In this document: in pieces, positions 1-64,000 of the stretch | Position numbering within the stretch: the stretch's first letter is position 1 | Layout: each line of letters starts with the position of its first letter | NCBI RefSeq assembly: GCF_040939305.1 | Contig: NZ_CP162511.1 | Coordinates: 3,038,001 to 3,102,000, forward strand | Direction of reading: 5' to 3' | DNA: 64,000 nt | Origin: Herbiconiux sp. A18JL235 | GTDB lineage: Bacteria > Actinomycetota > Actinomycetes > Actinomycetales > Microbacteriaceae | Made by a program: the position numbers and the translations under genes | Notes under the pieces: model-generated | The model's database searches: none | What the model saw: the letters and a program-made list of their open reading frames with translations, nothing else | What the model was told of the DNA's origin: nothing

Positions 1-94
1 ACCCGTTACTCTTCATTCCGAAAATGCCACCTTCGTCGAGATGTCGGGCCCGCACCCTAGTCTGGTTACATCCAGCATGAGGGGAGGTTCAGCG

Positions 95-1414
95 ATGCCG
101 GGAGGCAAGAAGCTCAGCCGTAGCGAATTGATCGGTGACGCCGGCATAGCTCTCATCCACGGCAGAGTTGCCGAGATGGGACACGCGTGGCGCGCTCAGA
201 ACCTCGATGCCGGTATCGATGGCAGCATCGAACTGCGTGACCCGGCTACGGGCGAGATGAGTAACCAGCACGTCTTGGTTCAAAGCAAGGCGAGCAACAA
301 CCCGTTCGCTGGGGAGACCAATGATCGGTTCCATTACATCTGCGACGAGCGCGACCTCGATTACTGGATGAAGGCGTCTCAGCCGGTGCTTCTGGTCTGT
401 TCACATCCGGAACTCGGTGAGGCCTGGTGGGTGCACATCCAGAGCTACTTTGCCGAACCAGCGCGGCGCGCCGATCGACGTGTTGACTTCACTAAATCCA
501 CGATGCGACTCGCCGGCGATATTTCGGAACACCTCTTCGCGATCGCCGATCCGGAAGGCCGCGCCCACACTCCGGTGCCCGTGTTAAAGACTGAGAAACT
601 GACCTCGAACTTGGTCAGCGTGCTTACACCACGCGTTGCGCTCTCGTATGCAACGACAGCGCGAAAGCCCGGTGACGTCTACCGCGCCCAGCGCCCCACG
701 GAGCTGCCTCGTCGTCACGACTTCGCTGTGGCTAACGGGCGAATTTGGACATGGTCGCAAGCCGACGGCACAGCTCTAGAAGCCGCAACTCAAGGTTCCC
801 CCGAGGCTCACGACATCGATTTTCTGGCAGGCGACGGCGATTCCGGGGAGAGATTAGTCGTACAGCTACTCAGCGGAGCGCTGCGAGACGATCTCCGGGA
901 AGACTGCGACATGGACCTCAACCGACGGATTCTGTACTTCCGAGCGCCTGAAGACCTCAGCATGCGAAAGTGGCACACGGGAGGATCACACTCACGGACG
1001 GTTTTTAAGGGGTACCCGAGCAAGAAGGACCCTTCAAGAATGAGCTATTACCGACACGCCGCCCTCAGCTGGCGTTTCCTACGCGCCGACGACTATTGGT
1101 TCTGTGCGCTCTTGCCCGACTACTACTTCAGCTGGGACGGCCGACATGAGTCCAACTTCGCAGCGAGCCTCCTCACCAAGATGAAGCAGATGGATCGTCA
1201 TGCGGCGGTCCGTCAAGAAACGCTGATGTGGGCGTCGATTCTTCGCCGCGAGGGCAACTTGATCGAGACTCCCCGCTCACGCATCCTCGAGTTCGGCGAG
1301 CTTCAGTCCTTCGTCATCGACCGCGGCATCGACGACAGCGCCTGGAAGCGCCCGGTGGAGCCGGCGGTAAACAGTGGAGACACGGAACTCGACCTCTTCG
1401 GTGATTCCGCGTGA
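95..1414 (+). CDS. DUF4365 nuclease-APAZ protein (DREN-APAZ) of a SPARDA-type short Argonaute system
   Basis: This is the likely effector subunit of a short prokaryotic Argonaute system. I chose ATG 95 because a GGGGAGG box at 81-87 sits 7 bases upstream; an in-frame ATG at 41 lacks one. The 439-residue product begins with a DUF4365 domain (about residues 8-150) with a PD-(D/E)xK-like core: GIDG around D42, then VQSK (Q63, K65). From about residue 180 it looks like an APAZ domain, starting near the PRRHDFAVANGRIW stretch; APAZ is the part that pairs with short Argonautes. The stop overlaps the Argonaute start (GTGA), so translation is probably coupled. In characterised SPARDA systems, target recognition by the guide-loaded Argonaute unleashes non-specific nuclease activity of this subunit. 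Family assignment is from motifs and neighbourhood, not from a search. Confidence 0.85.
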   Translation: MPGGKKLSRSELIGDAGIALIHGRVAEMGHAWRAQNLDAGIDGSIELRDPATGEMSNQHVLVQSKASNNPFAGETNDRFHYICDERDLDYWMKASQPVLLVCSHPELGEAWWVHIQSYFAEPARRADRRVDFTKSTMRLAGDISEHLFAIADPEGRAHTPVPVLKTEKLTSNLVSVLTPRVALSYATTARKPGDVYRAQRPTELPRRHDFAVANGRIWTWSQADGTALEAATQGSPEAHDIDFLAGDGDSGERLVVQLLSGALRDDLREDCDMDLNRRILYFRAPEDLSMRKWHTGGSHSRTVFKGYPSKKDPSRMSYYRHAALSWRFLRADDYWFCALLPDYYFSWDGRHESNFAASLLTKMKQMDRHAAVRQETLMWASILRREGNLIETPRSRILEFGELQSFVIDRGIDDSAWKRPVEPAVNSGDTELDLFGDSA

Positions 1415-2844
1415 AGCTCGCATTCATCGATGAGCCCGATCTTGAGTTCGCGAACGGAAGCCGCCACACGGATCCACGGCACGGTGTCACGTTCTATGGG
1501 CCAGCGGATCTCAACAGTTCTGGATCACGCACGATCCGCGTAGGCATCGTTGGCACCAAGGAAGCGATCGATGGAGTGAAGCGTTGGCTGGACAGCTGCC
1601 GCACCCCGATAGCCGCGAAGCGCAGCCATTTGACAGGACTCTTCGTAGCCTTTCCAGGGTTCGCAACGAACGCCGGGTTTCACTCGACGATCGTATGGGA
1701 CTCGCGGCTCGAGCGCACCATATCCGCCAGCGAACTGCGAAAACTCGACGGCATGAACCCTCTGAGGGCTATCGAACAAGCTGTCGAGCTCTACGATTCC
1801 GAGCTGTCCGCGCTCAACGAGGAGCCGGGCTGCGACGTCGTCATTGTCTGTCGACCTGACTCCCTGCCCGAGCAAGTCTCGACCATCGGCAACTCGGACA
1901 AGCCATGGCAGGACCCGAAGGTTGTTTCCGTCGGAGCTGACTTCCGAGCACTTCTCAAGGCTCGATCACTCAAGACGTCACGCCCAATACAGATCCTGAG
2001 GCGCGACACGTGGGACCCATCGTTCAAACCAAAAGACCGAGACGAGCGTCGAGGCCAGCAGGACGACGCAACGAAAGCATGGAATCTGCACACTGCGCTC
2101 TATTACAAGGCGGGTGGAATGCCCTGGCGCATGACACGCGCCCCGCAGGACCTGACGAGCTGCTACATCGGAGTTGCGTTCTACCGCACCACCGACGGCG
2201 AGACACTTCAGACCAGCGTGGCCCAGGTGTTCAATCAACGAGGCGACGGCGTCATAGTACGCGGAGCACCTGCGCGGCAGTCCAAGGGAGACCGACAGCC
2301 GCATCTGAGCGAAGCCAATGCCAAGGACCTGCTCGTGCAATCGCTAGCACGCTATCGATCTGAGCACCGAACGATGCCAGCGCGAGTCATGTTGCACAAA
2401 GCTTCGTCATTCACCGACGCAGAGCTGAGGGGATTTCGCGCGGGTGCGGATGCCGAGCACATAGACCTGCTGGAACTGATCTGGCTACCGCACCACGATT
2501 CAGTCCGTCTATTTCGCCAAGGGGAACAGCCGCCCCTGCGGGGAACTCTGCTCTCACTTGATGACAACCGGCACGTGTTATATACACGAGGGAGCGTTCC
2601 GCTCTACAAGAGCTACCCCGGCATGTATGTCCCATCGGCGCTTCCCTTTCGTCCCGCAGACGTCGAATCCAGTGCGGATGAGATCGCGACGGAGCTACTC
2701 ATGCTGACGAAGATGAACTGGAACGCCACGCAGCTGGATGGCCGTCTGCCTATCACCCTTCGCACGGCGGATTCGATCGGGGACATTCTGAAACACCTAC
2801 CTGAAGGCGAGATCCCCGCACCACGCTACGCGTACTACATGTAG
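1411..2844 (+). CDS. Short prokaryotic Argonaute (MID-PIWI), catalytically inactive
   Basis: The 477-residue protein has the hallmarks of short pAgos: an N-terminal DPRHGVTFYGPAD segment (residues 21-33), a MID region, and the signature YYKAGGMPWRM (231-241) just before the PIWI fold. Where active PIWI domains have the first aspartate (GxDxS), this reads IGVAF (A256). At the later aspartate site it reads MLHKASSF (K330, A331). It therefore should bind guide and target but not slice. It starts with GTG overlapping the stop of the DUF4365-APAZ gene, the usual two-gene arrangement. Expected role: guide-directed sensor of plasmid or phage nucleic acid that activates its partner. The codon use, with AGA, TTA and ATA codons, is looser than in most of the window, which fits horizontal transfer. 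Confidence 0.88.
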   Translation: MKLAFIDEPDLEFANGSRHTDPRHGVTFYGPADLNSSGSRTIRVGIVGTKEAIDGVKRWLDSCRTPIAAKRSHLTGLFVAFPGFATNAGFHSTIVWDSRLERTISASELRKLDGMNPLRAIEQAVELYDSELSALNEEPGCDVVIVCRPDSLPEQVSTIGNSDKPWQDPKVVSVGADFRALLKARSLKTSRPIQILRRDTWDPSFKPKDRDERRGQQDDATKAWNLHTALYYKAGGMPWRMTRAPQDLTSCYIGVAFYRTTDGETLQTSVAQVFNQRGDGVIVRGAPARQSKGDRQPHLSEANAKDLLVQSLARYRSEHRTMPARVMLHKASSFTDAELRGFRAGADAEHIDLLELIWLPHHDSVRLFRQGEQPPLRGTLLSLDDNRHVLYTRGSVPLYKSYPGMYVPSALPFRPADVESSADEIATELLMLTKMNWNATQLDGRLPITLRTADSIGDILKHLPEGEIPAPRYAYYM

Positions 2845-2929
2845 GGTTCGGTGGCGGGCGGGCGTGAAGAACGAAACTAGTGACAACTGATCGTCAGTGC
2901 TGGGAGCGGCTCGCGGGAAGGATGTCATC

Positions 2930-3100
2930 ATGCCTGCCCCTATCCCAGAGAGTTCCGCGAAGACGTTTTTGCGGTTCCTCGTAGCCGCAAGAGGGGCGTC
3001 AGTGTCAAGCAGAACGCCACCGATTTGGGTATCAGTGGAGCTGACGCTGTAGAACTGGCTGAGCGATCGAGTACGAACATCGCAACAGACGCGTCAGTGT
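2930..3100 (+). pseudogene. Remnant of an IS3-family transposase orfA (frameshifted)
   Basis: An ATG at 2930 behind a GGAAGG box opens with MPAPIP. A one-base frame change then gives REFREDVFAVPRSRKRG followed by VSVKQNATDLGIS. Together these match the usual N-terminus of IS3-type orfA helix-turn-helix proteins (REFREDVVRVAR..., VSVKQIATDFGIS). The similarity fades near 3090 and no orfB or terminal repeats are visible, so only a fragment is left. It lies exactly between the Argonaute pair and the restriction-modification operon. It explains why an open frame appears to extend upstream of the methylase start. Confidence 0.7.
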
Positions 3101-3240
3101 ATGGAGCCAGGACGGGTAGATGGCTCGGATCGTGGAAGTCAACACCGCCTATCTCTGACCGATGGCGCGTTCAGGTGCTATCAGCCCGCCCGGCGTATGC
3201 GGGCCGGCGGATAGGATCGAGTTATTTCCAGGAGGCCATA

Positions 3241-3900
3241 TTGCAGGACGAACTGCGCCCGCTCGTCAAATCGCGGCAGCGCGTCGCCGATCACGGTGAA
3301 GTGTTCACGCCGCGGTGGATGGTGGAGGACATGCTCGACTTGGTCAAGAGCGAGACTGAGCGCATCGACTCGCGGTTTCTTGAGCCAGCTTGCGGGTCTG
3401 GAAACTTCTTGGTGCCGGTCCTCGAACGCAAGTTGACGGTTGTTCAGTCCAGGTATGGACAAAGCAACTTTGAGCGCCGCCACTATGCGCTGTTTGGACT
3501 GATGTGCATCTACGGGATAGAGCTACTACCGGACAACGCGGCCGAATGTCGCGACAACTTGGTGAGTACTTTCGCTCGGGTTCTGAAGCTCGACGCCGAT
3601 GACGGCTTGGTAGCTGCGGCCGGAGCGGTGGTGGCCGTGAACATCGTGCAAGGAGATGCCCTTGCGATGACCGATGCCCACAGTACCGCCATTGTGTTCC
3701 CTGAGTGGGCATATATAGGTCGGGGAAAATACCAACGCCGCGACTTCCGGTTCGACGCCCTGACGCAACGCTCCGCGGCATCGGGCACGCTCTTCGACGC
3801 ATTCGAGGAGCACGAGATCTTCACTCCACTACGCGCATACCCAGCCATGACCTTCGACCAGATCGCCCGAGGATCGCAACATGACCACATCCGCACTTGA
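3241..3900 (+). CDS. N6-adenine methylase-like subunit with SAM-binding motif I but no NPPY (RM system)
   Basis: I start this gene at TTG 3241 because a CAGGAGG box lies just before it and the in-frame sequence further upstream is transposase debris. The 219-residue product has EVFTPRWMVEDML near the N-terminus and a classic SAM-binding motif I, FLEPACGSGNF (47-57). It then has IYGIELLPDNAAECRDNLV and an IVQGDAL segment, as in HsdM/Eco57I-type N6 methylases. It ends before any NPPY catalytic motif, so it resembles only the cofactor-binding half of a methylase. It overlaps the next gene by 20 bases. Working with the next two genes in one restriction-modification complex is inferred from the operon; a split or duplicated methyltransferase is the simplest reading. 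Confidence 0.75.
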   Translation: MQDELRPLVKSRQRVADHGEVFTPRWMVEDMLDLVKSETERIDSRFLEPACGSGNFLVPVLERKLTVVQSRYGQSNFERRHYALFGLMCIYGIELLPDNAAECRDNLVSTFARVLKLDADDGLVAAAGAVVAVNIVQGDALAMTDAHSTAIVFPEWAYIGRGKYQRRDFRFDALTQRSAASGTLFDAFEEHEIFTPLRAYPAMTFDQIARGSQHDHIRT

Positions 3901-5479
3901 GGCCAAAGCCAGCTTTTCGCTCCGAGCTCACAACCCGGATGTTCTGACGTGCATCGCGAACCTCTCCAACGACGAAGTGTTCACACCGCCCGCACTCGCG
4001 AACCAGATGCTCGACATGGTGGCTCGCGCCTGGGCCGATTCCCACGACGGCGGTCAGATTTGGAACAACGCTGACGTCAAATTCCTCGATCCCTTCACGA
4101 AGTCGGGCGTGTTCCTACGCGAAATTGTCTCACGCTTGATCGACGGTCTCGCTCACCAAATCCCAGACCTGCAGGAGCGAGTCGATCACATTCTGACCAA
4201 GCAGGTCTACGGCATCGGGATCACACAACTGACTGCGTTACTGGCAAGGCGCAGCGTCTATTGTTCGAAGGATGCCACGGGCGAGTACTCCGTGGCGAAG
4301 AGTTTCGATCGTGACTGGGGCAATATTTGGTTTGAGCGCACGCAGCACACTTGGGCAGGTGAGAAGTGCTCCTATTGCGGCGCATCGAAAGCGGGCTACG
4401 GGCGCGGCGACGAGTTCGAGACTCACGCCTACGCCTTCGTCCACACGACCAACCCGCGAAAATTACTTGCGAAAGTGTTTGGAGCCGACATGCAATTCGA
4501 TGTGATTATCGGAAATCCGCCGTACCAACTTGCCGATGGCGGCGGCACAGGATCAAGTGCGCGTCCGATCTACCAGCTGTTCATTCAACAGGCACAACTG
4601 CTAGAGCCGCGCCTTCTTTCAATGGTGGTCAAAGCCAACTGGTACACCGGCGGAAAGGGCCTCGATGGTTTCCGCGCATCCATGCTCGGTGATCGCCACC
4701 TGCGTCGATTAGTAGATTTCCCCGATTCGCGTCAAGCTTTCGAGGGGGTAGACATTGCGGGTGGCGTCTGTTTTTTTCTGTGGGATCGTGACAACCCCGG
4801 GGACTGTGTCGTGGAGACGCGGATCGGCGGTGAAACTATCACCGCGACACGGCGACTCGACGAGCACCCCGTCTTCGTGAGGGACAATCGAGCGCTTGAA
4901 ATAGTGGAGAAAGTAAGTGCGCCCGGCGCGGCGGCATTTTCTCGGCGCGTGTCTGCGAGAAATCCTTTCACCATCGACGCCCGTCATGAACGTGATAAGG
5001 AGGGCGAACTCTATTTGTACGCAAGCGGCGCAGACGGCCGCGTAGACCGCTCATATGTGGCACGGGGACACTCTCTCATTGACTCCTGGAAGGTGCTGGT
5101 CTCTAAGACCTCGAGTGAGCATGCCGGGCAGACAGACAAACAGGGGCGACGCCGAGTGCTCTCACGAGTGGAAGTCATGCCACCAGGGTCGGTCGCCACA
5201 GGCTCGTACCTCGTGGTCGGACCCTTTGACTCTGAGAAGGAAGCATCCAATGCCGCGAACTATCTGCGGACCCGATTCGCGCGATTCCTCATTTCTGCCG
5301 TTCTGCTCACTCAGAACATGACTCGCGCGTCGTACGACTTCGTCCCGGACCGCGACTTTACGAGGGCATGGAGCGACATCGAACTCTATGAGCAGTATGG
5401 ACTTACCGAAAGTGAGATCGTGTTCATCGAATCGCAGATTAAACCCATCGCGGTCGACGCTGAGGACAAGGATGCCTAG
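3881..5479 (+). CDS. Eco57I-like N6-adenine DNA methyltransferase
   Basis: The 532-residue protein carries DEVFTPPALANQMLDMV (31-47), a motif I-like LDPFTKSGVFL (69-79) and the catalytic motif IV NPPY (212-215), typical of Eco57I/type I-like adenine methylases. Motif I is imperfect: KSG stands where GxG is usual, while the preceding small subunit has a perfect one. A KCSYCG segment (162-167) could bind zinc. The C-terminal half should contain target recognition, with aromatic-rich stretches and no other recognised domain. The start overlaps the upstream gene by 20 bases, and the helicase gene overlaps its stop by 8 bases. All three therefore look co-translated as one restriction-modification system protecting the host sequence. 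Confidence 0.85.
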   Translation: MTTSALEAKASFSLRAHNPDVLTCIANLSNDEVFTPPALANQMLDMVARAWADSHDGGQIWNNADVKFLDPFTKSGVFLREIVSRLIDGLAHQIPDLQERVDHILTKQVYGIGITQLTALLARRSVYCSKDATGEYSVAKSFDRDWGNIWFERTQHTWAGEKCSYCGASKAGYGRGDEFETHAYAFVHTTNPRKLLAKVFGADMQFDVIIGNPPYQLADGGGTGSSARPIYQLFIQQAQLLEPRLLSMVVKANWYTGGKGLDGFRASMLGDRHLRRLVDFPDSRQAFEGVDIAGGVCFFLWDRDNPGDCVVETRIGGETITATRRLDEHPVFVRDNRALEIVEKVSAPGAAAFSRRVSARNPFTIDARHERDKEGELYLYASGADGRVDRSYVARGHSLIDSWKVLVSKTSSEHAGQTDKQGRRRVLSRVEVMPPGSVATGSYLVVGPFDSEKEASNAANYLRTRFARFLISAVLLTQNMTRASYDFVPDRDFTRAWSDIELYEQYGLTESEIVFIESQIKPIAVDAEDKDA

Positions 5480-8039
5480 GCTCACCGACGAGCTCCTTCC
5501 CACGAAACCCGAGTCGCGTCCGCAGCTCTATGCATGGTCATCCGATGAGGTAGCGCCGCGCTGGCGCGGCTGCCTGAAGGTTGGGCAGACCACGCGCGAT
5601 GTGAATACGCGAATCCGCGAATCACAGGGCCAAGCACGCGTCGGCTACACCGTCGAGGTCGCCGAGCCTGCGGAGCGTTCTGACGGGTCACTGATCAGTG
5701 ATGTCGAGGTGCGCCAGCGTCTCATTGAGAAGAACTTTGAGAACGTCGTCTTCGAGTCGAGCACCGAGTGGATGCGTTGTACCGCCGACGATGTGAAGAC
5801 CGCGATCGCTGAGCTTCGAGCCGGTAAGAAGTATGAAGGCACGCACCACGCTACGTTTGCGATGCGCGCCGAGCAATCATCTGCGGTCGAAAGCACGCTC
5901 GAGTACTTTGATAGCCGCTGGGCAGAAGACTCGGGCGCCGTGCCGGAATTCCTTTGGAATGCAAAGATGCGCTTCGGTAAGACTTTCGCCGCATACCAGC
6001 TCGCGAAACGCATGGAAGCCAAACGCGTGCTTGTCATGACATTCAAGCCCGCTGTTGAAGACGCGTGGGACATCGATCTAAAGACGCACGTCGATTTCGA
6101 CGGGTGGCAATACCTGTCCCGCAAGACGGGCGGCGACCCTGCGACTGTCGATCGCAACCGGCCCTTGGTGTATTTCGGGTCATTCCAGGACCTTCTGGGA
6201 CGAGACGCTGCCGGCAATTTCAAGGCTAAGCACGCCTGGCTTTCCGAGCTCACCTGGGATCTGGTCGTCTTCGACGAATACCACTTCGGCGCATGGCGTG
6301 ATGCCGCCCGCGAATTGTTCGAGGGCGAAGACGACAAGTCGCAAAAGAAAGGGACCGAGGACGAGTTCAGCAAGGATCTTGAGACGTTCGCTGAGAATCT
6401 CGAGGAGACAGGCCTTGACGAGGACGCCTTCGTTCCGATCAAAGCGCTCGCCTACCTCTATCTCTCGGGGACACCGTTCAAAGTGCTCAAAGAAGGACGG
6501 TTCATCGAAGAACAGATCTTTAACTGGACATACACCGATGAGCAACGCGCAAAGCAGGCGTTTGCGCAGGAGTTTCCCGACCAACCGAGCCCTTACGCCG
6601 CCCTCCCCGAAATGCGCTTGCTGACATACCAGATGCCCGAAGAGCTACTTGCGGTCGCGAGCCAAGGAGAATTCGACGAGTTCGACCTCAACGCGTTTTT
6701 CGAGGCGAAGGTAGTCGACGGTGTCGCAGAGTTCGTGCACAAAGACGACGTGCAGAAGTGGCTCGACATTATTCGCGGCAACTATGCGCCCACTCAGGTT
6801 GACTATCTAAAGTCCGGCACTCGTCCGCCATTTCCTTACTCCGACACTCGCCTTTTGCCATACCTTCAGCACTCACTCTGGATGCTGCCGCGAACCGCAG
6901 CCTGTGGCGCAATGGCGAATCTGCTTGCCGAGCCGCACAACGTCTTCTGGCACGACTATAAAGTCGTCAATGTCTCTGCCCCTGGCATCGGAGTCGGACT
7001 CGACGCTCTCCCGCCTGTTCGCCAGGCGATCGGTAGCGGGTTCGACACCAAGACGATCACTCTCACCGTGGGTAAGCTCACGACCGGGGTGACCATACCG
7101 CAATGGTCCTCGATCCTCATGCTCCGCAATCTGCAGGCACCCGAGACATATTTTCAGGCGGCGTTCCGAGTTCAGTCGCCTTGGACTATCCGCAATCCAG
7201 ATGGCGATAACCCTTCGCGCGAGGATGTCCTCAAGCCTGTCTGCTTCGTCTTCGATTTCGCGCCGACGCGTGCCCTTCGTCAGATGAGCGATTACGGAAC
7301 CGGACTCGCACCTGAGGAACGCAACCCGGAGAATGCCGTCGAAGAGCTGGTGAAGTTCCTGCCCGTCCTTGCATACGACGGATCACACATGACGCAGGTT
7401 GACGCCGCCGGTATCCTCGACATTGCTATGGCGGGGACCTCTGCGACGCTTCTTGCCCGCAAGTGGGAGTCGGCCGTCCTCGTCAACGTTGACAACTTTA
7501 CGCTTCGGAAAATCATGGACTCTCAGGCGGCACTGGATGCTGTGATGAACATCGAGGGATTTCGAGCGCTCGGCTCCAACGTCTTCGAAACTGTCGTCAA
7601 CAAGAGCGAAGCCGTCAACAAGACTAAGAAAGAAAAGGGCGATGATCTAACTCCCGGCGATAAGGCCGAGCTGTCAACTGAGGAGAAGGAATACAAGTCC
7701 AAGCGAAAGCAGATCCAAGAAAAGCTGATCAAGTTCGCGACTCGTATCCCGGCGTTCATGTACCTGACGGATTACCGCGAGAACACACTGTACGATGTCG
7801 TAACGAAGATCGAGCCCGAGCTTTTCAAGGCGGTAACAGGTCTGACGGTTGACGACTTCAACCTGCTCGTGTCGCTGGGTGTCTTCAACGCCGGGCACAT
7901 GAACCAGGCAGTATTCGCGTTCAGGCGCTACGAAGACGCATCACTCTCGTACACAGGAATAGCCGTGAACGGCGGCCGCCGACGAATCGGCCTGTTCGAC
8001 ACCGTCGTCGCCGCCGAACCTGAACGGCACATGTCCTGA
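5472..8039 (+). CDS. GIY-YIG nuclease-SF2 helicase fusion, restriction subunit
   Basis: The start is ATG 5472, inside the end of the methylase gene. The 855-residue protein begins with a GIY-YIG/T5orf172-like segment: QLYAWSS (18-24), then LKVGQTTRDVNTRI (35-48), with conserved Tyr, Lys-Val-Gly and Arg. From about residue 130 it is a superfamily 2 helicase: Walker A-like AKMRFGKTF (164-172), DEAH-type box DEYH (268-271) and motif III-like LSGTPFK. A second helicase lobe follows with a KLTTGVTIPQW segment and an RVQSPW motif. This is the predicted ATP-dependent translocating endonuclease, with DNA cleavage assigned to the GIY-YIG domain. That assignment is inference from domain order. The N-terminal nuclease fusion distinguishes it from ordinary type III Res subunits. 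Confidence 0.82.
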   Translation: MPRLTDELLPTKPESRPQLYAWSSDEVAPRWRGCLKVGQTTRDVNTRIRESQGQARVGYTVEVAEPAERSDGSLISDVEVRQRLIEKNFENVVFESSTEWMRCTADDVKTAIAELRAGKKYEGTHHATFAMRAEQSSAVESTLEYFDSRWAEDSGAVPEFLWNAKMRFGKTFAAYQLAKRMEAKRVLVMTFKPAVEDAWDIDLKTHVDFDGWQYLSRKTGGDPATVDRNRPLVYFGSFQDLLGRDAAGNFKAKHAWLSELTWDLVVFDEYHFGAWRDAARELFEGEDDKSQKKGTEDEFSKDLETFAENLEETGLDEDAFVPIKALAYLYLSGTPFKVLKEGRFIEEQIFNWTYTDEQRAKQAFAQEFPDQPSPYAALPEMRLLTYQMPEELLAVASQGEFDEFDLNAFFEAKVVDGVAEFVHKDDVQKWLDIIRGNYAPTQVDYLKSGTRPPFPYSDTRLLPYLQHSLWMLPRTAACGAMANLLAEPHNVFWHDYKVVNVSAPGIGVGLDALPPVRQAIGSGFDTKTITLTVGKLTTGVTIPQWSSILMLRNLQAPETYFQAAFRVQSPWTIRNPDGDNPSREDVLKPVCFVFDFAPTRALRQMSDYGTGLAPEERNPENAVEELVKFLPVLAYDGSHMTQVDAAGILDIAMAGTSATLLARKWESAVLVNVDNFTLRKIMDSQAALDAVMNIEGFRALGSNVFETVVNKSEAVNKTKKEKGDDLTPGDKAELSTEEKEYKSKRKQIQEKLIKFATRIPAFMYLTDYRENTLYDVVTKIEPELFKAVTGLTVDDFNLLVSLGVFNAGHMNQAVFAFRRYEDASLSYTGIAVNGGRRRIGLFDTVVAAEPERHMS

Positions 8040-8203
8040 AACCAATTTCCGCACGCGCCACAGATCCCTCGGCAAGTTCAAACTGATTCCGGCGAGCCAA
8101 GAGCAACCGAGGTGGGCCCGCAAGTGTCATGTGTTTAGCCCCGGGCGACGCCAGTCGAATAGAATTGATTGGAATCACCATCAATGAACTCGGGGAGGTT
8201 TCG

Positions 8204-8488
8204 ATGACGAAACTGGTGTACGGCAAAAACGGGCAAGTGGAGTTCCTAAGCGAAGCAGAGAAGCGAGAAGCATTCGATTACCTGATCAGCTCGCCGGACG
8301 TCGAGTTCCTGGTCGAGCAGAACCAGGAGCAGGGCGCCTGGGCTCCTGAGAAGCGCATTCACTTCCATAGCGAGATCGGCGTACCCGCGGCCCTCGTACG
8401 GAACTGGACAGCAGGTCGCAGTGGCATCGTAGCCCGAATAAACTGTGCGGAGCTCTACGACGAGGTTCTTCCGCTGAGAGAGGTTTGA
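8204..8488 (+). CDS. Hypothetical protein, 94 aa
   Basis: I do not recognise this family. ATG 8204 is preceded by a GGGGAGG box at 8192-8198, which supports it over an in-frame ATG at 8129. The product is acidic and soluble (MTKLVYGKNGQVEFLSEAE...), with no signal peptide, membrane segment or cysteine pair; it has a single cysteine near the end. A TAGAAT hexamer near 8158-8163 could be the -10 of its own promoter. It follows the restriction operon by 164 bases on the same strand, so it may be an accessory of the defence island or simply another acquired gene. Confidence 0.6.
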   Translation: MTKLVYGKNGQVEFLSEAEKREAFDYLISSPDVEFLVEQNQEQGAWAPEKRIHFHSEIGVPAALVRNWTAGRSGIVARINCAELYDEVLPLREV

Positions 8489-8856
8489 GATACGCAGCTG
8501 CGTACGCGAAGCTTGATTGCTTCGAGGCCACCGCGCTCCGGGATGAGTAACAGCGCGACTACGGACCAAGGGGGGTGCCAGCGTTGCAGCCGAACGTGAG
8601 GCGCCAAAGTCATGGTCGCCTCGGAGAGTATCGGAGATCGAATCGTTGATCGGGAAGCTCACAACAAAGTGACAGCCAGATCCCGGACTGTGAACATCTA
8701 ATTCGCCCGAGTGAGCTCGTTTCCTTCAGTCCTACTTGCGAGCTTCACCACTGAAACGTCTTGTTGCGACCGCCTGTGAGGAATCGGTGTCAATACTTCG
8801 AGATCGGTCTCGTCTAGAACGTCGTGCAACTAGGACTATGACACCACAACTGCACC
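8489..8856. other. Intergenic stretch; 14-bp perfect palindrome only
   Basis: I see no convincing gene here on either strand. A perfect 14-base palindrome, TACGCAGCTGCGTA, lies at 8491-8504, two bases after the stop of the 94-residue gene. It has no loop or T-run, so it looks more like a protein-binding site than a terminator. The rest is featureless and moderately AT-rich, as in the neighbouring island. Confidence 0.5.
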
Positions 8857-9249
8857 CTAAGCGTCTTCGACATTAGAGCCGTTTGCTCTAATCCAAAGCG
8901 CATCAGCGCAGTCGTCTGAGCAAGCCTTCCACGGCATGATCCGAAGTGCCTTCGGCACGCGAATCCCACAGTTTCGGCATCGACGAAGTTGGCCTGCGGT
9001 GTACCCCCGATCAATCAGCAGAACGTGGCAGTCAGCATTGCCCCTGCTGGCGAGGTATTGCTCGGACTCGTAGAGAGACTTGGCCAGATCCTTCCACTCA
9101 GACTTTGGTTCGGGATCGTTTACCCAGTCGGAGAGCAAATGAATGAGGGCTTCCTCGGCGCATAAACCATCATTCCGCGCCAGACGCCTGAACTCATCGG
9201 CGAGATACGTCGGAACGATTACAGAGTTGAACATAGTTTGAGGTGTCAT
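8857..9249 (-). CDS. Small protein with N-terminal RHH-like region and C-terminal Cys cluster
   Basis: The 130-residue product (start ATG 9249) opens with MTPQTMFNSVIVPTYLADEF and RRLARNDGLCAEEALIHLL, which resembles a CopG/ribbon-helix-helix fold: a short strand followed by two helices. Its C-terminal part has CRNCG, then ACSDDC, a four-cysteine pattern that could bind zinc. An in-frame longer start at 9408 would run across a good gene on the opposite strand, so I prefer 9249. It is divergent from the small RHH gene at 9312, with a palindrome between them. It could be a DNA-binding regulator or an antitoxin-like protein; no toxin partner is obvious. Confidence 0.55.
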   Translation of the reverse strand: MTPQTMFNSVIVPTYLADEFRRLARNDGLCAEEALIHLLSDWVNDPEPKSEWKDLAKSLYESEQYLASRGNADCHVLLIDRGYTAGQLRRCRNCGIRVPKALRIMPWKACSDDCADALWIRANGSNVEDA

Positions 9250-9262
9250 ACCACCAATGATA

Positions 9263-9282
9263 CGGGGTGGATGTACACCCCG
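9263..9282. promoter_or_regulatory. Palindromic operator-like site between divergent RHH genes
   Basis: CGGGGTG and CACCCCG form a perfect 7-base inverted repeat separated by 6 bases, in the 62-base gap between two divergent small genes that both look like ribbon-helix-helix proteins. Such spacing and symmetry suit autoregulation by a dimeric RHH repressor. There is no direct evidence of binding. Confidence 0.5.
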
Positions 9283-9311
9283 CAAGTGGTTACCTCTGGC
9301 ACCATTAGTCA

Positions 9312-9461
9312 ATGCCCAATCAGCCCAAGACGCCGCACAAGTCTTTCCGAATTCCGCCCGAGCTTTATTCAGCTGCTCAGGCAAAGGCGGCGCGACAGGG
9401 CCGGACACTGACCGAGGTCGTGAAGGAACTACTCCAGAGCTACGTCGATTCTGCAGACTGA
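9312..9461 (+). CDS. Small ribbon-helix-helix (CopG/Arc-like) protein, 49 aa
   Basis: ATG 9312 to TGA 9461 encodes 49 residues beginning MPNQPKTPHKSFRIPPELY. A short basic strand (KSFRIP) is followed by two helices, ELYSAAQAKAARQG and TLTEVVKELLQSYV. This is the standard layout of a minimal Arc/CopG/HicB-tail-type DNA-binding dimer, in which the strand contacts DNA. It is divergent from the 130-residue gene and shares a palindromic intergenic site with it. No downstream toxin is present: the region after it is occupied by a decayed gene on the other strand. It may therefore be an orphan antitoxin or a plasmid/phage-derived regulator. Confidence 0.65.
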   Translation: MPNQPKTPHKSFRIPPELYSAAQAKAARQGRTLTEVVKELLQSYVDSAD

Positions 9462-9775
9462 CAAACCGTGGCGTTGCGAGACGAACTGCTTTAGACAGCC
9501 TCGCAGAGCGGGGTCGTGGATGTAGACGGAGGTGCCGCGGATGCTCTTCGTGAATAGCAACCGCGTAGACATTCTGGATATACCGAAGCAGGTCCTCGTT
9601 GGATTAGGTGTGACCGAGCGCGTTGTCCACCTCCTTGCCCCTCTTGTCCAAGCACGGGGCGCGGTCGACGACGATGCGGCCCGTCGTCGTGTCGAAGCGG
9701 AGGTCGAGGCCGATGATCATGCCGGCCTCGTTGAGGCGGGGAGTTGGATCGCCCTTCCCCTGCTGGCCTTCACAG
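9440..9775 (-). pseudogene. Decayed gene of unknown family (nonsense plus frameshift)
   Basis: Reading the minus strand gives a protein-like stretch, EAGMIIGLDLRFDTTTG then RIVVDRAPCLDKRGKEV, followed by an in-frame TAA. It continues in the same frame as SNEDLLRYIQNVYAVAIHEE and then changes frame to RGTSVYIHDPALRGCLKQF. The segments join naturally, so this was once a single coding region. I cannot name the family. It is partly overlaid by the 3' end of the 49-residue gene on the plus strand. Confidence 0.5.
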
Positions 9776-10195
9776 GCCTACAGCGGCCAGCCCGAAGTTC
9801 GCCTGGTCGGGTGTGACCCCCTCGCCGTACTCGCTCGCCAACTGTTCATACAGCCCGTCGCGGGAGAAACCTTGGATTTCAAGGTACGACTTGGCTGATT
9901 CAGCGGCTTCCTGATTCCAGTCGACGGCGCCGGTGGATCTTAGATAGGCGATCGCAAACTCGGCGTCTTCGGGCGTGAACCCTTCGCCGTACTCGCTGGT
10001 TAGCTGCTCAGTGAGCCCGACGCGCGAGAAGGCCGAGAACGACAGGTAGGACTGGTCCGAGCGGACCGCGCTGGACTGCGCGGTGGTCATCGCAGGCGTC
10101 TCGGGCTTTGCCGGCGTCTCTGGCTGTGCGGGTGCCGGTGCGGCGGCGGCCGTCCAGTTGCTCCGCGACGCGAGCGAGAGTTTTGCGGCCTAGCA
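9770..10195 (-). pseudogene. 5'-truncated Ltp-like (host cell surface-exposed) lipoprotein
   Basis: The C-terminal part holds two tandem Ltp-family repeats: SYLSFSAFSRVGLTEQLTSE with EGFTPEDAEFAI, and SYLEIQGFSRDGLYEQLASE with EGVTPDQANFGL. These are the PF07553-type repeats seen in phage superinfection-exclusion Ltp proteins and many actinobacterial surface lipoproteins. Upstream is an Ala/Pro-rich linker, but the frame is closed by TAG near 10195 and no signal peptide or lipobox cysteine can be found in frame. Either the N-terminus has been lost or translation begins at an internal ATG (10090) giving a cytosolic fragment. I treat it as a pseudogene. Confidence 0.6.
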
Positions 10196-10338
10196 GGTGC
10201 AGTGCTGCGCGATTCGCCCCGGTGCGCGTTGCGCGTTCTGATCGACGATTGCCACGGCCGGCCATCGTGTGGTGATGATCGAGTCGGGATTCGCCGCGGA
10301 AGCGATTCACGTTCTGAACCGGTACTTCAGACTGCTGG

Positions 10339-10797
10339 TCAGTTCGGCTCGTAGGGCGGCGCCTCACCCCAGCCCCAACGGGGGACGGGCGCCTCGGGCA
10401 CGGGCTCGGCACCGGGAGCCGAGTTGGCCACGGCGATTCGCGTGCCCCACTCGGCGTAGGCCATCAGCGCTGAGCGCGCTTCGGGATCGCTCGGGAGTTG
10501 GCCTCATCCGCGGCCCGGCTGAGCAGTGTTACGAAGCGGAGTCGCTGCTCGGCACTGATGTTGAGCCCCAGGTGCTTCGACACCATGCGAGGGTACCCAC
10601 CGTGCTCGGCGGTGTACGTCGCACGGCCGCCCAGCACCTCGGACCACCATGCACTGACCCCATCGCGATGCTCGCGAGTGACCTTGCCTCCGAACATCGG
10701 CGCCAAGAGGTCTTCGCGCTCGACCGCGTCGTAGAAACAGTCCAACCAGCGCCCGACCGCAGCCGATCCACTCGTAGACACTCGGAGGTTGAACCAT
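10339..10797 (-). pseudogene. Truncated haemoglobin (group II-like) pseudogene with two frameshifts
   Basis: Three frames must be joined. MVQPPSVYEWIG (from ATG 10797) is followed by AAVGRWLDCFYDAVERED and LLAPMFGG, through ISAEQRLRFVTLLSRAADEA. After a second shift comes LPSDPEARSALMAYAEWGTR and then APVPRWGWGEAPPYEPN with a stop at 10339-10341. The order and sequence match actinobacterial truncated globins end to end, including the EHRDGVSAWWSEVLGG helix region and the C-terminal PRWGWGEAPPY tail. With one indel near the start and another before the last third, no functional globin can be made. Both could be sequencing errors, but the surrounding genes are also decayed. Confidence 0.8.
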
Positions 10798-10912
10798 GCG
10801 CAAAGGCTACGCCCAGAGGTGGCCGCGAACCGAAGCGATGACGCCTCAGGCTCACGCAACATCCCCCGGTGCCGACGCCACTCGGCTCCGGGCGGCCGAA
10901 AGCGGGCGACGT

Positions 10913-11004
10913 GGGGTGGGTGATCCGGTCGAGTCATAGGCATCGGGCCTGGCGGGAGGCCGCGCAGCGCCGCGGGACTATGACTCGACCGGATCACCCA
11001 CCCC
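10913..11004. repeat. Perfect 27-bp inverted repeat with 38-bp spacer
   Basis: Bases 10913-10939 are the exact reverse complement of 10978-11004. The spacer holds a further 5-base stem, GGCCT/AGGCC. Each arm, read outward, contains ATGACTCGACCGGATCACCC. The similarity continues imperfectly outside the arms. There is no T-run, so it is not an ordinary terminator. It sits between the globin pseudogene and the LAxTG surface-protein gene. Confidence 0.85.
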
Positions 11005-11164
11005 GCGGCGCCCAACCACCCGAGTCGCTGAGGTGGCCGAAACAGACCTAGGTCTATTCCTCGCGCCACCGGGCGCAGGAAACATGAGTAACGCAACGTC
11101 GGGCGAGCCTTGAGACTCCGCCGACGTGCATCCACGTTTCGACCCGAGCCCGATGAGGTGCTAC

Positions 11165-12856
11165 ATGAAGCTGTTCGTAATGAGTGGTGCCGCCGTGATC
11201 GCCGCTGCGACGCTCTCCGGCGTTCTGGTTCTCGCCCCCACGGTGGCCTATGCCGACACCGCGGGAGCGCCGGCGCCGTCTCTGGTCGTTCAGGATGCGC
11301 TCGAGGGCTACCCGACCGTCGCCTCGCTGGCGAGTGCATTCACGGACGCGGCTCCTGACGCCGTCATCACGTTGAGTCAAGACCTCACGGGTGTCGCATC
11401 CGACCCCGTCGTTTCGGTGCGCGACGGCGGGGCGGTCACCCTCGATCTCAACGGGCACACACTGAAGCTGACCCGCGACGACCTGCGGGCGGCCATCGAG
11501 GTTCCTCCGAGCAGCAAGCTGACGGTCACCGACACGACCATCGATCACACCGGACACCTCATCGTCGACGCCAACGACGGTGCCGGTATCGGCGGCGCCG
11601 CGCTCGGGCATCCTGGCGAGGCTCCCGGATTCGGGACCATCGTGATCGCCGGCGCGAAGGTCGACGCGACCTCGCGCACCGCCGCAGCGATCGGTGGCGC
11701 CGAGAACGGCGGCGCCAGCGGAGACATCACGATCACCTACAACACCGTGGCCAACTTCAACTTCGGCAGCACCGTGACGGCGACATCGCAGTACGCCGCC
11801 GGCATCGGCAGCGCGATTTTCAGCCGATGGCAGGGAGCCGTCACGCTCACGGGGCACAGCACCGTCACGGCGACCGGTGGATTCGCCAGTGCCGGCATCG
11901 GCGGCGGCCCTGACAGCACGATCGGAACGATCACGATCAACGATGCAATCGTGGATGCGACTGGCGACGGCGGTGCTGCCGGCATAGGTGGCGGGGCCGG
12001 CGCCCACGGTGCGCTCCCGCCCATCATTATCGTCAACGGCAACATCGACGCGAGCGGGGGACCCACCGGAACCGGGATCGGCGCCGGCGCCCGAGGCATT
12101 GACGGGGCGGCCCCGGTCAGCCTGACGATCAGCGGACAGTCCATCGTGACCCCGTCCGCATCCAGTGGCGTGGCGATCGATCTGAGCGCGGAAGGCTCGC
12201 AGCTCACCGTCGACAAGAGCGAATTGTGGATTCCGTCCGGCAACTCGGTCACGATTCCGGCGGGCATGACCGTGAACAACGACGGCGGCACGATCGTCGC
12301 GAGGGGCACGATCGCCAACCACGGCACGATCCGCACCGTCAACGGCGGTCGGGTCGACTCCCCCGAGAACGTGTCCGACAACAACACCACGATCAAGTGG
12401 GACGGCAACGGCGGCACCGCACCTGTCGCCCAAACGCACATCTTCGCGCGAACCCTCGACGCTGCGGGTGACGTCACCTTCCCCCTCCCGGTGCGCGACG
12501 GATACGTCTACGAGGGTTGGTACCCCAGCACCGACGGCGGCACGCGGCTGACCACCGACACGGATCTCGGTGGCGGCGGCCCGAAGACCCTCACGTACTA
12601 CGCGGCATGGGCCCCGCCGGGCAGCGCGGGCGCCCCACCGGCTGATGGTTCGGGCGCTGGCCAGACCGGCACCGCCGGCTCCGGAACCGGCGCGACACTC
12701 GCCGCGACGGGCTCCGGCGTCGGCACCTGGGCGCCGGTGGGCGGCTTGGTTTTGGCGATCGGCATCGCTCTGACCGCAATCGCTGTGGGAGCGGCCAGGC
12801 TCCGCGGCGGAGCGGCGGGGCAAGGAAATCGACCTGCACGCCCGGGATCGCACTGA
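11165..12856 (+). CDS. Secreted repeat-rich surface protein with LAxTG-type sorting signal
   Basis: The start is ATG 11165, with a GATGAGG box upstream. The 563-residue product has a signal peptide (MKLFVMSGAAVIAAATLSGV, cleavage likely after AYA near residue 29). A long Gly/Ala/Thr-rich region follows with repeated GIGGGxxxxxGTITIxxxxVxA-like units, suggesting a beta-solenoid. A region resembling InlB/Flg_new repeats comes next (TTIKWDGNGG, later YEGWYPSTDGG, and YYAAWAP). The C-terminus has a Gly/Ser/Thr linker, LAATG, a hydrophobic helix and an Arg-containing tail. That matches the LAxTG signals of class E sortases in high-GC actinobacteria. It is probably cell-wall anchored; ligand or role unknown. 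No sortase gene is in the window. Confidence 0.7.
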   Translation: MKLFVMSGAAVIAAATLSGVLVLAPTVAYADTAGAPAPSLVVQDALEGYPTVASLASAFTDAAPDAVITLSQDLTGVASDPVVSVRDGGAVTLDLNGHTLKLTRDDLRAAIEVPPSSKLTVTDTTIDHTGHLIVDANDGAGIGGAALGHPGEAPGFGTIVIAGAKVDATSRTAAAIGGAENGGASGDITITYNTVANFNFGSTVTATSQYAAGIGSAIFSRWQGAVTLTGHSTVTATGGFASAGIGGGPDSTIGTITINDAIVDATGDGGAAGIGGGAGAHGALPPIIIVNGNIDASGGPTGTGIGAGARGIDGAAPVSLTISGQSIVTPSASSGVAIDLSAEGSQLTVDKSELWIPSGNSVTIPAGMTVNNDGGTIVARGTIANHGTIRTVNGGRVDSPENVSDNNTTIKWDGNGGTAPVAQTHIFARTLDAAGDVTFPLPVRDGYVYEGWYPSTDGGTRLTTDTDLGGGGPKTLTYYAAWAPPGSAGAPPADGSGAGQTGTAGSGTGATLAATGSGVGTWAPVGGLVLAIGIALTAIAVGAARLRGGAAGQGNRPARPGSH

Positions 12857-13188
12857 AGTAGCCGTGCAGGACGTTCAACACCTTTCGAACCGAGGATGCA
12901 GTCACGGTTCACGAGGATGGGGACACCGTTCACGGGCCCGATCGCTGGAGGATGGCAGCGTGACGCAGAGGTGGATGCGCCGTCGCTCACGCCGCGCCGT
13001 CGCCGACTCATGACGTAGGCGGCGAAGGTTCCGCGGCTGCTGTAACTGGGTACCCGTTCCCATGCGTCATCTTCCACGCAGCCTCGTTGCGATCTCGGTG
13101 CGGTGATCATTTCCGTGGGGCGATTGGGGAGATGGGGTCAAACCGTGTTCAGGTGGTTGTTTGTGTGTGGCTGCTGGGCAATCGTCGG

Positions 13189-13288
13189 CAAGCGCGGAGC
13201 GCGCGGCAGCTTTTTCGGGGGTGGGCGTCTACCCGGTAGTGGCCGTCTATTCGTGATTCTGTAAGCACTGCCGCGCGCTGCGCGCTTG
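13189..13288. repeat. 21-bp inverted repeat (one mismatch), 58-bp spacer
   Basis: The arms at 13189-13209 and 13268-13288 are reverse complements at 20 of 21 positions, rich in GCGC. The spacer contains a short T-run directly after the left arm. It lies 124 bases upstream of the DUF222/HNH gene, so it might be a mobile-element end, a cleavage target or a strong RNA hairpin. Confidence 0.75.
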
Positions 13289-13400
13289 CCATCGAGGTGA
13301 TGGCTGGTCGCCGAGATCGAATGATGAGCGGTGGGACGGTCGGTCATCATCTTTTGTGACTGGCGGTCGAATTAAACGACTTTTCATCAGGTATTACTGA

Positions 13401-13406
13401 TAGAAT
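13401..13406 (+). promoter_or_regulatory. -10 element for a predicted leaderless DUF222/HNH mRNA
   Basis: TAGAAT at 13401-13406 fits the actinobacterial TAnnnT -10 pattern and ends 6 bases before ATG 13413, so transcription would start at or next to the A of the start codon. No Shine-Dalgarno sequence precedes this ATG, in keeping with a leaderless transcript. The -35 region is not well conserved. Confidence 0.5.
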
Positions 13407-13412
13407 CTCAGT

Positions 13413-14801
13413 ATGAGAATCTCCTGCCGGCTGAGCGAGATCGTAGGCGATCTCCGCGCCGTGATGGGCGAGGTCGCGGAGCTGCTATCCGGGTTCTCCG
13501 ACGACGAGGTGCTTGAGGTGATGGCCGCTGTCGAGACTGTGGGGCGGGTGGTTTCGGCGGGGCAGGTTCGGGTTGCCGGGGAGGTGGCGGTGCGGTCGCG
13601 GAGTGAGCTCGGTGACGAGGGGTTGAGTCGGGCGCAGAACTTCACCAGCCCGCTCAAGCTCGTCGCGCACGTGACGGGGGTGTCGGCGCGGGAGAGCAAG
13701 GCTCGGCTTGAACTCGGGAGGCGGATGCGCGGGGCGATGCTGCTTGGCGGGGGCGAGGGGCCGGTGCCGTTCCCGAGCGTTGCTTCGGCGCTTAATGAGG
13801 GTGGGCTCGGGGTGGAGGCGGCGGCGGTCATCGTCAGGCAGTGCGGTGAACTCGCCCAGCGGGGGTGTGGGGTTGATGTGGTGGCCAGTGCCGAGCAGAC
13901 CCTCGTCGACGAGACCCTCACGAGGGGCCTGTCGGCTGACCAGACGGCGAAGCTCGCCATCCGCCTGCGCGAAATCCTCGACCCCGACGGCGCCGAACCC
14001 CGGGACGAACTCCACCAGCAGCAGCGCTCACTCACCATCGCGCAGGCCAGCGACGGCATGATCCGCGGGAAGTTCGCCCTCACGCCTGAGCAGGGCGGAA
14101 TCTGGCTCGCGAGCATTCAGGCGATGCAGAGTCCCCGCGTGACCGGGCCGCGGTTCCTCAGCGAAGACGAGGCGATGGCGGAGTTCGCGACCGCTGACAC
14201 GCGTACGCAGGCGCAGAAGAACGCTGACACCATCACCGAGCTTCTCGCCCGCGCCGCTGGCTCCCCCGACATGCCACGCATCAATGGCGCCACCACCACC
14301 GTCAACGTCCACATCACTCTCGACGACCTCGAGGCAGGGCGTGGGGTGGGTTGGATTGACGGCGTCGATGAGCCCGTCCCGGCTTCGACCGTGGCGCAGC
14401 TGCGCTGCCACTCCCCCCTCGCCGCCACCGTGTTCGGCGATCGGGGCGAGGTGCTTCACCACGGCAAGACGAAGCGACTGTTCACCGCCGCTCAGAACCG
14501 GGCCCTCGCCGCCAGAGACGGCGGATGCGTCTGGCCCGACTGCGACAGACCACCCTCCTACTGCGAAACACATCATGCCGACGAATGGGTCTCACCCGAT
14601 CATCCGCCAGGCCGCACCGACATCGACAACGGCGTGCTGCTCTGCCACTTCCACCACTCCCACCTCCACAAATCAGCGTGGAGACTCGTCATGCGCGAAG
14701 GCGTCCCGCACATCGTGCCGCCCCGATGGATCGACATCACCCAAACCCCCATACCTACCACCCGCCGACCCACCGCCCGGCCACAGCACTACGCCGCCTG
14801 A
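13413..14801 (+). CDS. DUF222 domain / HNH endonuclease (13E12-type) protein
   Basis: The 462-residue protein has an N-terminal DUF222 region (about 10-320), with the typical helix-rich stretch and VTGVSARESKARLELGRRM. It is followed by an HNH nuclease domain near the C-terminus: CVWPDCDRPPSYCETHH, then GRTDIDNGVLLCHFHHSHLH, with the paired Cys residues and the His-Asn-His core. This family is multi-copy in many actinobacteria (REP13E12 of Mycobacterium tuberculosis). It is suspected of mobility or of a DNA-processing role, but its function is not established. Length is normal and the frame is intact, so it is probably expressed. A strong inverted repeat precedes it. Confidence 0.9.
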   Translation: MRISCRLSEIVGDLRAVMGEVAELLSGFSDDEVLEVMAAVETVGRVVSAGQVRVAGEVAVRSRSELGDEGLSRAQNFTSPLKLVAHVTGVSARESKARLELGRRMRGAMLLGGGEGPVPFPSVASALNEGGLGVEAAAVIVRQCGELAQRGCGVDVVASAEQTLVDETLTRGLSADQTAKLAIRLREILDPDGAEPRDELHQQQRSLTIAQASDGMIRGKFALTPEQGGIWLASIQAMQSPRVTGPRFLSEDEAMAEFATADTRTQAQKNADTITELLARAAGSPDMPRINGATTTVNVHITLDDLEAGRGVGWIDGVDEPVPASTVAQLRCHSPLAATVFGDRGEVLHHGKTKRLFTAAQNRALAARDGGCVWPDCDRPPSYCETHHADEWVSPDHPPGRTDIDNGVLLCHFHHSHLHKSAWRLVMREGVPHIVPPRWIDITQTPIPTTRRPTARPQHYAA

Positions 14802-14915
14802 GCATCGGCCGAGGGCAGCCGTAGAGGCCGCCCTGCCTGCGCACTGCGCCCGAGACCGAGCCGCCGCCGACGCCGCCTTCGACCATCACCATCGCGGTCA
14901 GCCCGCGGGCACCCG

Positions 14916-15134
14916 TCAGAGACTGCCCTTACGGCGCCGCACACCGAGCACCACGAGCACGATACCCACCACTACGAGGCCCAGGCCGATGAAGAGCCAC
15001 GTCGGATCGCCCGTCATCGAACTGCCCGGAATGAGGTTTGCCCCCTGGCCGGCGAAAAGGGCACCGAACACGATGGCGACGATGCCGATGATGATGAGCG
15101 TCAGGCGCCCCGCTCTGGTTCCCATGCGGGTCAC
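14916..15134 (-). CDS. Small membrane protein with two transmembrane helices
   Basis: I start at GTG 15134 because an AGGGGGAGT box lies just upstream; ATG 15125 is an alternative. The 72-residue product has a first helix, RLTLIIIGIVAIVFGALFAG, a short loop ending MTGDPTWL, a second helix, FIGLGLVVVGIVLVVLGV, and a basic RRRKGS tail, so both ends probably face the cytoplasm. No conserved domain is recognised. It is divergent from the six-helix membrane protein gene at 15172, with only 37 bases between start codons. The two promoters must overlap and the genes may be co-regulated. Confidence 0.65.
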   Translation of the reverse strand: MTRMGTRAGRLTLIIIGIVAIVFGALFAGQGANLIPGSSMTGDPTWLFIGLGLVVVGIVLVVLGVRRRKGSL

Positions 15135-15171
15135 GGTACTCCCCCTCACACATTGTCGAGAGGGGGCTGTC

Positions 15172-16545
15172 ATGCAACTGTTGACTATGGTTCGCATCGG
15201 GGGGCATCCGCTCGTGGGGGCGATCCCGCTGATTGCCGGGCTCTCGGTCTTCGCGGGGTTCGCGCTTGCCGTGCCCCTGTCAGGGTTGTACAGCTGGCTC
15301 GGCGCAGGCGCCTGGAGTTACGCGCTCGCCTTCATCACGCTGCTGATCCTGTTCGGTGGCGGCATCTCGCTGGGTTTAGGCCTGGCCTACGGCACGGTCG
15401 CGTGGGATGCTCAGCGGCGCGTCGCCCGCCTGCGCGGGCGGGAGGTACCGCTCGACTCGATCACCGAGCTGTGGCGATCGATGTCGGATTCCGGCACGGC
15501 CACCTACCTCAGCTACCGATTCGTGTCGGAGGAGGGCCCCTCGGCGCGGGTGCTCGTGGCGGGGCGGCCCATGCGAGGGCTGAGCGCCGAGGGCCTCAAA
15601 GCACTCAGCGAATTCGTGGCCGCATTGCCAGCAGGCGCCGAGGCGAACCGCATCGACGCGGATGCTGCACGAGCCGTCGACGAGACGGGGCTCACCGAAC
15701 GCCAACGCGCGGCCGCCGTGACGATCATCGGAGTGGGCGGTAAGTCGCGAGTGTCGCCGGCCACGCTGCTCGCCGAGCTGGCACCATTCATCGAACCTCG
15801 AGACGGGAAGAGCGCATCCGGGAGCCCCTCAGCAGTCGGCTCAGCCCGCTCCACCAGCCATTCGGAACCTGCGGGCTCCATCTCGAGCGACGAGGCCGCG
15901 CGCATCCAGGCCGAGTGGGCCGAAGCGGACGCTGCAGCCGCCGCTCAGCTGACAGCCGAAGTATCGACCCTCCAGCGCCTGCGTCGCACCGCCTTCTGGG
16001 TCACGGTGCTGCCCATCGTGGTGGCCGCGGGCGCGATCGTCATCGCGGTGATCGCCGAGACGGCGGGTGGGGGCTCGATCGAGTCCGATCTCAACGACTC
16101 CATCGGCATCAGCGTGCTCGGCGGCATGGTGTTCGGCGTGCTGTTCTACCTGGCTTGGTGCGCCATTGCCGACGCAGACATCCGACGTCGGCGCCGGCTT
16201 GCGGATGCCGCGTGGAACTCGCTTCCCGCATCCGATCGCCACCTCGGCATCGCGATGCCCCTGCTCGCCGCCTTCAGCCAACCTGCGCTCCGCCTGCGGC
16301 GAGGGCTCGCGTTCGGGGCGAGCGTGGTCGGGCTGATCGTGGCGCTGGTCGGGATCATCATGGTGATCGAGCCCGACGACGTTCCGCTCATCGGCGCGAT
16401 CGGCGCGATCGTGGTGGGCGGCGGCATGATCGTGTGGTCGGTCTTCGCGTTCATCGCTGTGCAGCGGGCGAAGCGCCGGGATGCCGAGCGGCTCGTGCTG
16501 CTCGCCGGATGGCGGCTGCTGCCGCCGCTGGTGCTCGACACATGA
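15172..16545 (+). CDS. Predicted six-helix membrane protein of unknown function
   Basis: ATG 15172 follows a GAGAGGGGG box. The 457-residue product shows two hydrophobic helices near the N-terminus (about 15-38 and 48-73). A soluble domain of about 200 residues follows, including RRVARLRGREVPLDSITELW. Four more hydrophobic helices lie in the C-terminal part, for example LPIVVAAGAIVIAVIAE and ASVVGLIVALVGIIMVI. The soluble N-terminal domain, with a strand-rich look and an ELWRSMSDSG motif, resembles PH-like membrane-associated modules, but I cannot assign a family. Its stop overlaps the start of the next membrane protein gene (ATGA), so the two are translationally coupled. Confidence 0.7.
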   Translation: MQLLTMVRIGGHPLVGAIPLIAGLSVFAGFALAVPLSGLYSWLGAGAWSYALAFITLLILFGGGISLGLGLAYGTVAWDAQRRVARLRGREVPLDSITELWRSMSDSGTATYLSYRFVSEEGPSARVLVAGRPMRGLSAEGLKALSEFVAALPAGAEANRIDADAARAVDETGLTERQRAAAVTIIGVGGKSRVSPATLLAELAPFIEPRDGKSASGSPSAVGSARSTSHSEPAGSISSDEAARIQAEWAEADAAAAAQLTAEVSTLQRLRRTAFWVTVLPIVVAAGAIVIAVIAETAGGGSIESDLNDSIGISVLGGMVFGVLFYLAWCAIADADIRRRRRLADAAWNSLPASDRHLGIAMPLLAAFSQPALRLRRGLAFGASVVGLIVALVGIIMVIEPDDVPLIGAIGAIVVGGGMIVWSVFAFIAVQRAKRRDAERLVLLAGWRLLPPLVLDT

Positions 16546-17123
16546 CGAAGCCACCCGCCGCCTGGCCGGTCTGGCTCGTGTTCGGCCTGTTCATCATTCC
16601 CGGTCTCATCGGGCTCGGCCTCCTCGGCGGGGCCAAAGACTCCGCCCACGAGCGTGTCGCCTTCACCGAAGACGCCGCCGGCCGCAGCGTCGTGGTCACG
16701 GGCCGGCTCAGCGACGTCGAGACCAACCCGGGGCTGCCGCAGGCCACGGCCTACTACTCGGCCGAGATTCCGGATGCGCGCGGAGGGTCGGCCACGACGG
16801 TTTCATTAGCCGGCGATGAGCACTGGGGCTTCCCACCGTCCTCCGACTTCCCGAAGGAGCTCGACTTCCTGATCGTCCTCGACGATCCACCGCGCGGAGT
16901 CGCGCACGGCCCGGTCGGCAGCCTTCACGAGGTCTCCGACGCCGACGTCGCGACGGCTCAGAGCGACTTCGCGGTCGCGCAGGGCCTGTGGATTGGCGGC
17001 ATCGTCGTGTTCTGGGTGCTGCTGCTCGGGCTGCCCGCGCTCGCGATCTCGTTCACCCTGCGCCGCCGCCGTGCGGCCCGCGCCGCTGCACCTCCCCCGA
17101 TCGGCTCGACGCCGAGAATCTGA
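16542..17123 (+). CDS. Membrane protein with two transmembrane segments and extracytoplasmic domain
   Basis: ATG 16542 overlaps the previous stop, giving 193 residues. An N-terminal helix (WPVWLVFGLFIIPGLIGLGL) and a C-terminal helix (GLWIGGIVVFWVLLLGLPAL) bracket a soluble domain of about 110 residues beginning RVAFTEDAAGRSVVVTGRL. This domain is probably outside the membrane, and the tail is basic and cytoplasmic. The topology and the coupling to the six-helix protein suggest a two-component membrane complex, but function is unknown and no catalytic motif is visible. Confidence 0.7.
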   Translation: MTKPPAAWPVWLVFGLFIIPGLIGLGLLGGAKDSAHERVAFTEDAAGRSVVVTGRLSDVETNPGLPQATAYYSAEIPDARGGSATTVSLAGDEHWGFPPSSDFPKELDFLIVLDDPPRGVAHGPVGSLHEVSDADVATAQSDFAVAQGLWIGGIVVFWVLLLGLPALAISFTLRRRRAARAAAPPPIGSTPRI

Positions 17124-17156
17124 GAGGTTGCACCCGGCGCGGGCCACCGGAGACCG

Positions 17157-19430
17157 TCACCGATAGCTTGCGAACCGCAGATCCCGTGCCGCAGGGTCGA
17201 GCGCCCACGAGGCACCCGAGTCGCCGCTGAACGACGCGCGTCCGTTGGCGTACCGGGAGTCCTCCGAGTACGCGAAGCCGTACGAGTTCGACGTGCCGTT
17301 GCCCGTGCTGCCCGGTGACGAGATGGCGATGCCATAGCTCTGACCGGCGGTGAGGGCACCGAAGGTCACGTCGAAGCGCGTGGCACTTGTCGACACCGAC
17401 GCCGCACCGATGGTGCGAGTGGCGACTGTGACCGTGGGCTGGCCCGAGCTGTTCAGCTGGTACACCTTCACCACCAGGTCTCCGGCGGGGCTGCCGTTCT
17501 TGTACGCCCAGATCGCCGCGCGCGTGTCAGCCGCCAGGGGCACGAACGACTGCATGCGCTGCACCGTGCCTCGAATGTCGCGGTAGCTCTGGAACGCGCC
17601 GAACTCGTTGCTCTGGTCGAGGATGGGCGTGCCCGCGTCGTAGCCGATCGCCGGCACCCACGACACCTGCGCACCGGCCGCAGCATCCACCTCGAACCGC
17701 ACCACGTCGCCCGCTGTCACGGCGAGAGCGTCGAGGTTGAGCTCGACTCCCGTCGCCGAGGGCTGCACCGTCTGCGCCGGATAGGCCTGGTTGCCGTTCA
17801 CCGTCACCCGCACCACAGCGGCGCTGCCGCCGACCAGCAGGGCCCGGCTCCGCATCGAGATCGTGCCGGTCGCCGGAGCCGTCCAGGCCCGCGAGACCGC
17901 GAGTGTCGACGACGGGTTCGCGAGGAACGCCGAGACGAAGGCCGTGCCGCTCGTGTACGAGCCCGCCGACGCACTGTAGGGCAGGCTCGTCCAGCCGCCC
18001 GACCCCGACTTCGACGCGTACGACCAGGCGTTCGCCGAGGAGCTGAAGTCACGGGCGGCGTACCAGGCCGACGCGTTGCCGGCGACGTCGCGGTTGTTCG
18101 AGAAGATGTACCCGCGGAAGTCCTCCCCCGGCCCCGACACCAACAACTGGCTCTGCTGGTAGAGGTTGTTGTTGATAGTTCCCGTGGGGGTGAAGCAGTT
18201 GGAAACCCGACGGATGCCGCCGTCACCGTTCGCCCCGTTGCCCTGGATGAGGTTCGACGAGATCGTGTTCCAGTCGCTGTGGTCGAAGGTGTCGCTCGAC
18301 CCGCACGCGGCACTGCGGATGGCCAACGAGCTGATTCCCGCACCGTAGTTGCCGGTGATGGCGTTGTTGAAGATGCTCACGTTCGACGTCGCGTACTCGA
18401 GGTCGATGCCCATCTGATCGGCGGCAGAACCGACGTTCGGCACGTTCGCGACGATGTTGTTGGCGACGACCACGTCTTTCATGCGCATGAGCACGATTCC
18501 CGCCGTGCCGTCGCGCGAGTGGCAGGCGCCGGCCCGGTCGATGACCGAGTTGCGCAGTGTGGAGTTCTGCATGTTCATGAGGGTGATGGCGTTCGGGCAG
18601 TCGGCCCGGACATCCCCTCCCCCGTCGAGGTCGTGGAGGTTGAGGCTGTCGAACACGGCGTTCGTGATGAGGCTCGTGCCGTCGGTTCCGTCGGTGCTGC
18701 GCACGCCGTTGCACCACCCGACCATCACGCCCATGTTCGACGCCGTCACCTCGACCCGGGTGACGACGAGACCGGTCAGCGCGGTCTGCGAGGAGGTGAA
18801 CGGGAACGTGGTGACGCTTCCATTCTTGGTGGCGGGCCCGGTGATGGCGACTCCGGCCGAGGTGTACAGACCCGGAATCGGGGACTGGCTGCAGGTGCCG
18901 TCGTAGACGGGGTTGTTGCCCTGGGCGATACCGGTGATGTGGTGGGCGTAGATGTCGCTGATGGTGAGACCCGAGTGGTTCAGCGTGCTGTAGTACGCCT
19001 GCACCCCGACGGCGGCGTGGCTGATCTCGAGGTTGCGCACGGTCACGTTCGACACGTTCTCGAGGTACACCCCGCGATCGCTGTTCGCGCCGCTGCGCAC
19101 GATTGCCGGCCGCGCGCCCGAGCCGTAGGCGTCGACGACGATGGGCGCAGCCGCCGTGCCCGAGTCGTCGATGCGCAGCTCCTGGTTCCAGGTGCTGCCT
19201 CGAGCGAGACGGATCTCATCGCCCGCGACGAGCGTGGCGCTGTTCACGTTCGTGAAGTCGCACCACGGGGCGGAGGGCGAGGTGCCCGGCCCGGAGTTGG
19301 AGCAGCTGACGGTGGACACGTACCGAACTGTGCCCGCCGCCTGGGCGGGGGCAGCAGCTGCCAGTCCGGCGACCACCAATCCGGCCGACACGACCACGGC
19401 CGTCACGGCTCTGTGGAAACCTCGTTGCAC
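17157..19430 (-). CDS. Secreted right-handed beta-helix protein, probable polysaccharide lyase/hydrolase
   Basis: GTG 19430 lies behind AGGAGG at 19436-19441. The 757-residue product has a signal peptide (MQRGFHRAVTAVVVSAGLVV, cleavage after AQA near residue 31). A parallel beta-helix region (about 35-450) is made of short strand repeats such as NVSNVTVRNLEISHA and MKDVVVANNIVANV, as in pectate lyase-like proteins. Two beta-sandwich-like domains follow toward the C-terminus. The first 60 residues (GDEIRLARGSTWNQEL) match the opening of many carbohydrate-active beta-helix enzymes. Exact activity cannot be read. A LacI-type palindrome lies directly upstream and its likely regulator is divergent. 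With the rhamnosidase cluster beyond, this suggests extracellular attack on a rhamnose-containing polysaccharide. Confidence 0.78.
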   Translation of the reverse strand: MQRGFHRAVTAVVVSAGLVVAGLAAAAPAQAAGTVRYVSTVSCSNSGPGTSPSAPWCDFTNVNSATLVAGDEIRLARGSTWNQELRIDDSGTAAAPIVVDAYGSGARPAIVRSGANSDRGVYLENVSNVTVRNLEISHAAVGVQAYYSTLNHSGLTISDIYAHHITGIAQGNNPVYDGTCSQSPIPGLYTSAGVAITGPATKNGSVTTFPFTSSQTALTGLVVTRVEVTASNMGVMVGWCNGVRSTDGTDGTSLITNAVFDSLNLHDLDGGGDVRADCPNAITLMNMQNSTLRNSVIDRAGACHSRDGTAGIVLMRMKDVVVANNIVANVPNVGSAADQMGIDLEYATSNVSIFNNAITGNYGAGISSLAIRSAACGSSDTFDHSDWNTISSNLIQGNGANGDGGIRRVSNCFTPTGTINNNLYQQSQLLVSGPGEDFRGYIFSNNRDVAGNASAWYAARDFSSSANAWSYASKSGSGGWTSLPYSASAGSYTSGTAFVSAFLANPSSTLAVSRAWTAPATGTISMRSRALLVGGSAAVVRVTVNGNQAYPAQTVQPSATGVELNLDALAVTAGDVVRFEVDAAAGAQVSWVPAIGYDAGTPILDQSNEFGAFQSYRDIRGTVQRMQSFVPLAADTRAAIWAYKNGSPAGDLVVKVYQLNSSGQPTVTVATRTIGAASVSTSATRFDVTFGALTAGQSYGIAISSPGSTGNGTSNSYGFAYSEDSRYANGRASFSGDSGASWALDPAARDLRFASYR

Positions 19431-19447
19431 GGGTACCTCCTCGTACT

Positions 19448-19465
19448 CGTTGAAACATTTAACTC
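19448..19465. promoter_or_regulatory. LacI-type operator of the beta-helix/LacI divergon
   Basis: CGTTGAAACATTTAACTC is an 18-base imperfect palindrome centred on CA, between the beta-helix gene and the divergent LacI gene. Its sequence matches the site at 27441-27458 in reverse orientation, allowing the two-fold symmetry. Binding by the adjacent LacI protein would control both this gene and the distant transporter operon. Confidence 0.65.
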
Positions 19466-19574
19466 GCCACAGTAGGCGGTCGTCGGTGAAGAATCAATGC
19501 CCAGATCGACGCGGAGGCGCGGGGCGGCACGGGGACTTGATAGATTCGCTGATGCAGAGCAAGGGGGCCGGGGC

Positions 19575-20576
19575 GTGAGTCAAGACGGCGGGTCGACCAT
19601 CCGGGATGTCGCCGAGCGCGCGGGCGTGTCGATCGCCACGGTGTCGAACCTCATCAACGGCACGAAGTTCGTCAGCCCCGAGCTCGCCGACCGCATCGAG
19701 GCAGCGATCGTCGACCTCGGCTTCGTGCCCAACCGGGCGGTTCGCACCCTCCGGGGCATGCGGATGCGCGTCATCGGCCTCGTCGTCCCCGACGCTCTCA
19801 ATCCCTACTTCATCGAACTCTGGCGCAACGTGCAGCGCGCGGTGGGCGACCGCGGGTACGTGGTCGTGCTCTGCGACACCGGCGGCGACCTCGCGGCTGA
19901 GCAGACCCAGCTGCGGAGCCTTGCCGAGATGCGGGTGCAGGGCGTGCTCATCACCTCGGTCGACGACAGCCGCGTCGACCTCCGCGCCCTCCGCTCGGCG
20001 GGTGCCAAGGTCGTGCTGCTCGGCGACCCCAAAGCGGGCTCGGGGGCCTCGTCGATCAACATCGACCAGCGCAGCAGCGGGTACCTCGCGATGCAGCACC
20101 TGCTCGAGATCGGGCGGCGGAACGTCGTGTTCGCCGGTGGCCCCCGGGCACGCCACCTGCTCGAAGACCGGATGGACGGCGCTCAGGCGGCGATCGACGA
20201 CAGCGGCCTCGCCGACGTGACGTTCACTCGGATCGACTCCGACGACCCGTCGAGGTTCGAGGAGAACGCTCACGTCGCCTCCATCCTCGCCGAGGCCCCC
20301 CACACCGACGGCGTGATCTGCGCCAACGACGTGATCGCCATCGGCCTGATGGAGAACTTCTTGCGCCGCGGCATCCGGGTGCCCGACGACATCGCGATCG
20401 TCGGTCACGACGACATCCGCTTCGGTGCCGACTCGATCGTGCGCCTCAGTACGATCCGTCAGCCGATAGCCGAGATCGCCGACCGCGCGTGCGAACTGCT
20501 CCTCTCCGACGACGACCGGGCGGAGGCCGACCACCTCGTGCTCGACGTCGAACTGGTGCGCCGGGAATCGAGCTGA
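19575..20576 (+). CDS. LacI-family transcriptional regulator (rhamnoside/polysaccharide cluster)
   Basis: The likely start is GTG 19575, behind a purine-rich GGGGG box, giving 333 residues. The N-terminal LacI helix-turn-helix is clear: TIRDVAERAGVSIATVSNLI with the hinge segment NGTKFVSPEL. A periplasmic-binding-protein-like effector domain follows (IGLVVPDALNPYFIEL, later GVICANDVIAIGLME and DDIAIVGHDDIRFG). It is divergent from the beta-helix gene and convergent with the rhamnosidase operon. The shared palindrome before the beta-helix gene and the binding-protein gene makes it the prime candidate for their repressor. The inducer is probably a sugar released by the rhamnosidase or beta-helix enzyme. 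Confidence 0.88.
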   Translation: MSQDGGSTIRDVAERAGVSIATVSNLINGTKFVSPELADRIEAAIVDLGFVPNRAVRTLRGMRMRVIGLVVPDALNPYFIELWRNVQRAVGDRGYVVVLCDTGGDLAAEQTQLRSLAEMRVQGVLITSVDDSRVDLRALRSAGAKVVLLGDPKAGSGASSINIDQRSSGYLAMQHLLEIGRRNVVFAGGPRARHLLEDRMDGAQAAIDDSGLADVTFTRIDSDDPSRFEENAHVASILAEAPHTDGVICANDVIAIGLMENFLRRGIRVPDDIAIVGHDDIRFGADSIVRLSTIRQPIAEIADRACELLLSDDDRAEADHLVLDVELVRRESS

Positions 20577-20607
20577 CGGAGCACTCGCCGCCGTCGGGCC
20601 AGGGCGC

Positions 20608-23193
20608 TCACGACGCATCCGGTCGCGTGAACGTGTAGGAATGAGCTCCCGCCGCGACGGAGACGGTGCGATCGGGCAGCGTGATCTCGGCTTCCGCCCC
20701 GGGCGGCACCTCGACGGCCAGGGTGCCGCTGTCGCCCACGAGTTGCCATGAGACGCGCACGAGCCCGTGCGGCGATTCGAAGGTGGCGTCGACCGGCGAG
20801 AGCCGGGCGTCGAATACCGGGCGGATGCGCAGGCGCCGGTAGGCGACGGAGTCGTCGGCCTGGTCGACGCCCCCGACCGCCCGGTACAACCATTCGCCGA
20901 CGGAGCCGAGCGAGTAGTGGTTGAAGGAGTTCATCCGCACGTCCTGGAAGCCACCGTCGTCGGTCCAGCCGTCCCACCGCTCCCAGATCGTCGTCGCACC
21001 GTGCCGAATGGAGTAGCCCCACGACGGGTACGCCGTCTGCAGCACCAGGTCGACGGCCAGGTCGGCGCGGCCGATCGAGGTGAGCACCGGGCAGAGCAGC
21101 GAGATGCCGAGGAATCCGCTGGTGAGACGGGCACCTCGCGACTCGATCTTCTCGACGAGACGACGGCCGAGGGCGTCGCGGCGCTCGGCGCTCACCAGGT
21201 TCCAGGCCAGGGCGAAGAGGTAGCCGCTCTGCGTGTCGCCCCTGAGGCGCCCGTCGGCCTCCACGAACTCGGCCTCGAAGAGGGCGCGCAGAGCCCTCGC
21301 CTCGTCTCGATACCGCGCCTCGTCGGCGGCTCGCCCGAGCACGGCGGCGCTCTGCGCCACGAGATCGAGCGAGTGGATCTGGTACGCCGCAGCCACCAGC
21401 GCGTGCGGAGTGTGCTCGTCGACCGACAGCCAATCGCCGTAGTTGTTCCCCAACGAGCTCTTCCACAGGCCTCCGCCGTTGTGCTCGGAGACCCACCTCA
21501 CCCAGTTCTGCATCGCCGGGTAGTTCGCCTCGAGCAGGCCGCGGTCGCCGTACTCGCGGTAGAGCTCCCACGGCACGATCACAGCGGCGTCTCCCCAGCC
21601 GGGCGCCGCCTCGTCGAACTGCCGATTGCCCGGGATGCGCGGAGCGACATCGGGCACCCGCCCGCTGGAGTCCTGAGCCGAGTACAGGTCGTCGAGCCAG
21701 CGCTGCAGGAAGGGGCCGACATCGGCGTTGAACGCGGCCGTGCGCAGGAACACCTGCGTGTCGGCGGTCCAGCCGAGGCGTTCGTCGCGCTGCGGGCAAT
21801 CGGTCGGCACGCTGACGTAGTTGCCGCGCTGCCCCCAGACGATGTTCGAGTGCAGCTGGTTCACGAGTTCCGAGCCTGTGCTGAAGGTGCCCGTGGGCTG
21901 CAGATCGGATGCGAGCACCACGGCTCGAACGTCGGCAGCCTCGATCTCGCCTTGCGCGCCGCTCAGCTCGACGTAGCGGAAGCCGTGCAGAGTGAAGCGC
22001 GGCTCGAACTGCTCGTCGACCTCGCCCGCGCAGATGTAGAGGTCGCGCGCTTCGGCGCTGCGGAGGTTCTCGGTGTAGATCTCGCCGTCGGCCGAGAGCA
22101 TCTCGGCGTGCCGGAGCTGCACCACGGTTCCGGCGCTCTGCCCGCGGAGCCGCAGGCGGAGCCTGCCCACGAGGTTCTGTCCGAAGTCGATCAGCGTGCG
22201 GTCGCCGCGCCGCGTGATCTCGACCGGCTCGACGGTGGCGACGGCCCGCACGGGCGGCGCGCTGATGCCGCACAGTATCGAGGTGTCGCGATCGGCGACC
22301 TCGGCGAGCGCCCAGGCCGAGTCGTCGTACGGTGCCGTCTCCCACCCGCTCGTGTCGAACGCGGGGTCGTGGTACTCCCCCATAAGCAGGTCGGCGACGC
22401 GGATGCGGCCGGTCGACGAGCGCCACTGCTCGTCGGTGACGAGCTGCACGTGTCCCCCGTCTCCCCACGCGTCGAGTTGCGCGATGAGTTCGGGACGGTC
22501 GCCGTAGAGCCGGCTCTGCTGCCGGGTGTCGTAGCCCGTGTACCCGGCCCACCACCCCTCGGCCACCACGACGGTGAGCACGTTCGTGCCTTCACGCAGG
22601 TGGTCGGTGACGTCGTGCACGCGGTACTCGATGCGGGTCGGGTAGTCCGACCAGCCGGGCGCCAGTTCGTCGTCGCCGACGGGGCGGCCGTTGATGCTCG
22701 CGCGGTAGATGCCCCGCGCCGAGATGGCGAGCCTCGCGCGGTCGGGGCGCGCATCCAGCTCGACGGTGCGGCGGAACTGCACGGGAGGAGCGGAGTACAT
22801 GGTGCGCCAGGAGCGTGGGAGGCGGTCGGCGGGAACCTCGAACGGCTCGCCGTCGGGGCCGGAGACCGGCGCCGCGCTCGCAGCGATCCAGGATGCGCTC
22901 CACGACTCCACGTTGAGCGCCAGCTCGAACGTCGAGGTCGCTGCAGGCCCCGAGCCGATCTCCACCGTCCAGCGATACGAACGGCCCGGCATCAGACGAT
23001 CGGCGGGCACCTTCGCGTCTCGCTGGTGGGGTGCGATCGGAATGGTGAACTCCTGCTCCAACCCCGATTCGACGAGACGGATGCTGCCTCCGGCACCCAC
23101 CTCGTCGGTGGGGTGATGGCGCCAGGTGAGGCGAACATCCGTGTGGTCGAGGCCGAGGGGGTTGTCGAGGCCGTTCGCTCGCAGGTCATACAT
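20608..23193 (-). CDS. Alpha-L-rhamnosidase, GH78
   Basis: The 861-residue protein (ATG 23193; ATG 23202 is also possible) has the GH78 architecture. N-terminal beta-sandwich domains include TIDFGQ-like LIDFGQNLVGRLRLRLRG. An (alpha/alpha)6 barrel carries DCPQRDERLGWTADTQVF, then GDWLSVDEHTP, TTIWERWDGW and MNSFNHYSLGSVGEWLYR, and a C-terminal beta-sandwich follows. The acidic residues of the DERLGWTAD and WERWDGW motifs are where the family has its catalytic and substrate-binding acids. There is no signal peptide, so it acts in the cytoplasm on imported rhamnosides. It overlaps the end of the GH99-like gene, so it is the last gene of the transporter operon. Confidence 0.92.
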   Translation of the reverse strand: MYDLRANGLDNPLGLDHTDVRLTWRHHPTDEVGAGGSIRLVESGLEQEFTIPIAPHQRDAKVPADRLMPGRSYRWTVEIGSGPAATSTFELALNVESWSASWIAASAAPVSGPDGEPFEVPADRLPRSWRTMYSAPPVQFRRTVELDARPDRARLAISARGIYRASINGRPVGDDELAPGWSDYPTRIEYRVHDVTDHLREGTNVLTVVVAEGWWAGYTGYDTRQQSRLYGDRPELIAQLDAWGDGGHVQLVTDEQWRSSTGRIRVADLLMGEYHDPAFDTSGWETAPYDDSAWALAEVADRDTSILCGISAPPVRAVATVEPVEITRRGDRTLIDFGQNLVGRLRLRLRGQSAGTVVQLRHAEMLSADGEIYTENLRSAEARDLYICAGEVDEQFEPRFTLHGFRYVELSGAQGEIEAADVRAVVLASDLQPTGTFSTGSELVNQLHSNIVWGQRGNYVSVPTDCPQRDERLGWTADTQVFLRTAAFNADVGPFLQRWLDDLYSAQDSSGRVPDVAPRIPGNRQFDEAAPGWGDAAVIVPWELYREYGDRGLLEANYPAMQNWVRWVSEHNGGGLWKSSLGNNYGDWLSVDEHTPHALVAAAYQIHSLDLVAQSAAVLGRAADEARYRDEARALRALFEAEFVEADGRLRGDTQSGYLFALAWNLVSAERRDALGRRLVEKIESRGARLTSGFLGISLLCPVLTSIGRADLAVDLVLQTAYPSWGYSIRHGATTIWERWDGWTDDGGFQDVRMNSFNHYSLGSVGEWLYRAVGGVDQADDSVAYRRLRIRPVFDARLSPVDATFESPHGLVRVSWQLVGDSGTLAVEVPPGAEAEITLPDRTVSVAAGAHSYTFTRPDAS

Positions 23194-24352
23194 GGCGGGC
23201 ACCCTGCTCCCGCGGGAAGGCGTCGCGCACCGCCTCGAGGTAGGCGAGCCCGTTGTGGGTGTCGGGCAACAGATAGGAGCCCTCCGTCCACTCGTTCCAC
23301 GCGTTGATCGTGACCTCCCGGTGCTCCCCGCCGTGCCGGCGCTGGAACTCGGCGGCCAGGGCCAGGCCCTCCCTGAACGCGTCGAGTGATGGTTCGAACC
23401 CGGGGATCCACGGATAGTGACCCTGTTCGTACGCGACGCGAGGGTCGCAGCGGGGCGACGGGTCCCATCCGCAGGTCACATTCGGGTGGAACGGGATGGG
23501 CAGCTCGGCCCGGTAGCGCTCGTACTCGTCGAAGGCACGGCGGGCGACGCCGGCCCACGACGGGTTGCTCGGGAAGTCGTAGGCGACTGCAGGGTCGAGG
23601 TGGTGCACCCAGACGTAGGAGCTCGCCGAACGGGCGCCGAGCTTCGCGATGATGTCGGCCGGGTCGGTGAGTCCGACCTCGGAGGGGAGCACGGCGAACG
23701 ACCAGACGACGATGTCGAGGTGGAGCCCAGGGAAGCCCGCGGCTCGGGTGAGGGCGTCGAAATGGTCGAAGGCGTCGCGTACTGCCTCGATGCTGCCGAA
23801 GGCCGAGATGAGGTTGCCGATCTCGTAGACCGAGAAGCGGGGGCGCCCGTCGATGAGCGTGTGATTCGGGTGGCTGAAGTAGTTCTCGACGACGTAGGCG
23901 GCCATTCGATCGAAGTGCTCGCGGGTCGTCCTGCCGGGATAGATGAGCGCGTCGGGCACCGTCGGGGAGGCCGAGGGGAAGGCCTCCAGCCAGTCATGGT
24001 TCGCCCACATCAGCGAGAACTCGAGCCGGTCGCGATTCGCAGCCTTGAGGAATCCCTCTTCCAAGGCACCCTGCAGGTACGGCTTGCCGTCGTACCAGTA
24101 CCAGTCGAAGATGAAGCCGTCGATGCCGTGGTCGGCGGCGAGGTCGATCTGACCGGCCATCACCTCGGGGTCGGCCTCGTTCTCGTAGCCGCGCAGCGGC
24201 ACCCGCGGCTGCTGGTGCCCGGGGAAGCGCGGAGTCGCCTCGCGCACCAGGTCCCACTCCGTCCATCCCTCTCCGTACCGCGCTTCGTTCGCGGGGTCGG
24301 GATGGTAGTCGGGGAAGTAGTAGGCGAGAACCTTCGGGCGGACGTTGTTCAT
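23186..24352 (-). CDS. GH99-like / WbsX-domain protein
   Basis: ATG 24352 overlaps the permease stop (ATGA), giving 388 residues. The N-terminal KVLAYYFPDYHPDPANE, WTEWDLVREATPRFPGH, HGIDGFIFDWYWYDGK and C-terminal VTINAWNEWTEGSYLLPD are the hallmarks of the glycosyl hydrolase family 99-like (WbsX) domain. This is a TIM-barrel family found both in polysaccharide biosynthesis loci and in catabolic ones. Within an ABC-importer/GH78 operon, a hydrolytic role on an imported oligosaccharide is more likely than a transferase role, but this is inference. It has no signal peptide. Its stop lies inside the start region of the rhamnosidase gene. Confidence 0.82.
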   Translation of the reverse strand: MNNVRPKVLAYYFPDYHPDPANEARYGEGWTEWDLVREATPRFPGHQQPRVPLRGYENEADPEVMAGQIDLAADHGIDGFIFDWYWYDGKPYLQGALEEGFLKAANRDRLEFSLMWANHDWLEAFPSASPTVPDALIYPGRTTREHFDRMAAYVVENYFSHPNHTLIDGRPRFSVYEIGNLISAFGSIEAVRDAFDHFDALTRAAGFPGLHLDIVVWSFAVLPSEVGLTDPADIIAKLGARSASSYVWVHHLDPAVAYDFPSNPSWAGVARRAFDEYERYRAELPIPFHPNVTCGWDPSPRCDPRVAYEQGHYPWIPGFEPSLDAFREGLALAAEFQRRHGGEHREVTINAWNEWTEGSYLLPDTHNGLAYLEAVRDAFPREQGARHV

Positions 24353-25137
24353 TTGACGGATCCTCCGGACAGTCCCTGACGGAACTGCCGCTGCAGTAGA
24401 AGGTAGAGAGCGACGAGCGGCAGGCTGATGAGGATGTTCGCGGCGAACACCTTCGGCAGCTCGATCAGGCGATCGCCCTGGAAGTAGTTGGGAATCTGCG
24501 TCGCGACCTGGAGCCCGGTGCTCTGCAGGAAGATGAGCGGCAGCACGTACTCGTTCCAGGCGGCGAGGAACGTGAACAGCGCCACGACGGCGATGATGGG
24601 CCGGCACAGCGGCAGCAGAACGCTCACCAAGTAGCGGGTCGGGCCGGCGCCGTCCATGCGGGCCGCCTCGTAGATCTCCGGCGGGAGGCCGCCGATGTAG
24701 TTGCCCATGAGCAGGATGCCGAATGGGATCGACACCGCGGTGAGCGGCAGGATGACCGCCCAGAAGGTGTTGAAGAGCTCGAGCTGCTGCATCAGCGCGT
24801 ACAGCGGCACGACCACGGCGACCACCGGAAGCGCGAGCCCCGACAGCAGCACCAGCTTCAGCACCCTGGTTCCGCGCGGGCGGAGCGTCTCGAACGAGAA
24901 CGCCGCCAGCAGCGCGAGGGCTGTCGTCGCGACCACCGTCACCGTGGCCACGACAAGACTGTTGCGGATGAAGTCGAGGAACGGCGTGCGCGCCAGCACG
25001 TCGAGGTAGTTGCCGAGGCCTCCGCCGTCGAGCGAGGTGGCGACGATGAGCACGAGCGGAATGGCGAACGCCACGAGCGCGGCGAGCACGAGGAGCTGAC
25101 TCAGGATTCGGCCGGGCAGGGACTGTTTGTTGAACAT
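24349..25137 (-). CDS. Carbohydrate ABC transporter permease (MalG-like)
   Basis: The 262-residue membrane protein has six hydrophobic helices and the EAA loop motif YEAARMDGAGPTRYLVSVLLPL-like sequence (from about residue 158) that docks to the ATPase, as in the CUT1 MalG family. It follows the other permease gene by 4 bases and overlaps the GH99-like gene. No ATPase gene is in the operon; CUT1 importers of this type in actinobacteria commonly share an MsiK-like ATPase encoded elsewhere. The predicted role is import of rhamnoside-containing oligosaccharides together with the 25142-26038 permease and the 26100-27422 binding protein. Confidence 0.9.
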   Translation of the reverse strand: MFNKQSLPGRILSQLLVLAALVAFAIPLVLIVATSLDGGGLGNYLDVLARTPFLDFIRNSLVVATVTVVATTALALLAAFSFETLRPRGTRVLKLVLLSGLALPVVAVVVPLYALMQQLELFNTFWAVILPLTAVSIPFGILLMGNYIGGLPPEIYEAARMDGAGPTRYLVSVLLPLCRPIIAVVALFTFLAAWNEYVLPLIFLQSTGLQVATQIPNYFQGDRLIELPKVFAANILISLPLVALYLLLQRQFRQGLSGGSVK

Positions 25138-25141
25138 GGCG

Positions 25142-26038
25142 CTAGCCCTTCTTCGTGCTGAGGCGGATCTGCAGCGCCGCGAATACCAGCGCGAGCACCA
25201 CGAGCGCCACCGACAGGGTCGCCGAGTAGCTCGCGTCGAACTGCGGGATGCCGAGTCGGTAGATGTAGGTGGAGAGGAACTCGGTCGAGGTTCCCGGCCC
25301 GCCGCCCGTCGTGAGGAACACCAGCTCGAAGGCCTTGAGCGCCCCGATCACACCCAGCACGATGAGGATGAGGTGAGTTCCGCGGGTGAGGGGGAAGAGC
25401 ACCGACCACATCAGGCGGAAGGTCGAGGCGCCGTCCATCCGCGACGCTTCGATGACCGAGTTGTCCACCTGCCCGAGTGCCGCGTCGTACATCACGAAGC
25501 TGTAGCCCGTGAACTGCCAGATGTTGATGGCAGCGATGCACAGCAATGCCGTGCCCGGTGAGGCCAGCCAGGGGTGGTCGAAGTCGGCGAAGCCGATGCT
25601 CTGCAGGAGCTGATTGAAGCCACCGTCGGGCGTCAGCAGAAAGCGGAAGCAGGTCGCCACGATGGCACCCGAGAGCACCACCGGAACGAAGAGGAGCGTA
25701 CGCAGCAGCCCGGTGCCGAACGACCTCGTTCGCACGAGCACCGCCAGCAGGAACCCGAGCACTAGCTGCACCGAGACGGTCACCACGGCGAAGACGCCGG
25801 TGTTGGCGAGGGACTGCCAGAACACCGGGTCGGCGAACATCCGCGCGTAGTTCGCACCGCCGACCTCCTGGTGTGTCGGCGAGACCCCGTTCCACTGCCA
25901 GGTGGAGATGACGACGTTCGAGATGATGCCGTAGTGCACGATGCCGATGACGAGCACCAGGGCGGGGAGGAGGTAGAGGTAGCTCTGCGTTCTACCTCGG
26001 GGTCTGGCGACGCTGGGCGCCGTCGATGATCTGCTCAC
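25142..26038 (-). CDS. Carbohydrate ABC transporter permease (MalF-like)
   Basis: I prefer GTG 26038, with GGAAAG upstream, because a longer frame from GTG 26080 would start inside a strong hairpin. That gives 298 residues: a basic N-terminus, six hydrophobic segments beginning SYLYLLPALVLVIGIVHYG, and an EAA-type motif IEASRMDGASTFRLMWSVLF. It belongs to the MalF/CUT1 type and pairs with the MalG-like permease 4 bases downstream. A 13-base-pair hairpin separates it from the upstream binding-protein gene, which probably lowers transporter-permease expression relative to the binding protein. Confidence 0.88.
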   Translation of the reverse strand: MSRSSTAPSVARPRGRTQSYLYLLPALVLVIGIVHYGIISNVVISTWQWNGVSPTHQEVGGANYARMFADPVFWQSLANTGVFAVVTVSVQLVLGFLLAVLVRTRSFGTGLLRTLLFVPVVLSGAIVATCFRFLLTPDGGFNQLLQSIGFADFDHPWLASPGTALLCIAAINIWQFTGYSFVMYDAALGQVDNSVIEASRMDGASTFRLMWSVLFPLTRGTHLILIVLGVIGALKAFELVFLTTGGGPGTSTEFLSTYIYRLGIPQFDASYSATLSVALVVLALVFAALQIRLSTKKG

Positions 26039-26057
26039 TGTTCGTGCTTTCCGGGTT

Positions 26058-26089
26058 CCCGGGCGGGTGGGGTGAGCCACCCGCCCGGG
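26058..26089 (-). terminator. Strong hairpin between binding-protein and permease genes
   Basis: A perfect 13-base stem (CCCGGGCGGGTGG / CCACCCGCCCGGG) with a 6-base loop lies between the stop of the binding-protein gene (26100) and the preferred start of the permease gene (26038). No T-run follows, so it is better read as a partial attenuator or mRNA-stabilising structure than as a full terminator. It would explain higher binding-protein yield, as in mal operons. Confidence 0.65.
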
Positions 26090-26099
26090 AGCCGCATCG

Positions 26100-27422
26100 T
26101 CACCCTCGGGCTACCGCGTCCGAGGCGGTCTGGATGGCTTCGAGAGCATCCTGAGGCGATTGCGTGCCTGCGGCGACCGCCGACAGCGCCTGGCCGATGG
26201 CTGTCGCGAGATCGGGGTAGGGGATCTCGCGGTACCCGACGAGGTCGGAGAGCGCGGCCTTCTGCCGCTCGATGTCGGCAGCCTGCTCGGGCGCCACGAC
26301 GTCGTCGGTGAGGGTGGGAGCGTCGAGCAGGGCGGGGAAGCCGCCCTGGGCACCGATCAGCTCCTGGCCGCCGCCGGCGGTGAGGAACTCGACCAGGGTC
26401 GCCGCGGCCTCGGCATTCTTGGCGTTCTGGCTGATCGCCCAGCCCGAGGCGGCTCCGCCGAAGAGCGCGGTGGGCTCGGAGTCGGCGTCGGCAGCGGGGA
26501 AGGGCGCCGAGAGGAAGACGCCGTCGATCGGCGTACTGACGCCCTGCTGCGACACCTCGAGGCCCGCCTTGGTCATGGTGCCTGGGGTGTTGAACGTGCC
26601 GAGCGCGATGAAGACCGCCTCGTTCGAGAGGAAGGAGTTGAACGCATCCGGGTACTCCGCCTGGGCGGTGGCGCCACTTCCGGCGACGCCCTGCGTGAAG
26701 AGCGAGCTCCAGGCCTCCATCGCTGTGGTCATCGAGTCGGAGGTCCACGGCTTCTCGCCGGCGATGGCGTCGTAGATGTAGCCAGGCTCGGCGCTGTTGG
26801 CGAGGGAGAGGAAGACGTCGGTGTTCACCCAGGCGTCTTTCGCGCCCTGGGCCAGGCAGGTGTAGCCGGCGGCGGTGACGGTCTTGCAGGTCTCGATCCA
26901 CTCCGGAACCGTGGTGGGCACCGTGATGCCGAGCTGGTCGACGAGCGTGTTGTTGTAATAGATGAGCCCCGAGCCGACGAGGGCCGAGGGCAGCGCGGCC
27001 TGCTTGCCGTCGAGCTGCAGCTGCTCGGTGGCGGTCTCGTTGAACAGATCGGCCCAGTCGTCGCCGAGGGCGGGCGAGATGAGCGGGCCGAGGTCTTGGG
27101 TGAGCGGGCCGTAGTTCTCCAGGAGAGTTCCCGAGGCGATCTGGAACACGTCGGGGCCGTCGTTGCCGGTGAGTCCGGGGCGGAGAGCGTTGAGGTAGTC
27201 GTTGTAGCTGTAGGCCTGCACCGTGACGTCGATCTCGGGGTGCTCGGCTTCGAAGGCCTCGAGAAGGGCGTCGCTGGTGGGGGTGAAGTCCCAGCCCCAC
27301 CAGGTGACCGATGCGGCGTCATCGGAGGACGCGTCATCGTTCGACGGGCTGCATGCGGCGAGGGTGATCACCACCGAGCCTGCGAGTACGGCGGCGGCTC
27401 CGCGCCTCCAGCGTGCGTTCAT
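26100..27422 (-). CDS. ABC transporter sugar-binding lipoprotein
   Basis: ATG 27422 is supported by AAAGGAG upstream. The 440-residue protein has a lipoprotein signal peptide (NARWRRGAAAVLAGSVVITL followed by the LAAC lipobox) and a CUT1 family-1 extracellular binding-protein body. Visible marks include VTWWGWDFTPTSDALLEAFE, the PDVFQIASG segment and YYNNTLVDQLG, followed by a C-terminal VARG end. It should capture an oligosaccharide outside the membrane and deliver it to the two permeases. It is the first gene of the operon, and an 18-base LacI palindrome lies 19 bases before its start codon. Substrate is inferred from the GH78 enzyme at the end of the operon. Confidence 0.9.
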   Translation of the reverse strand: MNARWRRGAAAVLAGSVVITLAACSPSNDDASSDDAASVTWWGWDFTPTSDALLEAFEAEHPEIDVTVQAYSYNDYLNALRPGLTGNDGPDVFQIASGTLLENYGPLTQDLGPLISPALGDDWADLFNETATEQLQLDGKQAALPSALVGSGLIYYNNTLVDQLGITVPTTVPEWIETCKTVTAAGYTCLAQGAKDAWVNTDVFLSLANSAEPGYIYDAIAGEKPWTSDSMTTAMEAWSSLFTQGVAGSGATAQAEYPDAFNSFLSNEAVFIALGTFNTPGTMTKAGLEVSQQGVSTPIDGVFLSAPFPAADADSEPTALFGGAASGWAISQNAKNAEAAATLVEFLTAGGGQELIGAQGGFPALLDAPTLTDDVVAPEQAADIERQKAALSDLVGYREIPYPDLATAIGQALSAVAAGTQSPQDALEAIQTASDAVARG

Positions 27423-27440
27423 TCCCTGTGCTCCTTTGCT

Positions 27441-27458
27441 GAGTGAAATGTTTAACTC
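27441..27458. promoter_or_regulatory. LacI-type operator of the sugar-transport/rhamnosidase operon
   Basis: GAGTGAAATGTTTAACTC is an 18-base palindrome centred on TG, with 7 of 9 base pairs or better symmetrical. It corresponds closely to the site at 19448-19465. Its location between the promoter region and the ribosome binding site of the binding-protein gene suits steric repression. Confidence 0.7.
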
Positions 27459-27579
27459 GTGCGCCATAGTACAAGATCTGGAGCACTGCGCAACACTCGG
27501 TGCCCTCGAGTGCGCGCAGTACTCTCCAGAGACGCGCGGTACCGCGTCATGACAATGATGAATGCTCGATAATTGACGA

Positions 27580-28245
27580 ATGCCCACCGTCCCGAGCGTC
27601 CGCGTCTATGTTGACGGATTCAACCTGTATCGCCGATGCCTTCAGGCGCGACAGCATCTGAAGTGGTTGGATCTCGTCAGCCTCTGTCAGAAACTCATGC
27701 CCGAGCACCACGTCGACCATGTGCACTATCTCACCGCACACCTCCGACCCGGACTGCTCGTCGACCCGCAGTCACCGGTTCGTCAGCAGATGTATCTACG
27801 AGCCCTTCGTGCGCATCCGGCCGTCTCGATTCACCTCGGTTCATTCAGGAACGACAAGCGGTTGATGCCCGTGCACCCGCAGAGGATCGACCATGCGACG
27901 GGGCGGTGGGTCATGACGGCCGTGCGCAAGCTCGAAGAGAAAGGGTCGGATGTAAACCCTGGCACTCGGATGACTGCCGATGCAGTCACCGGTTCAGCCG
28001 ACATGGTCGTGATGCTGTCGAACGACTCAGACCTCGCCGGTACGATGCGGATGCTGAAGCATGAGTATGGCTTTCGCACCGGCATCATCTTCCCGACGCC
28101 GAGTTCTCGTAGCTCAAAGGAACTCATCAAGACCCAGCCCGACTTCGTGGCCCACGTCACGGAGGAGGCGCTGGCGGCGAGTCAGTTTGCCGAGGTGCTT
28201 CGGGACTCGAATGGATCCTTCCATCGGCCGCCGAAGTGGACTTAA
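27580..28245 (+). CDS. NYN domain (PIN-like RNase) protein
   Basis: The 221-residue protein shows the NYN/LabA-DUF88 pattern of a PIN-like metal-dependent RNase fold. It begins with RVYVDGFNLYRR (D12, N15), has LEEKGSDVNPGTRMTADAV in the middle, and then VVMLSNDSDLAGTMRMLKHE. These carry the conserved aspartates of the active-site pocket. It stands alone, divergent from the sugar-transport operon and convergent with the F420-type reductase gene. Its codons are less GC-rich than its neighbours', suggesting acquisition. NYN proteins act in RNA processing and some defence systems; no partner gene is adjacent, so the role here is unknown. Confidence 0.8.
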   Translation: MPTVPSVRVYVDGFNLYRRCLQARQHLKWLDLVSLCQKLMPEHHVDHVHYLTAHLRPGLLVDPQSPVRQQMYLRALRAHPAVSIHLGSFRNDKRLMPVHPQRIDHATGRWVMTAVRKLEEKGSDVNPGTRMTADAVTGSADMVVMLSNDSDLAGTMRMLKHEYGFRTGIIFPTPSSRSSKELIKTQPDFVAHVTEEALAASQFAEVLRDSNGSFHRPPKWT

Positions 28246-28250
28246 ATTCC

Positions 28251-28276
28251 GAAGGCCCCAGTCGCCTGAGGCCTTC
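28251..28276. terminator. Hairpin between convergent genes
   Basis: GAAGGCC and GGCCTTC form a perfect 7-base stem with a 12-base loop, 6 bases after the NYN gene stop and 48 bases before the end of the convergent reductase gene. No clear T-run follows, but its position suits a bidirectional terminator. Confidence 0.5.
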
Positions 28277-28323
28277 TAACCGGTAACCGAAGTATCCGGG
28301 GGTGTAATGGCTATCCTACAGCT

Positions 28324-29037
28324 TCAAGTCGAACTTTTGCCCTCTCTCGCGGCGGCGACTTCGGCGCCGCGGTCGGTCGACCAGAAGCCGGCCACCGCAT
28401 CCTGAACCTCCGGGGCGGTGATGTTGGCGCCGAAGAGGGGGCCGTGGGGCTGGAGCACGATGCTGTCGTGAAGGGTGCCGACGGGAACGGGGTCGAAGCC
28501 CGCGGCATCGACGAGGGTGGAGACGGCGGCGAGCGCCGGGGCGTCGTCGGCGGCGAGGGCGATGGCCTTGCGGTCGGCGGCTCCGGCGGGGCGCAGGCCC
28601 TCGTCGAGGTCGTGGTAGCCCATGTGGTTGAACCCCTTCACAATGCGCGACTCGGCGAGGAACCGCTGCACGAGTTCGCTCGTCGACACGCGTGGGTCGT
28701 CGAGGTCGTCGCGGAGGCCGTCGACCTCCCACCAGTAGTTCATCGCGTCGACGACGACCTTGCCGGCGAGGAGATCGGCCGGGATGCTGCGGTACTTGCC
28801 GAGCGGGAGGGCCAGGATGACGATGTCGGATGCTCGGGCCACCTCCTCCGCCGTCGTCGCGACCGCGCCGGGAGCGAGAACGTCGATAATGAGGGAGATC
28901 TTCGAGGGGCTGCCGGATCCCGCTATGAGCACGCGGTAACCCGCGGCGAGGAGGAGACGGCTGAGCACGGTGCCGACCTTGCCGGCGCCGAGGATGCCGA
29001 TCGTGGGGAGGGCGGGGAGGGTGGCGGTTTCAGGCAT
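28324..29037 (-). CDS. NADPH-dependent F420 reductase-like oxidoreductase
   Basis: ATG 29037 overlaps the stop of the luciferase-like gene by 8 bases. The 237-residue product has an N-terminal Rossmann motif, PTIGILGAGKVGTVLSRLLL, then a SDIVILALPLGKY segment, KVVVDAMNYWWEVDG and GFNHMGYHDLDEG. This is the layout of F420H2:NADP oxidoreductase-like and related NAD(P)-binding proteins. The coupling to an LLM-class flavin/F420-dependent monooxygenase gene suggests it supplies or recycles reduced cofactor for that enzyme, or processes its product. Cofactor specificity cannot be fixed from sequence alone. Confidence 0.8.
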   Translation of the reverse strand: MPETATLPALPTIGILGAGKVGTVLSRLLLAAGYRVLIAGSGSPSKISLIIDVLAPGAVATTAEEVARASDIVILALPLGKYRSIPADLLAGKVVVDAMNYWWEVDGLRDDLDDPRVSTSELVQRFLAESRIVKGFNHMGYHDLDEGLRPAGAADRKAIALAADDAPALAAVSTLVDAAGFDPVPVGTLHDSIVLQPHGPLFGANITAPEVQDAVAGFWSTDRGAEVAAAREGKSST

Positions 29038-30148
29038 GGGTGGAGCCGATCTTCGCCAGGGGGTGGGTTGGCGCATCCATCGACTGCTCAGCGCCGACCG
29101 CCGACGCTGCCAGCAGCTCCCGCACCCGCGGCGCCACCACCGTGCCGAACAGCTCGATGGTGCGTGCCCGCGCCTCCACCGACAGGCCGCCGATGTCGTA
29201 CTTGAGGTCGAAGCGGCTGATGCCGAGCGACTGCGTCATGCGCACGATCTTCTGCGCCACCGTCTCGGGCGACCCCACGAACAGCGCACCGGTCTCGAGC
29301 TCGAGGTCGTAGCGCTCGCGCGTCGGCGGGTAGAAGCCGCGCTCGCGCGCCATGCTCGTGACGAGCGGCTGCCACGAGCGCCACCAGGTCTCCGCGGCCT
29401 CCTCATCCGTGTCGGCGATGAGGCCGAGGGCGTGCTGGCCGACGGGCTGCGCCGGCTGACCGAACTGGGTGAGGGCACGGTGGTAGAGGTCGACGTGCCC
29501 CGCGAAGCGCACGGGCTCACCGCCGATGATGGCGAGCAGCAGCGGCAGCCCGTACCGCGCCGCCCGGATGACCGACTCCGGGCTCCCGCCCACGCCGATC
29601 CAGGTCGGGATGCCGCCCGGCCGCATCCGCGGGTGCAGCGTCACGTCGGTGAGCGGGGTGCGCACGGTGCCCTCCCACGTCACCGACTCCTCCCGCTGCA
29701 GCCGCATGAACAGCTCGAGCTTCTCTTCGAACAGCGTCTCGTAGTCGTCGAGCTTGTAGCCGAACAGGGGGAACGACTGGGTCTGCGATGCACGCCCCAG
29801 CACCAGCTGCGCCCGCCCGTTCGAGAGGGCGTCGAGGGTCGAGAACTCGTTGTAGAGCCGCACCGGGTCGTTGGTGCTGAGCACCGTAACGGCGGTGCCG
29901 AGACGGATACGCTCCGTCGCGGTCGCGATGCCCGCCAGCAGCACCGGGGTGGCGGAATCGACGTAGCCCTCGCGGTAGTGCTCGCCGAGGCTGAAGATGT
30001 CCAGGCCGACGCGTTCGGCGTGCTTCGCCTCGTCGACGAGGAGGCGGACGGTCTCGGCGTCGGTGTAGGTGCGGGGCGTGGCGGCGCCTCCGCTTGTCGT
30101 CGGCACGTCGCCGAACGAATTGAGTCCGAATTCGATCATGATTGACAT
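29030..30148 (-). CDS. LLM class (luciferase-like) flavin-dependent oxidoreductase
   Basis: The start is ATG 30148, or ATG 30139 three codons on; the true one is uncertain because the palindrome overlaps it. The protein, about 372 residues, has a bacterial luciferase-like TIM barrel. Visible segments are AERVGLDIFSLGEHYREGYV, IRLGTAVTVLSTNDPVRLYN, LSNGRAQLVLGRAS and a PTWIGVGGSPESVIRAA motif. Such enzymes oxidise small organic substrates with FMNH2 or F420H2. It is the first gene of a two-gene operon with the F420-type reductase and diverges from a MarR regulator. That pattern suggests repression relieved by a phenolic or other toxic compound. Confidence 0.87.
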   Translation of the reverse strand: MSIMIEFGLNSFGDVPTTSGGAATPRTYTDAETVRLLVDEAKHAERVGLDIFSLGEHYREGYVDSATPVLLAGIATATERIRLGTAVTVLSTNDPVRLYNEFSTLDALSNGRAQLVLGRASQTQSFPLFGYKLDDYETLFEEKLELFMRLQREESVTWEGTVRTPLTDVTLHPRMRPGGIPTWIGVGGSPESVIRAARYGLPLLLAIIGGEPVRFAGHVDLYHRALTQFGQPAQPVGQHALGLIADTDEEAAETWWRSWQPLVTSMARERGFYPPTRERYDLELETGALFVGSPETVAQKIVRMTQSLGISRFDLKYDIGGLSVEARARTIELFGTVVAPRVRELLAASAVGAEQSMDAPTHPLAKIGSTHA

Positions 30149-30153
30149 GTCAA
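30142..30153. promoter_or_regulatory. Palindromic MarR-type operator
   Basis: TTGACATGTCAA is a perfect 12-base palindrome over the start of the luciferase-like gene and upstream of the divergent MarR gene (GTG 30166). Its size and symmetry are usual for MarR-family operators. Occupancy would block both promoters. Confidence 0.55.
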
Positions 30154-30165
30154 CTAGGAGGACCC

Positions 30166-30693
30166 GTGGAGAATTCCCGCCCCGCACGCCGGCGCCCGTC
30201 GCCCACCTCGCACGACCTCCGGGTGTGGCGCGATTTCGTAGAGGCCGGTGCGCGCATCCGCTCGCTGCTGGCCGCGCGACTGCAGGCTGAGTCGGGTGTG
30301 TCGGCCGGCGACTACTCGGTGATGCTCGCCCTCTCGGAGGCACCCGAGAAGCGGATGCGCTCCTCCAAACTCGCCGAGACCGTCGGTTGGGAACGCAGCC
30401 GACTCTCGCATCACCTCGGCCGCATGGAGAAACGCGGGCTCGTCTTGCGCGCGCCCTCCTCTGCCGACAGTCGCGGGGCCGAGGTCACGCTCACCGCGGA
30501 GGGCGCCTCGCGGTTCAGGGTGGCATCGGTTGCCCACCTCCGCGCGGTGCAGGAGCTGTTCGTAGAGGCATTCGAGTCATCGTCAGAGGCCGACCTCGAC
30601 GCCGTCGAAGCGACGACCGCCGCGCTCAGGCGCCACCTCGATGGGTTCAGCCGACGCGAGCCCCACCCCGACGAGGAGTCACGGTTCAATTGA
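30166..30693 (+). CDS. MarR-family transcriptional regulator
   Basis: GTG 30166 follows AGGAGGA at 30156-30162 with short spacing. The 175-residue product has a winged helix: SGVSAGDYSVMLALSEAPE, then KLAETVGWERSRLSHHLGRM (recognition helix region), EKRGLVLRAPSSADSRGAEV and the wing VTLTAEGASRF. These are flanked by the dimerisation helices usual for MarR proteins. The only DNA-binding site I can see is the TTGACATGTCAA palindrome just upstream, so autoregulation together with control of the divergent LLM/reductase pair is likely. The inducing compound is unknown. Confidence 0.87.
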   Translation: MENSRPARRRPSPTSHDLRVWRDFVEAGARIRSLLAARLQAESGVSAGDYSVMLALSEAPEKRMRSSKLAETVGWERSRLSHHLGRMEKRGLVLRAPSSADSRGAEVTLTAEGASRFRVASVAHLRAVQELFVEAFESSSEADLDAVEATTAALRRHLDGFSRREPHPDEESRFN

Positions 30694-30786
30694 CAAGGCC
30701 CGCCCCACCCCCGAAGTAGGGGTTCCTTGCCTGCCCCAAAATCGACACTCGTCCACTAGCGTCAGTGAAGAGTTCAAGGGGGAGCA

Positions 30787-31890
30787 ATGGAGTTCGAAGA
30801 ACGTCTCGTCGCTTTGGCGGCCAAGGTGCAGAATCAGCGTGAAGCAATTCAAACCGAAGAGGCCACCAAAAACGCCTTCGTCATGCCATTCATCTCGACG
30901 ATTCTCGGCTACGACGTGTTCAACCCACTGGAGGTCGTTCCGGAGTTCACCGCCGATGTAGGCGTGAAGCGTGGAGAGAAGATCGACTACGCAATCATGC
31001 GCGAGGGCGAGGTTCAGATCCTCATCGAGTGCAAGACGGCTACGGGCCAGCTGAAGATCGAGCATGCGTCCCAGTTGTTCCGCTACTTCGCTGTGACGAA
31101 TGCGCGGATCGCCGTCCTCACCAACGGCGAGGTTTACAACTTCTACACCGACCTGGATGCCCCAAATCGAATGGACGAGAAGCCCTTTCTCGTTCTTGAT
31201 CTTTCCGACATCGACGAGACCACCATTCCCGAGTTGAAGAAGCTCACCAAGGACGTTTTCGATCTCGACTCCGTCATCAGCGCCGCAGAGGAACTCAAGT
31301 ATGTCGGCGCTCTGAAACGCGAGATTGCCCAGCAGTTCAGGGAGCCGTCGGACGAATGGATCAAGTTCTTTACCTCTCGCGTGTATGAGGGCGCATACAC
31401 ACAGAAAGTACGGTCGCAATTCACGTCGCTCGTGGCCAAGGCTGCGCGTCAGTTTCTCAACGAGCGGGTCAATGACAGGTTGAAGACCGCCCTTGGTGCG
31501 ACTGCTCTGCCAGTGGCGACCTCCGGCTCCGGCACACCACCCGCCATCGAGAGCCAGGCCGTCGTCGAAAGAGACCTCGTTCACAACAGCGACGAGGTTG
31601 AGACGACGCTCGAGGAACTGGAGGGGTACCAGATCGTCAAGGCCATCGCCTGCTCGGAGGTGAAGCCCCATCGTGTGGTGCATCGAGATGCGAAGTCGTA
31701 TTTCGCAATCCTGCTCGACGACAACAACCGCAAGCCCATCGCTCGCCTGTGGTTCAACGGTAAGAAGCAAAAATATCTGGGGCTGTTCGACGCAGAGAAG
31801 GTCGAAACCAGGGTCGCCATCGAGTCCTTGGACGAGATCTACGAACACGCGGACGCAATTCGAGCATCAGTCCGCCGCGGCGCAGAGTAG
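30787..31890 (+). CDS. Orphan type I restriction HsdR N-terminal-like nuclease protein
   Basis: ATG 30787 follows an AAGGGGAG box. The 367-residue product matches the stand-alone HsdR-N-like family: EEATKNAFVMPFISTILGYD, then KIDYAIMREGEVQILIECK, giving a PD-(D/E)xK-type core at D67, E81 and K83. ASQLFRYFAVTNARIAVLTNG follows. A C-terminal extension from about residue 270 contains an IARLWFNGKKQKYLGLFD segment. There is no helicase domain, methylase or specificity gene, so it is not a complete type I system. Related genes are often linked to phage or mobile DNA. The block with the next gene is less GC-rich than its neighbours, which points to recent acquisition. Confidence 0.8.
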   Translation: MEFEERLVALAAKVQNQREAIQTEEATKNAFVMPFISTILGYDVFNPLEVVPEFTADVGVKRGEKIDYAIMREGEVQILIECKTATGQLKIEHASQLFRYFAVTNARIAVLTNGEVYNFYTDLDAPNRMDEKPFLVLDLSDIDETTIPELKKLTKDVFDLDSVISAAEELKYVGALKREIAQQFREPSDEWIKFFTSRVYEGAYTQKVRSQFTSLVAKAARQFLNERVNDRLKTALGATALPVATSGSGTPPAIESQAVVERDLVHNSDEVETTLEELEGYQIVKAIACSEVKPHRVVHRDAKSYFAILLDDNNRKPIARLWFNGKKQKYLGLFDAEKVETRVAIESLDEIYEHADAIRASVRRGAE

Positions 31891-31898
31891 GCGCAGCA

Positions 31899-32369
31899 GT
31901 GTGGGACTCCTTTTGGACCGATGTGCTGGTGGCTGTCATTGCAGCCGCACTCACAGGGGCTATCGCCTACGTCACCTACAAAGTGAGCTTTCGGCGGGTC
32001 GAACGCCAGGCGGTCAGCGCGTTGATTCGTCAGCTCAACGAACGGCGGGCGTTCTATCCGGTCAGTGATCCATGGGAAGTGCCCAATGCCCGGACGTCGG
32101 ACGACTACGAGCGGGTGTCAGCCAGTGTGGTGTCGGCGCGCCGTGAGATAGATAACACTCGAAGGTCCGTCGGACAACGAGAGATCGAGAAGTCATTGAC
32201 CTCGATGAAACGCGCCTGCAATCGGTACCTAGAACGCAGTGCAGCGACACCCGATCGGTACGTGATCCTGCTCATGGAACTTCGCACTGAACTAGCGAAA
32301 GAGATACGGTCGATGCGTTCCGTCCGTCGCGGGTTACCCGAGGGCGAACCTGGAGACGGGGCTCTCTGA
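31899..32369 (+). CDS. Membrane-anchored hypothetical protein
   Basis: GTG 31899 lies 8 bases after the previous stop; the ribosome site is weak, so coupling to the upstream nuclease-like gene is likely. The 156-residue product has one N-terminal transmembrane helix (VLVAVIAAALTGAIAYVTYK). A charged, largely helical cytoplasmic tail follows, with ERQAVSALIRQLNERRAF and SLTSMKRACNRYLERSA. I do not recognise a family. A small membrane-bound helical partner beside an orphan nuclease-like gene recalls effector/sensor pairs in defence loci, but this is only an association by position. Confidence 0.6.
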   Translation: MWDSFWTDVLVAVIAAALTGAIAYVTYKVSFRRVERQAVSALIRQLNERRAFYPVSDPWEVPNARTSDDYERVSASVVSARREIDNTRRSVGQREIEKSLTSMKRACNRYLERSAATPDRYVILLMELRTELAKEIRSMRSVRRGLPEGEPGDGAL

Positions 32370-32373
32370 CAAC

Positions 32374-32393
32374 GAGTCGCCGCAACGCGACTC
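32374..32393. terminator. Hairpin terminator between convergent genes
   Basis: GAGTCGC and GCGACTC form a perfect 7-base stem with a 6-base loop in the 31-base gap between the membrane-protein gene and the convergent DeoR gene. A T-run is lacking, as is usual in this GC-rich genome; it could serve both strands. Confidence 0.6.
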
Positions 32394-32400
32394 TCCCTAC

Positions 32401-33216
32401 TCAGCCGGCGGCGCGGGCCGCCTCGCCCGGGTCGGCGAGCACCAGGGCGGCGCCGTGCTCGCGGATGCCCGCGGCGGCGGCGTCGCTGAGGGCGGTGTCG
32501 GTGATGACCACGTCGACCTCGTCGAGCCCGAAGATGCGGTAGCGGCCGAAGGTGCCGTACTTCGACGCCCCCGCCACGAGCACCGCCTCCGAGGCCACCT
32601 CGAGCGCCGCCTTCTTCAGCTCCACTTTCGACTCGGCGGGGGTGGTGACGCCGCGCTGCAGATCCCACGAGCTCGACGAGAGGAACGCGACATCCACCGA
32701 CAGCTCCCGCAGCGTCAGCGCGGCAAGCCGCCCGACCGTCGACTGGTTGGCCTTCTCGACCCGGCCGCCGAGGGCGATGATGTCGACCGTGGGGTGGTCG
32801 AGGAACGAGCTCACCACGGCGAGGTCGTTCGACACCACGGTGAGGTCGGCGACCCCGTCGAGGTAGGGGCGCATGGCCTGGATGGTCGTGCCGGCATCGA
32901 GGAAGACGGTCATCCCGTCGCTCACCAGCCGGGCGGCCTCGCGGGCCATCGCATCCTTCTCGATGAGATCCTGGGTCGACTTCTCCAGTCGCGACGGCTC
33001 GACCGACAGCCTCGACGAGATCTTCGCCCCACCGGGCGTCGCCAGCACCCGGCCGGCCGCCTCGAGCGCGGCGATGTCGCGACGGATGGTCATCTGACTC
33101 ACCCCGAGCAGCGCCGTGAGCTGGTGGTAGCTCATCACCGACTCGCGCCTGAGGTGCTTCACGATCAGCTCGCGCCGCTGATCGGGGATCAACGGCGTCT
33201 CATCCGAATCGGACAC
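32401..33216 (-). CDS. DeoR/GlpR-family transcriptional regulator (acid-sugar cluster)
   Basis: GTG 33216 has AAGGAGGTG upstream, giving 271 residues. The N-terminal DeoR helix-turn-helix reads RRELIVKHLRRESVMSYHQL and ALLGVSQMTIRRDIAALEAA. The effector domain has TVFLDAGTTIQAM, the sugar-phosphate-binding DeoRC mark, then LTVVSNDLAVVSSFLDHP and IIALGGRVEKANQSTVG. Family members are usually relieved by a phosphorylated sugar, here plausibly the product of the OtnK-like kinase. It is the third gene of the kinase-decarboxylase operon, 26 bases after the decarboxylase gene, and likely controls both this operon and the divergent dehydrogenase-hydrolase-MFS operon. Confidence 0.88.
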   Translation of the reverse strand: MSDSDETPLIPDQRRELIVKHLRRESVMSYHQLTALLGVSQMTIRRDIAALEAAGRVLATPGGAKISSRLSVEPSRLEKSTQDLIEKDAMAREAARLVSDGMTVFLDAGTTIQAMRPYLDGVADLTVVSNDLAVVSSFLDHPTVDIIALGGRVEKANQSTVGRLAALTLRELSVDVAFLSSSSWDLQRGVTTPAESKVELKKAALEVASEAVLVAGASKYGTFGRYRIFGLDEVDVVITDTALSDAAAAGIREHGAALVLADPGEAARAAG

Positions 33217-33242
33217 GGCACCTCCTTGTCGACGCGACCAGC

Positions 33243-33932
33243 TTAGGGCGTGCCCGGCGCGACCGCGGTCGACCACGGCGTGCCCCACTTCTCGCTCAGC
33301 GCCACCACATCGGCGGGCGGCAGAACCCGCCGCGGGCGACCCTCGGTGAGCAGCGCGATGCGGCACGCCTCCTCGAGCTCGATCGCGGCCTCCACCGCGG
33401 CCTGCGCGTCGACCCCGCTCGTGATCTGCCCGTGGTTCGACAGCACCGCCGCCTGGAACGGGAAGTCGAGAGCGCCGACGAGCTCGCCGAGCTCGGGGCT
33501 GCCGGGAACCCGGAACGGGATGAGCGGCGCCTGCCCCACCCGCATCACGAAGTACGGGGTGAGCGGCGGCACGGCGCTGAACTCGCTCCACGGCTCGAGG
33601 CACGACAGCGCGACGGCGTGCGGCGAGTGCACGTGCACCACCGCGGTGTGCGACGGGTTCTTCGCGTAGAACGCGAGGTGCAGCGAGGTCTCCTTCGAGG
33701 CGCGCGGCCCGTCGAGCCGCTCCCCCGAGCGATCGAGCACCGCGATGTCGTCGCGGGTGAGTCGACCGAGGTCGGTGCCGGTGCCGGTCGCGTAGACGAG
33801 GTCGCCGCTCCTCACGCTGAGGTTGCCGCTCGAGCCCGGGCTGATGCCCGCCGCCGCGATGCGCGCACCCATCGCGATGACCGTGTCGCGCAGATCGAGC
33901 AGGGTCACTCCGGGAACGGATGCGTCGGTCAC
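33243..33932 (-). CDS. otnC: Class II aldolase/adducin protein, probable 3-oxo-tetronate-4-phosphate decarboxylase
   Basis: GTG 33932 overlaps the kinase stop (GTGA). The 229-residue product has the class II aldolase fold: ISPGSSGNLSVRSGDLVYATG for phosphate binding, and HVHSPHAVALS providing the metal-binding histidines, with a further His in LSNHGQITSG. In four-carbon acid-sugar pathways, an OtnC protein of this family decarboxylates the phosphate made by a DUF1537-family OtnK kinase to a triose phosphate. The adjacent, coupled OtnK-like gene makes that the best assignment. An aldolase on another sugar phosphate (fuculose- or ribulose-type) cannot be excluded from sequence. Confidence 0.75.
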   Translation of the reverse strand: MTDASVPGVTLLDLRDTVIAMGARIAAAGISPGSSGNLSVRSGDLVYATGTGTDLGRLTRDDIAVLDRSGERLDGPRASKETSLHLAFYAKNPSHTAVVHVHSPHAVALSCLEPWSEFSAVPPLTPYFVMRVGQAPLIPFRVPGSPELGELVGALDFPFQAAVLSNHGQITSGVDAQAAVEAAIELEEACRIALLTEGRPRRVLPPADVVALSEKWGTPWSTAVAPGTP

Positions 33933-35209
33933 GACAGTGCCTCCCAGGCCGAGATGAACAGGTCGTCGGCGCCGAAGTTCCCCGACTTGAGGGCGAGCGC
34001 CACCTCGGTTCCGGATGCGCGGCCCGCCCCGCCGCCCGCCTCACCGGTGCGCGTGAGCGACCAGCAGACACCGGGAGCGAGCTGCGGGCCGATGAGCAGC
34101 CGCGCGCAGCCGAGCGCCGTCGCGACGGCACCGGAGGTCTCGCCGCCCGCCACCACGATGCGGCGCACGCCGAGACGCTCGACCGCCTCGACCACCACGC
34201 GCGAGAGCACGGCCTCCACGGCCTCGGCAGCCGTGGGCCCCGCGGCGGCCTCACCGGCCCGGATGTCGTCGAGCGTCGCCACGGAGTACACGACCGGCAC
34301 GGCCTCCTCCGCGAGCCCGGCGAGCCACTCAGCCACCTCGCCCACGACGGCATCCGGTGCCGCGATCGCCCGGTCGACGTCGAGCTTGAAGCCCGCTGCG
34401 CCGGAGGCAAGCGCGTGGGCGATCTGCGCCCGCGTCTTCGCCGAGGCACTTCCGCACACCACGAGCCGCCGGCCCGCCGGCGCGTCGAAGCGCTGCGAGG
34501 CGGGGTCGTGCTCTCCGCGCATCCCGAACGCCAGCCCGGCGCTGCCGGAGAGCACGCGCCAGTCGCGGGTCGCCGCCTGCACGGTCTGGAGCTCGGCGTT
34601 GGTGGTGGCGTCGACGACGAGGTACGCGGCGGAGGAGGCGTCGAGGGCCGCACGCACCGCATCCGGGCCCTGCCGCACCACCTCGACCGGCACCTCGCCG
34701 ATCGTGCGCGTGGTCTGCGGCTGCAGGATGCTCGCCACCCGCGACTCGGTCATCGGCGTGAGCGGGTGGTGACGCATCGGGGAGTCGCTGAGCGGCTCGC
34801 CGTTCACGAACAACTCGCCGTGCACGACGGTGCGCCCGTTGTCGGGAAAGGAGGGGACGACGACGGTGCGGCGCTCCCCCACCTCGTCGAGCACGGCGTC
34901 GAGCACGGGCCCGATGTTGCCCGCGGGCGTGGAGTCGAAGGTGGAGCAGTACTTCACGAAGTACTGCTCCGGGTCGAGCGCGGCCAGGCCGCGGAGCGCG
35001 GCGAGCGACTGAGCGATGGCGTCGGCTGCGGGGATCGTGCGGGTCTTGAGCGCCACGACGACGGCGTCGAGCTCGGCGAGGTCGTCGGTCGCCGACCTCA
35101 AGGCGTCGGCACCCAGCAGCACCGCGACCCGGAATCCGCGCTCGCGCAGCGAGGTGGCGAGGTCGGTCGCTCCGGTGAAGTCGTCGGCGATGGCGCCCAG
35201 ACGCAGCAA
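33929..35209 (-). CDS. otnK: Four-carbon acid sugar kinase (DUF1537, OtnK-like)
   Basis: I prefer TTG 35209 because AGAGGAG lies 6 bases upstream and the protein then begins LRLGAIADDFTGATDLA, the characteristic start of DUF1537 kinases; this gives 426 residues. Later marks are YFVKYCSTFDSTPAGNIGPV, VVPSFPDNGRTVVHGELFVN and the C-terminal nucleotide-binding part with RRIVVAGGETSGAVATALG. The family phosphorylates 3-oxo-tetronates or related branched acid sugars such as oxo-isoapionate. Its stop overlaps the decarboxylase start, so the two act in sequence. A strong inverted repeat sits in its upstream leader at 35224-35259. Confidence 0.87.
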   Translation of the reverse strand: MLRLGAIADDFTGATDLATSLRERGFRVAVLLGADALRSATDDLAELDAVVVALKTRTIPAADAIAQSLAALRGLAALDPEQYFVKYCSTFDSTPAGNIGPVLDAVLDEVGERRTVVVPSFPDNGRTVVHGELFVNGEPLSDSPMRHHPLTPMTESRVASILQPQTTRTIGEVPVEVVRQGPDAVRAALDASSAAYLVVDATTNAELQTVQAATRDWRVLSGSAGLAFGMRGEHDPASQRFDAPAGRRLVVCGSASAKTRAQIAHALASGAAGFKLDVDRAIAAPDAVVGEVAEWLAGLAEEAVPVVYSVATLDDIRAGEAAAGPTAAEAVEAVLSRVVVEAVERLGVRRIVVAGGETSGAVATALGCARLLIGPQLAPGVCWSLTRTGEAGGGAGRASGTEVALALKSGNFGADDLFISAWEALS

Positions 35210-35223
35210 GGGGACTCCTCTTC

Positions 35224-35259
35224 GAGATGGCGGATGCACGGGTTCGGCTCCGCCATCTC
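35224..35259. promoter_or_regulatory. 11-bp inverted repeat in the leader of the acid-sugar kinase operon
   Basis: GAGATGGCGGA and TCCGCCATCTC form a perfect 11-base inverted repeat with a 14-base loop, starting 15 bases upstream of the TTG start. In RNA it would be a stable hairpin just before the ribosome binding site. In DNA it could be a regulator site. Immediately beyond is an AT-rich stretch (35275-35305) with repeated TTTG/CAAA elements, suitable for the divergent promoters and the DeoR operator. Confidence 0.55.
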
Positions 35260-35357
35260 ATCACATGTGAATCGATGTTGCAAAGTTTGAAAATTTGTTG
35301 CGATCGTGTGTATGGTGGGCCAATCGTCAGATCGACCGCGTGGAACGAGCCGCGCAG

Positions 35358-36686
35358 ATGGGACCAATGGTGACCTCCCCCGTGCACCCGCCGCAGCCAA
35401 GCACCCCTGTGCGCGTCGCCCTCACCGGAGCGCGCGGCGGGTTCGGCCGCACCTTCCTGGCGCAGGTGCGCGCGGTGCCGCGCCTCGTGGTGACCCAGCT
35501 GATCGACCCCGACACCGCGGGCGTTGCGACCATGCTCGACGAGCTCGGGTTCGGGGTCGACGCGCGAGAGCGAGCCGCCCTCGTCGCCTCCGCCGACGCC
35601 GTCGACTGGGCCGACATCGACGTGCTCGTCGAGGCCACCGGCCGCATCGACGCCGGCTACGACTACGCCTCCACCGCCATCGCGCACGGCGTGCACGTGG
35701 TGATGGTGAGCAAAGAGGTCGAGTCGCTCGCCGGCGTGAGCCTCTCCGCCGCCGCCACCGCGGTCGGCGTGCGCTACCTCCCGGGCGACGGTGACCAGCC
35801 CGCGAACCTGCTGCGCCTGCTCGACTGGGTGGAGCGCACCGGCCTCGAGGTCGTCGCCCTCGGCAAGTCGGGCGAGTACGACCTCGTGCTCGACCCCGCG
35901 GCAGGCACCGTCACCCAGCTCGACGAGACCGTCGACACCCCCGACCTCCCCGGCCTGCTCACGCTCGGCGACGACGTGACGGCGACGCTCGCGGCACGAG
36001 CATCCGCCGTCTCGGCACTCAAGCGCTCGGCCGCCGCCGACTCCTGCGAGATGGCCGTCGTCTCCCTCTACTCCGGCGCCCACGCCGACGTCGAGGCGCT
36101 CCACTACCCGGTCGCCCGCCCCGACGAGCTCGCCGACATCTATGCGGCTCGTGCCGACGGGGGGATCCGGATGCGCGACCGCGTCGTCGACGTCTTCTCC
36201 ATGCTCCGCCTCCCGGGCGAGGCCAGCTTCGCCGGCGGTGTGTTCGCCGTCGTGCGCACGAACGACCCCGTCACGTGGCAATTGCTGCGCGGCAAGGGGC
36301 ACATCGTCTCACGCTCGGGCGAGTACGCCTGCCTCTACTGGCCGTATCACGCGATGGGGGTCGAGACCGTTCTGACGGTGCTCGACGCGTTCGACGGCAC
36401 CGCGCCGGCGCGCACGCCCCGGCAGCACACCGTGCTCGCCGCGCGCGCCGCGGCACCGCTGTCCGCGGGCACGCGGTTCCGGGTCGAGGGGCATCACCAC
36501 GAGATCGCCGGGGTCGCTACGGCGATCGTCGACCGCGAGGTCGCGGCCGGGGTCGCTCCCTACTACCTGCTGAGCGGCGCGGCGCTCACGCGCGACGTCG
36601 CCGAGGGCGAGCTGATCGAGCTCGCCGACCTCGACGAGATGCCGGCCGGGGCGCTCGGCGCCTTCACCCAGGGGTTCGCGCTGTGA
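35358..36686 (+). CDS. COG4091-type homoserine dehydrogenase-like protein with SAF domain
   Basis: The start is ATG 35358 or ATG 35367; neither has a strong ribosome site. The product, about 442 residues, has an N-terminal NAD(P)-binding fold with VRVALTGARGGFGRTFLAQV, then VDWADIDVLVEATGRIDAG, GVHVVMVSKEVESLAG and YLPGDGDQPANLLRLLDWV. A C-terminal SAF-like domain (RFRVEGHHHEIAGVATAIV onward) follows. This is the predicted homoserine dehydrogenase/SAF family found in acid-sugar loci; its real substrate is probably a hydroxy acid, not homoserine. It is coupled to an amidohydrolase gene through a GTGA overlap and diverges from the OtnK operon. It probably supplies the oxidation step that yields the kinase substrate. 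Confidence 0.78.
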   Translation: MGPMVTSPVHPPQPSTPVRVALTGARGGFGRTFLAQVRAVPRLVVTQLIDPDTAGVATMLDELGFGVDARERAALVASADAVDWADIDVLVEATGRIDAGYDYASTAIAHGVHVVMVSKEVESLAGVSLSAAATAVGVRYLPGDGDQPANLLRLLDWVERTGLEVVALGKSGEYDLVLDPAAGTVTQLDETVDTPDLPGLLTLGDDVTATLAARASAVSALKRSAAADSCEMAVVSLYSGAHADVEALHYPVARPDELADIYAARADGGIRMRDRVVDVFSMLRLPGEASFAGGVFAVVRTNDPVTWQLLRGKGHIVSRSGEYACLYWPYHAMGVETVLTVLDAFDGTAPARTPRQHTVLAARAAAPLSAGTRFRVEGHHHEIAGVATAIVDREVAAGVAPYYLLSGAALTRDVAEGELIELADLDEMPAGALGAFTQGFAL

Positions 36687-37669
36687 ACGCCGAGACCCTC
36701 CAGCGCGAGCTTCTCCCCGAGGGCTACGACCTCCGCATCCTCGACGCCCACCACCACTTCTGGAACCTCGAGAGCGAGGGCAGCTGGCCCTGGATCCAGC
36801 ACGAGTACAACCCCGACTTCTTCCTCGGCGACTACAACGCCATGCGCCACACCTTCCTGCGCGAGCAGTACCTCGAGGCGACCCGCGGCTGGAACGTCGT
36901 CGGCACCGTGCACTGCGAGGCAGAACGCGCGCGTGACGAAGAGGTGGCCGAAGACGAGTTCCTCGGGTCGCTTCACGACGAAGACCCCTGCTTTCCGGCG
37001 GCCGTCGTCGCCCACGCCTCGTTCTTGAGCGACGACCTCGACGAGGTGCTCGCGGGGCATGCCGCGCATCCGCTGGTCAGGGGCATCCGGTCGAAGCCCG
37101 TCATCGCCTCCCACGCCGCGGGCGCGCGGGCGGGCGCGGTCGCGGGCCGACCCGGGTCGCTGCAGGACGAGCGCTGGGCCGCGGGGCTGCGGAAGCTGCC
37201 GGAGCACGGGTTCTCGTACGACCTGCGCGTGCCGTTCTACCACCTCGCCGAGGCAGCCGACGTGCTGGCAGGCATCCCGGGTCTTCGGGTCGTCGTCAAC
37301 CACTGCGGCCTGCCGCTCGACCGTAGCGACGAGGGCCTCGCCGTCTGGCGCGACGGGATGCGGCGGCTCGCCGCCCTGCCCGACGTCAGCGTGAAGGTGT
37401 CGGAGCTCGGCCTCTACCGCAACGTGTGGAACCGCGACTCGAACATCGCGGTCGTGCGCGAGACCCTCGAGACCTTCGGCTTCGACCGCGCGATGTTCGC
37501 CTCGAACCTGCCCGTCGCCACCCTGACGGCACCCACCTTCGACGATGTGATGGAGGTGATGCTCACCGGCGCTGCCGGAGCATCCGTCACCGAGCTCGAC
37601 CAGCTGTTCCACGCCACGGCCGCGCGGGTGTACCGCGTGAGCCTCCCGAACCCCACCACAGAAAGCTGA
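36683..37669 (+). CDS. Amidohydrolase family protein, probable lactonase
   Basis: GTG 36683 overlaps the preceding stop. The 328-residue protein has the opening DLRILDAHHHFWNLESEGS, with the paired metal-binding histidines of amidohydrolase-2 (TIM-barrel lactonase-like) enzymes. LRVVVNHCGLPLDRSDEG and VKVSELGLYRN come later, and an aspartate-containing C-terminal strand is present. Relatives open sugar-derived lactones, which suits the acid-sugar context: the lactone imported by the MFS carrier or made by the dehydrogenase would be hydrolysed to the acid. This is an inference from neighbours; decarboxylase or amidase activity is possible. Confidence 0.78.
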   Translation: MNAETLQRELLPEGYDLRILDAHHHFWNLESEGSWPWIQHEYNPDFFLGDYNAMRHTFLREQYLEATRGWNVVGTVHCEAERARDEEVAEDEFLGSLHDEDPCFPAAVVAHASFLSDDLDEVLAGHAAHPLVRGIRSKPVIASHAAGARAGAVAGRPGSLQDERWAAGLRKLPEHGFSYDLRVPFYHLAEAADVLAGIPGLRVVVNHCGLPLDRSDEGLAVWRDGMRRLAALPDVSVKVSELGLYRNVWNRDSNIAVVRETLETFGFDRAMFASNLPVATLTAPTFDDVMEVMLTGAAGASVTELDQLFHATAARVYRVSLPNPTTES

Positions 37670-37671
37670 CC

Positions 37672-39042
37672 ATGACCACTGTCAACGACGACAAGCTCTT
37701 CCGCAAGGTGATGCTGCGCGTCCTCCCCCTCGCCATGCTCGGGTTCTTCCTGTCGTACCTCGACAGGGTGAACATCGGCTACGCGCAGGAGACGATGAGC
37801 GCCGACCTCGGCTTCTCCTACGCCGTCTACGGCCTCGGTGCCGGCCTGTTCTTCGTGGGGTACTTCATCTTCGAGATCCCCTCGAACCTCATCCTCGCCC
37901 GCGTCGGCGCCCGCAAGTGGATCGCCCGCATCATGATCACCTGGGGCATCATCTCCGGGCTCATGTTCTTCGTGAACAGCGAGTGGCTGTTCTACCTGCT
38001 GCGGTTCCTGCTCGGTGTGGCCGAGGCGGGCTTCATCCCCGGCATCCTGTTCTACATGGCGTCGTGGTTCCCGCCGAGCCGCCGCGGCCGTGCCTGGGGC
38101 ATCTTCTACATCGCCCTCGCCTCCTCCGGCCTCATCGGCGGCCCCGTCTCGGGCGTCATCCTCGCCAACATGGACGGCATCGGCGGGCACGCCGGCTGGC
38201 AGTGGCTGTTCTTCATCGAGGCCATCCCCACCGTGCTGCTCGGCATCGTCATCCTGTTCGTGCTGCAGGAGGACTACCGCACCGTGAAGTGGCTGAAGCC
38301 CGTCGAGAAGGACCGCCTGGGCGCGCTGCTCGCCGCCGAGGCGCCGGCCGGCGGCCACACGCCGCTGCGTCAGGTGTTCAAGAGCAAGCTGATCTGGATG
38401 CTCACGGCCGTCTACTTCTCCTACAACTTCGCGCTCTACGGCATCAGCTTTTGGCTACCGAACCTCGTCGGCGAGCTCGGCTTCGCGGGCCCCATCGCCA
38501 TCGGCTTCATCTCGGCGATCCCGTCGCTGGCGGCGATCGTGTCGATGGTGACCTTCGGCTTCCTCTCCGACCGCGCGGGCGAGCGCAAGAAGTTCATCGC
38601 CGCCGCCTTCGTGCTCTCGGCGATCGGCTTCGCGCTGTGCATCGTCGCGGGAACGTCGAACCCCGTCCTCGGCGTCATCGGGCTGTCGCTCGCCAACGCG
38701 GGTGCCCTGTCGATCCCGGCGATCTTCTGGAGCTTCCAGACCTCGATGCTCGCGGGCACCGCACTCGCCGGCGGCATCGCGCTCATCAACTCGACCGGAA
38801 ACCTCGCGGGCTTCGCCGCCCCGTACCTCATCGGCGCGGTGAAGGACTCGCTCGGCTCGGCGACCGTGGCGCTCTACATCACCGGCGGCATCATGCTGCT
38901 CGGGGCGGTGCTGGTGCTCACCATCAAGCGCAGCGGGCGGGTGCCGCGCGAAGACGACGTGACGCCCGTGGCCGGCATCGGGTCGGATGCGGCTCCGGAT
39001 GCGGCGTCGGAGCTCAGACCACAGGCAGGTCGGGCCCGGTGA
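37672..39042 (+). CDS. MFS transporter, anion:cation symporter (ACS) family
   Basis: ATG 37672 begins 2 bases after the amidohydrolase stop. The 456-residue protein has twelve predicted helices and ACS marks: GFFLSYLDRVNIGYAQETM, then FFVGYFIFEIPSNLILARVG, RFLLGVAEAGFIPGILFYM and SWFPPSRRGRAWG. ACS members import hexuronates, tartrate and related acid sugars as anions with protons. Position after the dehydrogenase and hydrolase genes makes it the likely importer of the operon's acid-sugar substrate. The gene ends 29 bases inside the convergent Tat-exported protein gene. Confidence 0.9.
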   Translation: MTTVNDDKLFRKVMLRVLPLAMLGFFLSYLDRVNIGYAQETMSADLGFSYAVYGLGAGLFFVGYFIFEIPSNLILARVGARKWIARIMITWGIISGLMFFVNSEWLFYLLRFLLGVAEAGFIPGILFYMASWFPPSRRGRAWGIFYIALASSGLIGGPVSGVILANMDGIGGHAGWQWLFFIEAIPTVLLGIVILFVLQEDYRTVKWLKPVEKDRLGALLAAEAPAGGHTPLRQVFKSKLIWMLTAVYFSYNFALYGISFWLPNLVGELGFAGPIAIGFISAIPSLAAIVSMVTFGFLSDRAGERKKFIAAAFVLSAIGFALCIVAGTSNPVLGVIGLSLANAGALSIPAIFWSFQTSMLAGTALAGGIALINSTGNLAGFAAPYLIGAVKDSLGSATVALYITGGIMLLGAVLVLTIKRSGRVPREDDVTPVAGIGSDAAPDAASELRPQAGRAR

Positions 39043-39865
39043 GTCGCTGCAGCGAGCCGCCGCTGATGTACGACAGATAAGGACGCAGGGTGCCCGTGCC
39101 GGTCGGTTGGTCGGCACGGGCGATGGTGAACAGCTTCAACCGCGGGGTGTCGGTGTAGTAGTAGTTCACCGAGCCGAAGTTCGTCGACGAGAACTGCGTG
39201 GTCGACGAGACGTTCGTGAAGCTGCCCGACCCCGTGGGCTGGATGATGAACGACGCCGGCGACCCGAACTGCATCGGGCCCGGGTCGAAGGCGAGAGTCG
39301 CCTGTCCGCCCGGCGCGATCGAGGGGACGTTCCACGACCACTGCGCCTGCGACGGGTTGTTGAGCAGGATCGGCCAGTCCACCACGAGCGGCGCCGCGGG
39401 CGCCTGCGGCGACGGGGAGGTCGTGGCGAGCACCGTCGTCGAACCCGGCATCAGCTCCGCGGTCGAGAAGGTGACCACGGCCCCCGGCGTCGTCTCGCCC
39501 GGGGCGAGGGTTCCCGCCCAGATGAAGATGACGAGCGAGCCGGCGTTCTGACCCTGCTGCCACCCCTCCCCGACGATCGACACGTTCACCGTGAGCTCGG
39601 CCGGCTGAGTCACGTTCACGACGACGGTGTCGAGCGGGCCGGTCGTGGTGTTCGTCACCGAGAGCGTCGACGTGGTCATGCGCACACCCGTCGAGGGAAT
39701 GGATGCGGTGCTCGCCGACCAGGCAGGCGTCGCTTCGCCCGCGGTGCTCGCCGCAGCGGCGGGTGCCGCGGCAGCGGCCACCACGACGGGTGCCGCCCAC
39801 GCCGCGCCCAGGATCGTGCGGCGCTGCACGCCGAGTCGCACGTCGTGCCGGTCGAATTCACTCAT
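39014..39865 (-). CDS. Tat-exported surface/secreted protein of unknown function
   Basis: ATG 39865 starts a 283-residue protein with a clear twin-arginine signal peptide: RLGVQRRTILGAAWAAPVVV, then an AAAAAPAAAAS cleavage region. The mature part is Ser/Thr/Pro-rich and strand-rich, with LSVTNTTTGPLDTVVVNVTQ and a VTFSTAELMPGSTTVLAT segment, suggesting an immunoglobulin-like beta-sandwich. I cannot name the family. It contains no LAxTG signal or membrane anchor, so it may be released. The 3' end overlaps the convergent MFS gene by 29 bases, and its upstream region is divergent from the pseudokinase gene. Confidence 0.75.
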   Translation of the reverse strand: MSEFDRHDVRLGVQRRTILGAAWAAPVVVAAAAAPAAAASTAGEATPAWSASTASIPSTGVRMTTSTLSVTNTTTGPLDTVVVNVTQPAELTVNVSIVGEGWQQGQNAGSLVIFIWAGTLAPGETTPGAVVTFSTAELMPGSTTVLATTSPSPQAPAAPLVVDWPILLNNPSQAQWSWNVPSIAPGGQATLAFDPGPMQFGSPASFIIQPTGSGSFTNVSSTTQFSSTNFGSVNYYYTDTPRLKLFTIARADQPTGTGTLRPYLSYISGGSLQRLTGPDLPVV

Positions 39866-39977
39866 GGCCTGTCCCCGTCCCCCGCGGTCCCGTCAAGAGT
39901 ATGCGAGGGATGCGCGTGAGGGAATCGCAGGCGTCACCTCAGACAACGCTGATGTACGTCGGGTAGCTTCGCTGCTC

Positions 39978-41552
39978 GTGTCGGAGTCAGAAGAGCACGA
40001 GAGCGTCGGGCGTCACGAGAGCGCGGCCGCGCGACCGGTGTCGCGCGCCGCAGGCATCCGCGTGCGTGAAGCCGATCTCGGGGCGAGCACGCCGATCGGC
40101 GGCGGCCCGGCCACCGAGGTGCACCGCCTCGACAGCTTCACTGTGCCCGGGCACCGCGGCGGGCTCGCGTTCGTGCGGTTCCGCGACGTCGAGGCTCCGT
40201 TCTGGAACTCGGCGACCCTCGCCCGGCTCGTCGCCCTCCGCTGGGCGCTCGACGCGGGCGACCGGGCGACCCTCGACGGGGTGGCGGCGTGGCCGCTGGC
40301 CGTGGTGGAAGGCGACGACGGGGCGGCCGTGGGGTGCCTCGTGCCGTTGGCCGCGCATCCGTTCTACTTCGTGCCCGCCGAGGAGCGCGGGAGCAAGTCG
40401 CCGCAGCACGCGCGCTGGCTGGTGAGCGCGCCGAAGCGGGCGCGGCGAGCCGGTGCCGCACCCGTGTCGGAGCGCGACCTGCTCACCCGCATCACCGTGC
40501 TCGCGCGGGTGTGCGTGCTGGTCGAGCTGCTGCACCGCAACGACGTGGTGTTCGGCGACCTCAGCGAACGGTCGGTGCTTTACGGAGTCGGCGAGGTGGC
40601 AACGGCGTTCGTCGTCGGATGCGAGGGCGCCGCCTTCGCGGGCGACGAGACACTGCAGCGCAACAGCGCGGGCTGGGCGGCGCCCGAGGCCTACGGCGAG
40701 GCGGATGCCGCGCTCACGACCACCCCGTCGGTGCAGACCGTCGCGACCGACCGGTACAAGCTCGCGCTGCTCATCCTGCGCGTGCTCGCGCCGGCGGGCG
40801 AAGGGCTCGAGCGCAGTCGCGACCCGGAGCGCCTCCGCACCGTGCTCGACGCGACCGGAGTGCAGCTGATGACGGATGCGCTCGCCGACGACCCGGCGCA
40901 CCGCCCGACCGCCGCCGAGTGGTACGGCTACCTGAGGGGGGTGCTGCTCGAGAATCTCGCGGCACCCGTCATCCGGAGCGTCGAGGTGAGCCCCGCGCTC
41001 GTGGCGGAGGGCGACGAGGTGCGGCTCGAGATCTCGGTGTCGGGTGCCCAGCAGGTGACGATCGAACTGCCGGGTCGCGCGTTCATCACCCGCGAGGTGT
41101 CGCGGCGCGTGGTGTCGGAGCGGTTCACCGCGCGGCAGAGCGGGCGCATCAGCGTGCGGGCCCGCAACGCCCACGGCGAGGTCGAGGTGCTGTCCGATCC
41201 CGTGCGGGTGCTGCCCGTGCCGACGCCCGGGCGGCTACCCGTGGCGACGGTCGAGGTGCCCGGGTCGCTCGGCGTGCTTCCCGACCTGGCGCCGTTGCAG
41301 GCGGGGCTGGGCATCGCATCCGGAGCCGAGTCGGATGCGGGCGGCTCGCCCTACGAGCGCATGGCGGCCCTCCGAGCCCGCCTCGACGCCGACGCGATGC
41401 CCCTGAACGACGTGCTGCGCATCGGGCTCGAGGCCGAGCGCGCCTCCCGCGACCACGCTGCGCTCTTCCCCTCGTTCGAGAGGTTCCTCGGGGAGCTGCT
41501 GCCCCCGGGCGGGCCCTCTCTCCCCCCTGAGGCGCGGGGCCCGCGCACTTAG
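39978..41552 (+). CDS. Protein kinase-like (probable pseudokinase) protein
   Basis: GTG 39978 lies 8 bases after a TAGCTT -10-like element, so its mRNA is near leaderless. The 524-residue protein resembles the kinase-like proteins of stress/tellurite-type loci. A Gly-rich loop-like GGGPATEVHRLD (41-52) is followed by VELLHRNDVVFGDLSERSVL (182-201), where the catalytic HRD motif should be. The DFG position reads VVGCEG and the APE-like motif is AAPEAY (234-239). DPAHRPTAAEW keeps the structural kinase arginine. Lack of HRD/DFG points to an inactive kinase scaffold. A C-terminal beta-rich domain (about 330-430) resembles an Ig-like adhesin fold. It shares its upstream motif with the DUF4407 gene at 54140. 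Confidence 0.7.
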   Translation: MSESEEHESVGRHESAAARPVSRAAGIRVREADLGASTPIGGGPATEVHRLDSFTVPGHRGGLAFVRFRDVEAPFWNSATLARLVALRWALDAGDRATLDGVAAWPLAVVEGDDGAAVGCLVPLAAHPFYFVPAEERGSKSPQHARWLVSAPKRARRAGAAPVSERDLLTRITVLARVCVLVELLHRNDVVFGDLSERSVLYGVGEVATAFVVGCEGAAFAGDETLQRNSAGWAAPEAYGEADAALTTTPSVQTVATDRYKLALLILRVLAPAGEGLERSRDPERLRTVLDATGVQLMTDALADDPAHRPTAAEWYGYLRGVLLENLAAPVIRSVEVSPALVAEGDEVRLEISVSGAQQVTIELPGRAFITREVSRRVVSERFTARQSGRISVRARNAHGEVEVLSDPVRVLPVPTPGRLPVATVEVPGSLGVLPDLAPLQAGLGIASGAESDAGGSPYERMAALRARLDADAMPLNDVLRIGLEAERASRDHAALFPSFERFLGELLPPGGPSLPPEARGPRT

Positions 41553-41565
41553 GGGCTGCGCCCGC

Positions 41566-41625
41566 GCGTTGGTCGCGCAATCTGCTCGCATTTCGCGGAA
41601 TGGGAGCTTTTTGCGCGACCAACGC
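41566..41625. terminator. 15-bp stem terminator between convergent genes
   Basis: GCGTTGGTCGCGCAA and its exact reverse complement TTGCGCGACCAACGC are separated by 30 bases, in the gap between the pseudokinase gene and the convergent quinone-oxidoreductase gene. A T-run (CTTTTTG) stands just before the right arm, so the structure can serve as a terminator for the minus strand and probably for both. Confidence 0.7.
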
Positions 41626-41640
41626 CTCGCGCGAACCACC

Positions 41641-42588
41641 TCAGTCGACCGTGGGGAGCACGACGACCTTGCCGCGGAGCGTTCCCGCCGTGGCCTCGGC
41701 GTGCACGGCCGCGAGGCCCGAGAGGGTGACGCGGCGCGCGACCTCGACGCGCACGGCGCCGGAGTCGACGAGCGAGGCGATCTCGGCGAGCTGGGCTGCG
41801 TCGCTGCGCACGTAGACGACCACAGAACGGACGTTGCGTGCCTCGTCGTCGGGGGCGGGCATCCAGGCCGTCGTGCTCACGACCACCCCGCCGTCGCGCA
41901 CGCGGCCCACCAGGGCGGTGAACTCGTCGGCCTCGAAGGGCGCGAGGTTGAGCAGCACGTCGACCGGGGCGTCGAGCGCCTCGACCGACTCGAGCACCGA
42001 GGATGCGGTGTGGTCGATCACCTCGTCGGCCCCCGCCGCGCGCACCGAGGCCGCCGAGCGCGGGCTCGCCGTGGCGATGACGTGGGCGCCGGCGCGCTTC
42101 GCGAACTGCACGGCGAAGCCCCCGACGGTGCCGCCGGCGCCGGTGATGAGGATGCGCTGGCCAGCAGCGAGACCCGCCTCGTCGAACAGGGCCTGCCACG
42201 CGGTGAGTGCGACCGACGGGATCGCCGCCGCGTCTTCGAGTGCGATCGAGGTCGGCGCCGCCACCAGGGCCTCCGCCGGAGCGACGACGAACTCCGCGGC
42301 GGCACCGGGCGCCGTCATGGGCAGGAAGCCGATGACCGCGTCGCCGACGGTGAGCCCGTCGACGCCCTCGCCGAGAGCGTCGACGGTGCCGGAGACGTCG
42401 TAGCCCGGGGTGTGCGGCAGGGTAACGGGGATGGGCAGGAAGCCCGCCCGGATCCCGTTGTCGGCCGGGTTGAACGCCGACGCGGCGACGCGGAGGCGCA
42501 CCTCGCCCGCACCCGGAGCGGGAGTCTCGACGTCGTCGATCTGCAGAACCTCGGGGGCTCCGTGCTGGTGGAAACGTGCTGCCTTCAT
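41641..42588 (-). CDS. Zinc-type/quinone oxidoreductase (MDR family, NADPH-dependent)
   Basis: ATG 42588 is preceded by AAAGGA. The 315-residue product is an MDR-family reductase: MKAARFHQHGAPEVLQIDDV, the GHE-like substitute HTPGYDVSGTVDALGEGVDG, and a Rossmann motif ILITGAGGTVGGFAVQFAKR. It lacks the zinc-binding cysteine cluster, as in quinone oxidoreductases. It probably reduces quinones or enones with NADPH. It diverges from a MarR regulator, and two matching palindromes cover the region between them. This suggests induction by the electrophile it detoxifies. Confidence 0.88.
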   Translation of the reverse strand: MKAARFHQHGAPEVLQIDDVETPAPGAGEVRLRVAASAFNPADNGIRAGFLPIPVTLPHTPGYDVSGTVDALGEGVDGLTVGDAVIGFLPMTAPGAAAEFVVAPAEALVAAPTSIALEDAAAIPSVALTAWQALFDEAGLAAGQRILITGAGGTVGGFAVQFAKRAGAHVIATASPRSAASVRAAGADEVIDHTASSVLESVEALDAPVDVLLNLAPFEADEFTALVGRVRDGGVVVSTTAWMPAPDDEARNVRSVVVYVRSDAAQLAEIASLVDSGAVRVEVARRVTLSGLAAVHAEATAGTLRGKVVVLPTVD

Positions 42589-42609
42589 GATGGTGTCCTT
42601 TCGTGGATT

Positions 42610-42627
42610 TGCTTCGATCTCGAAGCA
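42610..42627. promoter_or_regulatory. MarR operator 1 (perfect palindrome)
   Basis: TGCTTCGATCTCGAAGCA is an 18-base perfect palindrome about a TC centre, in the gap between the oxidoreductase and MarR genes, on the oxidoreductase side. It lies just downstream of a TACAGT -10 hexamer of the minus-strand promoter, so binding should block that promoter. Confidence 0.75.
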
Positions 42628-42646
42628 TCTGTCTCGACTGTAGCAG

Positions 42647-42664
42647 TGCTTCAATATCGAAGCA
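42647..42664. promoter_or_regulatory. MarR operator 2 (near-perfect palindrome)
   Basis: TGCTTCAATATCGAAGCA repeats the pattern of operator 1 with one mismatched pair, 37 bases away. It includes the TTGCTT -35 hexamer (read on the minus strand) that pairs with TACAGT over a 17-base spacer, and abuts the TAGAAT -10 of the plus-strand MarR gene. Both promoters would be covered. Confidence 0.72.
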
Positions 42665-42678
42665 AGTAGAATGGGCAC

Positions 42679-43179
42679 ATGACCGACGAGTCGACCGATG
42701 CAGCGCTCGATCCCGCCGAACTCGGCGCTTACTTCGCTCTCATCGAGGTGAGCAGCCTGCTGCGGCATGCCGTCGAGCAGCAGCTCAAGGAGGCGGGCGA
42801 CCTCAGCTACGTGCAGTTCCAGCTGCTCGCCACCCTCGGCGACTCCCCCGACGGCAGCAGACGGATGACCGACCTCGCCGACGGGGTCGTCTACAGCCGG
42901 AGCGGCCTCACCCACCAGGCGGGGCTGCTCGAGAAGGCCGGGCTGGTGACTCGCGCGCCGTCACTCGAGGACGAACGGAGCGTGACGGTGACGATCACGC
43001 AGACCGGTCGCGACCGGCTCGCGACGGTGTTTCCGGGGCACATCCAGGTGCTGAAGAAGCTGTTCCTCGCGCCGATCGACGCCGACGACGTGGCCGAGCT
43101 CGGGCGCGCACTCTCGGTCGTTCGCGACCACATGAGGTCGAACCCGCCGCGCTCCGCGGCGCCGCGCCGCCGGCGCTGA
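42679..43179 (+). CDS. MarR-family transcriptional regulator
   Basis: The 166-residue regulator has a MarR winged helix: VSSLLRHAVEQQLKEAGDLS, YVQFQLLATLGDSPDGSRRM, then TDLADGVVYSRSGLTHQAGL as recognition region and RAPSLEDERSVTVTITQTG as wing. The start codon ATG 42679 is 6 bases after the TAGAAT hexamer (42667-42672), so the transcript is predicted to be leaderless. Two 18-base operators lie just upstream. It should repress itself and the divergent oxidoreductase gene. A Pro/Arg-rich tail ends the protein. Confidence 0.9.
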   Translation: MTDESTDAALDPAELGAYFALIEVSSLLRHAVEQQLKEAGDLSYVQFQLLATLGDSPDGSRRMTDLADGVVYSRSGLTHQAGLLEKAGLVTRAPSLEDERSVTVTITQTGRDRLATVFPGHIQVLKKLFLAPIDADDVAELGRALSVVRDHMRSNPPRSAAPRRRR

Positions 43180-43181
43180 TC

Positions 43182-43200
43182 CACCGCCTGCGAGGCGGTG
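43182..43200 (+). terminator. Hairpin after MarR gene
   Basis: CACCGCC and GGCGGTG form a perfect 7-base stem with a 5-base loop 3 bases after the MarR stop codon. No T-run follows. It is a reasonable GC-rich terminator. Confidence 0.6.
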
Positions 43201-43292
43201 ACGTGCGCTCGCGCCTGAGTGACCGGTAACTCACAATCGCTCTCCCGCCGGGTGGAGCCCCGACAAGGCGACAGATGCGCTGGTCATGTTTT

Positions 43293-43311
43293 TGATAGTG
43301 CGCTAACATCA
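43293..43311. promoter_or_regulatory. LacI-type operator upstream of the ABC/oxidoreductase operon
   Basis: TGATAGTGCGCTAACATCA is an imperfect palindrome around GCGC. Its 15-base core GATAGTGCGCTAACA recurs exactly at 52657-52671, after the second LacI gene of the operon, and a related palindrome lies at 52743-52762 before the amidase gene. Control by one or both LacI proteins of this operon is likely. Confidence 0.7.
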
Positions 43312-43315
43312 CAGC

Positions 43316-43354
43316 ATGATCCGTCAGCCTCCGACGGCGGAGGCGCATCGGTGA
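43316..43354 (+). other. Possible 12-codon upstream ORF and hairpin in the operon leader
   Basis: ATG 43316 to TGA 43354 could encode MIRQPPTAEAHR. It overlaps a perfect 7-base stem (GCCTCCG/CGGAGGC, 43327-43344). No ribosome site is obvious, so translation is doubtful, but the leader between operator and binding-protein gene is structured. Confidence 0.35.
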
Positions 43355-43397
43355 CCACCGATCCCCGACGGATGAGATCACACGAAGGAGTGTCCTC

Positions 43398-44480
43398 ATG
43401 ATCACGTCATCCCGACGCCGGTTCACCGGCCGCCTCGTCACCGGCGCCGCAGTTCTCGCCGTGTCAGCCCTCGCCCTCACCGGGTGCCGCGCCGGCGGCG
43501 GCCCCGCCTCCGACGAAGACAAGGCGAGCGGCGACGGCCTCGTCATCGGCTGGAGCCAACGTGGCATCAGTGGCAGCGACTGGTGGAAGACCCTCGTCGA
43601 GGGCGGCCAGGCCGAGGCCGACAAGATCGGCGCCCGCATCGAGCTTCTCGACGCCAACGGCGACACGGTGCGCCAGAACGCCGACGTCCAGACCCTCATC
43701 ACCAAAGGTGTCGACGTCGTCGTCATGAACGCCAACGACCCGATCGGTGTCGGCCCGTCGGTTCAGGCGCTGAAAGACGCGGGCATCCCGCTCGTGACCG
43801 TCAACTCGAACCTCGACGAGAGTCTCGTGCCCGACATGTTCTGCTACGTCGCCGAAGACCAGGAGTACACCGGCTCGCTCGCCGGCGAGGTGGCCGCGAA
43901 CAAGGCCCTCGAGAAGTTCGGCGACACAGGCCAGATCAAGATCGTCGGCATCGGTGGCTTCCCCGGCGACGTGCTGAGCGATCTGCGCTTCAACGGCTTC
44001 ATGGAGGGCTACCAGAAGGTGATGGATGCCCACCCGGGCATCCAGACCACGAAGCTCGACACGAAGTACGGCGAGTGGAAGCCCGACAAGGCCCTCGCCC
44101 CCATCCGCGACGTGGCCACCGCGAACCCCGACCTCAAGATCGTCTACAGCATGAGCGACGTCATGAACGGCGGCGTGGTGCAGGGCCTCCAGCAGGCGGG
44201 CATCTGGGGCGACGGCATCATCCTCGCCAGCTACGACGGCGGCATGGTCTCGGTGAAGGAGATGATGGACGACCCCACCGGCCCGCTCCAGGCCACCGCC
44301 TCCAACCAGCCCTGGGACCAGGGCGCCACCGCCGTGAAGATGGCCCTCGCCGCCTTCAACGACGACCAGTCGCAGTGCCCCGACAAGACCCTCTACATCG
44401 ACACCACCGTCGTCACCCCCGAGAACGCGGCCGACTACTACGTGGCCGACGACACCTACGTGAAGGCGAACGAGGAATGA
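43398..44480 (+). CDS. Sugar ABC transporter substrate-binding lipoprotein (CUT2-type)
   Basis: ATG 43398 follows GAAGGAG. The 360-residue protein has a lipoprotein signal peptide ending LALTGC and a periplasmic-binding-protein type 1 body of the ribose/inositol (CUT2) kind: LVIGWSQRGISGSDWWKTLV, then ITKGVDVVVMNANDPIGVGP, and ILASYDGGMVSVKEMMDDPT. Such proteins bind monosaccharides, polyols or glycosides outside the membrane. It begins the operon, overlapping the ATPase gene (ATGA). The ligand is not readable from sequence; neighbours suggest a sugar or sugar derivative that is then oxidised. Confidence 0.9.
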   Translation: MITSSRRRFTGRLVTGAAVLAVSALALTGCRAGGGPASDEDKASGDGLVIGWSQRGISGSDWWKTLVEGGQAEADKIGARIELLDANGDTVRQNADVQTLITKGVDVVVMNANDPIGVGPSVQALKDAGIPLVTVNSNLDESLVPDMFCYVAEDQEYTGSLAGEVAANKALEKFGDTGQIKIVGIGGFPGDVLSDLRFNGFMEGYQKVMDAHPGIQTTKLDTKYGEWKPDKALAPIRDVATANPDLKIVYSMSDVMNGGVVQGLQQAGIWGDGIILASYDGGMVSVKEMMDDPTGPLQATASNQPWDQGATAVKMALAAFNDDQSQCPDKTLYIDTTVVTPENAADYYVADDTYVKANEE

Positions 44481-45997
44481 GGGGCGGCCCGATCGAGCTC
44501 GAGCTCGACGGCATCACTAAGGGCTATCTGGGCGTTCAGGCCCTGAAGGGCGTGACGTTCTCGGTGACGAAAGGCTCGATCCACGCCCTCGCCGGCCAGA
44601 ACGGCGCGGGTAAGTCGACCCTGGTGAAGATGCTTTCGGGAGCCGAGACCCCAGACGGCGGCACCATCCGCCTCGGCGGGAAGGATATGCGCTTCCGTGA
44701 ACCGACGGATGCACAGAACGCCGGCATCCACACCATCTACCAGGAGCTCTCGCTGGTGCCCTCGCTCTCCGTCGCCGAGAACATCTTCCTCGGCCGCCTC
44801 CCCCGCCAGGCGGGCAAGGTCGACTGGGCGCGAATGTACCGCGAGGCTCAGGATGCGCTGGCCAGGGTCGGTTTCGACCTCGACGTGCGCGCACCGGTCG
44901 GCAGTTTCTCCACCGCGGAGCAGCAGGCTGTCGAGCTGGCGAAGGCGCTGCACAAAGACGCCAGGGTGCTTCTGCTCGACGAGCCCACCTCCACCCTGCC
45001 GAGCCCCGACGTCGAGAAACTGTTCACGGTGCTGCGGTCCCTCGCCGCCGAGGGGGTGACGCTGCTTTTCATCTCCCATCGCATGGACGAGGTGTACTCG
45101 CTCTGCGACGCGGTGACCGTGCTGCGCGACGGGTCGACCGCCGCGGAGTTCGACACCGCGGACTCGGCCCCCTCCGACGTGGTCACAGCCATGGTCGGCA
45201 AGAGTCTCGAGGGGTCGATCGCCGAGACGGCACTGCGAGGCGAGCGTTCGCCGCGCCTGGGTGTCGGCCGCGGTGACGAGGTGATCCTCTCGGCCGACCA
45301 CCTCTCCGACGAGGGTCACGTCGACGACGTGTCGTTCGAGCTGCGGCGCGGCGAGGTGCTCGGCATGTCGGGGCTCATCGGGAGCGGCCAGTCGGAGCTG
45401 GCCGGCCTTCTCGCCGGAGCCCGGCGGCGCGCATCCGGTTCCATCCGCATCGACGGCAGGCGGGTCGATCTCTCGGCACCCCGCGACGCCATTCGGCGGG
45501 GGATCGGGCTGCTCCCCCAAGACCGGAAGACGGCCGGCTTCGTGCCCGACCTCGGGGTGGCCGCAAACATCACACTCGCGAGCCTGCCCGCCTTCAGCCG
45601 TCTGAGCGTCATCGACTCCCGCCGCGAACGCCGGGTCGCCGCCGATATGGTGACGCGGCTCGGCATGAAGGTGTCGGGGGTCAACCAGCCCGTCAAGACC
45701 CTCAGCGGCGGCACACAGCAGAAGGCCATCCTGGCGCGCTGGCTGGTGCGCAAGTCGCGCATCCTCATCTGCGACGAGCCGACGCGCGGCGTCGACGTGG
45801 GCGCGAAGGAGGACATGTACGAACTCCTCCGCGACTACGCCCGCGGCGGCGGCACCGTCATCATCGCAAGTTCCGAGATCACCGAGGCGATGATGTGCGA
45901 CCGCGTGCTCGTGATGGCCCGGGGAAAGGTCGTCGCCGAGCTCGACCACGACGAGATCGACCCGCAGGGGAAGGCGATCCTCAGCCGGTTCGCCTGA
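44477..45997 (+). CDS. Double-domain sugar ABC transporter ATPase (RbsA/MglA-like)
   Basis: The 506-residue protein contains two nucleotide-binding domains. The first has Walker A GQNGAGKST, a degenerate signature FSTAEQQAVELAKAL and Walker B LLLDEPTST. The second has the altered Walker A GLIGSGQSE, usual for this family, with an intact LSGGTQQKAILARWL and ICDEPTRGVD. This is the standard CUT2 arrangement, in which the second site is often catalytically weak. It powers import through the 46044-47129 permease. Its start overlaps the binding-protein stop. Confidence 0.93.
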   Translation: MRGGPIELELDGITKGYLGVQALKGVTFSVTKGSIHALAGQNGAGKSTLVKMLSGAETPDGGTIRLGGKDMRFREPTDAQNAGIHTIYQELSLVPSLSVAENIFLGRLPRQAGKVDWARMYREAQDALARVGFDLDVRAPVGSFSTAEQQAVELAKALHKDARVLLLDEPTSTLPSPDVEKLFTVLRSLAAEGVTLLFISHRMDEVYSLCDAVTVLRDGSTAAEFDTADSAPSDVVTAMVGKSLEGSIAETALRGERSPRLGVGRGDEVILSADHLSDEGHVDDVSFELRRGEVLGMSGLIGSGQSELAGLLAGARRRASGSIRIDGRRVDLSAPRDAIRRGIGLLPQDRKTAGFVPDLGVAANITLASLPAFSRLSVIDSRRERRVAADMVTRLGMKVSGVNQPVKTLSGGTQQKAILARWLVRKSRILICDEPTRGVDVGAKEDMYELLRDYARGGGTVIIASSEITEAMMCDRVLVMARGKVVAELDHDEIDPQGKAILSRFA

Positions 45998-46043
45998 GCC
46001 CCACGACTCACCACATCCACTCCTGAGAAGAGCGAAGAAGCCC

Positions 46044-47129
46044 ATGTCCCAGAACACCCTCCGGCCACCGGTCGGGAACTCCACCGCCGCTACACCGCCC
46101 GAGCCCAGCACCGCGAACCGGATGCGCAGCCTCGGCAAGCGCCTGCTCGGCAAGAGCTACCTGCTGCTGGTGCTGCTCGCCATCATCATCGTCGGCTACT
46201 ACGTCTCGGCCGACTTCCTCACCCTGAGGAACGCCGAGAACGTCATCGCCGCCGCCTCCATCGTCGCCGTGCTTGCAGTCGGCCAGTTCTTCGTCATCCT
46301 CACCGGAGGCATCGACCTCTCGGTGGGCTCGATCCTCGCCATGTCGACGGTGATCGTGGCGCTCACCCTCCAGACAGGCATGTCGGCCGGTCTCTCGGTG
46401 GGCGTGACGCTGCTGTGCTGCGCCGCCGCCGGGTTCGTCAACGGCCTGCTGGTGGTGTGGCTGCGCATCCCTCCCTTCATCGCCACGCTCGCCATGATGA
46501 GCGCCGTCAAGGGCTTCAGCTACATCATCCAGTCGACGAGCCTCATCCAGATCCTCGACGACGCGTTCATCCAGGCCTTCTCGAGCGGCACCGTGCTCGG
46601 CGTGCGCAACCCGGTCGTCATCTTCATCGTGGTGGCGGTCATCGCCGCCCTGGTGGCGAAGTTCACCACCTTCGGCCGCTCGCTCTACGCCATCGGCGGA
46701 AATCCCGAGGCGGCACGTCTCTCCGGCCTCCCGGTGGCCCGCAACCTCATCATCACCTACACCCTCTCCGGCATCCTGGCCGGCCTCGCCGGGCTCATCG
46801 CCGCCGCCCAGCTGCGGCAGGGCAGCTCGCTCATCGGCGTCGGCTACGAACTGGACGCGATCGCCGCGGTGGTCGTGGGCGGCGCGTCGCTGATGGGCGG
46901 CAAGGGCGACCCGGTGAGCGCTGTGATCGGCGTGTTCGTGCTCGCCACGATCATCAACATCATGAACCTCGTCGGAATCTCGTCTGAGCCGCAGCTCGTC
47001 ATCAAGGGCGCGGTGATCGTGATCGCGGTGTTCCTGTCGAGCGCGGGAGGAGTGCAGCGCATCTCGCGCTTCTTCTCGAAGCTCTTCGGCGGCCGGGGCC
47101 CGGGCCGGCGCGCGGCGCTCGCCCGCTGA
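46044..47129 (+). CDS. Sugar ABC transporter permease (RbsC-like)
   Basis: The 361-residue membrane protein has about ten hydrophobic helices and CUT2 permease marks: FFVILTGGIDLSVGSILAMS, then IPPFIATLAMMSAVKGFSYI and IGGNPEAARLSGLPVARNL. The N-terminal 40 residues are a Pro/Thr-rich cytoplasmic stretch. It lies 46 bases after the ATPase gene, and the LacI gene starts 3 bases after its stop, so all are co-transcribed. Confidence 0.92.
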   Translation: MSQNTLRPPVGNSTAATPPEPSTANRMRSLGKRLLGKSYLLLVLLAIIIVGYYVSADFLTLRNAENVIAAASIVAVLAVGQFFVILTGGIDLSVGSILAMSTVIVALTLQTGMSAGLSVGVTLLCCAAAGFVNGLLVVWLRIPPFIATLAMMSAVKGFSYIIQSTSLIQILDDAFIQAFSSGTVLGVRNPVVIFIVVAVIAALVAKFTTFGRSLYAIGGNPEAARLSGLPVARNLIITYTLSGILAGLAGLIAAAQLRQGSSLIGVGYELDAIAAVVVGGASLMGGKGDPVSAVIGVFVLATIINIMNLVGISSEPQLVIKGAVIVIAVFLSSAGGVQRISRFFSKLFGGRGPGRRAALAR

Positions 47130-47132
47130 GCC

Positions 47133-48182
47133 ATGGCGCGCGAGCAGCCCGCGACCGGGAGAAAGGTCAGGATGATCGACGTGGCGAGACTCGCCGGTGT
47201 CTCCCACCAGACGGTCTCGCGTGTTCTCAACGGCTCCGACAGCGTCACCCCCGAGATGCGCGAACGCGTCGAGACCGCGGTCGACCGGCTGCGCTACCGC
47301 CGCAACCCGGCGGCCAGGGCCCTCGTGACCCGGCAGAGCATGAGCATCGGCATCGTGAGCTTCGGTCTCGCGCAATTCGGTCCCTCGGTCGCCCTGACCG
47401 GCATCGTCGACGAGGCGAGACGGGCGGGCTACGCCACCAACCTGGTGAGCCTCACCGCACTCGATCACGGCGCGATGCAGAACGCGCTCGACCACCTCAT
47501 GGCCGACTCGGTCGACGGCGTGATCGTGCTCGCCCCGTTGGAGGCCGCCTTGGTCGCGATCGGGAGTCTCTCCCCCGAGGTTCCGCTCGTCGTCTTCCAC
47601 CCCGGTGGCCCGGCGACGCTCGGTACGATCGCCACCGACGAGGTGGCAGGTGCGCGGCTGGCGACCGTGCACCTCATCGAGCTGGGGCACGGCACGGTGC
47701 ACCACGTGTCCGGTCCCCCTGGGTGGCTAGGAACCGCCGCTCGGCTCGAGGGCTGGCGGGGTGCGCTTGCCGACGCCGGCCTGCCCGCGCACCCGCCGGT
47801 CGAAGGCGACTGGACCTCCGAGTCGGGCTATGACGCCGGCATTCGTTTCGCCGACGACCATGCCGTGACTGCGGTGTTCGCCGCCAACGACCAGATGGCG
47901 CTCGGGGTGGTGCGCGCCCTCGTCGATTCCGGAAGACAGGTGCCGGGCGAGGTCTCGGTGATCGGGTTCGACGACGTTCCCGAGTCGGCGTTCTTCAGGC
48001 CCGCACTCTCGACCGTGAGGTTCGACTTCAGCGAGGTGGGCCGTCAGGCGGTCGACCACGTGCTCGAACTCATGGCCGGGCGCCAACCCGCGGCACCGCG
48101 CCCGGTCGCACCGCAGCTTCTGGGGCGCACCAGCACCGCGCCCCCACCGCGAACCAACGAACAGAGAAAGAAGAGATCATGA
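47133..48182 (+). CDS. LacI-family regulator (first of a paralogous pair)
   Basis: The 349-residue regulator begins KVRMIDVARLAGVSHQTVSR with the hinge VLNGSDSVTPEMRERV, then a ligand-binding core (DGVIVLAPLEAALVAIG, TAVFAANDQMALGVVRALVD, EVSVIGFDDVPESAFFRPAL). Protein and recognition helix are close to those of the second LacI at 51588: VSHQTVSRVLNG against VSQQTVSRVVNG. Hence the two probably recognise the same or very similar palindromes. A Pro/Arg-rich tail follows the domain. It overlaps the aldo/keto reductase gene by 4 bases. Confidence 0.9.
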   Translation: MAREQPATGRKVRMIDVARLAGVSHQTVSRVLNGSDSVTPEMRERVETAVDRLRYRRNPAARALVTRQSMSIGIVSFGLAQFGPSVALTGIVDEARRAGYATNLVSLTALDHGAMQNALDHLMADSVDGVIVLAPLEAALVAIGSLSPEVPLVVFHPGGPATLGTIATDEVAGARLATVHLIELGHGTVHHVSGPPGWLGTAARLEGWRGALADAGLPAHPPVEGDWTSESGYDAGIRFADDHAVTAVFAANDQMALGVVRALVDSGRQVPGEVSVIGFDDVPESAFFRPALSTVRFDFSEVGRQAVDHVLELMAGRQPAAPRPVAPQLLGRTSTAPPPRTNEQRKKRS

Positions 48183-49123
48183 CAACCCTCCGACCCCTCG
48201 GCCGCACCGGCTTCTCGGTGTCGAGCGTGTGCGTGGGCACCAGCGCCCTCGGCAGCTTCCCCGCCCAGTACGGCTATGAGGTCGACGAAGACACGGCGGT
48301 CGCCACCATCGAGCGCGTCTTCGACGGCCCGTTCACCTTCGTCGACACCAGCAATGAGTATGGCGGCGGCGACAGCGAGCGTCGCATCGGCACCGCCATC
48401 CGCCATCGCGGCGGCGTGCCGGAGGGCCTCGTCGTGGCCACCAAGGTCGACCCGCTGCCCGGCTCGACCGACTTCTCCGGCGATCGCGTCAAGCGATCGG
48501 TCGAGGAGAGCCTCGAGCGGCTCGGCCTCGAGCGTCTGCAGCTGGTGTACCTGCACGACCCCGAGAAGATCTCGTTCGAGGAGGGTGTCGCGGCGGGTGG
48601 CCCGGTCGAAGCGCTCATCGAGCTGCGCGATGCCGGGGTCATCGAGAGCCTCGGCGTGGCCGGCGGCCCCATCGATCTCGAGTTGCAGTACCTCGACACG
48701 GGGGCGTTCGACGTGATCATCAGTCACAACCGCTTCACCCTCGTCGACCAGACCGCAGAGCCGCTGCTCGACCGGGCCGCGCGCGACGGCGTCGCCGTCG
48801 TGAACGCCGCGCCCTTCGGCGGCGGGATGCTCGTGAAGGGCCCGTCGGTGGTGCCCACCTACTGCTACGCGCCGGTGTCCGACGCGACTCTTGCGCGCGT
48901 GCAGCGCATGGAGGACCTGTGCCGGGAGCACGACGTGCCCCTCGCGGCCGCGGCCCTGCAGTTCTCCGTGCGAGATGAACGCGTCACCTCGACCATCGTC
49001 GGAATGTCGCGCCCGGAGCGGGTCGACGCGACCGTCGAGCTTCTCGAAACCCCCATCCCCGAAGACCTCTGGAGCGAGCTCCTCGAGCTCGCCCGCGTCG
49101 GACAGAACGGAGTCGAACGATGA
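48179..49123 (+). CDS. Aldo/keto reductase
   Basis: ATG 48179 overlaps the preceding stop (ATGA). The 314-residue protein has the AKR TIM-barrel pattern: RPLGRTGFSVSSVCVGTSAL, FVDTSNEYGGGDSERRIG with the catalytic Asp and Tyr, VVATKVDP with the Lys, and LVYLHDPEK with the His. It is of the L-fucose/D-threo-aldose dehydrogenase-like type. It would oxidise or reduce a sugar or lactone with NAD(P). Being sandwiched between an importer and a GMC oxidoreductase, it is likely part of a sugar-derivative oxidation pathway. Its end overlaps the GMC gene. Confidence 0.88.
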   Translation: MTTLRPLGRTGFSVSSVCVGTSALGSFPAQYGYEVDEDTAVATIERVFDGPFTFVDTSNEYGGGDSERRIGTAIRHRGGVPEGLVVATKVDPLPGSTDFSGDRVKRSVEESLERLGLERLQLVYLHDPEKISFEEGVAAGGPVEALIELRDAGVIESLGVAGGPIDLELQYLDTGAFDVIISHNRFTLVDQTAEPLLDRAARDGVAVVNAAPFGGGMLVKGPSVVPTYCYAPVSDATLARVQRMEDLCREHDVPLAAAALQFSVRDERVTSTIVGMSRPERVDATVELLETPIPEDLWSELLELARVGQNGVER

Positions 49124-50772
49124 CCAGGAAGAAGAACCCCGAACCCGTCGACGTGGTGATCGTCGGCGCCGGTGCCGGCGGCGCCACCGCGGCCAAGGTG
49201 CTGAGCGAGGCCGGCCTCACCGTGGTGGGCCTCGAGCGCGGACCGTGGCTGAAGCCCGAGCACGCCTCCGGCGACGAATTGAAGTTCCTCAACCGCAACT
49301 TCATCTGGCAGGACCCGAAGCTGAAGCCCCGCACCTACCGCCAGAACGATAGCGAGGAGGCGGTGGTCACGAACTTCTCCGCGACCCCTCAGGTGGTCGG
49401 CGGCGGCACCACGCACTGGGGCGGGATGGTGCCGCGCATGACCCTCAACGACTTCAAGCTGCGCAGCATCCACGGCGACGTGCCGGGCGCGAGCCTCGTC
49501 GACTGGCCCATCAGCTATGACGAGCTCGAGCCGTACTACACCCGGGTGGAGTGGGAGTTCGGCACTTCGGGTCTCGCTGGGGCGAACCGCTGGGAGGCAC
49601 CCCGCAGCAAGGGCTACCCCACCAAGCCGTCTCCGCTCAGTCAGATCGGCCGCACCTTCGCGACCGCGATGGACAAGCTCGGTCACGGCACCTTCCCCAT
49701 GCCGCAGGGCATGGTCACCGAGCCCTACCGCGGCCGCCAACCGTTCAGCGAGAACGGCTTCTGGCAGCAGTACCCCGATCCGGGCACCGGCAAGTCGTCG
49801 ACGCTCATCAGCTTCATCCCCGACGCGATCTCCACCGGCCGCTACGACCTCCGCTCCGACTGCTACGTGAGCGAGATCCTCGTCGGCGCCGACGGCAGGG
49901 CGACCGGGGTGCGCTACCAGGACGAAGACGGCGATGAGTTCGTGCAGTACGCCAAAGCGGTCATCGTCTGTGCGGGCGGCATCGAGACGCCGAGGCTGCT
50001 GCTCATGTCGAAATCGGCGCAGCATCCCGACGGCCTCGGCAACGGCAGCGGACTCGTGGGCAAGAACGCGACTTTCCACCAGTACTCGTTCTCGGTGGGC
50101 CTGTTCGACCGCGAGGTGCACGACCCGCTCTACGGCTGGGCCGGGCACTACATGAGCCTGTGCTCGTTCGACTTCTACGAGACCGACGAGAGCCGCGGGC
50201 ACATCCTCGGCTCGCTCATCTTCCCCTCGATGATCGGGCACCCGGTGAACTGGAGCTTCCCCGGCCGCCCCACCTGGGGCGCCGCCGCGAAAGACGCCGA
50301 CCGTGAGTTCTTCAACCACAGCATGAAGATCGGCATCCTGCTGCACGATCTCCCGGTCGAGAGCAACCGGGTCGACCTCGACCCGACGGTGAAGGATGCG
50401 TGGGGCCTGCCGGTCGCCCGCATCACCCATACACCCCATGCGAACGACTTCGCGCAGGAGCGCTGGCAGGTGAAGAAGAACGGCGAGATCCTCGAGGCGG
50501 CCGGCGCCTCCCGTGTCGTGCCGGTGAACATGGAGCGCATCACGGGCAACACCTCGCACGAGCTCGGCACCACCCGCATGGGCGACGACCCCGCCACCTC
50601 GGTCGTCGACCGCTGGTGCCGCTCCCACGAGGTGCCGAACCTTTACGTGTTCGACGCCAGCTTCTTCCCCACCGCCACCGGCATCAACCCGGCGCTCACC
50701 ATCATGGCGAACGCCTGGCGCTGCGCCGACCGCATCCTGCAGGTCGACCGCCACGGCTGGACCACCGACTGA
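49120..50772 (+). CDS. GMC-type FAD-dependent oxidoreductase (large subunit)
   Basis: The 550-residue protein starts with the FAD-binding Rossmann motif VDVVIVGAGAGGATAAKVLS and VVGLERGPW. It has TPQVVGGGTTHWGGMVPRMT and ends with ITGNTSHELGTTRMGDDPAT and ATGINPALTIMANAWR, as in the gluconate/sorbitol dehydrogenase and glucoside 3-dehydrogenase large-subunit group. No signal peptide is seen. Paired with the subunit-3-like gene 42 bases downstream, it probably forms a heterodimer that oxidises a sugar moiety. A cytochrome subunit is not present, so the electron acceptor is unknown. Confidence 0.9.
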   Translation: MTRKKNPEPVDVVIVGAGAGGATAAKVLSEAGLTVVGLERGPWLKPEHASGDELKFLNRNFIWQDPKLKPRTYRQNDSEEAVVTNFSATPQVVGGGTTHWGGMVPRMTLNDFKLRSIHGDVPGASLVDWPISYDELEPYYTRVEWEFGTSGLAGANRWEAPRSKGYPTKPSPLSQIGRTFATAMDKLGHGTFPMPQGMVTEPYRGRQPFSENGFWQQYPDPGTGKSSTLISFIPDAISTGRYDLRSDCYVSEILVGADGRATGVRYQDEDGDEFVQYAKAVIVCAGGIETPRLLLMSKSAQHPDGLGNGSGLVGKNATFHQYSFSVGLFDREVHDPLYGWAGHYMSLCSFDFYETDESRGHILGSLIFPSMIGHPVNWSFPGRPTWGAAAKDADREFFNHSMKIGILLHDLPVESNRVDLDPTVKDAWGLPVARITHTPHANDFAQERWQVKKNGEILEAAGASRVVPVNMERITGNTSHELGTTRMGDDPATSVVDRWCRSHEVPNLYVFDASFFPTATGINPALTIMANAWRCADRILQVDRHGWTTD

Positions 50773-50814
50773 CGACGACACCGACTGACGACACCCCGAA
50801 GAAAGGACTGAGAC

Positions 50815-51528
50815 ATGGGACAGGCAGAATGGGTGACCGCGCCCATCTCCACACGAGACGACGACGAACCGTTGTTCTTCAGCGAGCACGAGTGGGCGAC
50901 GGTCGAGGCGGCAACGGCCCGCATCATCCCCACCGACCACCATCCCGGCGCCCGGGAGGCCAAGGTGGTGCGCTTCATCGACCGGATGCTCGCCGGCACG
51001 CAGTTCATCTTCCCCGCCGCCGACGGCAACGGCTTCCTCCGCATGGAGGGGCTCGAGGAAGAGGCCTGGCGGGAGCGCATCGAGGCGAGGCAGGGCTTCT
51101 ACCGTGACGGGGTGCGGCAGCTCGACGCCCTCGCCGGGAAGCACGGAGCGTCGACCTTCGTCGCGCTGGACGACGAGGCGCAGGACGCCGTGCTGGAGGA
51201 GCTGTCGGGAGCGTCGAAGCCCGGACGGTTCGCGCTGAACGACGAGGGGGTCGGTCTCGGTGGGGCGCCCGCCGGAAACCAACCCGTGAACGAGGACTTC
51301 TTGGAGTTCTTCCCCCTCCTCGTGCTGAACACGCGTCAGGGGTTCTACGGCGACCCCGTGTACGGCGGCAACGAGAACCGCGTGGGCTGGGGCGTCATCG
51401 GCTTCGACGGCCCGCCGAGCCTGGCCTCGACGATGGACGGCAGCTACACCACCCGCGCCTACATGGTCGAGGGCGCCGAGTGGCCCTACGAGCGGCACCC
51501 CGCGGTGCTGCGCTACCGGCGGCCATGA
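50815..51528 (+). CDS. Gluconate 2-dehydrogenase subunit 3 family protein
   Basis: The 237-residue protein matches the subunit-3 family that accompanies GMC oxidoreductases: PLFFSEHEWATVEAATARII, PTDHHPGAREAKVVRFIDRM, and then a central RQLDALAGKHG region. Most homologues carry a Tat signal that exports the pair; here the N-terminus (MGQAEWVTAPISTRDDDE) has none, suggesting a cytoplasmic complex. Such small subunits stabilise or mature the large one. The start lies 42 bases after the GMC stop, with GAAAGGA in between. Confidence 0.85.
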   Translation: MGQAEWVTAPISTRDDDEPLFFSEHEWATVEAATARIIPTDHHPGAREAKVVRFIDRMLAGTQFIFPAADGNGFLRMEGLEEEAWRERIEARQGFYRDGVRQLDALAGKHGASTFVALDDEAQDAVLEELSGASKPGRFALNDEGVGLGGAPAGNQPVNEDFLEFFPLLVLNTRQGFYGDPVYGGNENRVGWGVIGFDGPPSLASTMDGSYTTRAYMVEGAEWPYERHPAVLRYRRP

Positions 51529-51587
51529 GCGGCGGCCCGCCCGTGGCGACGACTGTCGATCGGCGCCCGGGCGGGCATAATGAGCAG

Positions 51588-52652
51588 ATGCCTCGCGCCG
51601 CCTCAGCCTCCCCGACAAGCACCCGCGGAGAACGGCTCGGCTCGCGTTCGCAGGGGCCGCGCATGATCGACGTGGCGAAGCTCGCGGGGGTGTCGCAGCA
51701 GACGGTGTCGCGTGTCGTCAACGGGGCGCAGAACGTCGCTCCCGAGATCCGCGAGCGCGTCGAGCGGGCGATCGAGCAGCTGCGGTACCGGCGCAACCCG
51801 GCCGCGGCCGCCCTCGCCAGCAATCGCACCATGACGATCGGTGTGGTGAGCTTCGAACTCGCGGTGCTCGGTCCGTCGGTCGCCCTCTACGGGATCTCGG
51901 AAGAAGCCCGCCGTCACGGCTACTCCACACGCCTGGTGACCCTGGGATCGCTCGACCGCCACGCCATCCGCGCCGCCCTCGAATCGGTCGGGCCGGATGC
52001 GGTCGACGGCATCATCGTGCTGGCACCGCTCTACGAGGCGATCTCGGTCATCCAGAGCCTCGACATCGGTGTGCCGATGGTCACCTTCGAGCAGGGCACG
52101 CCCGCGAGCCCGACCAGCATCTCCATCGACGAGGTGCGGGGAGCGAGAGAGGCGGTGCGGCACCTGCTCGAACTCGGTCACGAGACCGTTTGGCACGTGC
52201 AGGGCCCCGAGGGCTGGATGGCGACGACCGCCCGCGCCCGCGGCTGGGCCGAGGAGCTCTCCGCCCAGGGCCGAGTGGCTCCGCCCGCGTTCACCACTGC
52301 CGACTGGTCGGCTGCCGAAGGCCACCGGGTGGGGCGGATGATCGCCGAGACACCCGAGGTCACCGCGGTCTTCGCCGCCAATGATCCGTTCGCGCTCGGC
52401 GTGGTGAAAGCGCTCGATGAGGCGGGCATCGACGTGCCCGGCTCGGTGAGCGTCGTCGGGTTCGACAACGTCAAGGAGTCGGCCTTCTATCGGCCCGCGC
52501 TCACCACCGTGACCCTCGACTTCGAGCAGATCGGTCACACGGCGGTCAGCCGCATCCTGGCCATGATCAAGGGCGCGGCCGACGAGGTCATCCCGCTCAT
52601 CCAGCCCGAGCTGGTGGTGCGGCAGACCACCGCTCCGATGCGGCAGCCCTGA
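51588..52652 (+). CDS. LacI-family regulator (second of a paralogous pair)
   Basis: I prefer ATG 51588: CATAAT at 51576-51581 is a good -10 ending 6 bases upstream, so this gene may have its own leaderless promoter. An in-frame ATG 51525 overlapping the previous stop is the alternative. The product, 354 residues from 51588, has MIDVAKLAGVSQQTVSRVVN, GAQNVAPEIRERVERAIEQL and a ligand domain parallel to that of the first LacI throughout (VSFELAVLGPSVALYGISEE; VDGIIVLAPLYEAISVIQSL). They are clearly paralogues. The GATAGTGCGCTAACA motif lies just after its stop codon, where it could control the amidase gene. Confidence 0.88.
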   Translation: MPRAASASPTSTRGERLGSRSQGPRMIDVAKLAGVSQQTVSRVVNGAQNVAPEIRERVERAIEQLRYRRNPAAAALASNRTMTIGVVSFELAVLGPSVALYGISEEARRHGYSTRLVTLGSLDRHAIRAALESVGPDAVDGIIVLAPLYEAISVIQSLDIGVPMVTFEQGTPASPTSISIDEVRGAREAVRHLLELGHETVWHVQGPEGWMATTARARGWAEELSAQGRVAPPAFTTADWSAAEGHRVGRMIAETPEVTAVFAANDPFALGVVKALDEAGIDVPGSVSVVGFDNVKESAFYRPALTTVTLDFEQIGHTAVSRILAMIKGAADEVIPLIQPELVVRQTTAPMRQP

Positions 52653-52655
52653 GCA

Positions 52656-52674
52656 CGATAGTGCGCTAACACCA
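52656..52674. promoter_or_regulatory. LacI-type operator after the second LacI gene
   Basis: CGATAGTGCGCTAACACCA contains the exact 15-base core of the site at 43293-43311. It starts 4 bases after the LacI stop codon and 165 bases upstream of the amidase start. Confidence 0.65.
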
Positions 52675-52742
52675 AAGAGCAAGCAAGCCGCAGGCCCGCA
52701 TCCGCCTGCTTCTCTTGCGTTGATGTCGTCGACGTGGTTACT

Positions 52743-52762
52743 CTGAGTGAGCGCTAACTCAG
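52743..52762. promoter_or_regulatory. LacI-type operator of the amidase gene
   Basis: CTGAGTGAGCGCTAACTCAG is a 20-base palindrome with a single mismatched pair and the same AGCGCTAAC half-site as the two other operators. It lies 77 bases before ATG 52839. A short hairpin (CGCGG/CCGCG, 52797-52813) follows in the leader. Confidence 0.7.
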
Positions 52763-52838
52763 ATCCGTCGGATCGAGTTCGGTGCACTTCGATCAGCGCG
52801 GATCAGCTCCGCGTTCCTTACGGAAAGAGAGCACGAAC

Positions 52839-53930
52839 ATGGTCGACCCCTTCGTCGTCGTGGCAGTGTCGCCCCGAACCTTCAGCGTGAAGAATCCGGG
52901 CGATGGTGTGGCGAATGTGAAGCGAATCAACGAGTTCATCGACACCGCCGTCATGGTGGGTCGCTGGGAAGGCGCGCCGGTTCGACTGGTGGTGCTTCCC
53001 GAGATGGCGATTCAGGGCATGATCGCCAACTTCCCCGGCAACCGCGAGAAGGAGCGTCACTTCGCCGTGACGATCCCCGGCCCCGAGACCGACGAGCTGG
53101 CCAAGAAAGCCCGCGAGCTCGACACCTACATTGCGGCCGAGCTGTACATGGTCAAAGACGACGACTTCCCCGACCGCCACTTCAACGTGGCGTTCATCAT
53201 CGACCCGCAGGGCGAGATCGTCTACAAGCGCTACAAGGCCACCAGCGACGCCTACGAGGGCGGGATGCTCGGGAACATGAACCCGCACGACGTGTGGGAC
53301 GAGTGGATCGAGAAGAAGGGCAACGGCAACGTGATGGATGCCATCTTCCCGGTGGCACGCACCGAGATCGGCAACATCGGCATCGCCATCTGCCACGAAG
53401 GCGTCTATCCCGAGGTGGCACGCGGTCTCGCCATGAACGGTGCGGAGATCATCATCCGCCCCACCCTCATCGAGCCGGCCGTGCAGAACGGCATGTGGGA
53501 GCTGCAGAACCGCGCCCACGCCATGTTCAACTCGGCCTACGTCGTGGCCCCGAACCTCGGCCCGGAGTACCGCGAAGACGGCGGCGTGCAAGACCTCTTC
53601 GGCGGCCAGTCGATGATCGTCGGCCCCCGCGGCCAGGTGCTCACGCAGCAGCGCGGGTGGACCACCGGTGACTCCTTCGTCTGCACCACGATCGACATCG
53701 AGGCACTGCGGCGGGCGCGCGTGGCGAACGGGCTGTACAACCAGTTCAAAGACCTGCGCACCGAGCAGTACCGGGCCATCTACGACCAGCCGATCTACCC
53801 GAAGAACCAATACCTCGATGCGCCGCCGACGGAGGGCTGGCTGGCTCGCGAGCACCAGACGCGTGCCGACAACATCGAGAAGCTGATCGAGCGCGGAGTG
53901 CTGACGCCCCCGACGGGGTACAGAGAGTAG
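52839..53930 (+). CDS. Nitrilase-superfamily amidase (carbon-nitrogen hydrolase)
   Basis: The 363-residue enzyme has the nitrilase catalytic triad: Glu in RLVVLPEMAIQG (E55), Lys in VYKRYKATSD (K133) and the nucleophile Cys in GIAICHEGVYPEV (C185). The overall layout and length are like those of aliphatic amidase/formamidase proteins. It has its own promoter region with a LacI palindrome, but the shared motif links it to the upstream sugar operon. The substrate is not known; an amide or carbamoyl group on the imported compound, or ammonia release from a nitrogen-bearing sugar, would fit. A strong hairpin terminator follows. Confidence 0.87.
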   Translation: MVDPFVVVAVSPRTFSVKNPGDGVANVKRINEFIDTAVMVGRWEGAPVRLVVLPEMAIQGMIANFPGNREKERHFAVTIPGPETDELAKKARELDTYIAAELYMVKDDDFPDRHFNVAFIIDPQGEIVYKRYKATSDAYEGGMLGNMNPHDVWDEWIEKKGNGNVMDAIFPVARTEIGNIGIAICHEGVYPEVARGLAMNGAEIIIRPTLIEPAVQNGMWELQNRAHAMFNSAYVVAPNLGPEYREDGGVQDLFGGQSMIVGPRGQVLTQQRGWTTGDSFVCTTIDIEALRRARVANGLYNQFKDLRTEQYRAIYDQPIYPKNQYLDAPPTEGWLAREHQTRADNIEKLIERGVLTPPTGYRE

Positions 53931-53955
53931 GCACCCTTCTTCTCTAGTCCGTCAT

Positions 53956-53995
53956 GAACGCCCCCTCCTCCGGTTCAACGGGAGAGGGGGCGTTC
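53956..53995 (+). terminator. Hairpin terminator after the amidase gene
   Basis: GAACGCCCCCTC and its reverse complement GAGGGGGCGTTC form a 12-base perfect stem with a 16-base loop, starting 25 bases after the amidase stop. It is GC-rich and lacks a long T-run, but ends the operon cleanly. Confidence 0.75.
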
Positions 53996-54047
53996 GTCCC
54001 TTGTGTGCCCCACAGGCACGTGCCAGGAAACGTGGATGCGCGTGCAG

Positions 54048-54139
54048 TAGCTTCGCTCCTCGTGTCAGGGCGAGCCTGCGCGGTCGAGCGCGCATCCGCT
54101 GTTCTGGCCGAGATCGCCTCCCCGAAAGGTCGCCGCTGA
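54048..54139 (+). promoter_or_regulatory. Promoter-like element and 25-codon leader ORF before the DUF4407 gene
   Basis: TAGCTT at 54048-54053 is followed by GTG 54062, which opens a short frame ending in TGA at 54137-54139, directly before ATG 54140 of the DUF4407 gene. The surrounding sequence, TAGCTTCGCT-CTCGTGTC with GATG and CGT just upstream, is nearly identical to that upstream of the pseudokinase gene (39950-39982), with the same 8-base spacing to GTG. A leaderless leader peptide coupled to the next gene is possible. Confidence 0.5.
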
Positions 54140-55951
54140 ATGGCTCGTCGCTACAACTCGAACCCCGTCTCCAACGCCATGGCGTGGCTCGGCGGGGCAC
54201 GGCTCGACGTGCTCGCCGACACGCCTGGTGACCGGGCGCGGTTCGTCGCGATGGGCGGGGTGATCCTCAGCACGGCGCTGCTCAGCGCGGTGTCGGCGGC
54301 GTTCGCGCTGTCGATGGCGGTGGGGGCGCCGCTCGCGGTGGCGATCGTCGTCGGTGTGTTCTGGGGTGTCATCATCCTGAACCTCGACCGGCTGCTCATC
54401 ATCGGCATGGCCAAGCAGAAGGGCGTGGCGCGCAACATCGGGCTCGCCATTCCCCGCATCGCGCTCGCGCTCATCATCGGAACGGTCATCTCGACGCCGC
54501 TGACGTTGCAGATCTTCGCGGCCGAGATCAACTCCGAGATCCAGGTGATGCAGGCCGAGGAGAAGGCGGCGTTCGAGGAGCGGATGGCGTCAGACCCGAG
54601 GTTCGCGGCCATTCCGGGGCTCGAGGAGTCGATCGCGGCGAACCAGGCCATCGTCGACAAGGGACTGCAGACCGATCTGTCGGCCGACCCGAACTACGCG
54701 GCGGCGCAGGCGGCGACCGCCTCGGCGCAGGCCGCGTACGACGCCGCGCAGGCGGCCTACCTTGCCGAGATCGACGGGAGCGGGGGGACGGGTGTGCGCG
54801 GCGACGGCCCCGTCACCGCGTCGAAGCTCGCCGCCCTGCAGACCGCCGAAGCGCGCCTCGACGCCGCCAAGCAGGCGGAGGCCGCGGCGCTCACCGCCGC
54901 GCAGTCGAACCTCGAAGCATCCGCTCAGAGTCGGCTCTCGGCGGCGCAGGACCAGCTCGCCGCCGACAAAGCGACCCTCGCCACCGCGCAGGAGCAGCGG
55001 GCGGCCGAGCAGGCCGCGTACGAGAACGCGGTCGACAACAGCGCGGGGCTGCTGTCGCGGCTCGACGCGCTGTTCCGCCTTGGAGAGAAGAACGCGCTCC
55101 TCAACGTCGCGCACATCATGATCGCGGCCCTGTTCGTGTGCATCGAACTGCTGCCCGTCATCGTCAAGGTGCTGTCGAACCTCGGCTCGCCCACCGCCTA
55201 CGACCGGATGCTCGACGTGCGTGAGGACAGCGAGGTGTCGGGCGGTGAGATCTGGGCTCGCGAGAGGGCCCGGGCGATCGAAGCCGAGGCGTCGGTGCAG
55301 GTGTCGGTGGCGTCTGACCGGGCCGAGCAGCAGCTGGAGTTCGGCAAGCGGATCAACGCCGCCGTGCTCGAGCAGCAGGAGGCCGTGATCTCGCGGGCGC
55401 TCGAGGTGTGGGGGTCGTACGCGGGGGCGCGGGCCGCCGCGCGCATGGAGGAGTGGGAGCGGGAGCTCGAGTCTGGGGAGGCGGGTCAGGGCGCGGGTGC
55501 GCTGGGCGCGGGTGGCCCCGCGGCCGACCCGCAGGAAGCGGCTCCGGCCAAGCGCTGGCCCTTCTCCCGTAACGGCGCGGGCAACCGCACCACCCCCGTC
55601 GCACGCGAGATCGAGTGGCCCGCCCGCTTCGCGCCGAGCCGCGAGGACTCGTCCTCCCGCCCGCGCGACCTCGCGGAGACGACCCGCTTCGACGCGCTCC
55701 TCGGTGGGGCATCCGCCGACCAGGGACTCGCACCCGCGCGTGACGACGCGCCCACCGAGCGCTTCGACCGCCCGAACCCGCGAGACGCCGACCGAGACGC
55801 CACCGACGAGCTCGCCGACCTGTTCCGCGACACCGCCGAGCTGTCGACCTCGGCCGGCCGCACCCCCGGCGATCCGCCGACCCGCCCTCTCCCCCGCAAC
55901 TCCGACCGCGCCGACTACCTCCGCCGCGCCGGCCTCCCCGACAACCTCTGA
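54140..55951 (+). CDS. DUF4407 membrane protein with long coiled-coil region
   Basis: The 603-residue protein opens with two transmembrane helices (about 38-60 and 65-90: MGGVILSTALLSAVSAAFAL, AIVVGVFWGVIILNLDRLLI). A third helix lies near 115-135. An extended Ala/Gln/Glu-rich helical region (about 140-310, AQAAYDAAQAAYLAEIDGSG and similar) is typical of coiled coil. A fourth helix, HIMIAALFVCIELLPVIVKV, and a cytoplasmic charged tail with a Pro/Arg/Asp-rich end complete it. This is the DUF4407 pattern. Its function is not established. It lies immediately after a short leader frame and shares promoter-like DNA with the pseudokinase gene, so the two proteins may work together. Confidence 0.82.
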   Translation: MARRYNSNPVSNAMAWLGGARLDVLADTPGDRARFVAMGGVILSTALLSAVSAAFALSMAVGAPLAVAIVVGVFWGVIILNLDRLLIIGMAKQKGVARNIGLAIPRIALALIIGTVISTPLTLQIFAAEINSEIQVMQAEEKAAFEERMASDPRFAAIPGLEESIAANQAIVDKGLQTDLSADPNYAAAQAATASAQAAYDAAQAAYLAEIDGSGGTGVRGDGPVTASKLAALQTAEARLDAAKQAEAAALTAAQSNLEASAQSRLSAAQDQLAADKATLATAQEQRAAEQAAYENAVDNSAGLLSRLDALFRLGEKNALLNVAHIMIAALFVCIELLPVIVKVLSNLGSPTAYDRMLDVREDSEVSGGEIWARERARAIEAEASVQVSVASDRAEQQLEFGKRINAAVLEQQEAVISRALEVWGSYAGARAAARMEEWERELESGEAGQGAGALGAGGPAADPQEAAPAKRWPFSRNGAGNRTTPVAREIEWPARFAPSREDSSSRPRDLAETTRFDALLGGASADQGLAPARDDAPTERFDRPNPRDADRDATDELADLFRDTAELSTSAGRTPGDPPTRPLPRNSDRADYLRRAGLPDNL

Positions 55952-55979
55952 GGGATCGGCGCAGCGGCCACGACGAGCA

Positions 55980-56270
55980 TCAGGTCGTGATGTAGAGGGG
56001 CATCATCGCGAAGGGGATGACGGAGGCGGCGATGGCGATCGTGCTCACCCAGCGGGTGGCCGAGGGGCGGGAGCCGAGCACCGAGATCATGGCGACGAAG
56101 AGGCCGATGGCGGCGAACCACAGCGGAATCCACGTCGGAACCCGGATGACGAGCAGCACGATCGCCGCCAGGCCCGCGAGCAGCGCCACGATCGCGATCG
56201 GGTTCACCCCACCCCGGGGGCGCTGGAGGGTCTGCGGGCGCTGAGTGGGGTCGTCGAGTGCGCTGGTCAT
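55980..56270 (-). CDS. Small membrane protein, 96 aa
   Basis: ATG 56270 starts a 96-residue protein with a polar N-terminus (TSALDDPTQRPQTLQRP) and two or three hydrophobic helices: IAIVALLAGLAAIVLLVI, WIPLWFAAIGLFVAMISVLG, and STIAIAASVIPFAMMPLYI. It has no recognised domain. It is convergent with the DUF4407 gene, 28 bases apart. Similar short actinobacterial proteins are usually annotated only as hypothetical membrane proteins. Confidence 0.65.
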   Translation of the reverse strand: MTSALDDPTQRPQTLQRPRGGVNPIAIVALLAGLAAIVLLVIRVPTWIPLWFAAIGLFVAMISVLGSRPSATRWVSTIAIAASVIPFAMMPLYITT

Positions 56271-56460
56271 GGGGGCTCCGTCCGTTCTGCTGGGGGCTCA
56301 CGGCGTCTCGCTCGTGACTCACGACCCTACGACGACCCCGCCCGGGCAGCATCCGGGGCGCGGTGACACCCGAAGACGTGGTAGCGGGCGCTCACACGAA
56401 ACGCATATCGTCAAATGTCGAGTTGACGGAACCCTCGTCGACGCGAGACGAAGGATGCAC

Positions 56461-57396
56461 GTGACGCCGAGGCATGAACGATCCGCCCCGAAGCACGCGG
56501 CGGAGTCGTCGCAGTCGGCGATCGCGGGAATCGACCGGCGTCTCTTCCTGGGCATCGTGGGGGCAGGAGCGGTCGCGGCAGGCGGCGGTGTGTTCGCCGC
56601 GGTGTCGAGCTCGGCGGCTCCCCGATCCCCCGTCGCCTCACCCGTAGCGACGGCGACGGCGGGCGCCACCCCGGTCGCGGCGACCGCGACCGCCACCGCG
56701 ACCCCCACACCCACCGAGACCCCGACCCCGACGCCGACCCCCGAACCCACCCCGGCCCTGCCGCCCGTCGAGAAAGTCGCCCTCCCCGGCGGCGCCATCA
56801 CCGAGCTCCCCGGCCAGGGGAACCTGCTCGCCTGGACGGTCGACGACGGGTCGAACGCCGATGTCATCCGCCTCTACACCGAGTTCGCGGCCGCGACGGG
56901 CACCCGCCTGACCTTCTTCCTGAACGGAAGCTACGGCGGCTGGACGCAGAACGCCGACCTCCTCCGCCCGCTCGTGCAATCGGGGCAGATCCAGCTCGGC
57001 AACCACACCCTCGACCACGTCGACCTCACCAGCCAGAGCGATGCCGGTGTTATCGACCAGCTGCAGCGCAACCACGACTTCATCCTGAACACCTATGGCG
57101 TGGATGCGCGCCCCTACTTCCGCCCGCCCTACGGCTACCACGACGCACGCGTCGACCGTCTCGCCGCGAGCATCGGCTACACCTGTCCCGTGCTCTGGTA
57201 CGGCTCGCTCTCCGACTCGGGGCTCATCACCGAGCAGCAGGTGATCGACTTCGCGACGCAGTGGTTCCTGCCCCAGCACATCATCATCGGGCACCTCAAC
57301 TACCTGCCCGTCACCAACGTCTTCCCGCAGCTGTCGGCGCTCATCGCCGAGCGCGGGCTCCGCACCGTCACCCTCGACGACGTGTTCCTGCGCTGA
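56461..57396 (+). CDS. Polysaccharide deacetylase (NodB domain), lipid- or membrane-anchored
   Basis: GTG 56461 lies just after a GAAGGA box. The 311-residue protein has a signal-like/TM segment with RRLFLGIVGAGAVAAGGGVF, a long Ala/Thr/Pro-rich linker containing TPTPTETPTPTPTPEPT, then a NodB catalytic domain. NLLAWTVDDGSNADVIRLYT gives the motif 1 aspartates, IQLGNHTLDHVDLT the metal-binding histidines, and YFRPPYGYHD follows. It removes acetyl groups from peptidoglycan, chitin-like or similar polymers on the outside. The single-copy domain is of normal length. Confidence 0.85.
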   Translation: MTPRHERSAPKHAAESSQSAIAGIDRRLFLGIVGAGAVAAGGGVFAAVSSSAAPRSPVASPVATATAGATPVAATATATATPTPTETPTPTPTPEPTPALPPVEKVALPGGAITELPGQGNLLAWTVDDGSNADVIRLYTEFAAATGTRLTFFLNGSYGGWTQNADLLRPLVQSGQIQLGNHTLDHVDLTSQSDAGVIDQLQRNHDFILNTYGVDARPYFRPPYGYHDARVDRLAASIGYTCPVLWYGSLSDSGLITEQQVIDFATQWFLPQHIIIGHLNYLPVTNVFPQLSALIAERGLRTVTLDDVFLR

Positions 57397-57505
57397 GCCC
57401 GCCCGCCCCGGGCGTGGCGGGCCTGAGCATCTGCTGGAGGAGGGTGCCCCGAGCGGATGCGAGGCCTATCGTTGAGTATCGTTGGCGGTTCTCGAGGAGG
57501 TCATG

Positions 57506-58141
57506 ATGAGCGGTTCGTTCGGGTCGAGCGGTTTCGGTACGGGTGCATTCGGCGGCGGGTCTGGTTCGCAGACCGACGGGCTCTGGCGCGCGATGGAGCA
57601 GCTGCGCGAGCGCTTCGAGAACAAGGTCGGCTCGCGGATGGGCCGTGGTGACGTGCGGGCCGCCGTGCTCGCGCTGCTCGCCGAGAAGCCGATGCACGGG
57701 TACCAGATCATCCACGAGATCGAGGAGCGCAGCGGCGGCAACTGGAAGCCCAGCGCCGGCTCGGTCTACCCGACCCTCCAGCTCCTCGCCGACGAGGGCC
57801 TCATCGCCGCCGAGGAGTCGAACGGCCGCAAGACCTACTCGCTCACCGAGGCGGGCCGCGCCACCGTGGCCGAGGCCGACGGCACCGAGCCGTGGGGCGC
57901 ATCCGACAGCGCGTCGGGCTCGGGTTCGGGCTCTGGCTCGGGTTCTGACGGGTGGCGCAACCCGTTCGGCATGGGCGGGCGCGGCGACACCGACCGCGGC
58001 GCGCTGCCGAAGGCCGGGTTCGAGCTCGCGCAGGCCGCCGCTCAGGTGGGCCGCACGGGCACGCCCGAGCAGGTGAAGCAGGCGGTCTCCGAGCTCGAGG
58101 ATGCTCGCAAGCGTCTGTACGCCATCCTCGCGCAGGACTGA
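57506..58141 (+). CDS. PadR-family transcriptional regulator
   Basis: I choose ATG 57506 over 57503 because of spacing from AGGAGG (57495-57500). The 211-residue protein has a Gly/Ser-rich head (about 1-30), a PadR winged helix (RAAVLALLAEKPMHGYQIIH, SVYPTLQLLADEGLIAAEES), and a glycine/serine linker. A C-terminal helical part carries EQVKQAVSELEDARKRLYAI. PadR proteins often repress stress or efflux genes. It lies 5 bases before the AarF-like kinase gene, so the two may be co-transcribed. A TATCGTT direct repeat upstream (57468-57485) could be part of its promoter. Confidence 0.85.
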   Translation: MSGSFGSSGFGTGAFGGGSGSQTDGLWRAMEQLRERFENKVGSRMGRGDVRAAVLALLAEKPMHGYQIIHEIEERSGGNWKPSAGSVYPTLQLLADEGLIAAEESNGRKTYSLTEAGRATVAEADGTEPWGASDSASGSGSGSGSGSDGWRNPFGMGGRGDTDRGALPKAGFELAQAAAQVGRTGTPEQVKQAVSELEDARKRLYAILAQD

Positions 58142-58146
58142 CCCGG

Positions 58147-60384
58147 GTGGCAGAGCTCCCGCCCGGCTCCGACCGGGCCAGAGACCCGCGCGCGCCCGGT
58201 GCCGGGCCCGCCGACACCACGCCGCTCGAGTGGGCGTGGGGCCGCCCGAAGCCCGGAGTGGACGACGCCGACGACGACGCCGCGACCGCCTCACGCGGTG
58301 ACGAACCCACCATGGTGTTCGACCTGCCGATGGCGGCGGCGCGAGCGGCGGCTGAGGCCGATCACGAGGCTCGCGACGCAGCCCCCGGCGACGCCGAGCC
58401 CACCGTGGCGTTCGACCTGCCGATGGAGCTGGCCCGCCTGGCAGCCGACGCGAGCCATCACCACGACGATGCGATCGAGGAGGTGGACGCCGCTCTGCCT
58501 GCCGCGCCGACGCAGCCCGCTCCGGCCGGTTCCGCGCCGCCTGCGCCGGCGCGCCCCGTGACCGCGCCGCCCGCCGCGGCCCCGTCCACACCCGCCCCGC
58601 CCCCGCTGCCCGCCGCCCCCACCACCGTCATCGGCACCGCCTCCCGCGCCCCCGACACGCGCAAGCGCTACCGGCGCATCCTGCGCTTCGCCGGGTGGAA
58701 CCTCGCGGTGACCTGGTTCTTCGAGCTGCTGCTGCCCCGCATCGGCCTCACCCGCATCGCCGAACGCACCCGCCCGAAGCGCATGCAGCGCTTCGCCCGG
58801 CGCTTCCACGTGCTCGCCGTCGAACTCGGCGGGCTCATGATCAAGGTCGGCCAGTTCATGTCGTCGCGACTCGACGTGCTGCCGCCCGAGATCACCAAAG
58901 AGCTCGAGGGCCTGCAGGACGAGGTTCCGCCGGTGCCGTTCGAGCTCATCAAGCAGCTCGCCGAGGCCGAGCTCGGCCTTCCGCTCTGGCGCGCGTTCAC
59001 CTGGGTCGACGAGACGCCCGTGGCCGCGGCATCCCTCGGTCAGGCGCACCGCGCACGCCTCGCACCCGCCGACGCCGCCGACACCGGGCTCGACGCCGTC
59101 ATGCTCAAGGTGCAGCGCCCCGGCATCGACGCCATCGTTGAGGTCGACCTCGCCGCCCTCCGCCGCGTGGGTCGCTGGCTGAGCCACGTGCGCCTCGTCT
59201 CCGACCGCGTCGACGCGCCCGCACTCGTCGAGGAGTTCGCCGCCACCTCGCTCGAGGAGATCGACTACCTGCACGAGGCCGCGAACTCGGTGCGCTTCGC
59301 CGACGACTTCGCGGCCGACGCGCGGGTCGGCGTGCCGCAGGTGGTGTGGGAGCGCTCGACCCGCCGCGTGCTCACCCTCGAAGACGTCACCGCCATCAAG
59401 ATCACCGACGCCGACGCCCTCCGCGCCGCCGGCATCGACCCGGCCGACGTCGCCCCCGTGTTCGCCGCCGTCATGTTCGACCAGCTGTTCACGAACGGCT
59501 TCTTCCACGCCGACCCGCACCCCGGCAACATCTTCGTCACGCCTCTCGCGCCGCCGGCGGATGCGCGACCCGGCGACCCCGGCGACCTCGACGACGCGAG
59601 CGAGACGGATGCTGCGGTCGCGCATCCGTGGCGCCTCACCTTCATCGACTTCGGCATGATGGGAACGGTTCCGGCGAACACCCGTTCAGGGCTCCGCAAG
59701 ATGCTCATCGCCGCGGCCTCGCGCGACGGCAAGGGGCTCGTCGCCGCGGCCCAAGACCTCGGGGTGCTGCTGCCGTCGGCCGAGACGAGCGAGCTCGAGC
59801 GAGCGCTCACGCAGCTCTTCGCGCGCTTCGGCGGGATGGGGTTCGCCGAGCTGCGCGAGGTCGACCCGCGGGAGTTCCGCGACTTCGGCGTGGAGTTCGG
59901 GCACGTGGTGAGGTCGCTGCCGTTCCAGCTGCCCGAGAACTTCCTGCTCATCATCAGGGCGATGTCGCTCACCTCGGGGGTGTGCAGCGCGCTCGACCCG
60001 TCGTTCAACCTGTGGAACTCGGTCGAGCCGTATGCGCAGCAGCTCATCCGCGAGGAGCGCGGCAACCTCGCCCAAGACCTCGGGCGGCAGGCCCTCGAGA
60101 ACCTCCAGCTCGCCTGGCGGCTTCCCAAGCGTCTCGACGACCTCGTCACGCGCGCGGAGGAGGGGCGCCTCGTGGTGTCGAACCCGGCATTGGAGCGCCG
60201 CGTCGGCCGCCTCGAGCGCACCGCCCGCCGCCTGATCTCGGGCGTGCTCTTCGGCGCCGTCTTCATCGCGGGGGCCATCGTGCGCGCCGACGACGCCGTC
60301 TTCGGCACGGTGCTCATGATCGTGTCGGTGCTCCCCCTCCTCCACGCCCTCTTCGCCGGCCGAACGGGCCCGCGCGACCGCTGA
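58147..60384 (+). CDS. AarF/UbiB-type kinase-like protein with duplicated N-terminal motif
   Basis: GTG 58147 follows the PadR stop by 5 bases. The 745-residue protein has a disordered Ala/Pro/Asp-rich N-terminus (1-180) and then an ABC1/UbiB kinase-like domain: GLMIKVGQFMSSRLDVLPPE (KxGQ motif), LEEIDYLHEAAN, GFFHADPHPGNIFV and FIDFGMMG. It ends in two transmembrane helices near the C-terminus (LISGVLFGAVFIAGAIV; TVLMIVSVLPLLHALF). The N-terminal tail contains two similar units, GDEPTMVFDLPM (51-62) and GDAEPTVAFDLPM (82-94). UbiB proteins assist quinone metabolism; actinobacterial members are less well known. Confidence 0.87.
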   Translation: MAELPPGSDRARDPRAPGAGPADTTPLEWAWGRPKPGVDDADDDAATASRGDEPTMVFDLPMAAARAAAEADHEARDAAPGDAEPTVAFDLPMELARLAADASHHHDDAIEEVDAALPAAPTQPAPAGSAPPAPARPVTAPPAAAPSTPAPPPLPAAPTTVIGTASRAPDTRKRYRRILRFAGWNLAVTWFFELLLPRIGLTRIAERTRPKRMQRFARRFHVLAVELGGLMIKVGQFMSSRLDVLPPEITKELEGLQDEVPPVPFELIKQLAEAELGLPLWRAFTWVDETPVAAASLGQAHRARLAPADAADTGLDAVMLKVQRPGIDAIVEVDLAALRRVGRWLSHVRLVSDRVDAPALVEEFAATSLEEIDYLHEAANSVRFADDFAADARVGVPQVVWERSTRRVLTLEDVTAIKITDADALRAAGIDPADVAPVFAAVMFDQLFTNGFFHADPHPGNIFVTPLAPPADARPGDPGDLDDASETDAAVAHPWRLTFIDFGMMGTVPANTRSGLRKMLIAAASRDGKGLVAAAQDLGVLLPSAETSELERALTQLFARFGGMGFAELREVDPREFRDFGVEFGHVVRSLPFQLPENFLLIIRAMSLTSGVCSALDPSFNLWNSVEPYAQQLIREERGNLAQDLGRQALENLQLAWRLPKRLDDLVTRAEEGRLVVSNPALERRVGRLERTARRLISGVLFGAVFIAGAIVRADDAVFGTVLMIVSVLPLLHALFAGRTGPRDR

Positions 60385-60445
60385 CGCGCGTCGGCTATCG
60401 TTCTTCCGGGGGCGGATGGTGCGCGCCTGGATCAGGGGGCATGTG

Positions 60446-61000
60446 GTGGAGACGAACACTCCGGGCGGTCGCCTTCGGCGGTGCGCGCTCGGCGCTGTAG
60501 TCGGTGGCGTCGCCCTCACCCTGAGCGCGTGCGCCGTCGCCCCGTTCCTGCCCGGTGGGGGAGGTTCGGATGAGCGCGAGCCCGCGCCCACTCCGTCCGC
60601 GTCAGCGTTGGCGGCGGCGACGTCGACCGTGTACGGGTTCGTCCTCATCGACGACCCGTTCATCACTCCCCAGCAGCTCGCCGAGCGCGCGCAGCACGAG
60701 TGGGACACCGGCGACAACGGCTGCCTCGCACCCGACGGCTATGCCGACATCGTCGCCGGAGGCGAGGTGCAGGTGCTCGGCGCCGACGGCGTGATCGCCC
60801 GGGGCGTCGTCGAGGCGGGCGAGTTCAACAGCGATGCGATGGTCGCCAACGACATCGTGGGCTGCGGGTTCCCGATCGTGATCGAGGGCGTGCCGCAGGG
60901 CCTCGACGTCTACGGCCTCCACGTCGGCGGGGAGCTGCGCCCGGCCTTCAGCTTCACGGCGAGCGAGATGCGGAGCGGCCCGCGACTCATCTTCGGGTAG
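60446..61000 (+). CDS. Predicted lipoprotein of unknown function
   Basis: The likely start is GTG 60446 behind AGGGGG; GTG 60443 or ATG 60416 are possible. The product, about 184 residues, has a short positive n-region (GGRLRRCALG), a hydrophobic core (AVVGGVALTLSAC, lipobox LSAC), then a Pro/Ser-rich linker and a compact domain beginning VYGFVLIDDPFITPQQLAER. A CLAPDGYADIVAG segment and one later Cys (VGCGFP) could form a disulphide. No family is recognised. It overlaps the convergent DUF2207 gene by 14 bases. Confidence 0.7.
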   Translation: METNTPGGRLRRCALGAVVGGVALTLSACAVAPFLPGGGGSDEREPAPTPSASALAAATSTVYGFVLIDDPFITPQQLAERAQHEWDTGDNGCLAPDGYADIVAGGEVQVLGADGVIARGVVEAGEFNSDAMVANDIVGCGFPIVIEGVPQGLDVYGLHVGGELRPAFSFTASEMRSGPRLIFG

Positions 61001-64000
61001 CGGACCTCTTCGCCCGTGCGGCGCCGCTCGGCGCGCGACCGGCGGGGCGACTCGCGCCTCGGGCGGTGGACGGCTGCTGGCGGAGGGTGAAGGCCCAGCA
61101 CGCCGCGGCGCCGACGATCGCGGCGAGAGCAGAAAGGCCGAGGGGCGGGAACTCGGGCCAGTCGCCCGGCATGTCGGAGCTCGCCCAGACGAACAGCCAC
61201 ACCGTCGAGACGGCGGTCGAGCTGCCGAGCCACCAGACGAGGTCGCGCACGAACCCGGGCGGCGCCCGCCGCGAGCCGCGCCGACGCGCCGCGAGCGCAC
61301 TCACCGCACCGATCGCGAGCGCGACCACCCCGAGCGCCACGACGAGCGCGAGGGGGAACGCGTCGCGCACTTTCTGCAAGACGAGCGCACCCGGGTCGGG
61401 CCCGGCGAAGGTGCCCGCCGGGTAGTCGAGCATCGCCCCGAGATCGTTGACCCGCAGCTCGAACGGGAAGCCGTTGCCGTCCTCGCGCACGTCGAGCAGG
61501 TATCGGGTGCCGCCGGCCACGGGTTCCCGGCTGTCGATGGTACCGGTGTCGTCGGCCGCGTCCGAGGCCACCCGCCCGAACGGCACGACCGTCTGCTCCC
61601 ACAGTCGGGCGCTGTCGGAGGAGTCGGTGTCTTCCGTGATCCAGCCGGCGGCGAGCGCCGAGCCGGCCAGCGCATCCGGGATCGTGAGCGACAGCGTCAG
61701 GGGCGACGGCGCGTCGTCCTGCTGCCAGCCGGGCGACGACTCCCAGCCTTCGAGCAGCGCCGTCCAGCGCAGCCGGTCGACGGTGTCGGAGCCCTCGGCG
61801 ACCCGCGCTCCCGTCGCAGCCAGCACGGGCGAGGCCAGCTCGTATGTCACGACCACCTCGTGCTCCCCCGTCAGCACCTCGCGGAACATGGTCGTCATGA
61901 GCTCCGTGTCGCCCTCGCGCGACGCGCGGTAGGCAGCATCCGTTCCGTCGAGCGTCACCCCCGTCACGGCGAGCCCGAGCTCCTGGCCGTCGGCCCGCGT
62001 CGGCCACTGCCGCACGAACTGCGGAACCTCGGAGGTCGACTCGGTCGCGAAGTCCACGACGATGCGTTCGGTGACCGCGAGCCGCGCGCGCCTGTCGTCG
62101 TCGACCGTGAGCACGGCGTCCGCCTCGAACGAGCGCACCTCGTTGAAGTACGTGCCCGGGATGTCGCCCGAGTAGGCGACGGGGTCGAGCGACCGCGGGT
62201 ACGGGTTCGGCAGCACCGCGGCGGCGGTGACGGAGGCGGCGAACAGCACCACCGCCACCACCCGCACCAGGATGCGCGGCGCACTCAGGAAGTCGCTGCT
62301 GCGCCACCCGCGCGAGGCCGCCTGGTCGCCGAGCTCGCCCTCGATGAGGCTGAGCACGCGCCGCCCGGTGTCGCGGGCCTCACCCCGGCCCGACGCCACG
62401 ACGGCGTAGGCGAGCAGCGGGTCGCGCGTCGTCGCCCGATCGAGCAGCTGCGTGCGCTCGGCGTAGACCCCGATGCCGAGCAGGTGCTGCCGCACGAGCG
62501 CACCCTTCCTGGTGAGCGGGCGGGCGGTCAGCGCGAGGGCGAGCACCACGAGCGAGATCGCCGACGACACCACCACGAACGCCGCCGGCCACCACACCAC
62601 GGCGAGCGGCTCCTGGTGGGAGAGCTGGCGCACGAGCCCCCACTGCAGGAGGGTGAGCGCGAGCGGGGCGGCGATGAAGACGTCGCGCACGAACCCGGTC
62701 GGGATGCGGCGCAGGCCCCCGCGCAGCTGCCCGGCGTATTCGGAGGCGGAGAGGTAGCCCAGCGTCGCGCGCACCCGGTCGCCGAGGCGGCCGGTGCGGC
62801 GGGCGGCACGCGCCGCAGCCCGCAGGAGCGCGGTGCGGTCGGGGCGGCCCCTGCCGCTCACCGCCTCGAGCGCCGAGGCGAGCTCGAAGGTGCGCGGGGT
62901 GCGGAGCACCTGCGCGGCGGCACGCGCGCTCAGGCCCTTCGGCGGGTCGGACTGCGCGACGAACCACGGGCGACCCCGCGCGTCGCTCCACGCGACGGCC
63001 CGCGCCGCGAGCGCGAGCAGCAGGGTGACCGCGAGGAACAGCAGCGGCAGCAGCGGCCCGAAGCTCTGCACGAGGAACAGCGGTGTCGGCGGCGGCATCA
63101 CGAAGGTGCCCGGCTCGAACACCATCGTGAACCGTGCCGAGGCGTAGGGCGGGATGTTCTGGTCGTTCGTGAAGCCGTAGCTGACGGCACCTGGGGGCGC
63201 ACCCGCACCGGCCGGCGGGTCTTCGGGGCTCAGCCACTCGCCGGCGGCGAGCAGCGTCCACGCCAGCGCGCCGCGCGGCTGGCGCACGAGGGCGTCGTCG
63301 AGCTCGGCCGGGAGCGTGATGCTCACGTCGAGCCCGCTGAACGCCTGGGGCCACGACGGGCCGAAGACGTCCCAGGCGAGCAGGTCGACGGATGCTCCGG
63401 TCGCCTCGTCGACATCGGTGTAGGCGAGGTCGTGCAGGCGGTAGTGGAGCACGAACTCGTGGTCGCCGCTGAGGGGGGCGGTCGTGCTCGTACCCGGGCT
63501 GAGCGTCAGCGTCAGCTGGTCGCTGCTCTCGGAACGATCGACCGTCGCCGGCTCGCCGTCGACCGTCACCTCGATGTCGGAGGGGTCCAGTGCGTGCCCC
63601 TCGTACTGCGTGGGCAGCACCCGCACGATGCCCGTCTCCGCCACACCGTCGGGGAAGAAGGCACCGATGGTCTCCACGACCTCGGCTTCGAGCCGCCCCT
63701 CGTCGGTGCGCTCGATCGTGTAGTCGACGTCGAAGTCGCGGGCGATCCAGGTGTCGGTGGCCGTCGAAGCCGACCCGGTGATGTCGTCGAGCGACATCGG
63801 CTCGTTGATGACCGGCCCGAACAGCAGCACGGCACCGGCGAGCGCGACCACTGCCCAGAACGCCCGCAGGCCGCGGCGCAGGCGCGTGCCCCCGTGCGAG
63901 CGCAGCCACGCCTCGAGCCCGAGCAGCCAGCGCGAGAGCAGGGCCCAGAGCGGGGTGTGCTGCGGGCGGGGGTCGGGTATGCGGTCGGCGTCGTCATGCA
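60987..64000 (-). CDS. DUF2207 membrane protein (5' end beyond window)
   Basis: The reading frame stays open to base 64000 without a good start, so this is a partial gene. The visible part has a cytoplasmic stretch and a first transmembrane helix near 63850-63800. A large extracytoplasmic beta-rich DUF2207 domain follows (FDVDYTIERTDEGRLEAEVV; VLPTQYEGHALDPSDIEVTV), then a further helix, PLFLVQSFGPLLPLLFLAVT. A second DUF2207-like unit has FEADAVLTVDDDRRARLAVT and VVTYELASPVL, and more helices and a basic Arg/Ala-rich tail end it. DUF2207 proteins are predicted outer-face membrane proteins of unknown function; duplication of the domain is unusual in length. Confidence 0.8.
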   Translation of the reverse strand, partial: HDDADRIPDPRPQHTPLWALLSRWLLGLEAWLRSHGGTRLRRGLRAFWAVVALAGAVLLFGPVINEPMSLDDITGSASTATDTWIARDFDVDYTIERTDEGRLEAEVVETIGAFFPDGVAETGIVRVLPTQYEGHALDPSDIEVTVDGEPATVDRSESSDQLTLTLSPGTSTTAPLSGDHEFVLHYRLHDLAYTDVDEATGASVDLLAWDVFGPSWPQAFSGLDVSITLPAELDDALVRQPRGALAWTLLAAGEWLSPEDPPAGAGAPPGAVSYGFTNDQNIPPYASARFTMVFEPGTFVMPPPTPLFLVQSFGPLLPLLFLAVTLLLALAARAVAWSDARGRPWFVAQSDPPKGLSARAAAQVLRTPRTFELASALEAVSGRGRPDRTALLRAAARAARRTGRLGDRVRATLGYLSASEYAGQLRGGLRRIPTGFVRDVFIAAPLALTLLQWGLVRQLSHQEPLAVVWWPAAFVVVSSAISLVVLALALTARPLTRKGALVRQHLLGIGVYAERTQLLDRATTRDPLLAYAVVASGRGEARDTGRRVLSLIEGELGDQAASRGWRSSDFLSAPRILVRVVAVVLFAASVTAAAVLPNPYPRSLDPVAYSGDIPGTYFNEVRSFEADAVLTVDDDRRARLAVTERIVVDFATESTSEVPQFVRQWPTRADGQELGLAVTGVTLDGTDAAYRASREGDTELMTTMFREVLTGEHEVVVTYELASPVLAATGARVAEGSDTVDRLRWTALLEGWESSPGWQQDDAPSPLTLSLTIPDALAGSALAAGWITEDTDSSDSARLWEQTVVPFGRVASDAADDTGTIDSREPVAGGTRYLLDVREDGNGFPFELRVNDLGAMLDYPAGTFAGPDPGALVLQKVRDAFPLALVVALGVVALAIGAVSALAARRRGSRRAPPGFVRDLVWWLGSSTAVSTVWLFVWASSDMPGDWPEFPPLGLSALAAIVGAAACWAFTLRQQPSTARGASRPAGRAPSGAARAKRSATRR

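Follow-up and report, generated by a model that had tools for sequence, protein, structure and literature searches.

A well-formed SPARDA-type short Argonaute operon in Herbiconiux sp. A18JL235, compared with characterized systems

Among the closest described systems, TmuRE-Ago of Thermocrispum municipale, an actinomycete (Actinomycetota), is a DUF4365-APAZ/pAgo heterodimer that was biochemically characterized in 2023 (PMC10810196). The accessible part of that paper reports that unrelated DNA is degraded after RNA-guided DNA recognition, that a 5′-U is required and that 5′-OH guides give higher activity. Structures are available for NbaSPARDA from Novosphingopyxis baekryungensis (9jsb, 9jsz, and 9jt2) and for XauSPARDA and EaeSPARDA (9qbl, 9qbq, 9qcc; 9qbp), and filament structures exist for Nba (accessible part of PMC12205087) and Xau, and also for the HNH-type Aca system.

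The operon described here occupies positions 95–2844 of the window, the whole stretch of 64,000 nucleotides that was analyzed. Matches to family profiles and to PDB sequences, together with the predicted folds, agree in placing it with the solved SPARDA complexes (Nba, Xau, and Eae), as expected from an original prediction of a two-gene SPARDA-type system, and by analogy with Nba and Tmu it very probably encodes an RNA-guided, DNA-triggered collateral nuclease. Its features are as follows.

81..87, forward strand: Shine-Dalgarno-like GGGGAGG, 7 nt ahead of the ATG at 95 (from the sequence)
95..1414, forward strand: DREN(DUF4365)-APAZ effector, 439 aa (Pfam, PADLOC, and PDB matches)
95..532, forward strand: DREN nuclease domain, approximately residues 1–146, with D42/Q63/K65 (limit taken over from Nba)
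572..1357, forward strand: APAZ domain, approximately residues 160–421 (structural alignments to 9qbl_A and 9vx1_E)
1411..1414, forward strand: GTGA overlap, with the pAgo start within the stop of DREN-APAZ
1411..2844, forward strand: short pAgo (MID-PIWI), 477 aa, PIWI catalytically inactive

The two proteins of the operon

The effector gene comes first, and the pAgo reading frame begins with a GTG inside the TGA of the DREN-APAZ frame, giving a 4-nt overlap. This GTGA coupling of a DUF4365 nuclease-APAZ fusion to a MID-PIWI Argonaute had been described in the original prediction, whose coordinates, residue numbering (D42, K65, A256, K330, and A331), and YYKAGGMPWRM motif are all correct. The same effector-first order with a full-length DREN-APAZ match was found at 8 of 16 loci (L002, L003, L045, L094, L095, L097, L098, and L105), a sample in which the five from L094 on were chosen for their DUF4365 annotation and several others are short. 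The pAgo has a single match, itself, in the whole host genome (4.3 Mb).

The N-terminal domain of the DREN-APAZ protein is DUF4365, the sole Pfam match at E ≤ 0.1 (E = 1.4e-22), and the protein matches PADLOC model PDLC02398 at 8.7e-128 and the NbaSPARDA DREN-APAZ chain in the PDB at 2e-35; no NCBIfam model matched either DREN-APAZ or the pAgo at E 0.1. SPARTA (TIR-APAZ) was rejected as a class, the N-terminal domain being DUF4365 and not a TIR NADase. The DREN active residues are present, with D42/Q63/K65 corresponding to Nba D41/Q60/K62 in the printed pairwise alignments, and all three are invariant wherever a letter is present among the 120 best-scoring of 204 DREN-APAZ rows, ours included. 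The VQSK-type core and the protein size, which had been proposed as distinctive, are both the norm: Q63 and K65 occur in 118 of the 118 rows with a letter there (120 aligned, best of 204) and correspond also to Q62/K64 of Tmu in that paper's own numbering (accessible part of PMC10810196).

The predicted model of DREN-APAZ has a pTM of 0.65, and its whole-chain TM in Foldseek reaches only ∼0.5 in the best rows. This low value is read as a sign that a flexible linker joins two domains, because the APAZ domain alone aligns structurally at an r.m.s. deviation of 1.7–3.1. The anticipated APAZ-like fold of the partner protein is present in the predicted structure, at residues ∼160–421.

The pAgo consists of MID and PIWI only, without N or PAZ domains, and its predicted fold gives its highest structural Z (43.5) to the Xau and Eae SPARDA structures. 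Inactivation of the PIWI domain, also anticipated, is borne out by a profile-profile alignment with Thermus Ago, in which the tetrad is not intact: Asp478 falls on Tyr258 of our pAgo (A256 in the earlier register), Glu512 on a gap, and Asp546 on Ala331, and only Asp660 meets an acid, Asp454, in a column where some relatives have E, S, or N. The pAgo found no counterpart among phage records at E 1e-5, and the Tmu pAgo, used to scan viral_contigs, matched no pattern. A Piwi-family profile search found no match in the host genome itself, so the profile misses short pAgos and no frequency was drawn from it; a Piwi-family match from genome G582 was dropped for want of a useful alignment.

A PIWI domain without catalytic residues, beside a nuclease fused to the partner protein, would also be expected if DREN had simply replaced the lost slicer and cut only the guided target DNA, with no collateral suicide activity, an earlier view cited in the accessible part of PMC10810196. 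The same part reports, however, that Tmu, after binding guide and target, cut unrelated DNA (M13 ssDNA and plasmid), and that cleavage of the target DNA was slight and seen solely in the absence of other DNA; Nba is likewise described as collateral in the accessible part of PMC12205087. Target-only cleavage is considered very unlikely here, and collateral cleavage is preferred.

Relatives of both proteins, among 240 listed proteins, occur in Microbacterium, Gryllotalpicola, Promicromonospora, Nocardioides, and Streptomyces, all of them actinobacterial genera. The nearest isolate named among the matches listed is Microbacterium rhizosphaerae, with full-length proteins 71 and 86% identical, and the same gene pair is found in Miniimonas arenae (DREN-APAZ 63%, pAgo 73% identical) and Saccharothrix deserti (39 and 51%, respectively). 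The expectation that an actinobacterial member would widen the family did not hold, since many of the named relatives listed are actinobacterial and the pAgo of the actinomycete Tmu system (P0174) is 62% identical to ours.

Guide pocket and assembly contacts

Residues of the Nba complex were mapped via printed pairwise alignments, and the corresponding pAgo columns were counted in 120 rows, the best of 2522 matches, ours included. The Nba 5′-phosphate lysines Lys187 and Lys240 are K in 120/120 of these rows, as is the base-2 contact Asn232 for N, and the Arg183 column holds R in 87, H in 31, and Y in 2. Trp201 of the Nba base-1 pocket corresponds to Arg197 in our pAgo, in a column with R in 118 rows and K in 2, and the Trp159 column is not conserved. 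Nine intact plasmid pAgos were compared at the Trp201 position, drawn from 12 loci out of 99 matching plasmid records (two of the loci had in-frame stops and one was unused). All five alphaproteobacterial DREN-type examples have W there, and the four SMEK-type examples have R in three and L in one, so that arginine at this position is not special to our branch.

Tmu has the same R at position 197 and the same K183/K233, and an arginine in place of Trp201 fits its 5′-U requirement. From this likeness and the identity of the two pAgos, a 5′-U guide is expected for our complex. The preferred guide 5′ end is not the same in Nba as in Tmu, for which W201 versus R197 offers a one-residue hypothesis.

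The effector contacts were counted in 120 DREN-APAZ rows, ours among them (best of 204). Glu45 (our Glu46) is the one invariant position among seven Nba DREN-tetramer residues, with E in 118 rows and 2 gaps. The remaining six are replaced in our protein (E13 by D, N17 by A, R20 by H, Q29 by A, D31 by R, and R33 by Q); across the rows, the R33 column holds R in 84/120 and the E13 column D or E in 80/120, with A in 94 rows for N17, H in 87 for R20, V in 87 for Q29, and H in 85 for D31. For docking of DREN to MID, the R123 column is R in 120/120 and the R122 column R in 86/120. At the APAZ dimer, R279 is matched by R in 91 rows, R260 by R in 79, and F354 by F or Y in 114, and the columns of Y261, Y349, and Q353 vary.

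For the PIWI-PIWI contacts of the Nba filament (pAgo rows, 120 of 2522), most rows have R (112) or K (7) at K324, D (83) or E (5) at E360, R (113) at R285, and L (108) at F256. The R287 column is D in 120/120 and the E253 column mostly P, S, or A, the R287-E253 contact being D279-P245 in our pAgo; the MID-PIWI residue D480 is Arg472. At the R287 position, four of the five intact alphaproteobacterial relatives have E and one has R, and the R287-E253 contact is therefore not general even there. The Nba assembly contacts are thus partly kept and partly changed in our proteins. Filament assembly in our branch is quite possible, because Nba, Xau, and Aca all have filament structures.

One tentative reading, which we consider rather unlikely, is that the SPARDA branch with our operon and Tmu is a mechanistic sub-type, with an arginine-lined base-1 pocket and DREN assembly contacts that differ in part from those of the published Nba filament; the partly kept contacts lowered our estimate of it. 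On this reading the Arg197 pocket would recognize a Tmu-like 5′-U, possibly 5′-OH, as against 5′-A for the Nba-type tryptophan pocket.

Genomic setting and distribution

The operon sits in a low-GC segment, with a GC content of 0.555–0.604 in 1-kb windows from ∼0.5 kb before the start of the window to about position 10000. The 2 kb preceding this segment have 0.63–0.65 and regions further out on both sides 0.65–0.72, the host genome being ∼69% GC outside it. In a pAgo search of 149 relatives (15 further genomes of the genus among them), matches were confined to our genome and a fragment in one family member. That fragment (genome G082, L042:1475-1602) is a pAgo remnant of 10 + 33 C-terminal residues over two frames. 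In a class-level draw of 394 genomes the pAgo matched in 6, ours included, and among the other five DREN-APAZ lies beside the pAgo in one (L045), the loci being short. From its composition and patchy distribution, the operon was probably acquired horizontally.

The low-GC location, the lack of a match in 15 of 15 other genus genomes, and the split remnant in the family would suit a decayed or non-functional copy in a defence island. Both ORFs are, however, full length with their 4-nt overlap, the tested catalytic and 5′-end lysine residues are kept, and the Microbacterium rhizosphaerae counterparts are full length as well. A non-functional copy is most improbable, and the operon is taken to be intact. 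Its neighbors are as follows.

L041:9418-15723 (window about −8.6 to −2.3 kb): 2101-aa DUF4011/SF1 helicase/MTES_1575 REase gene (PADLOC PDC-S37 and Hhe models)
3241-8039, downstream of SPARDA: three overlapping genes, restriction-modification-like cluster (methylase, type IIG, and T5orf172 models)
3241, likely TTG start after AGGAGG: N6-methylase piece
3881-5479: Eco57I-type methylase
5472, likely start: T5orf172 (GIY-YIG type)-helicase

Among the 15 other genus genomes, 7 carry matches to the 2101-aa gene at 83% identity or more, some of them fragmented or interrupted by stops. In a second species of the genus (G013, the sole alternative site opened), different defence-like genes (MzaC/MzaD-like, DruM-like methylase, and AbiU) directly follow it, which suggests that the segment after the DUF4011 gene is a defence hotspot.

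The 3241–8039 cluster looks like a split restriction-modification system, its second and third genes matching separate regions of a single type IIG model in PADLOC, PDLC03626. No obvious NPPY motif was seen by eye in the N6-methylase piece. Given the models they match, the three genes were rejected as parts of the SPARDA system, and their proteins gave no match at E 1e-5 in the loci of 16 relatives, a weak test with many loci of 3–6 kb. On a Methylosinus plasmid, GIY-YIG and DEAD-helicase genes lie beside the SPARDA operon on the other strand.

Further along the window (9770-10090, reverse strand) a small protein is encoded that carries Lipoprotein_Ltp repeats, two in number (PF07553, E = 6.5e-34); this family is named host cell surface-exposed lipoprotein, a name suggestive of a phage superinfection-exclusion type protein. 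An imperfect palindrome of ∼110 bp (36-nt arms and a similar loop) occurs at window 10904-11013 and at G000:C1:3035770-3035880 (L041:15770-15880). It flanks the low-GC defence segment and was found in only these two places in the genome (40 of 55 first-look candidates scored). Related copies are present in 5 of the 15 other genus genomes, with as many as 17 matches in a single genome when the two strands of a palindrome are counted separately; because of this recurrence it was treated as a repeated palindrome of the genus and not as element ends.

Proposed action and comparison with known systems

By analogy with Nba and Tmu, the pAgo and DREN-APAZ would form a 1:1 complex whose MID pocket loads a small guide RNA. 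Pairing of the guide with invader DNA would lead the complexes to join into higher-order oligomers, bringing DREN nuclease domains together so that DNA is cut without sequence specificity, and this shredding would leave the infected cell dead, or arrested or dormant, as a defence.

The architecture and fold are those of NbaSPARDA (accessible part of PMC12205087), from which D41/Q60/K62, K187/K240, and a K324-E360 type contact are kept, whereas W201, W159, R287-E253, and several DREN-tetramer residues are not. XauSPARDA and EaeSPARDA are closest to our pAgo in fold by structural Z, and carry W at the position of Arg197 in the printed alignments. The SMEK-APAZ systems of plasmid relatives share that arginine in 3 of 4 intact examples, but their effector is annotated SMEK and ours DUF4365. 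The residue differences from Nba offer a lead that can be tested but do not amount to evidence for a new mechanism, and the main use of the operon is comparative. Collectively, this is a well-formed SPARDA operon and, as actinobacterial SPARDA was already known, not one that is new in kind.
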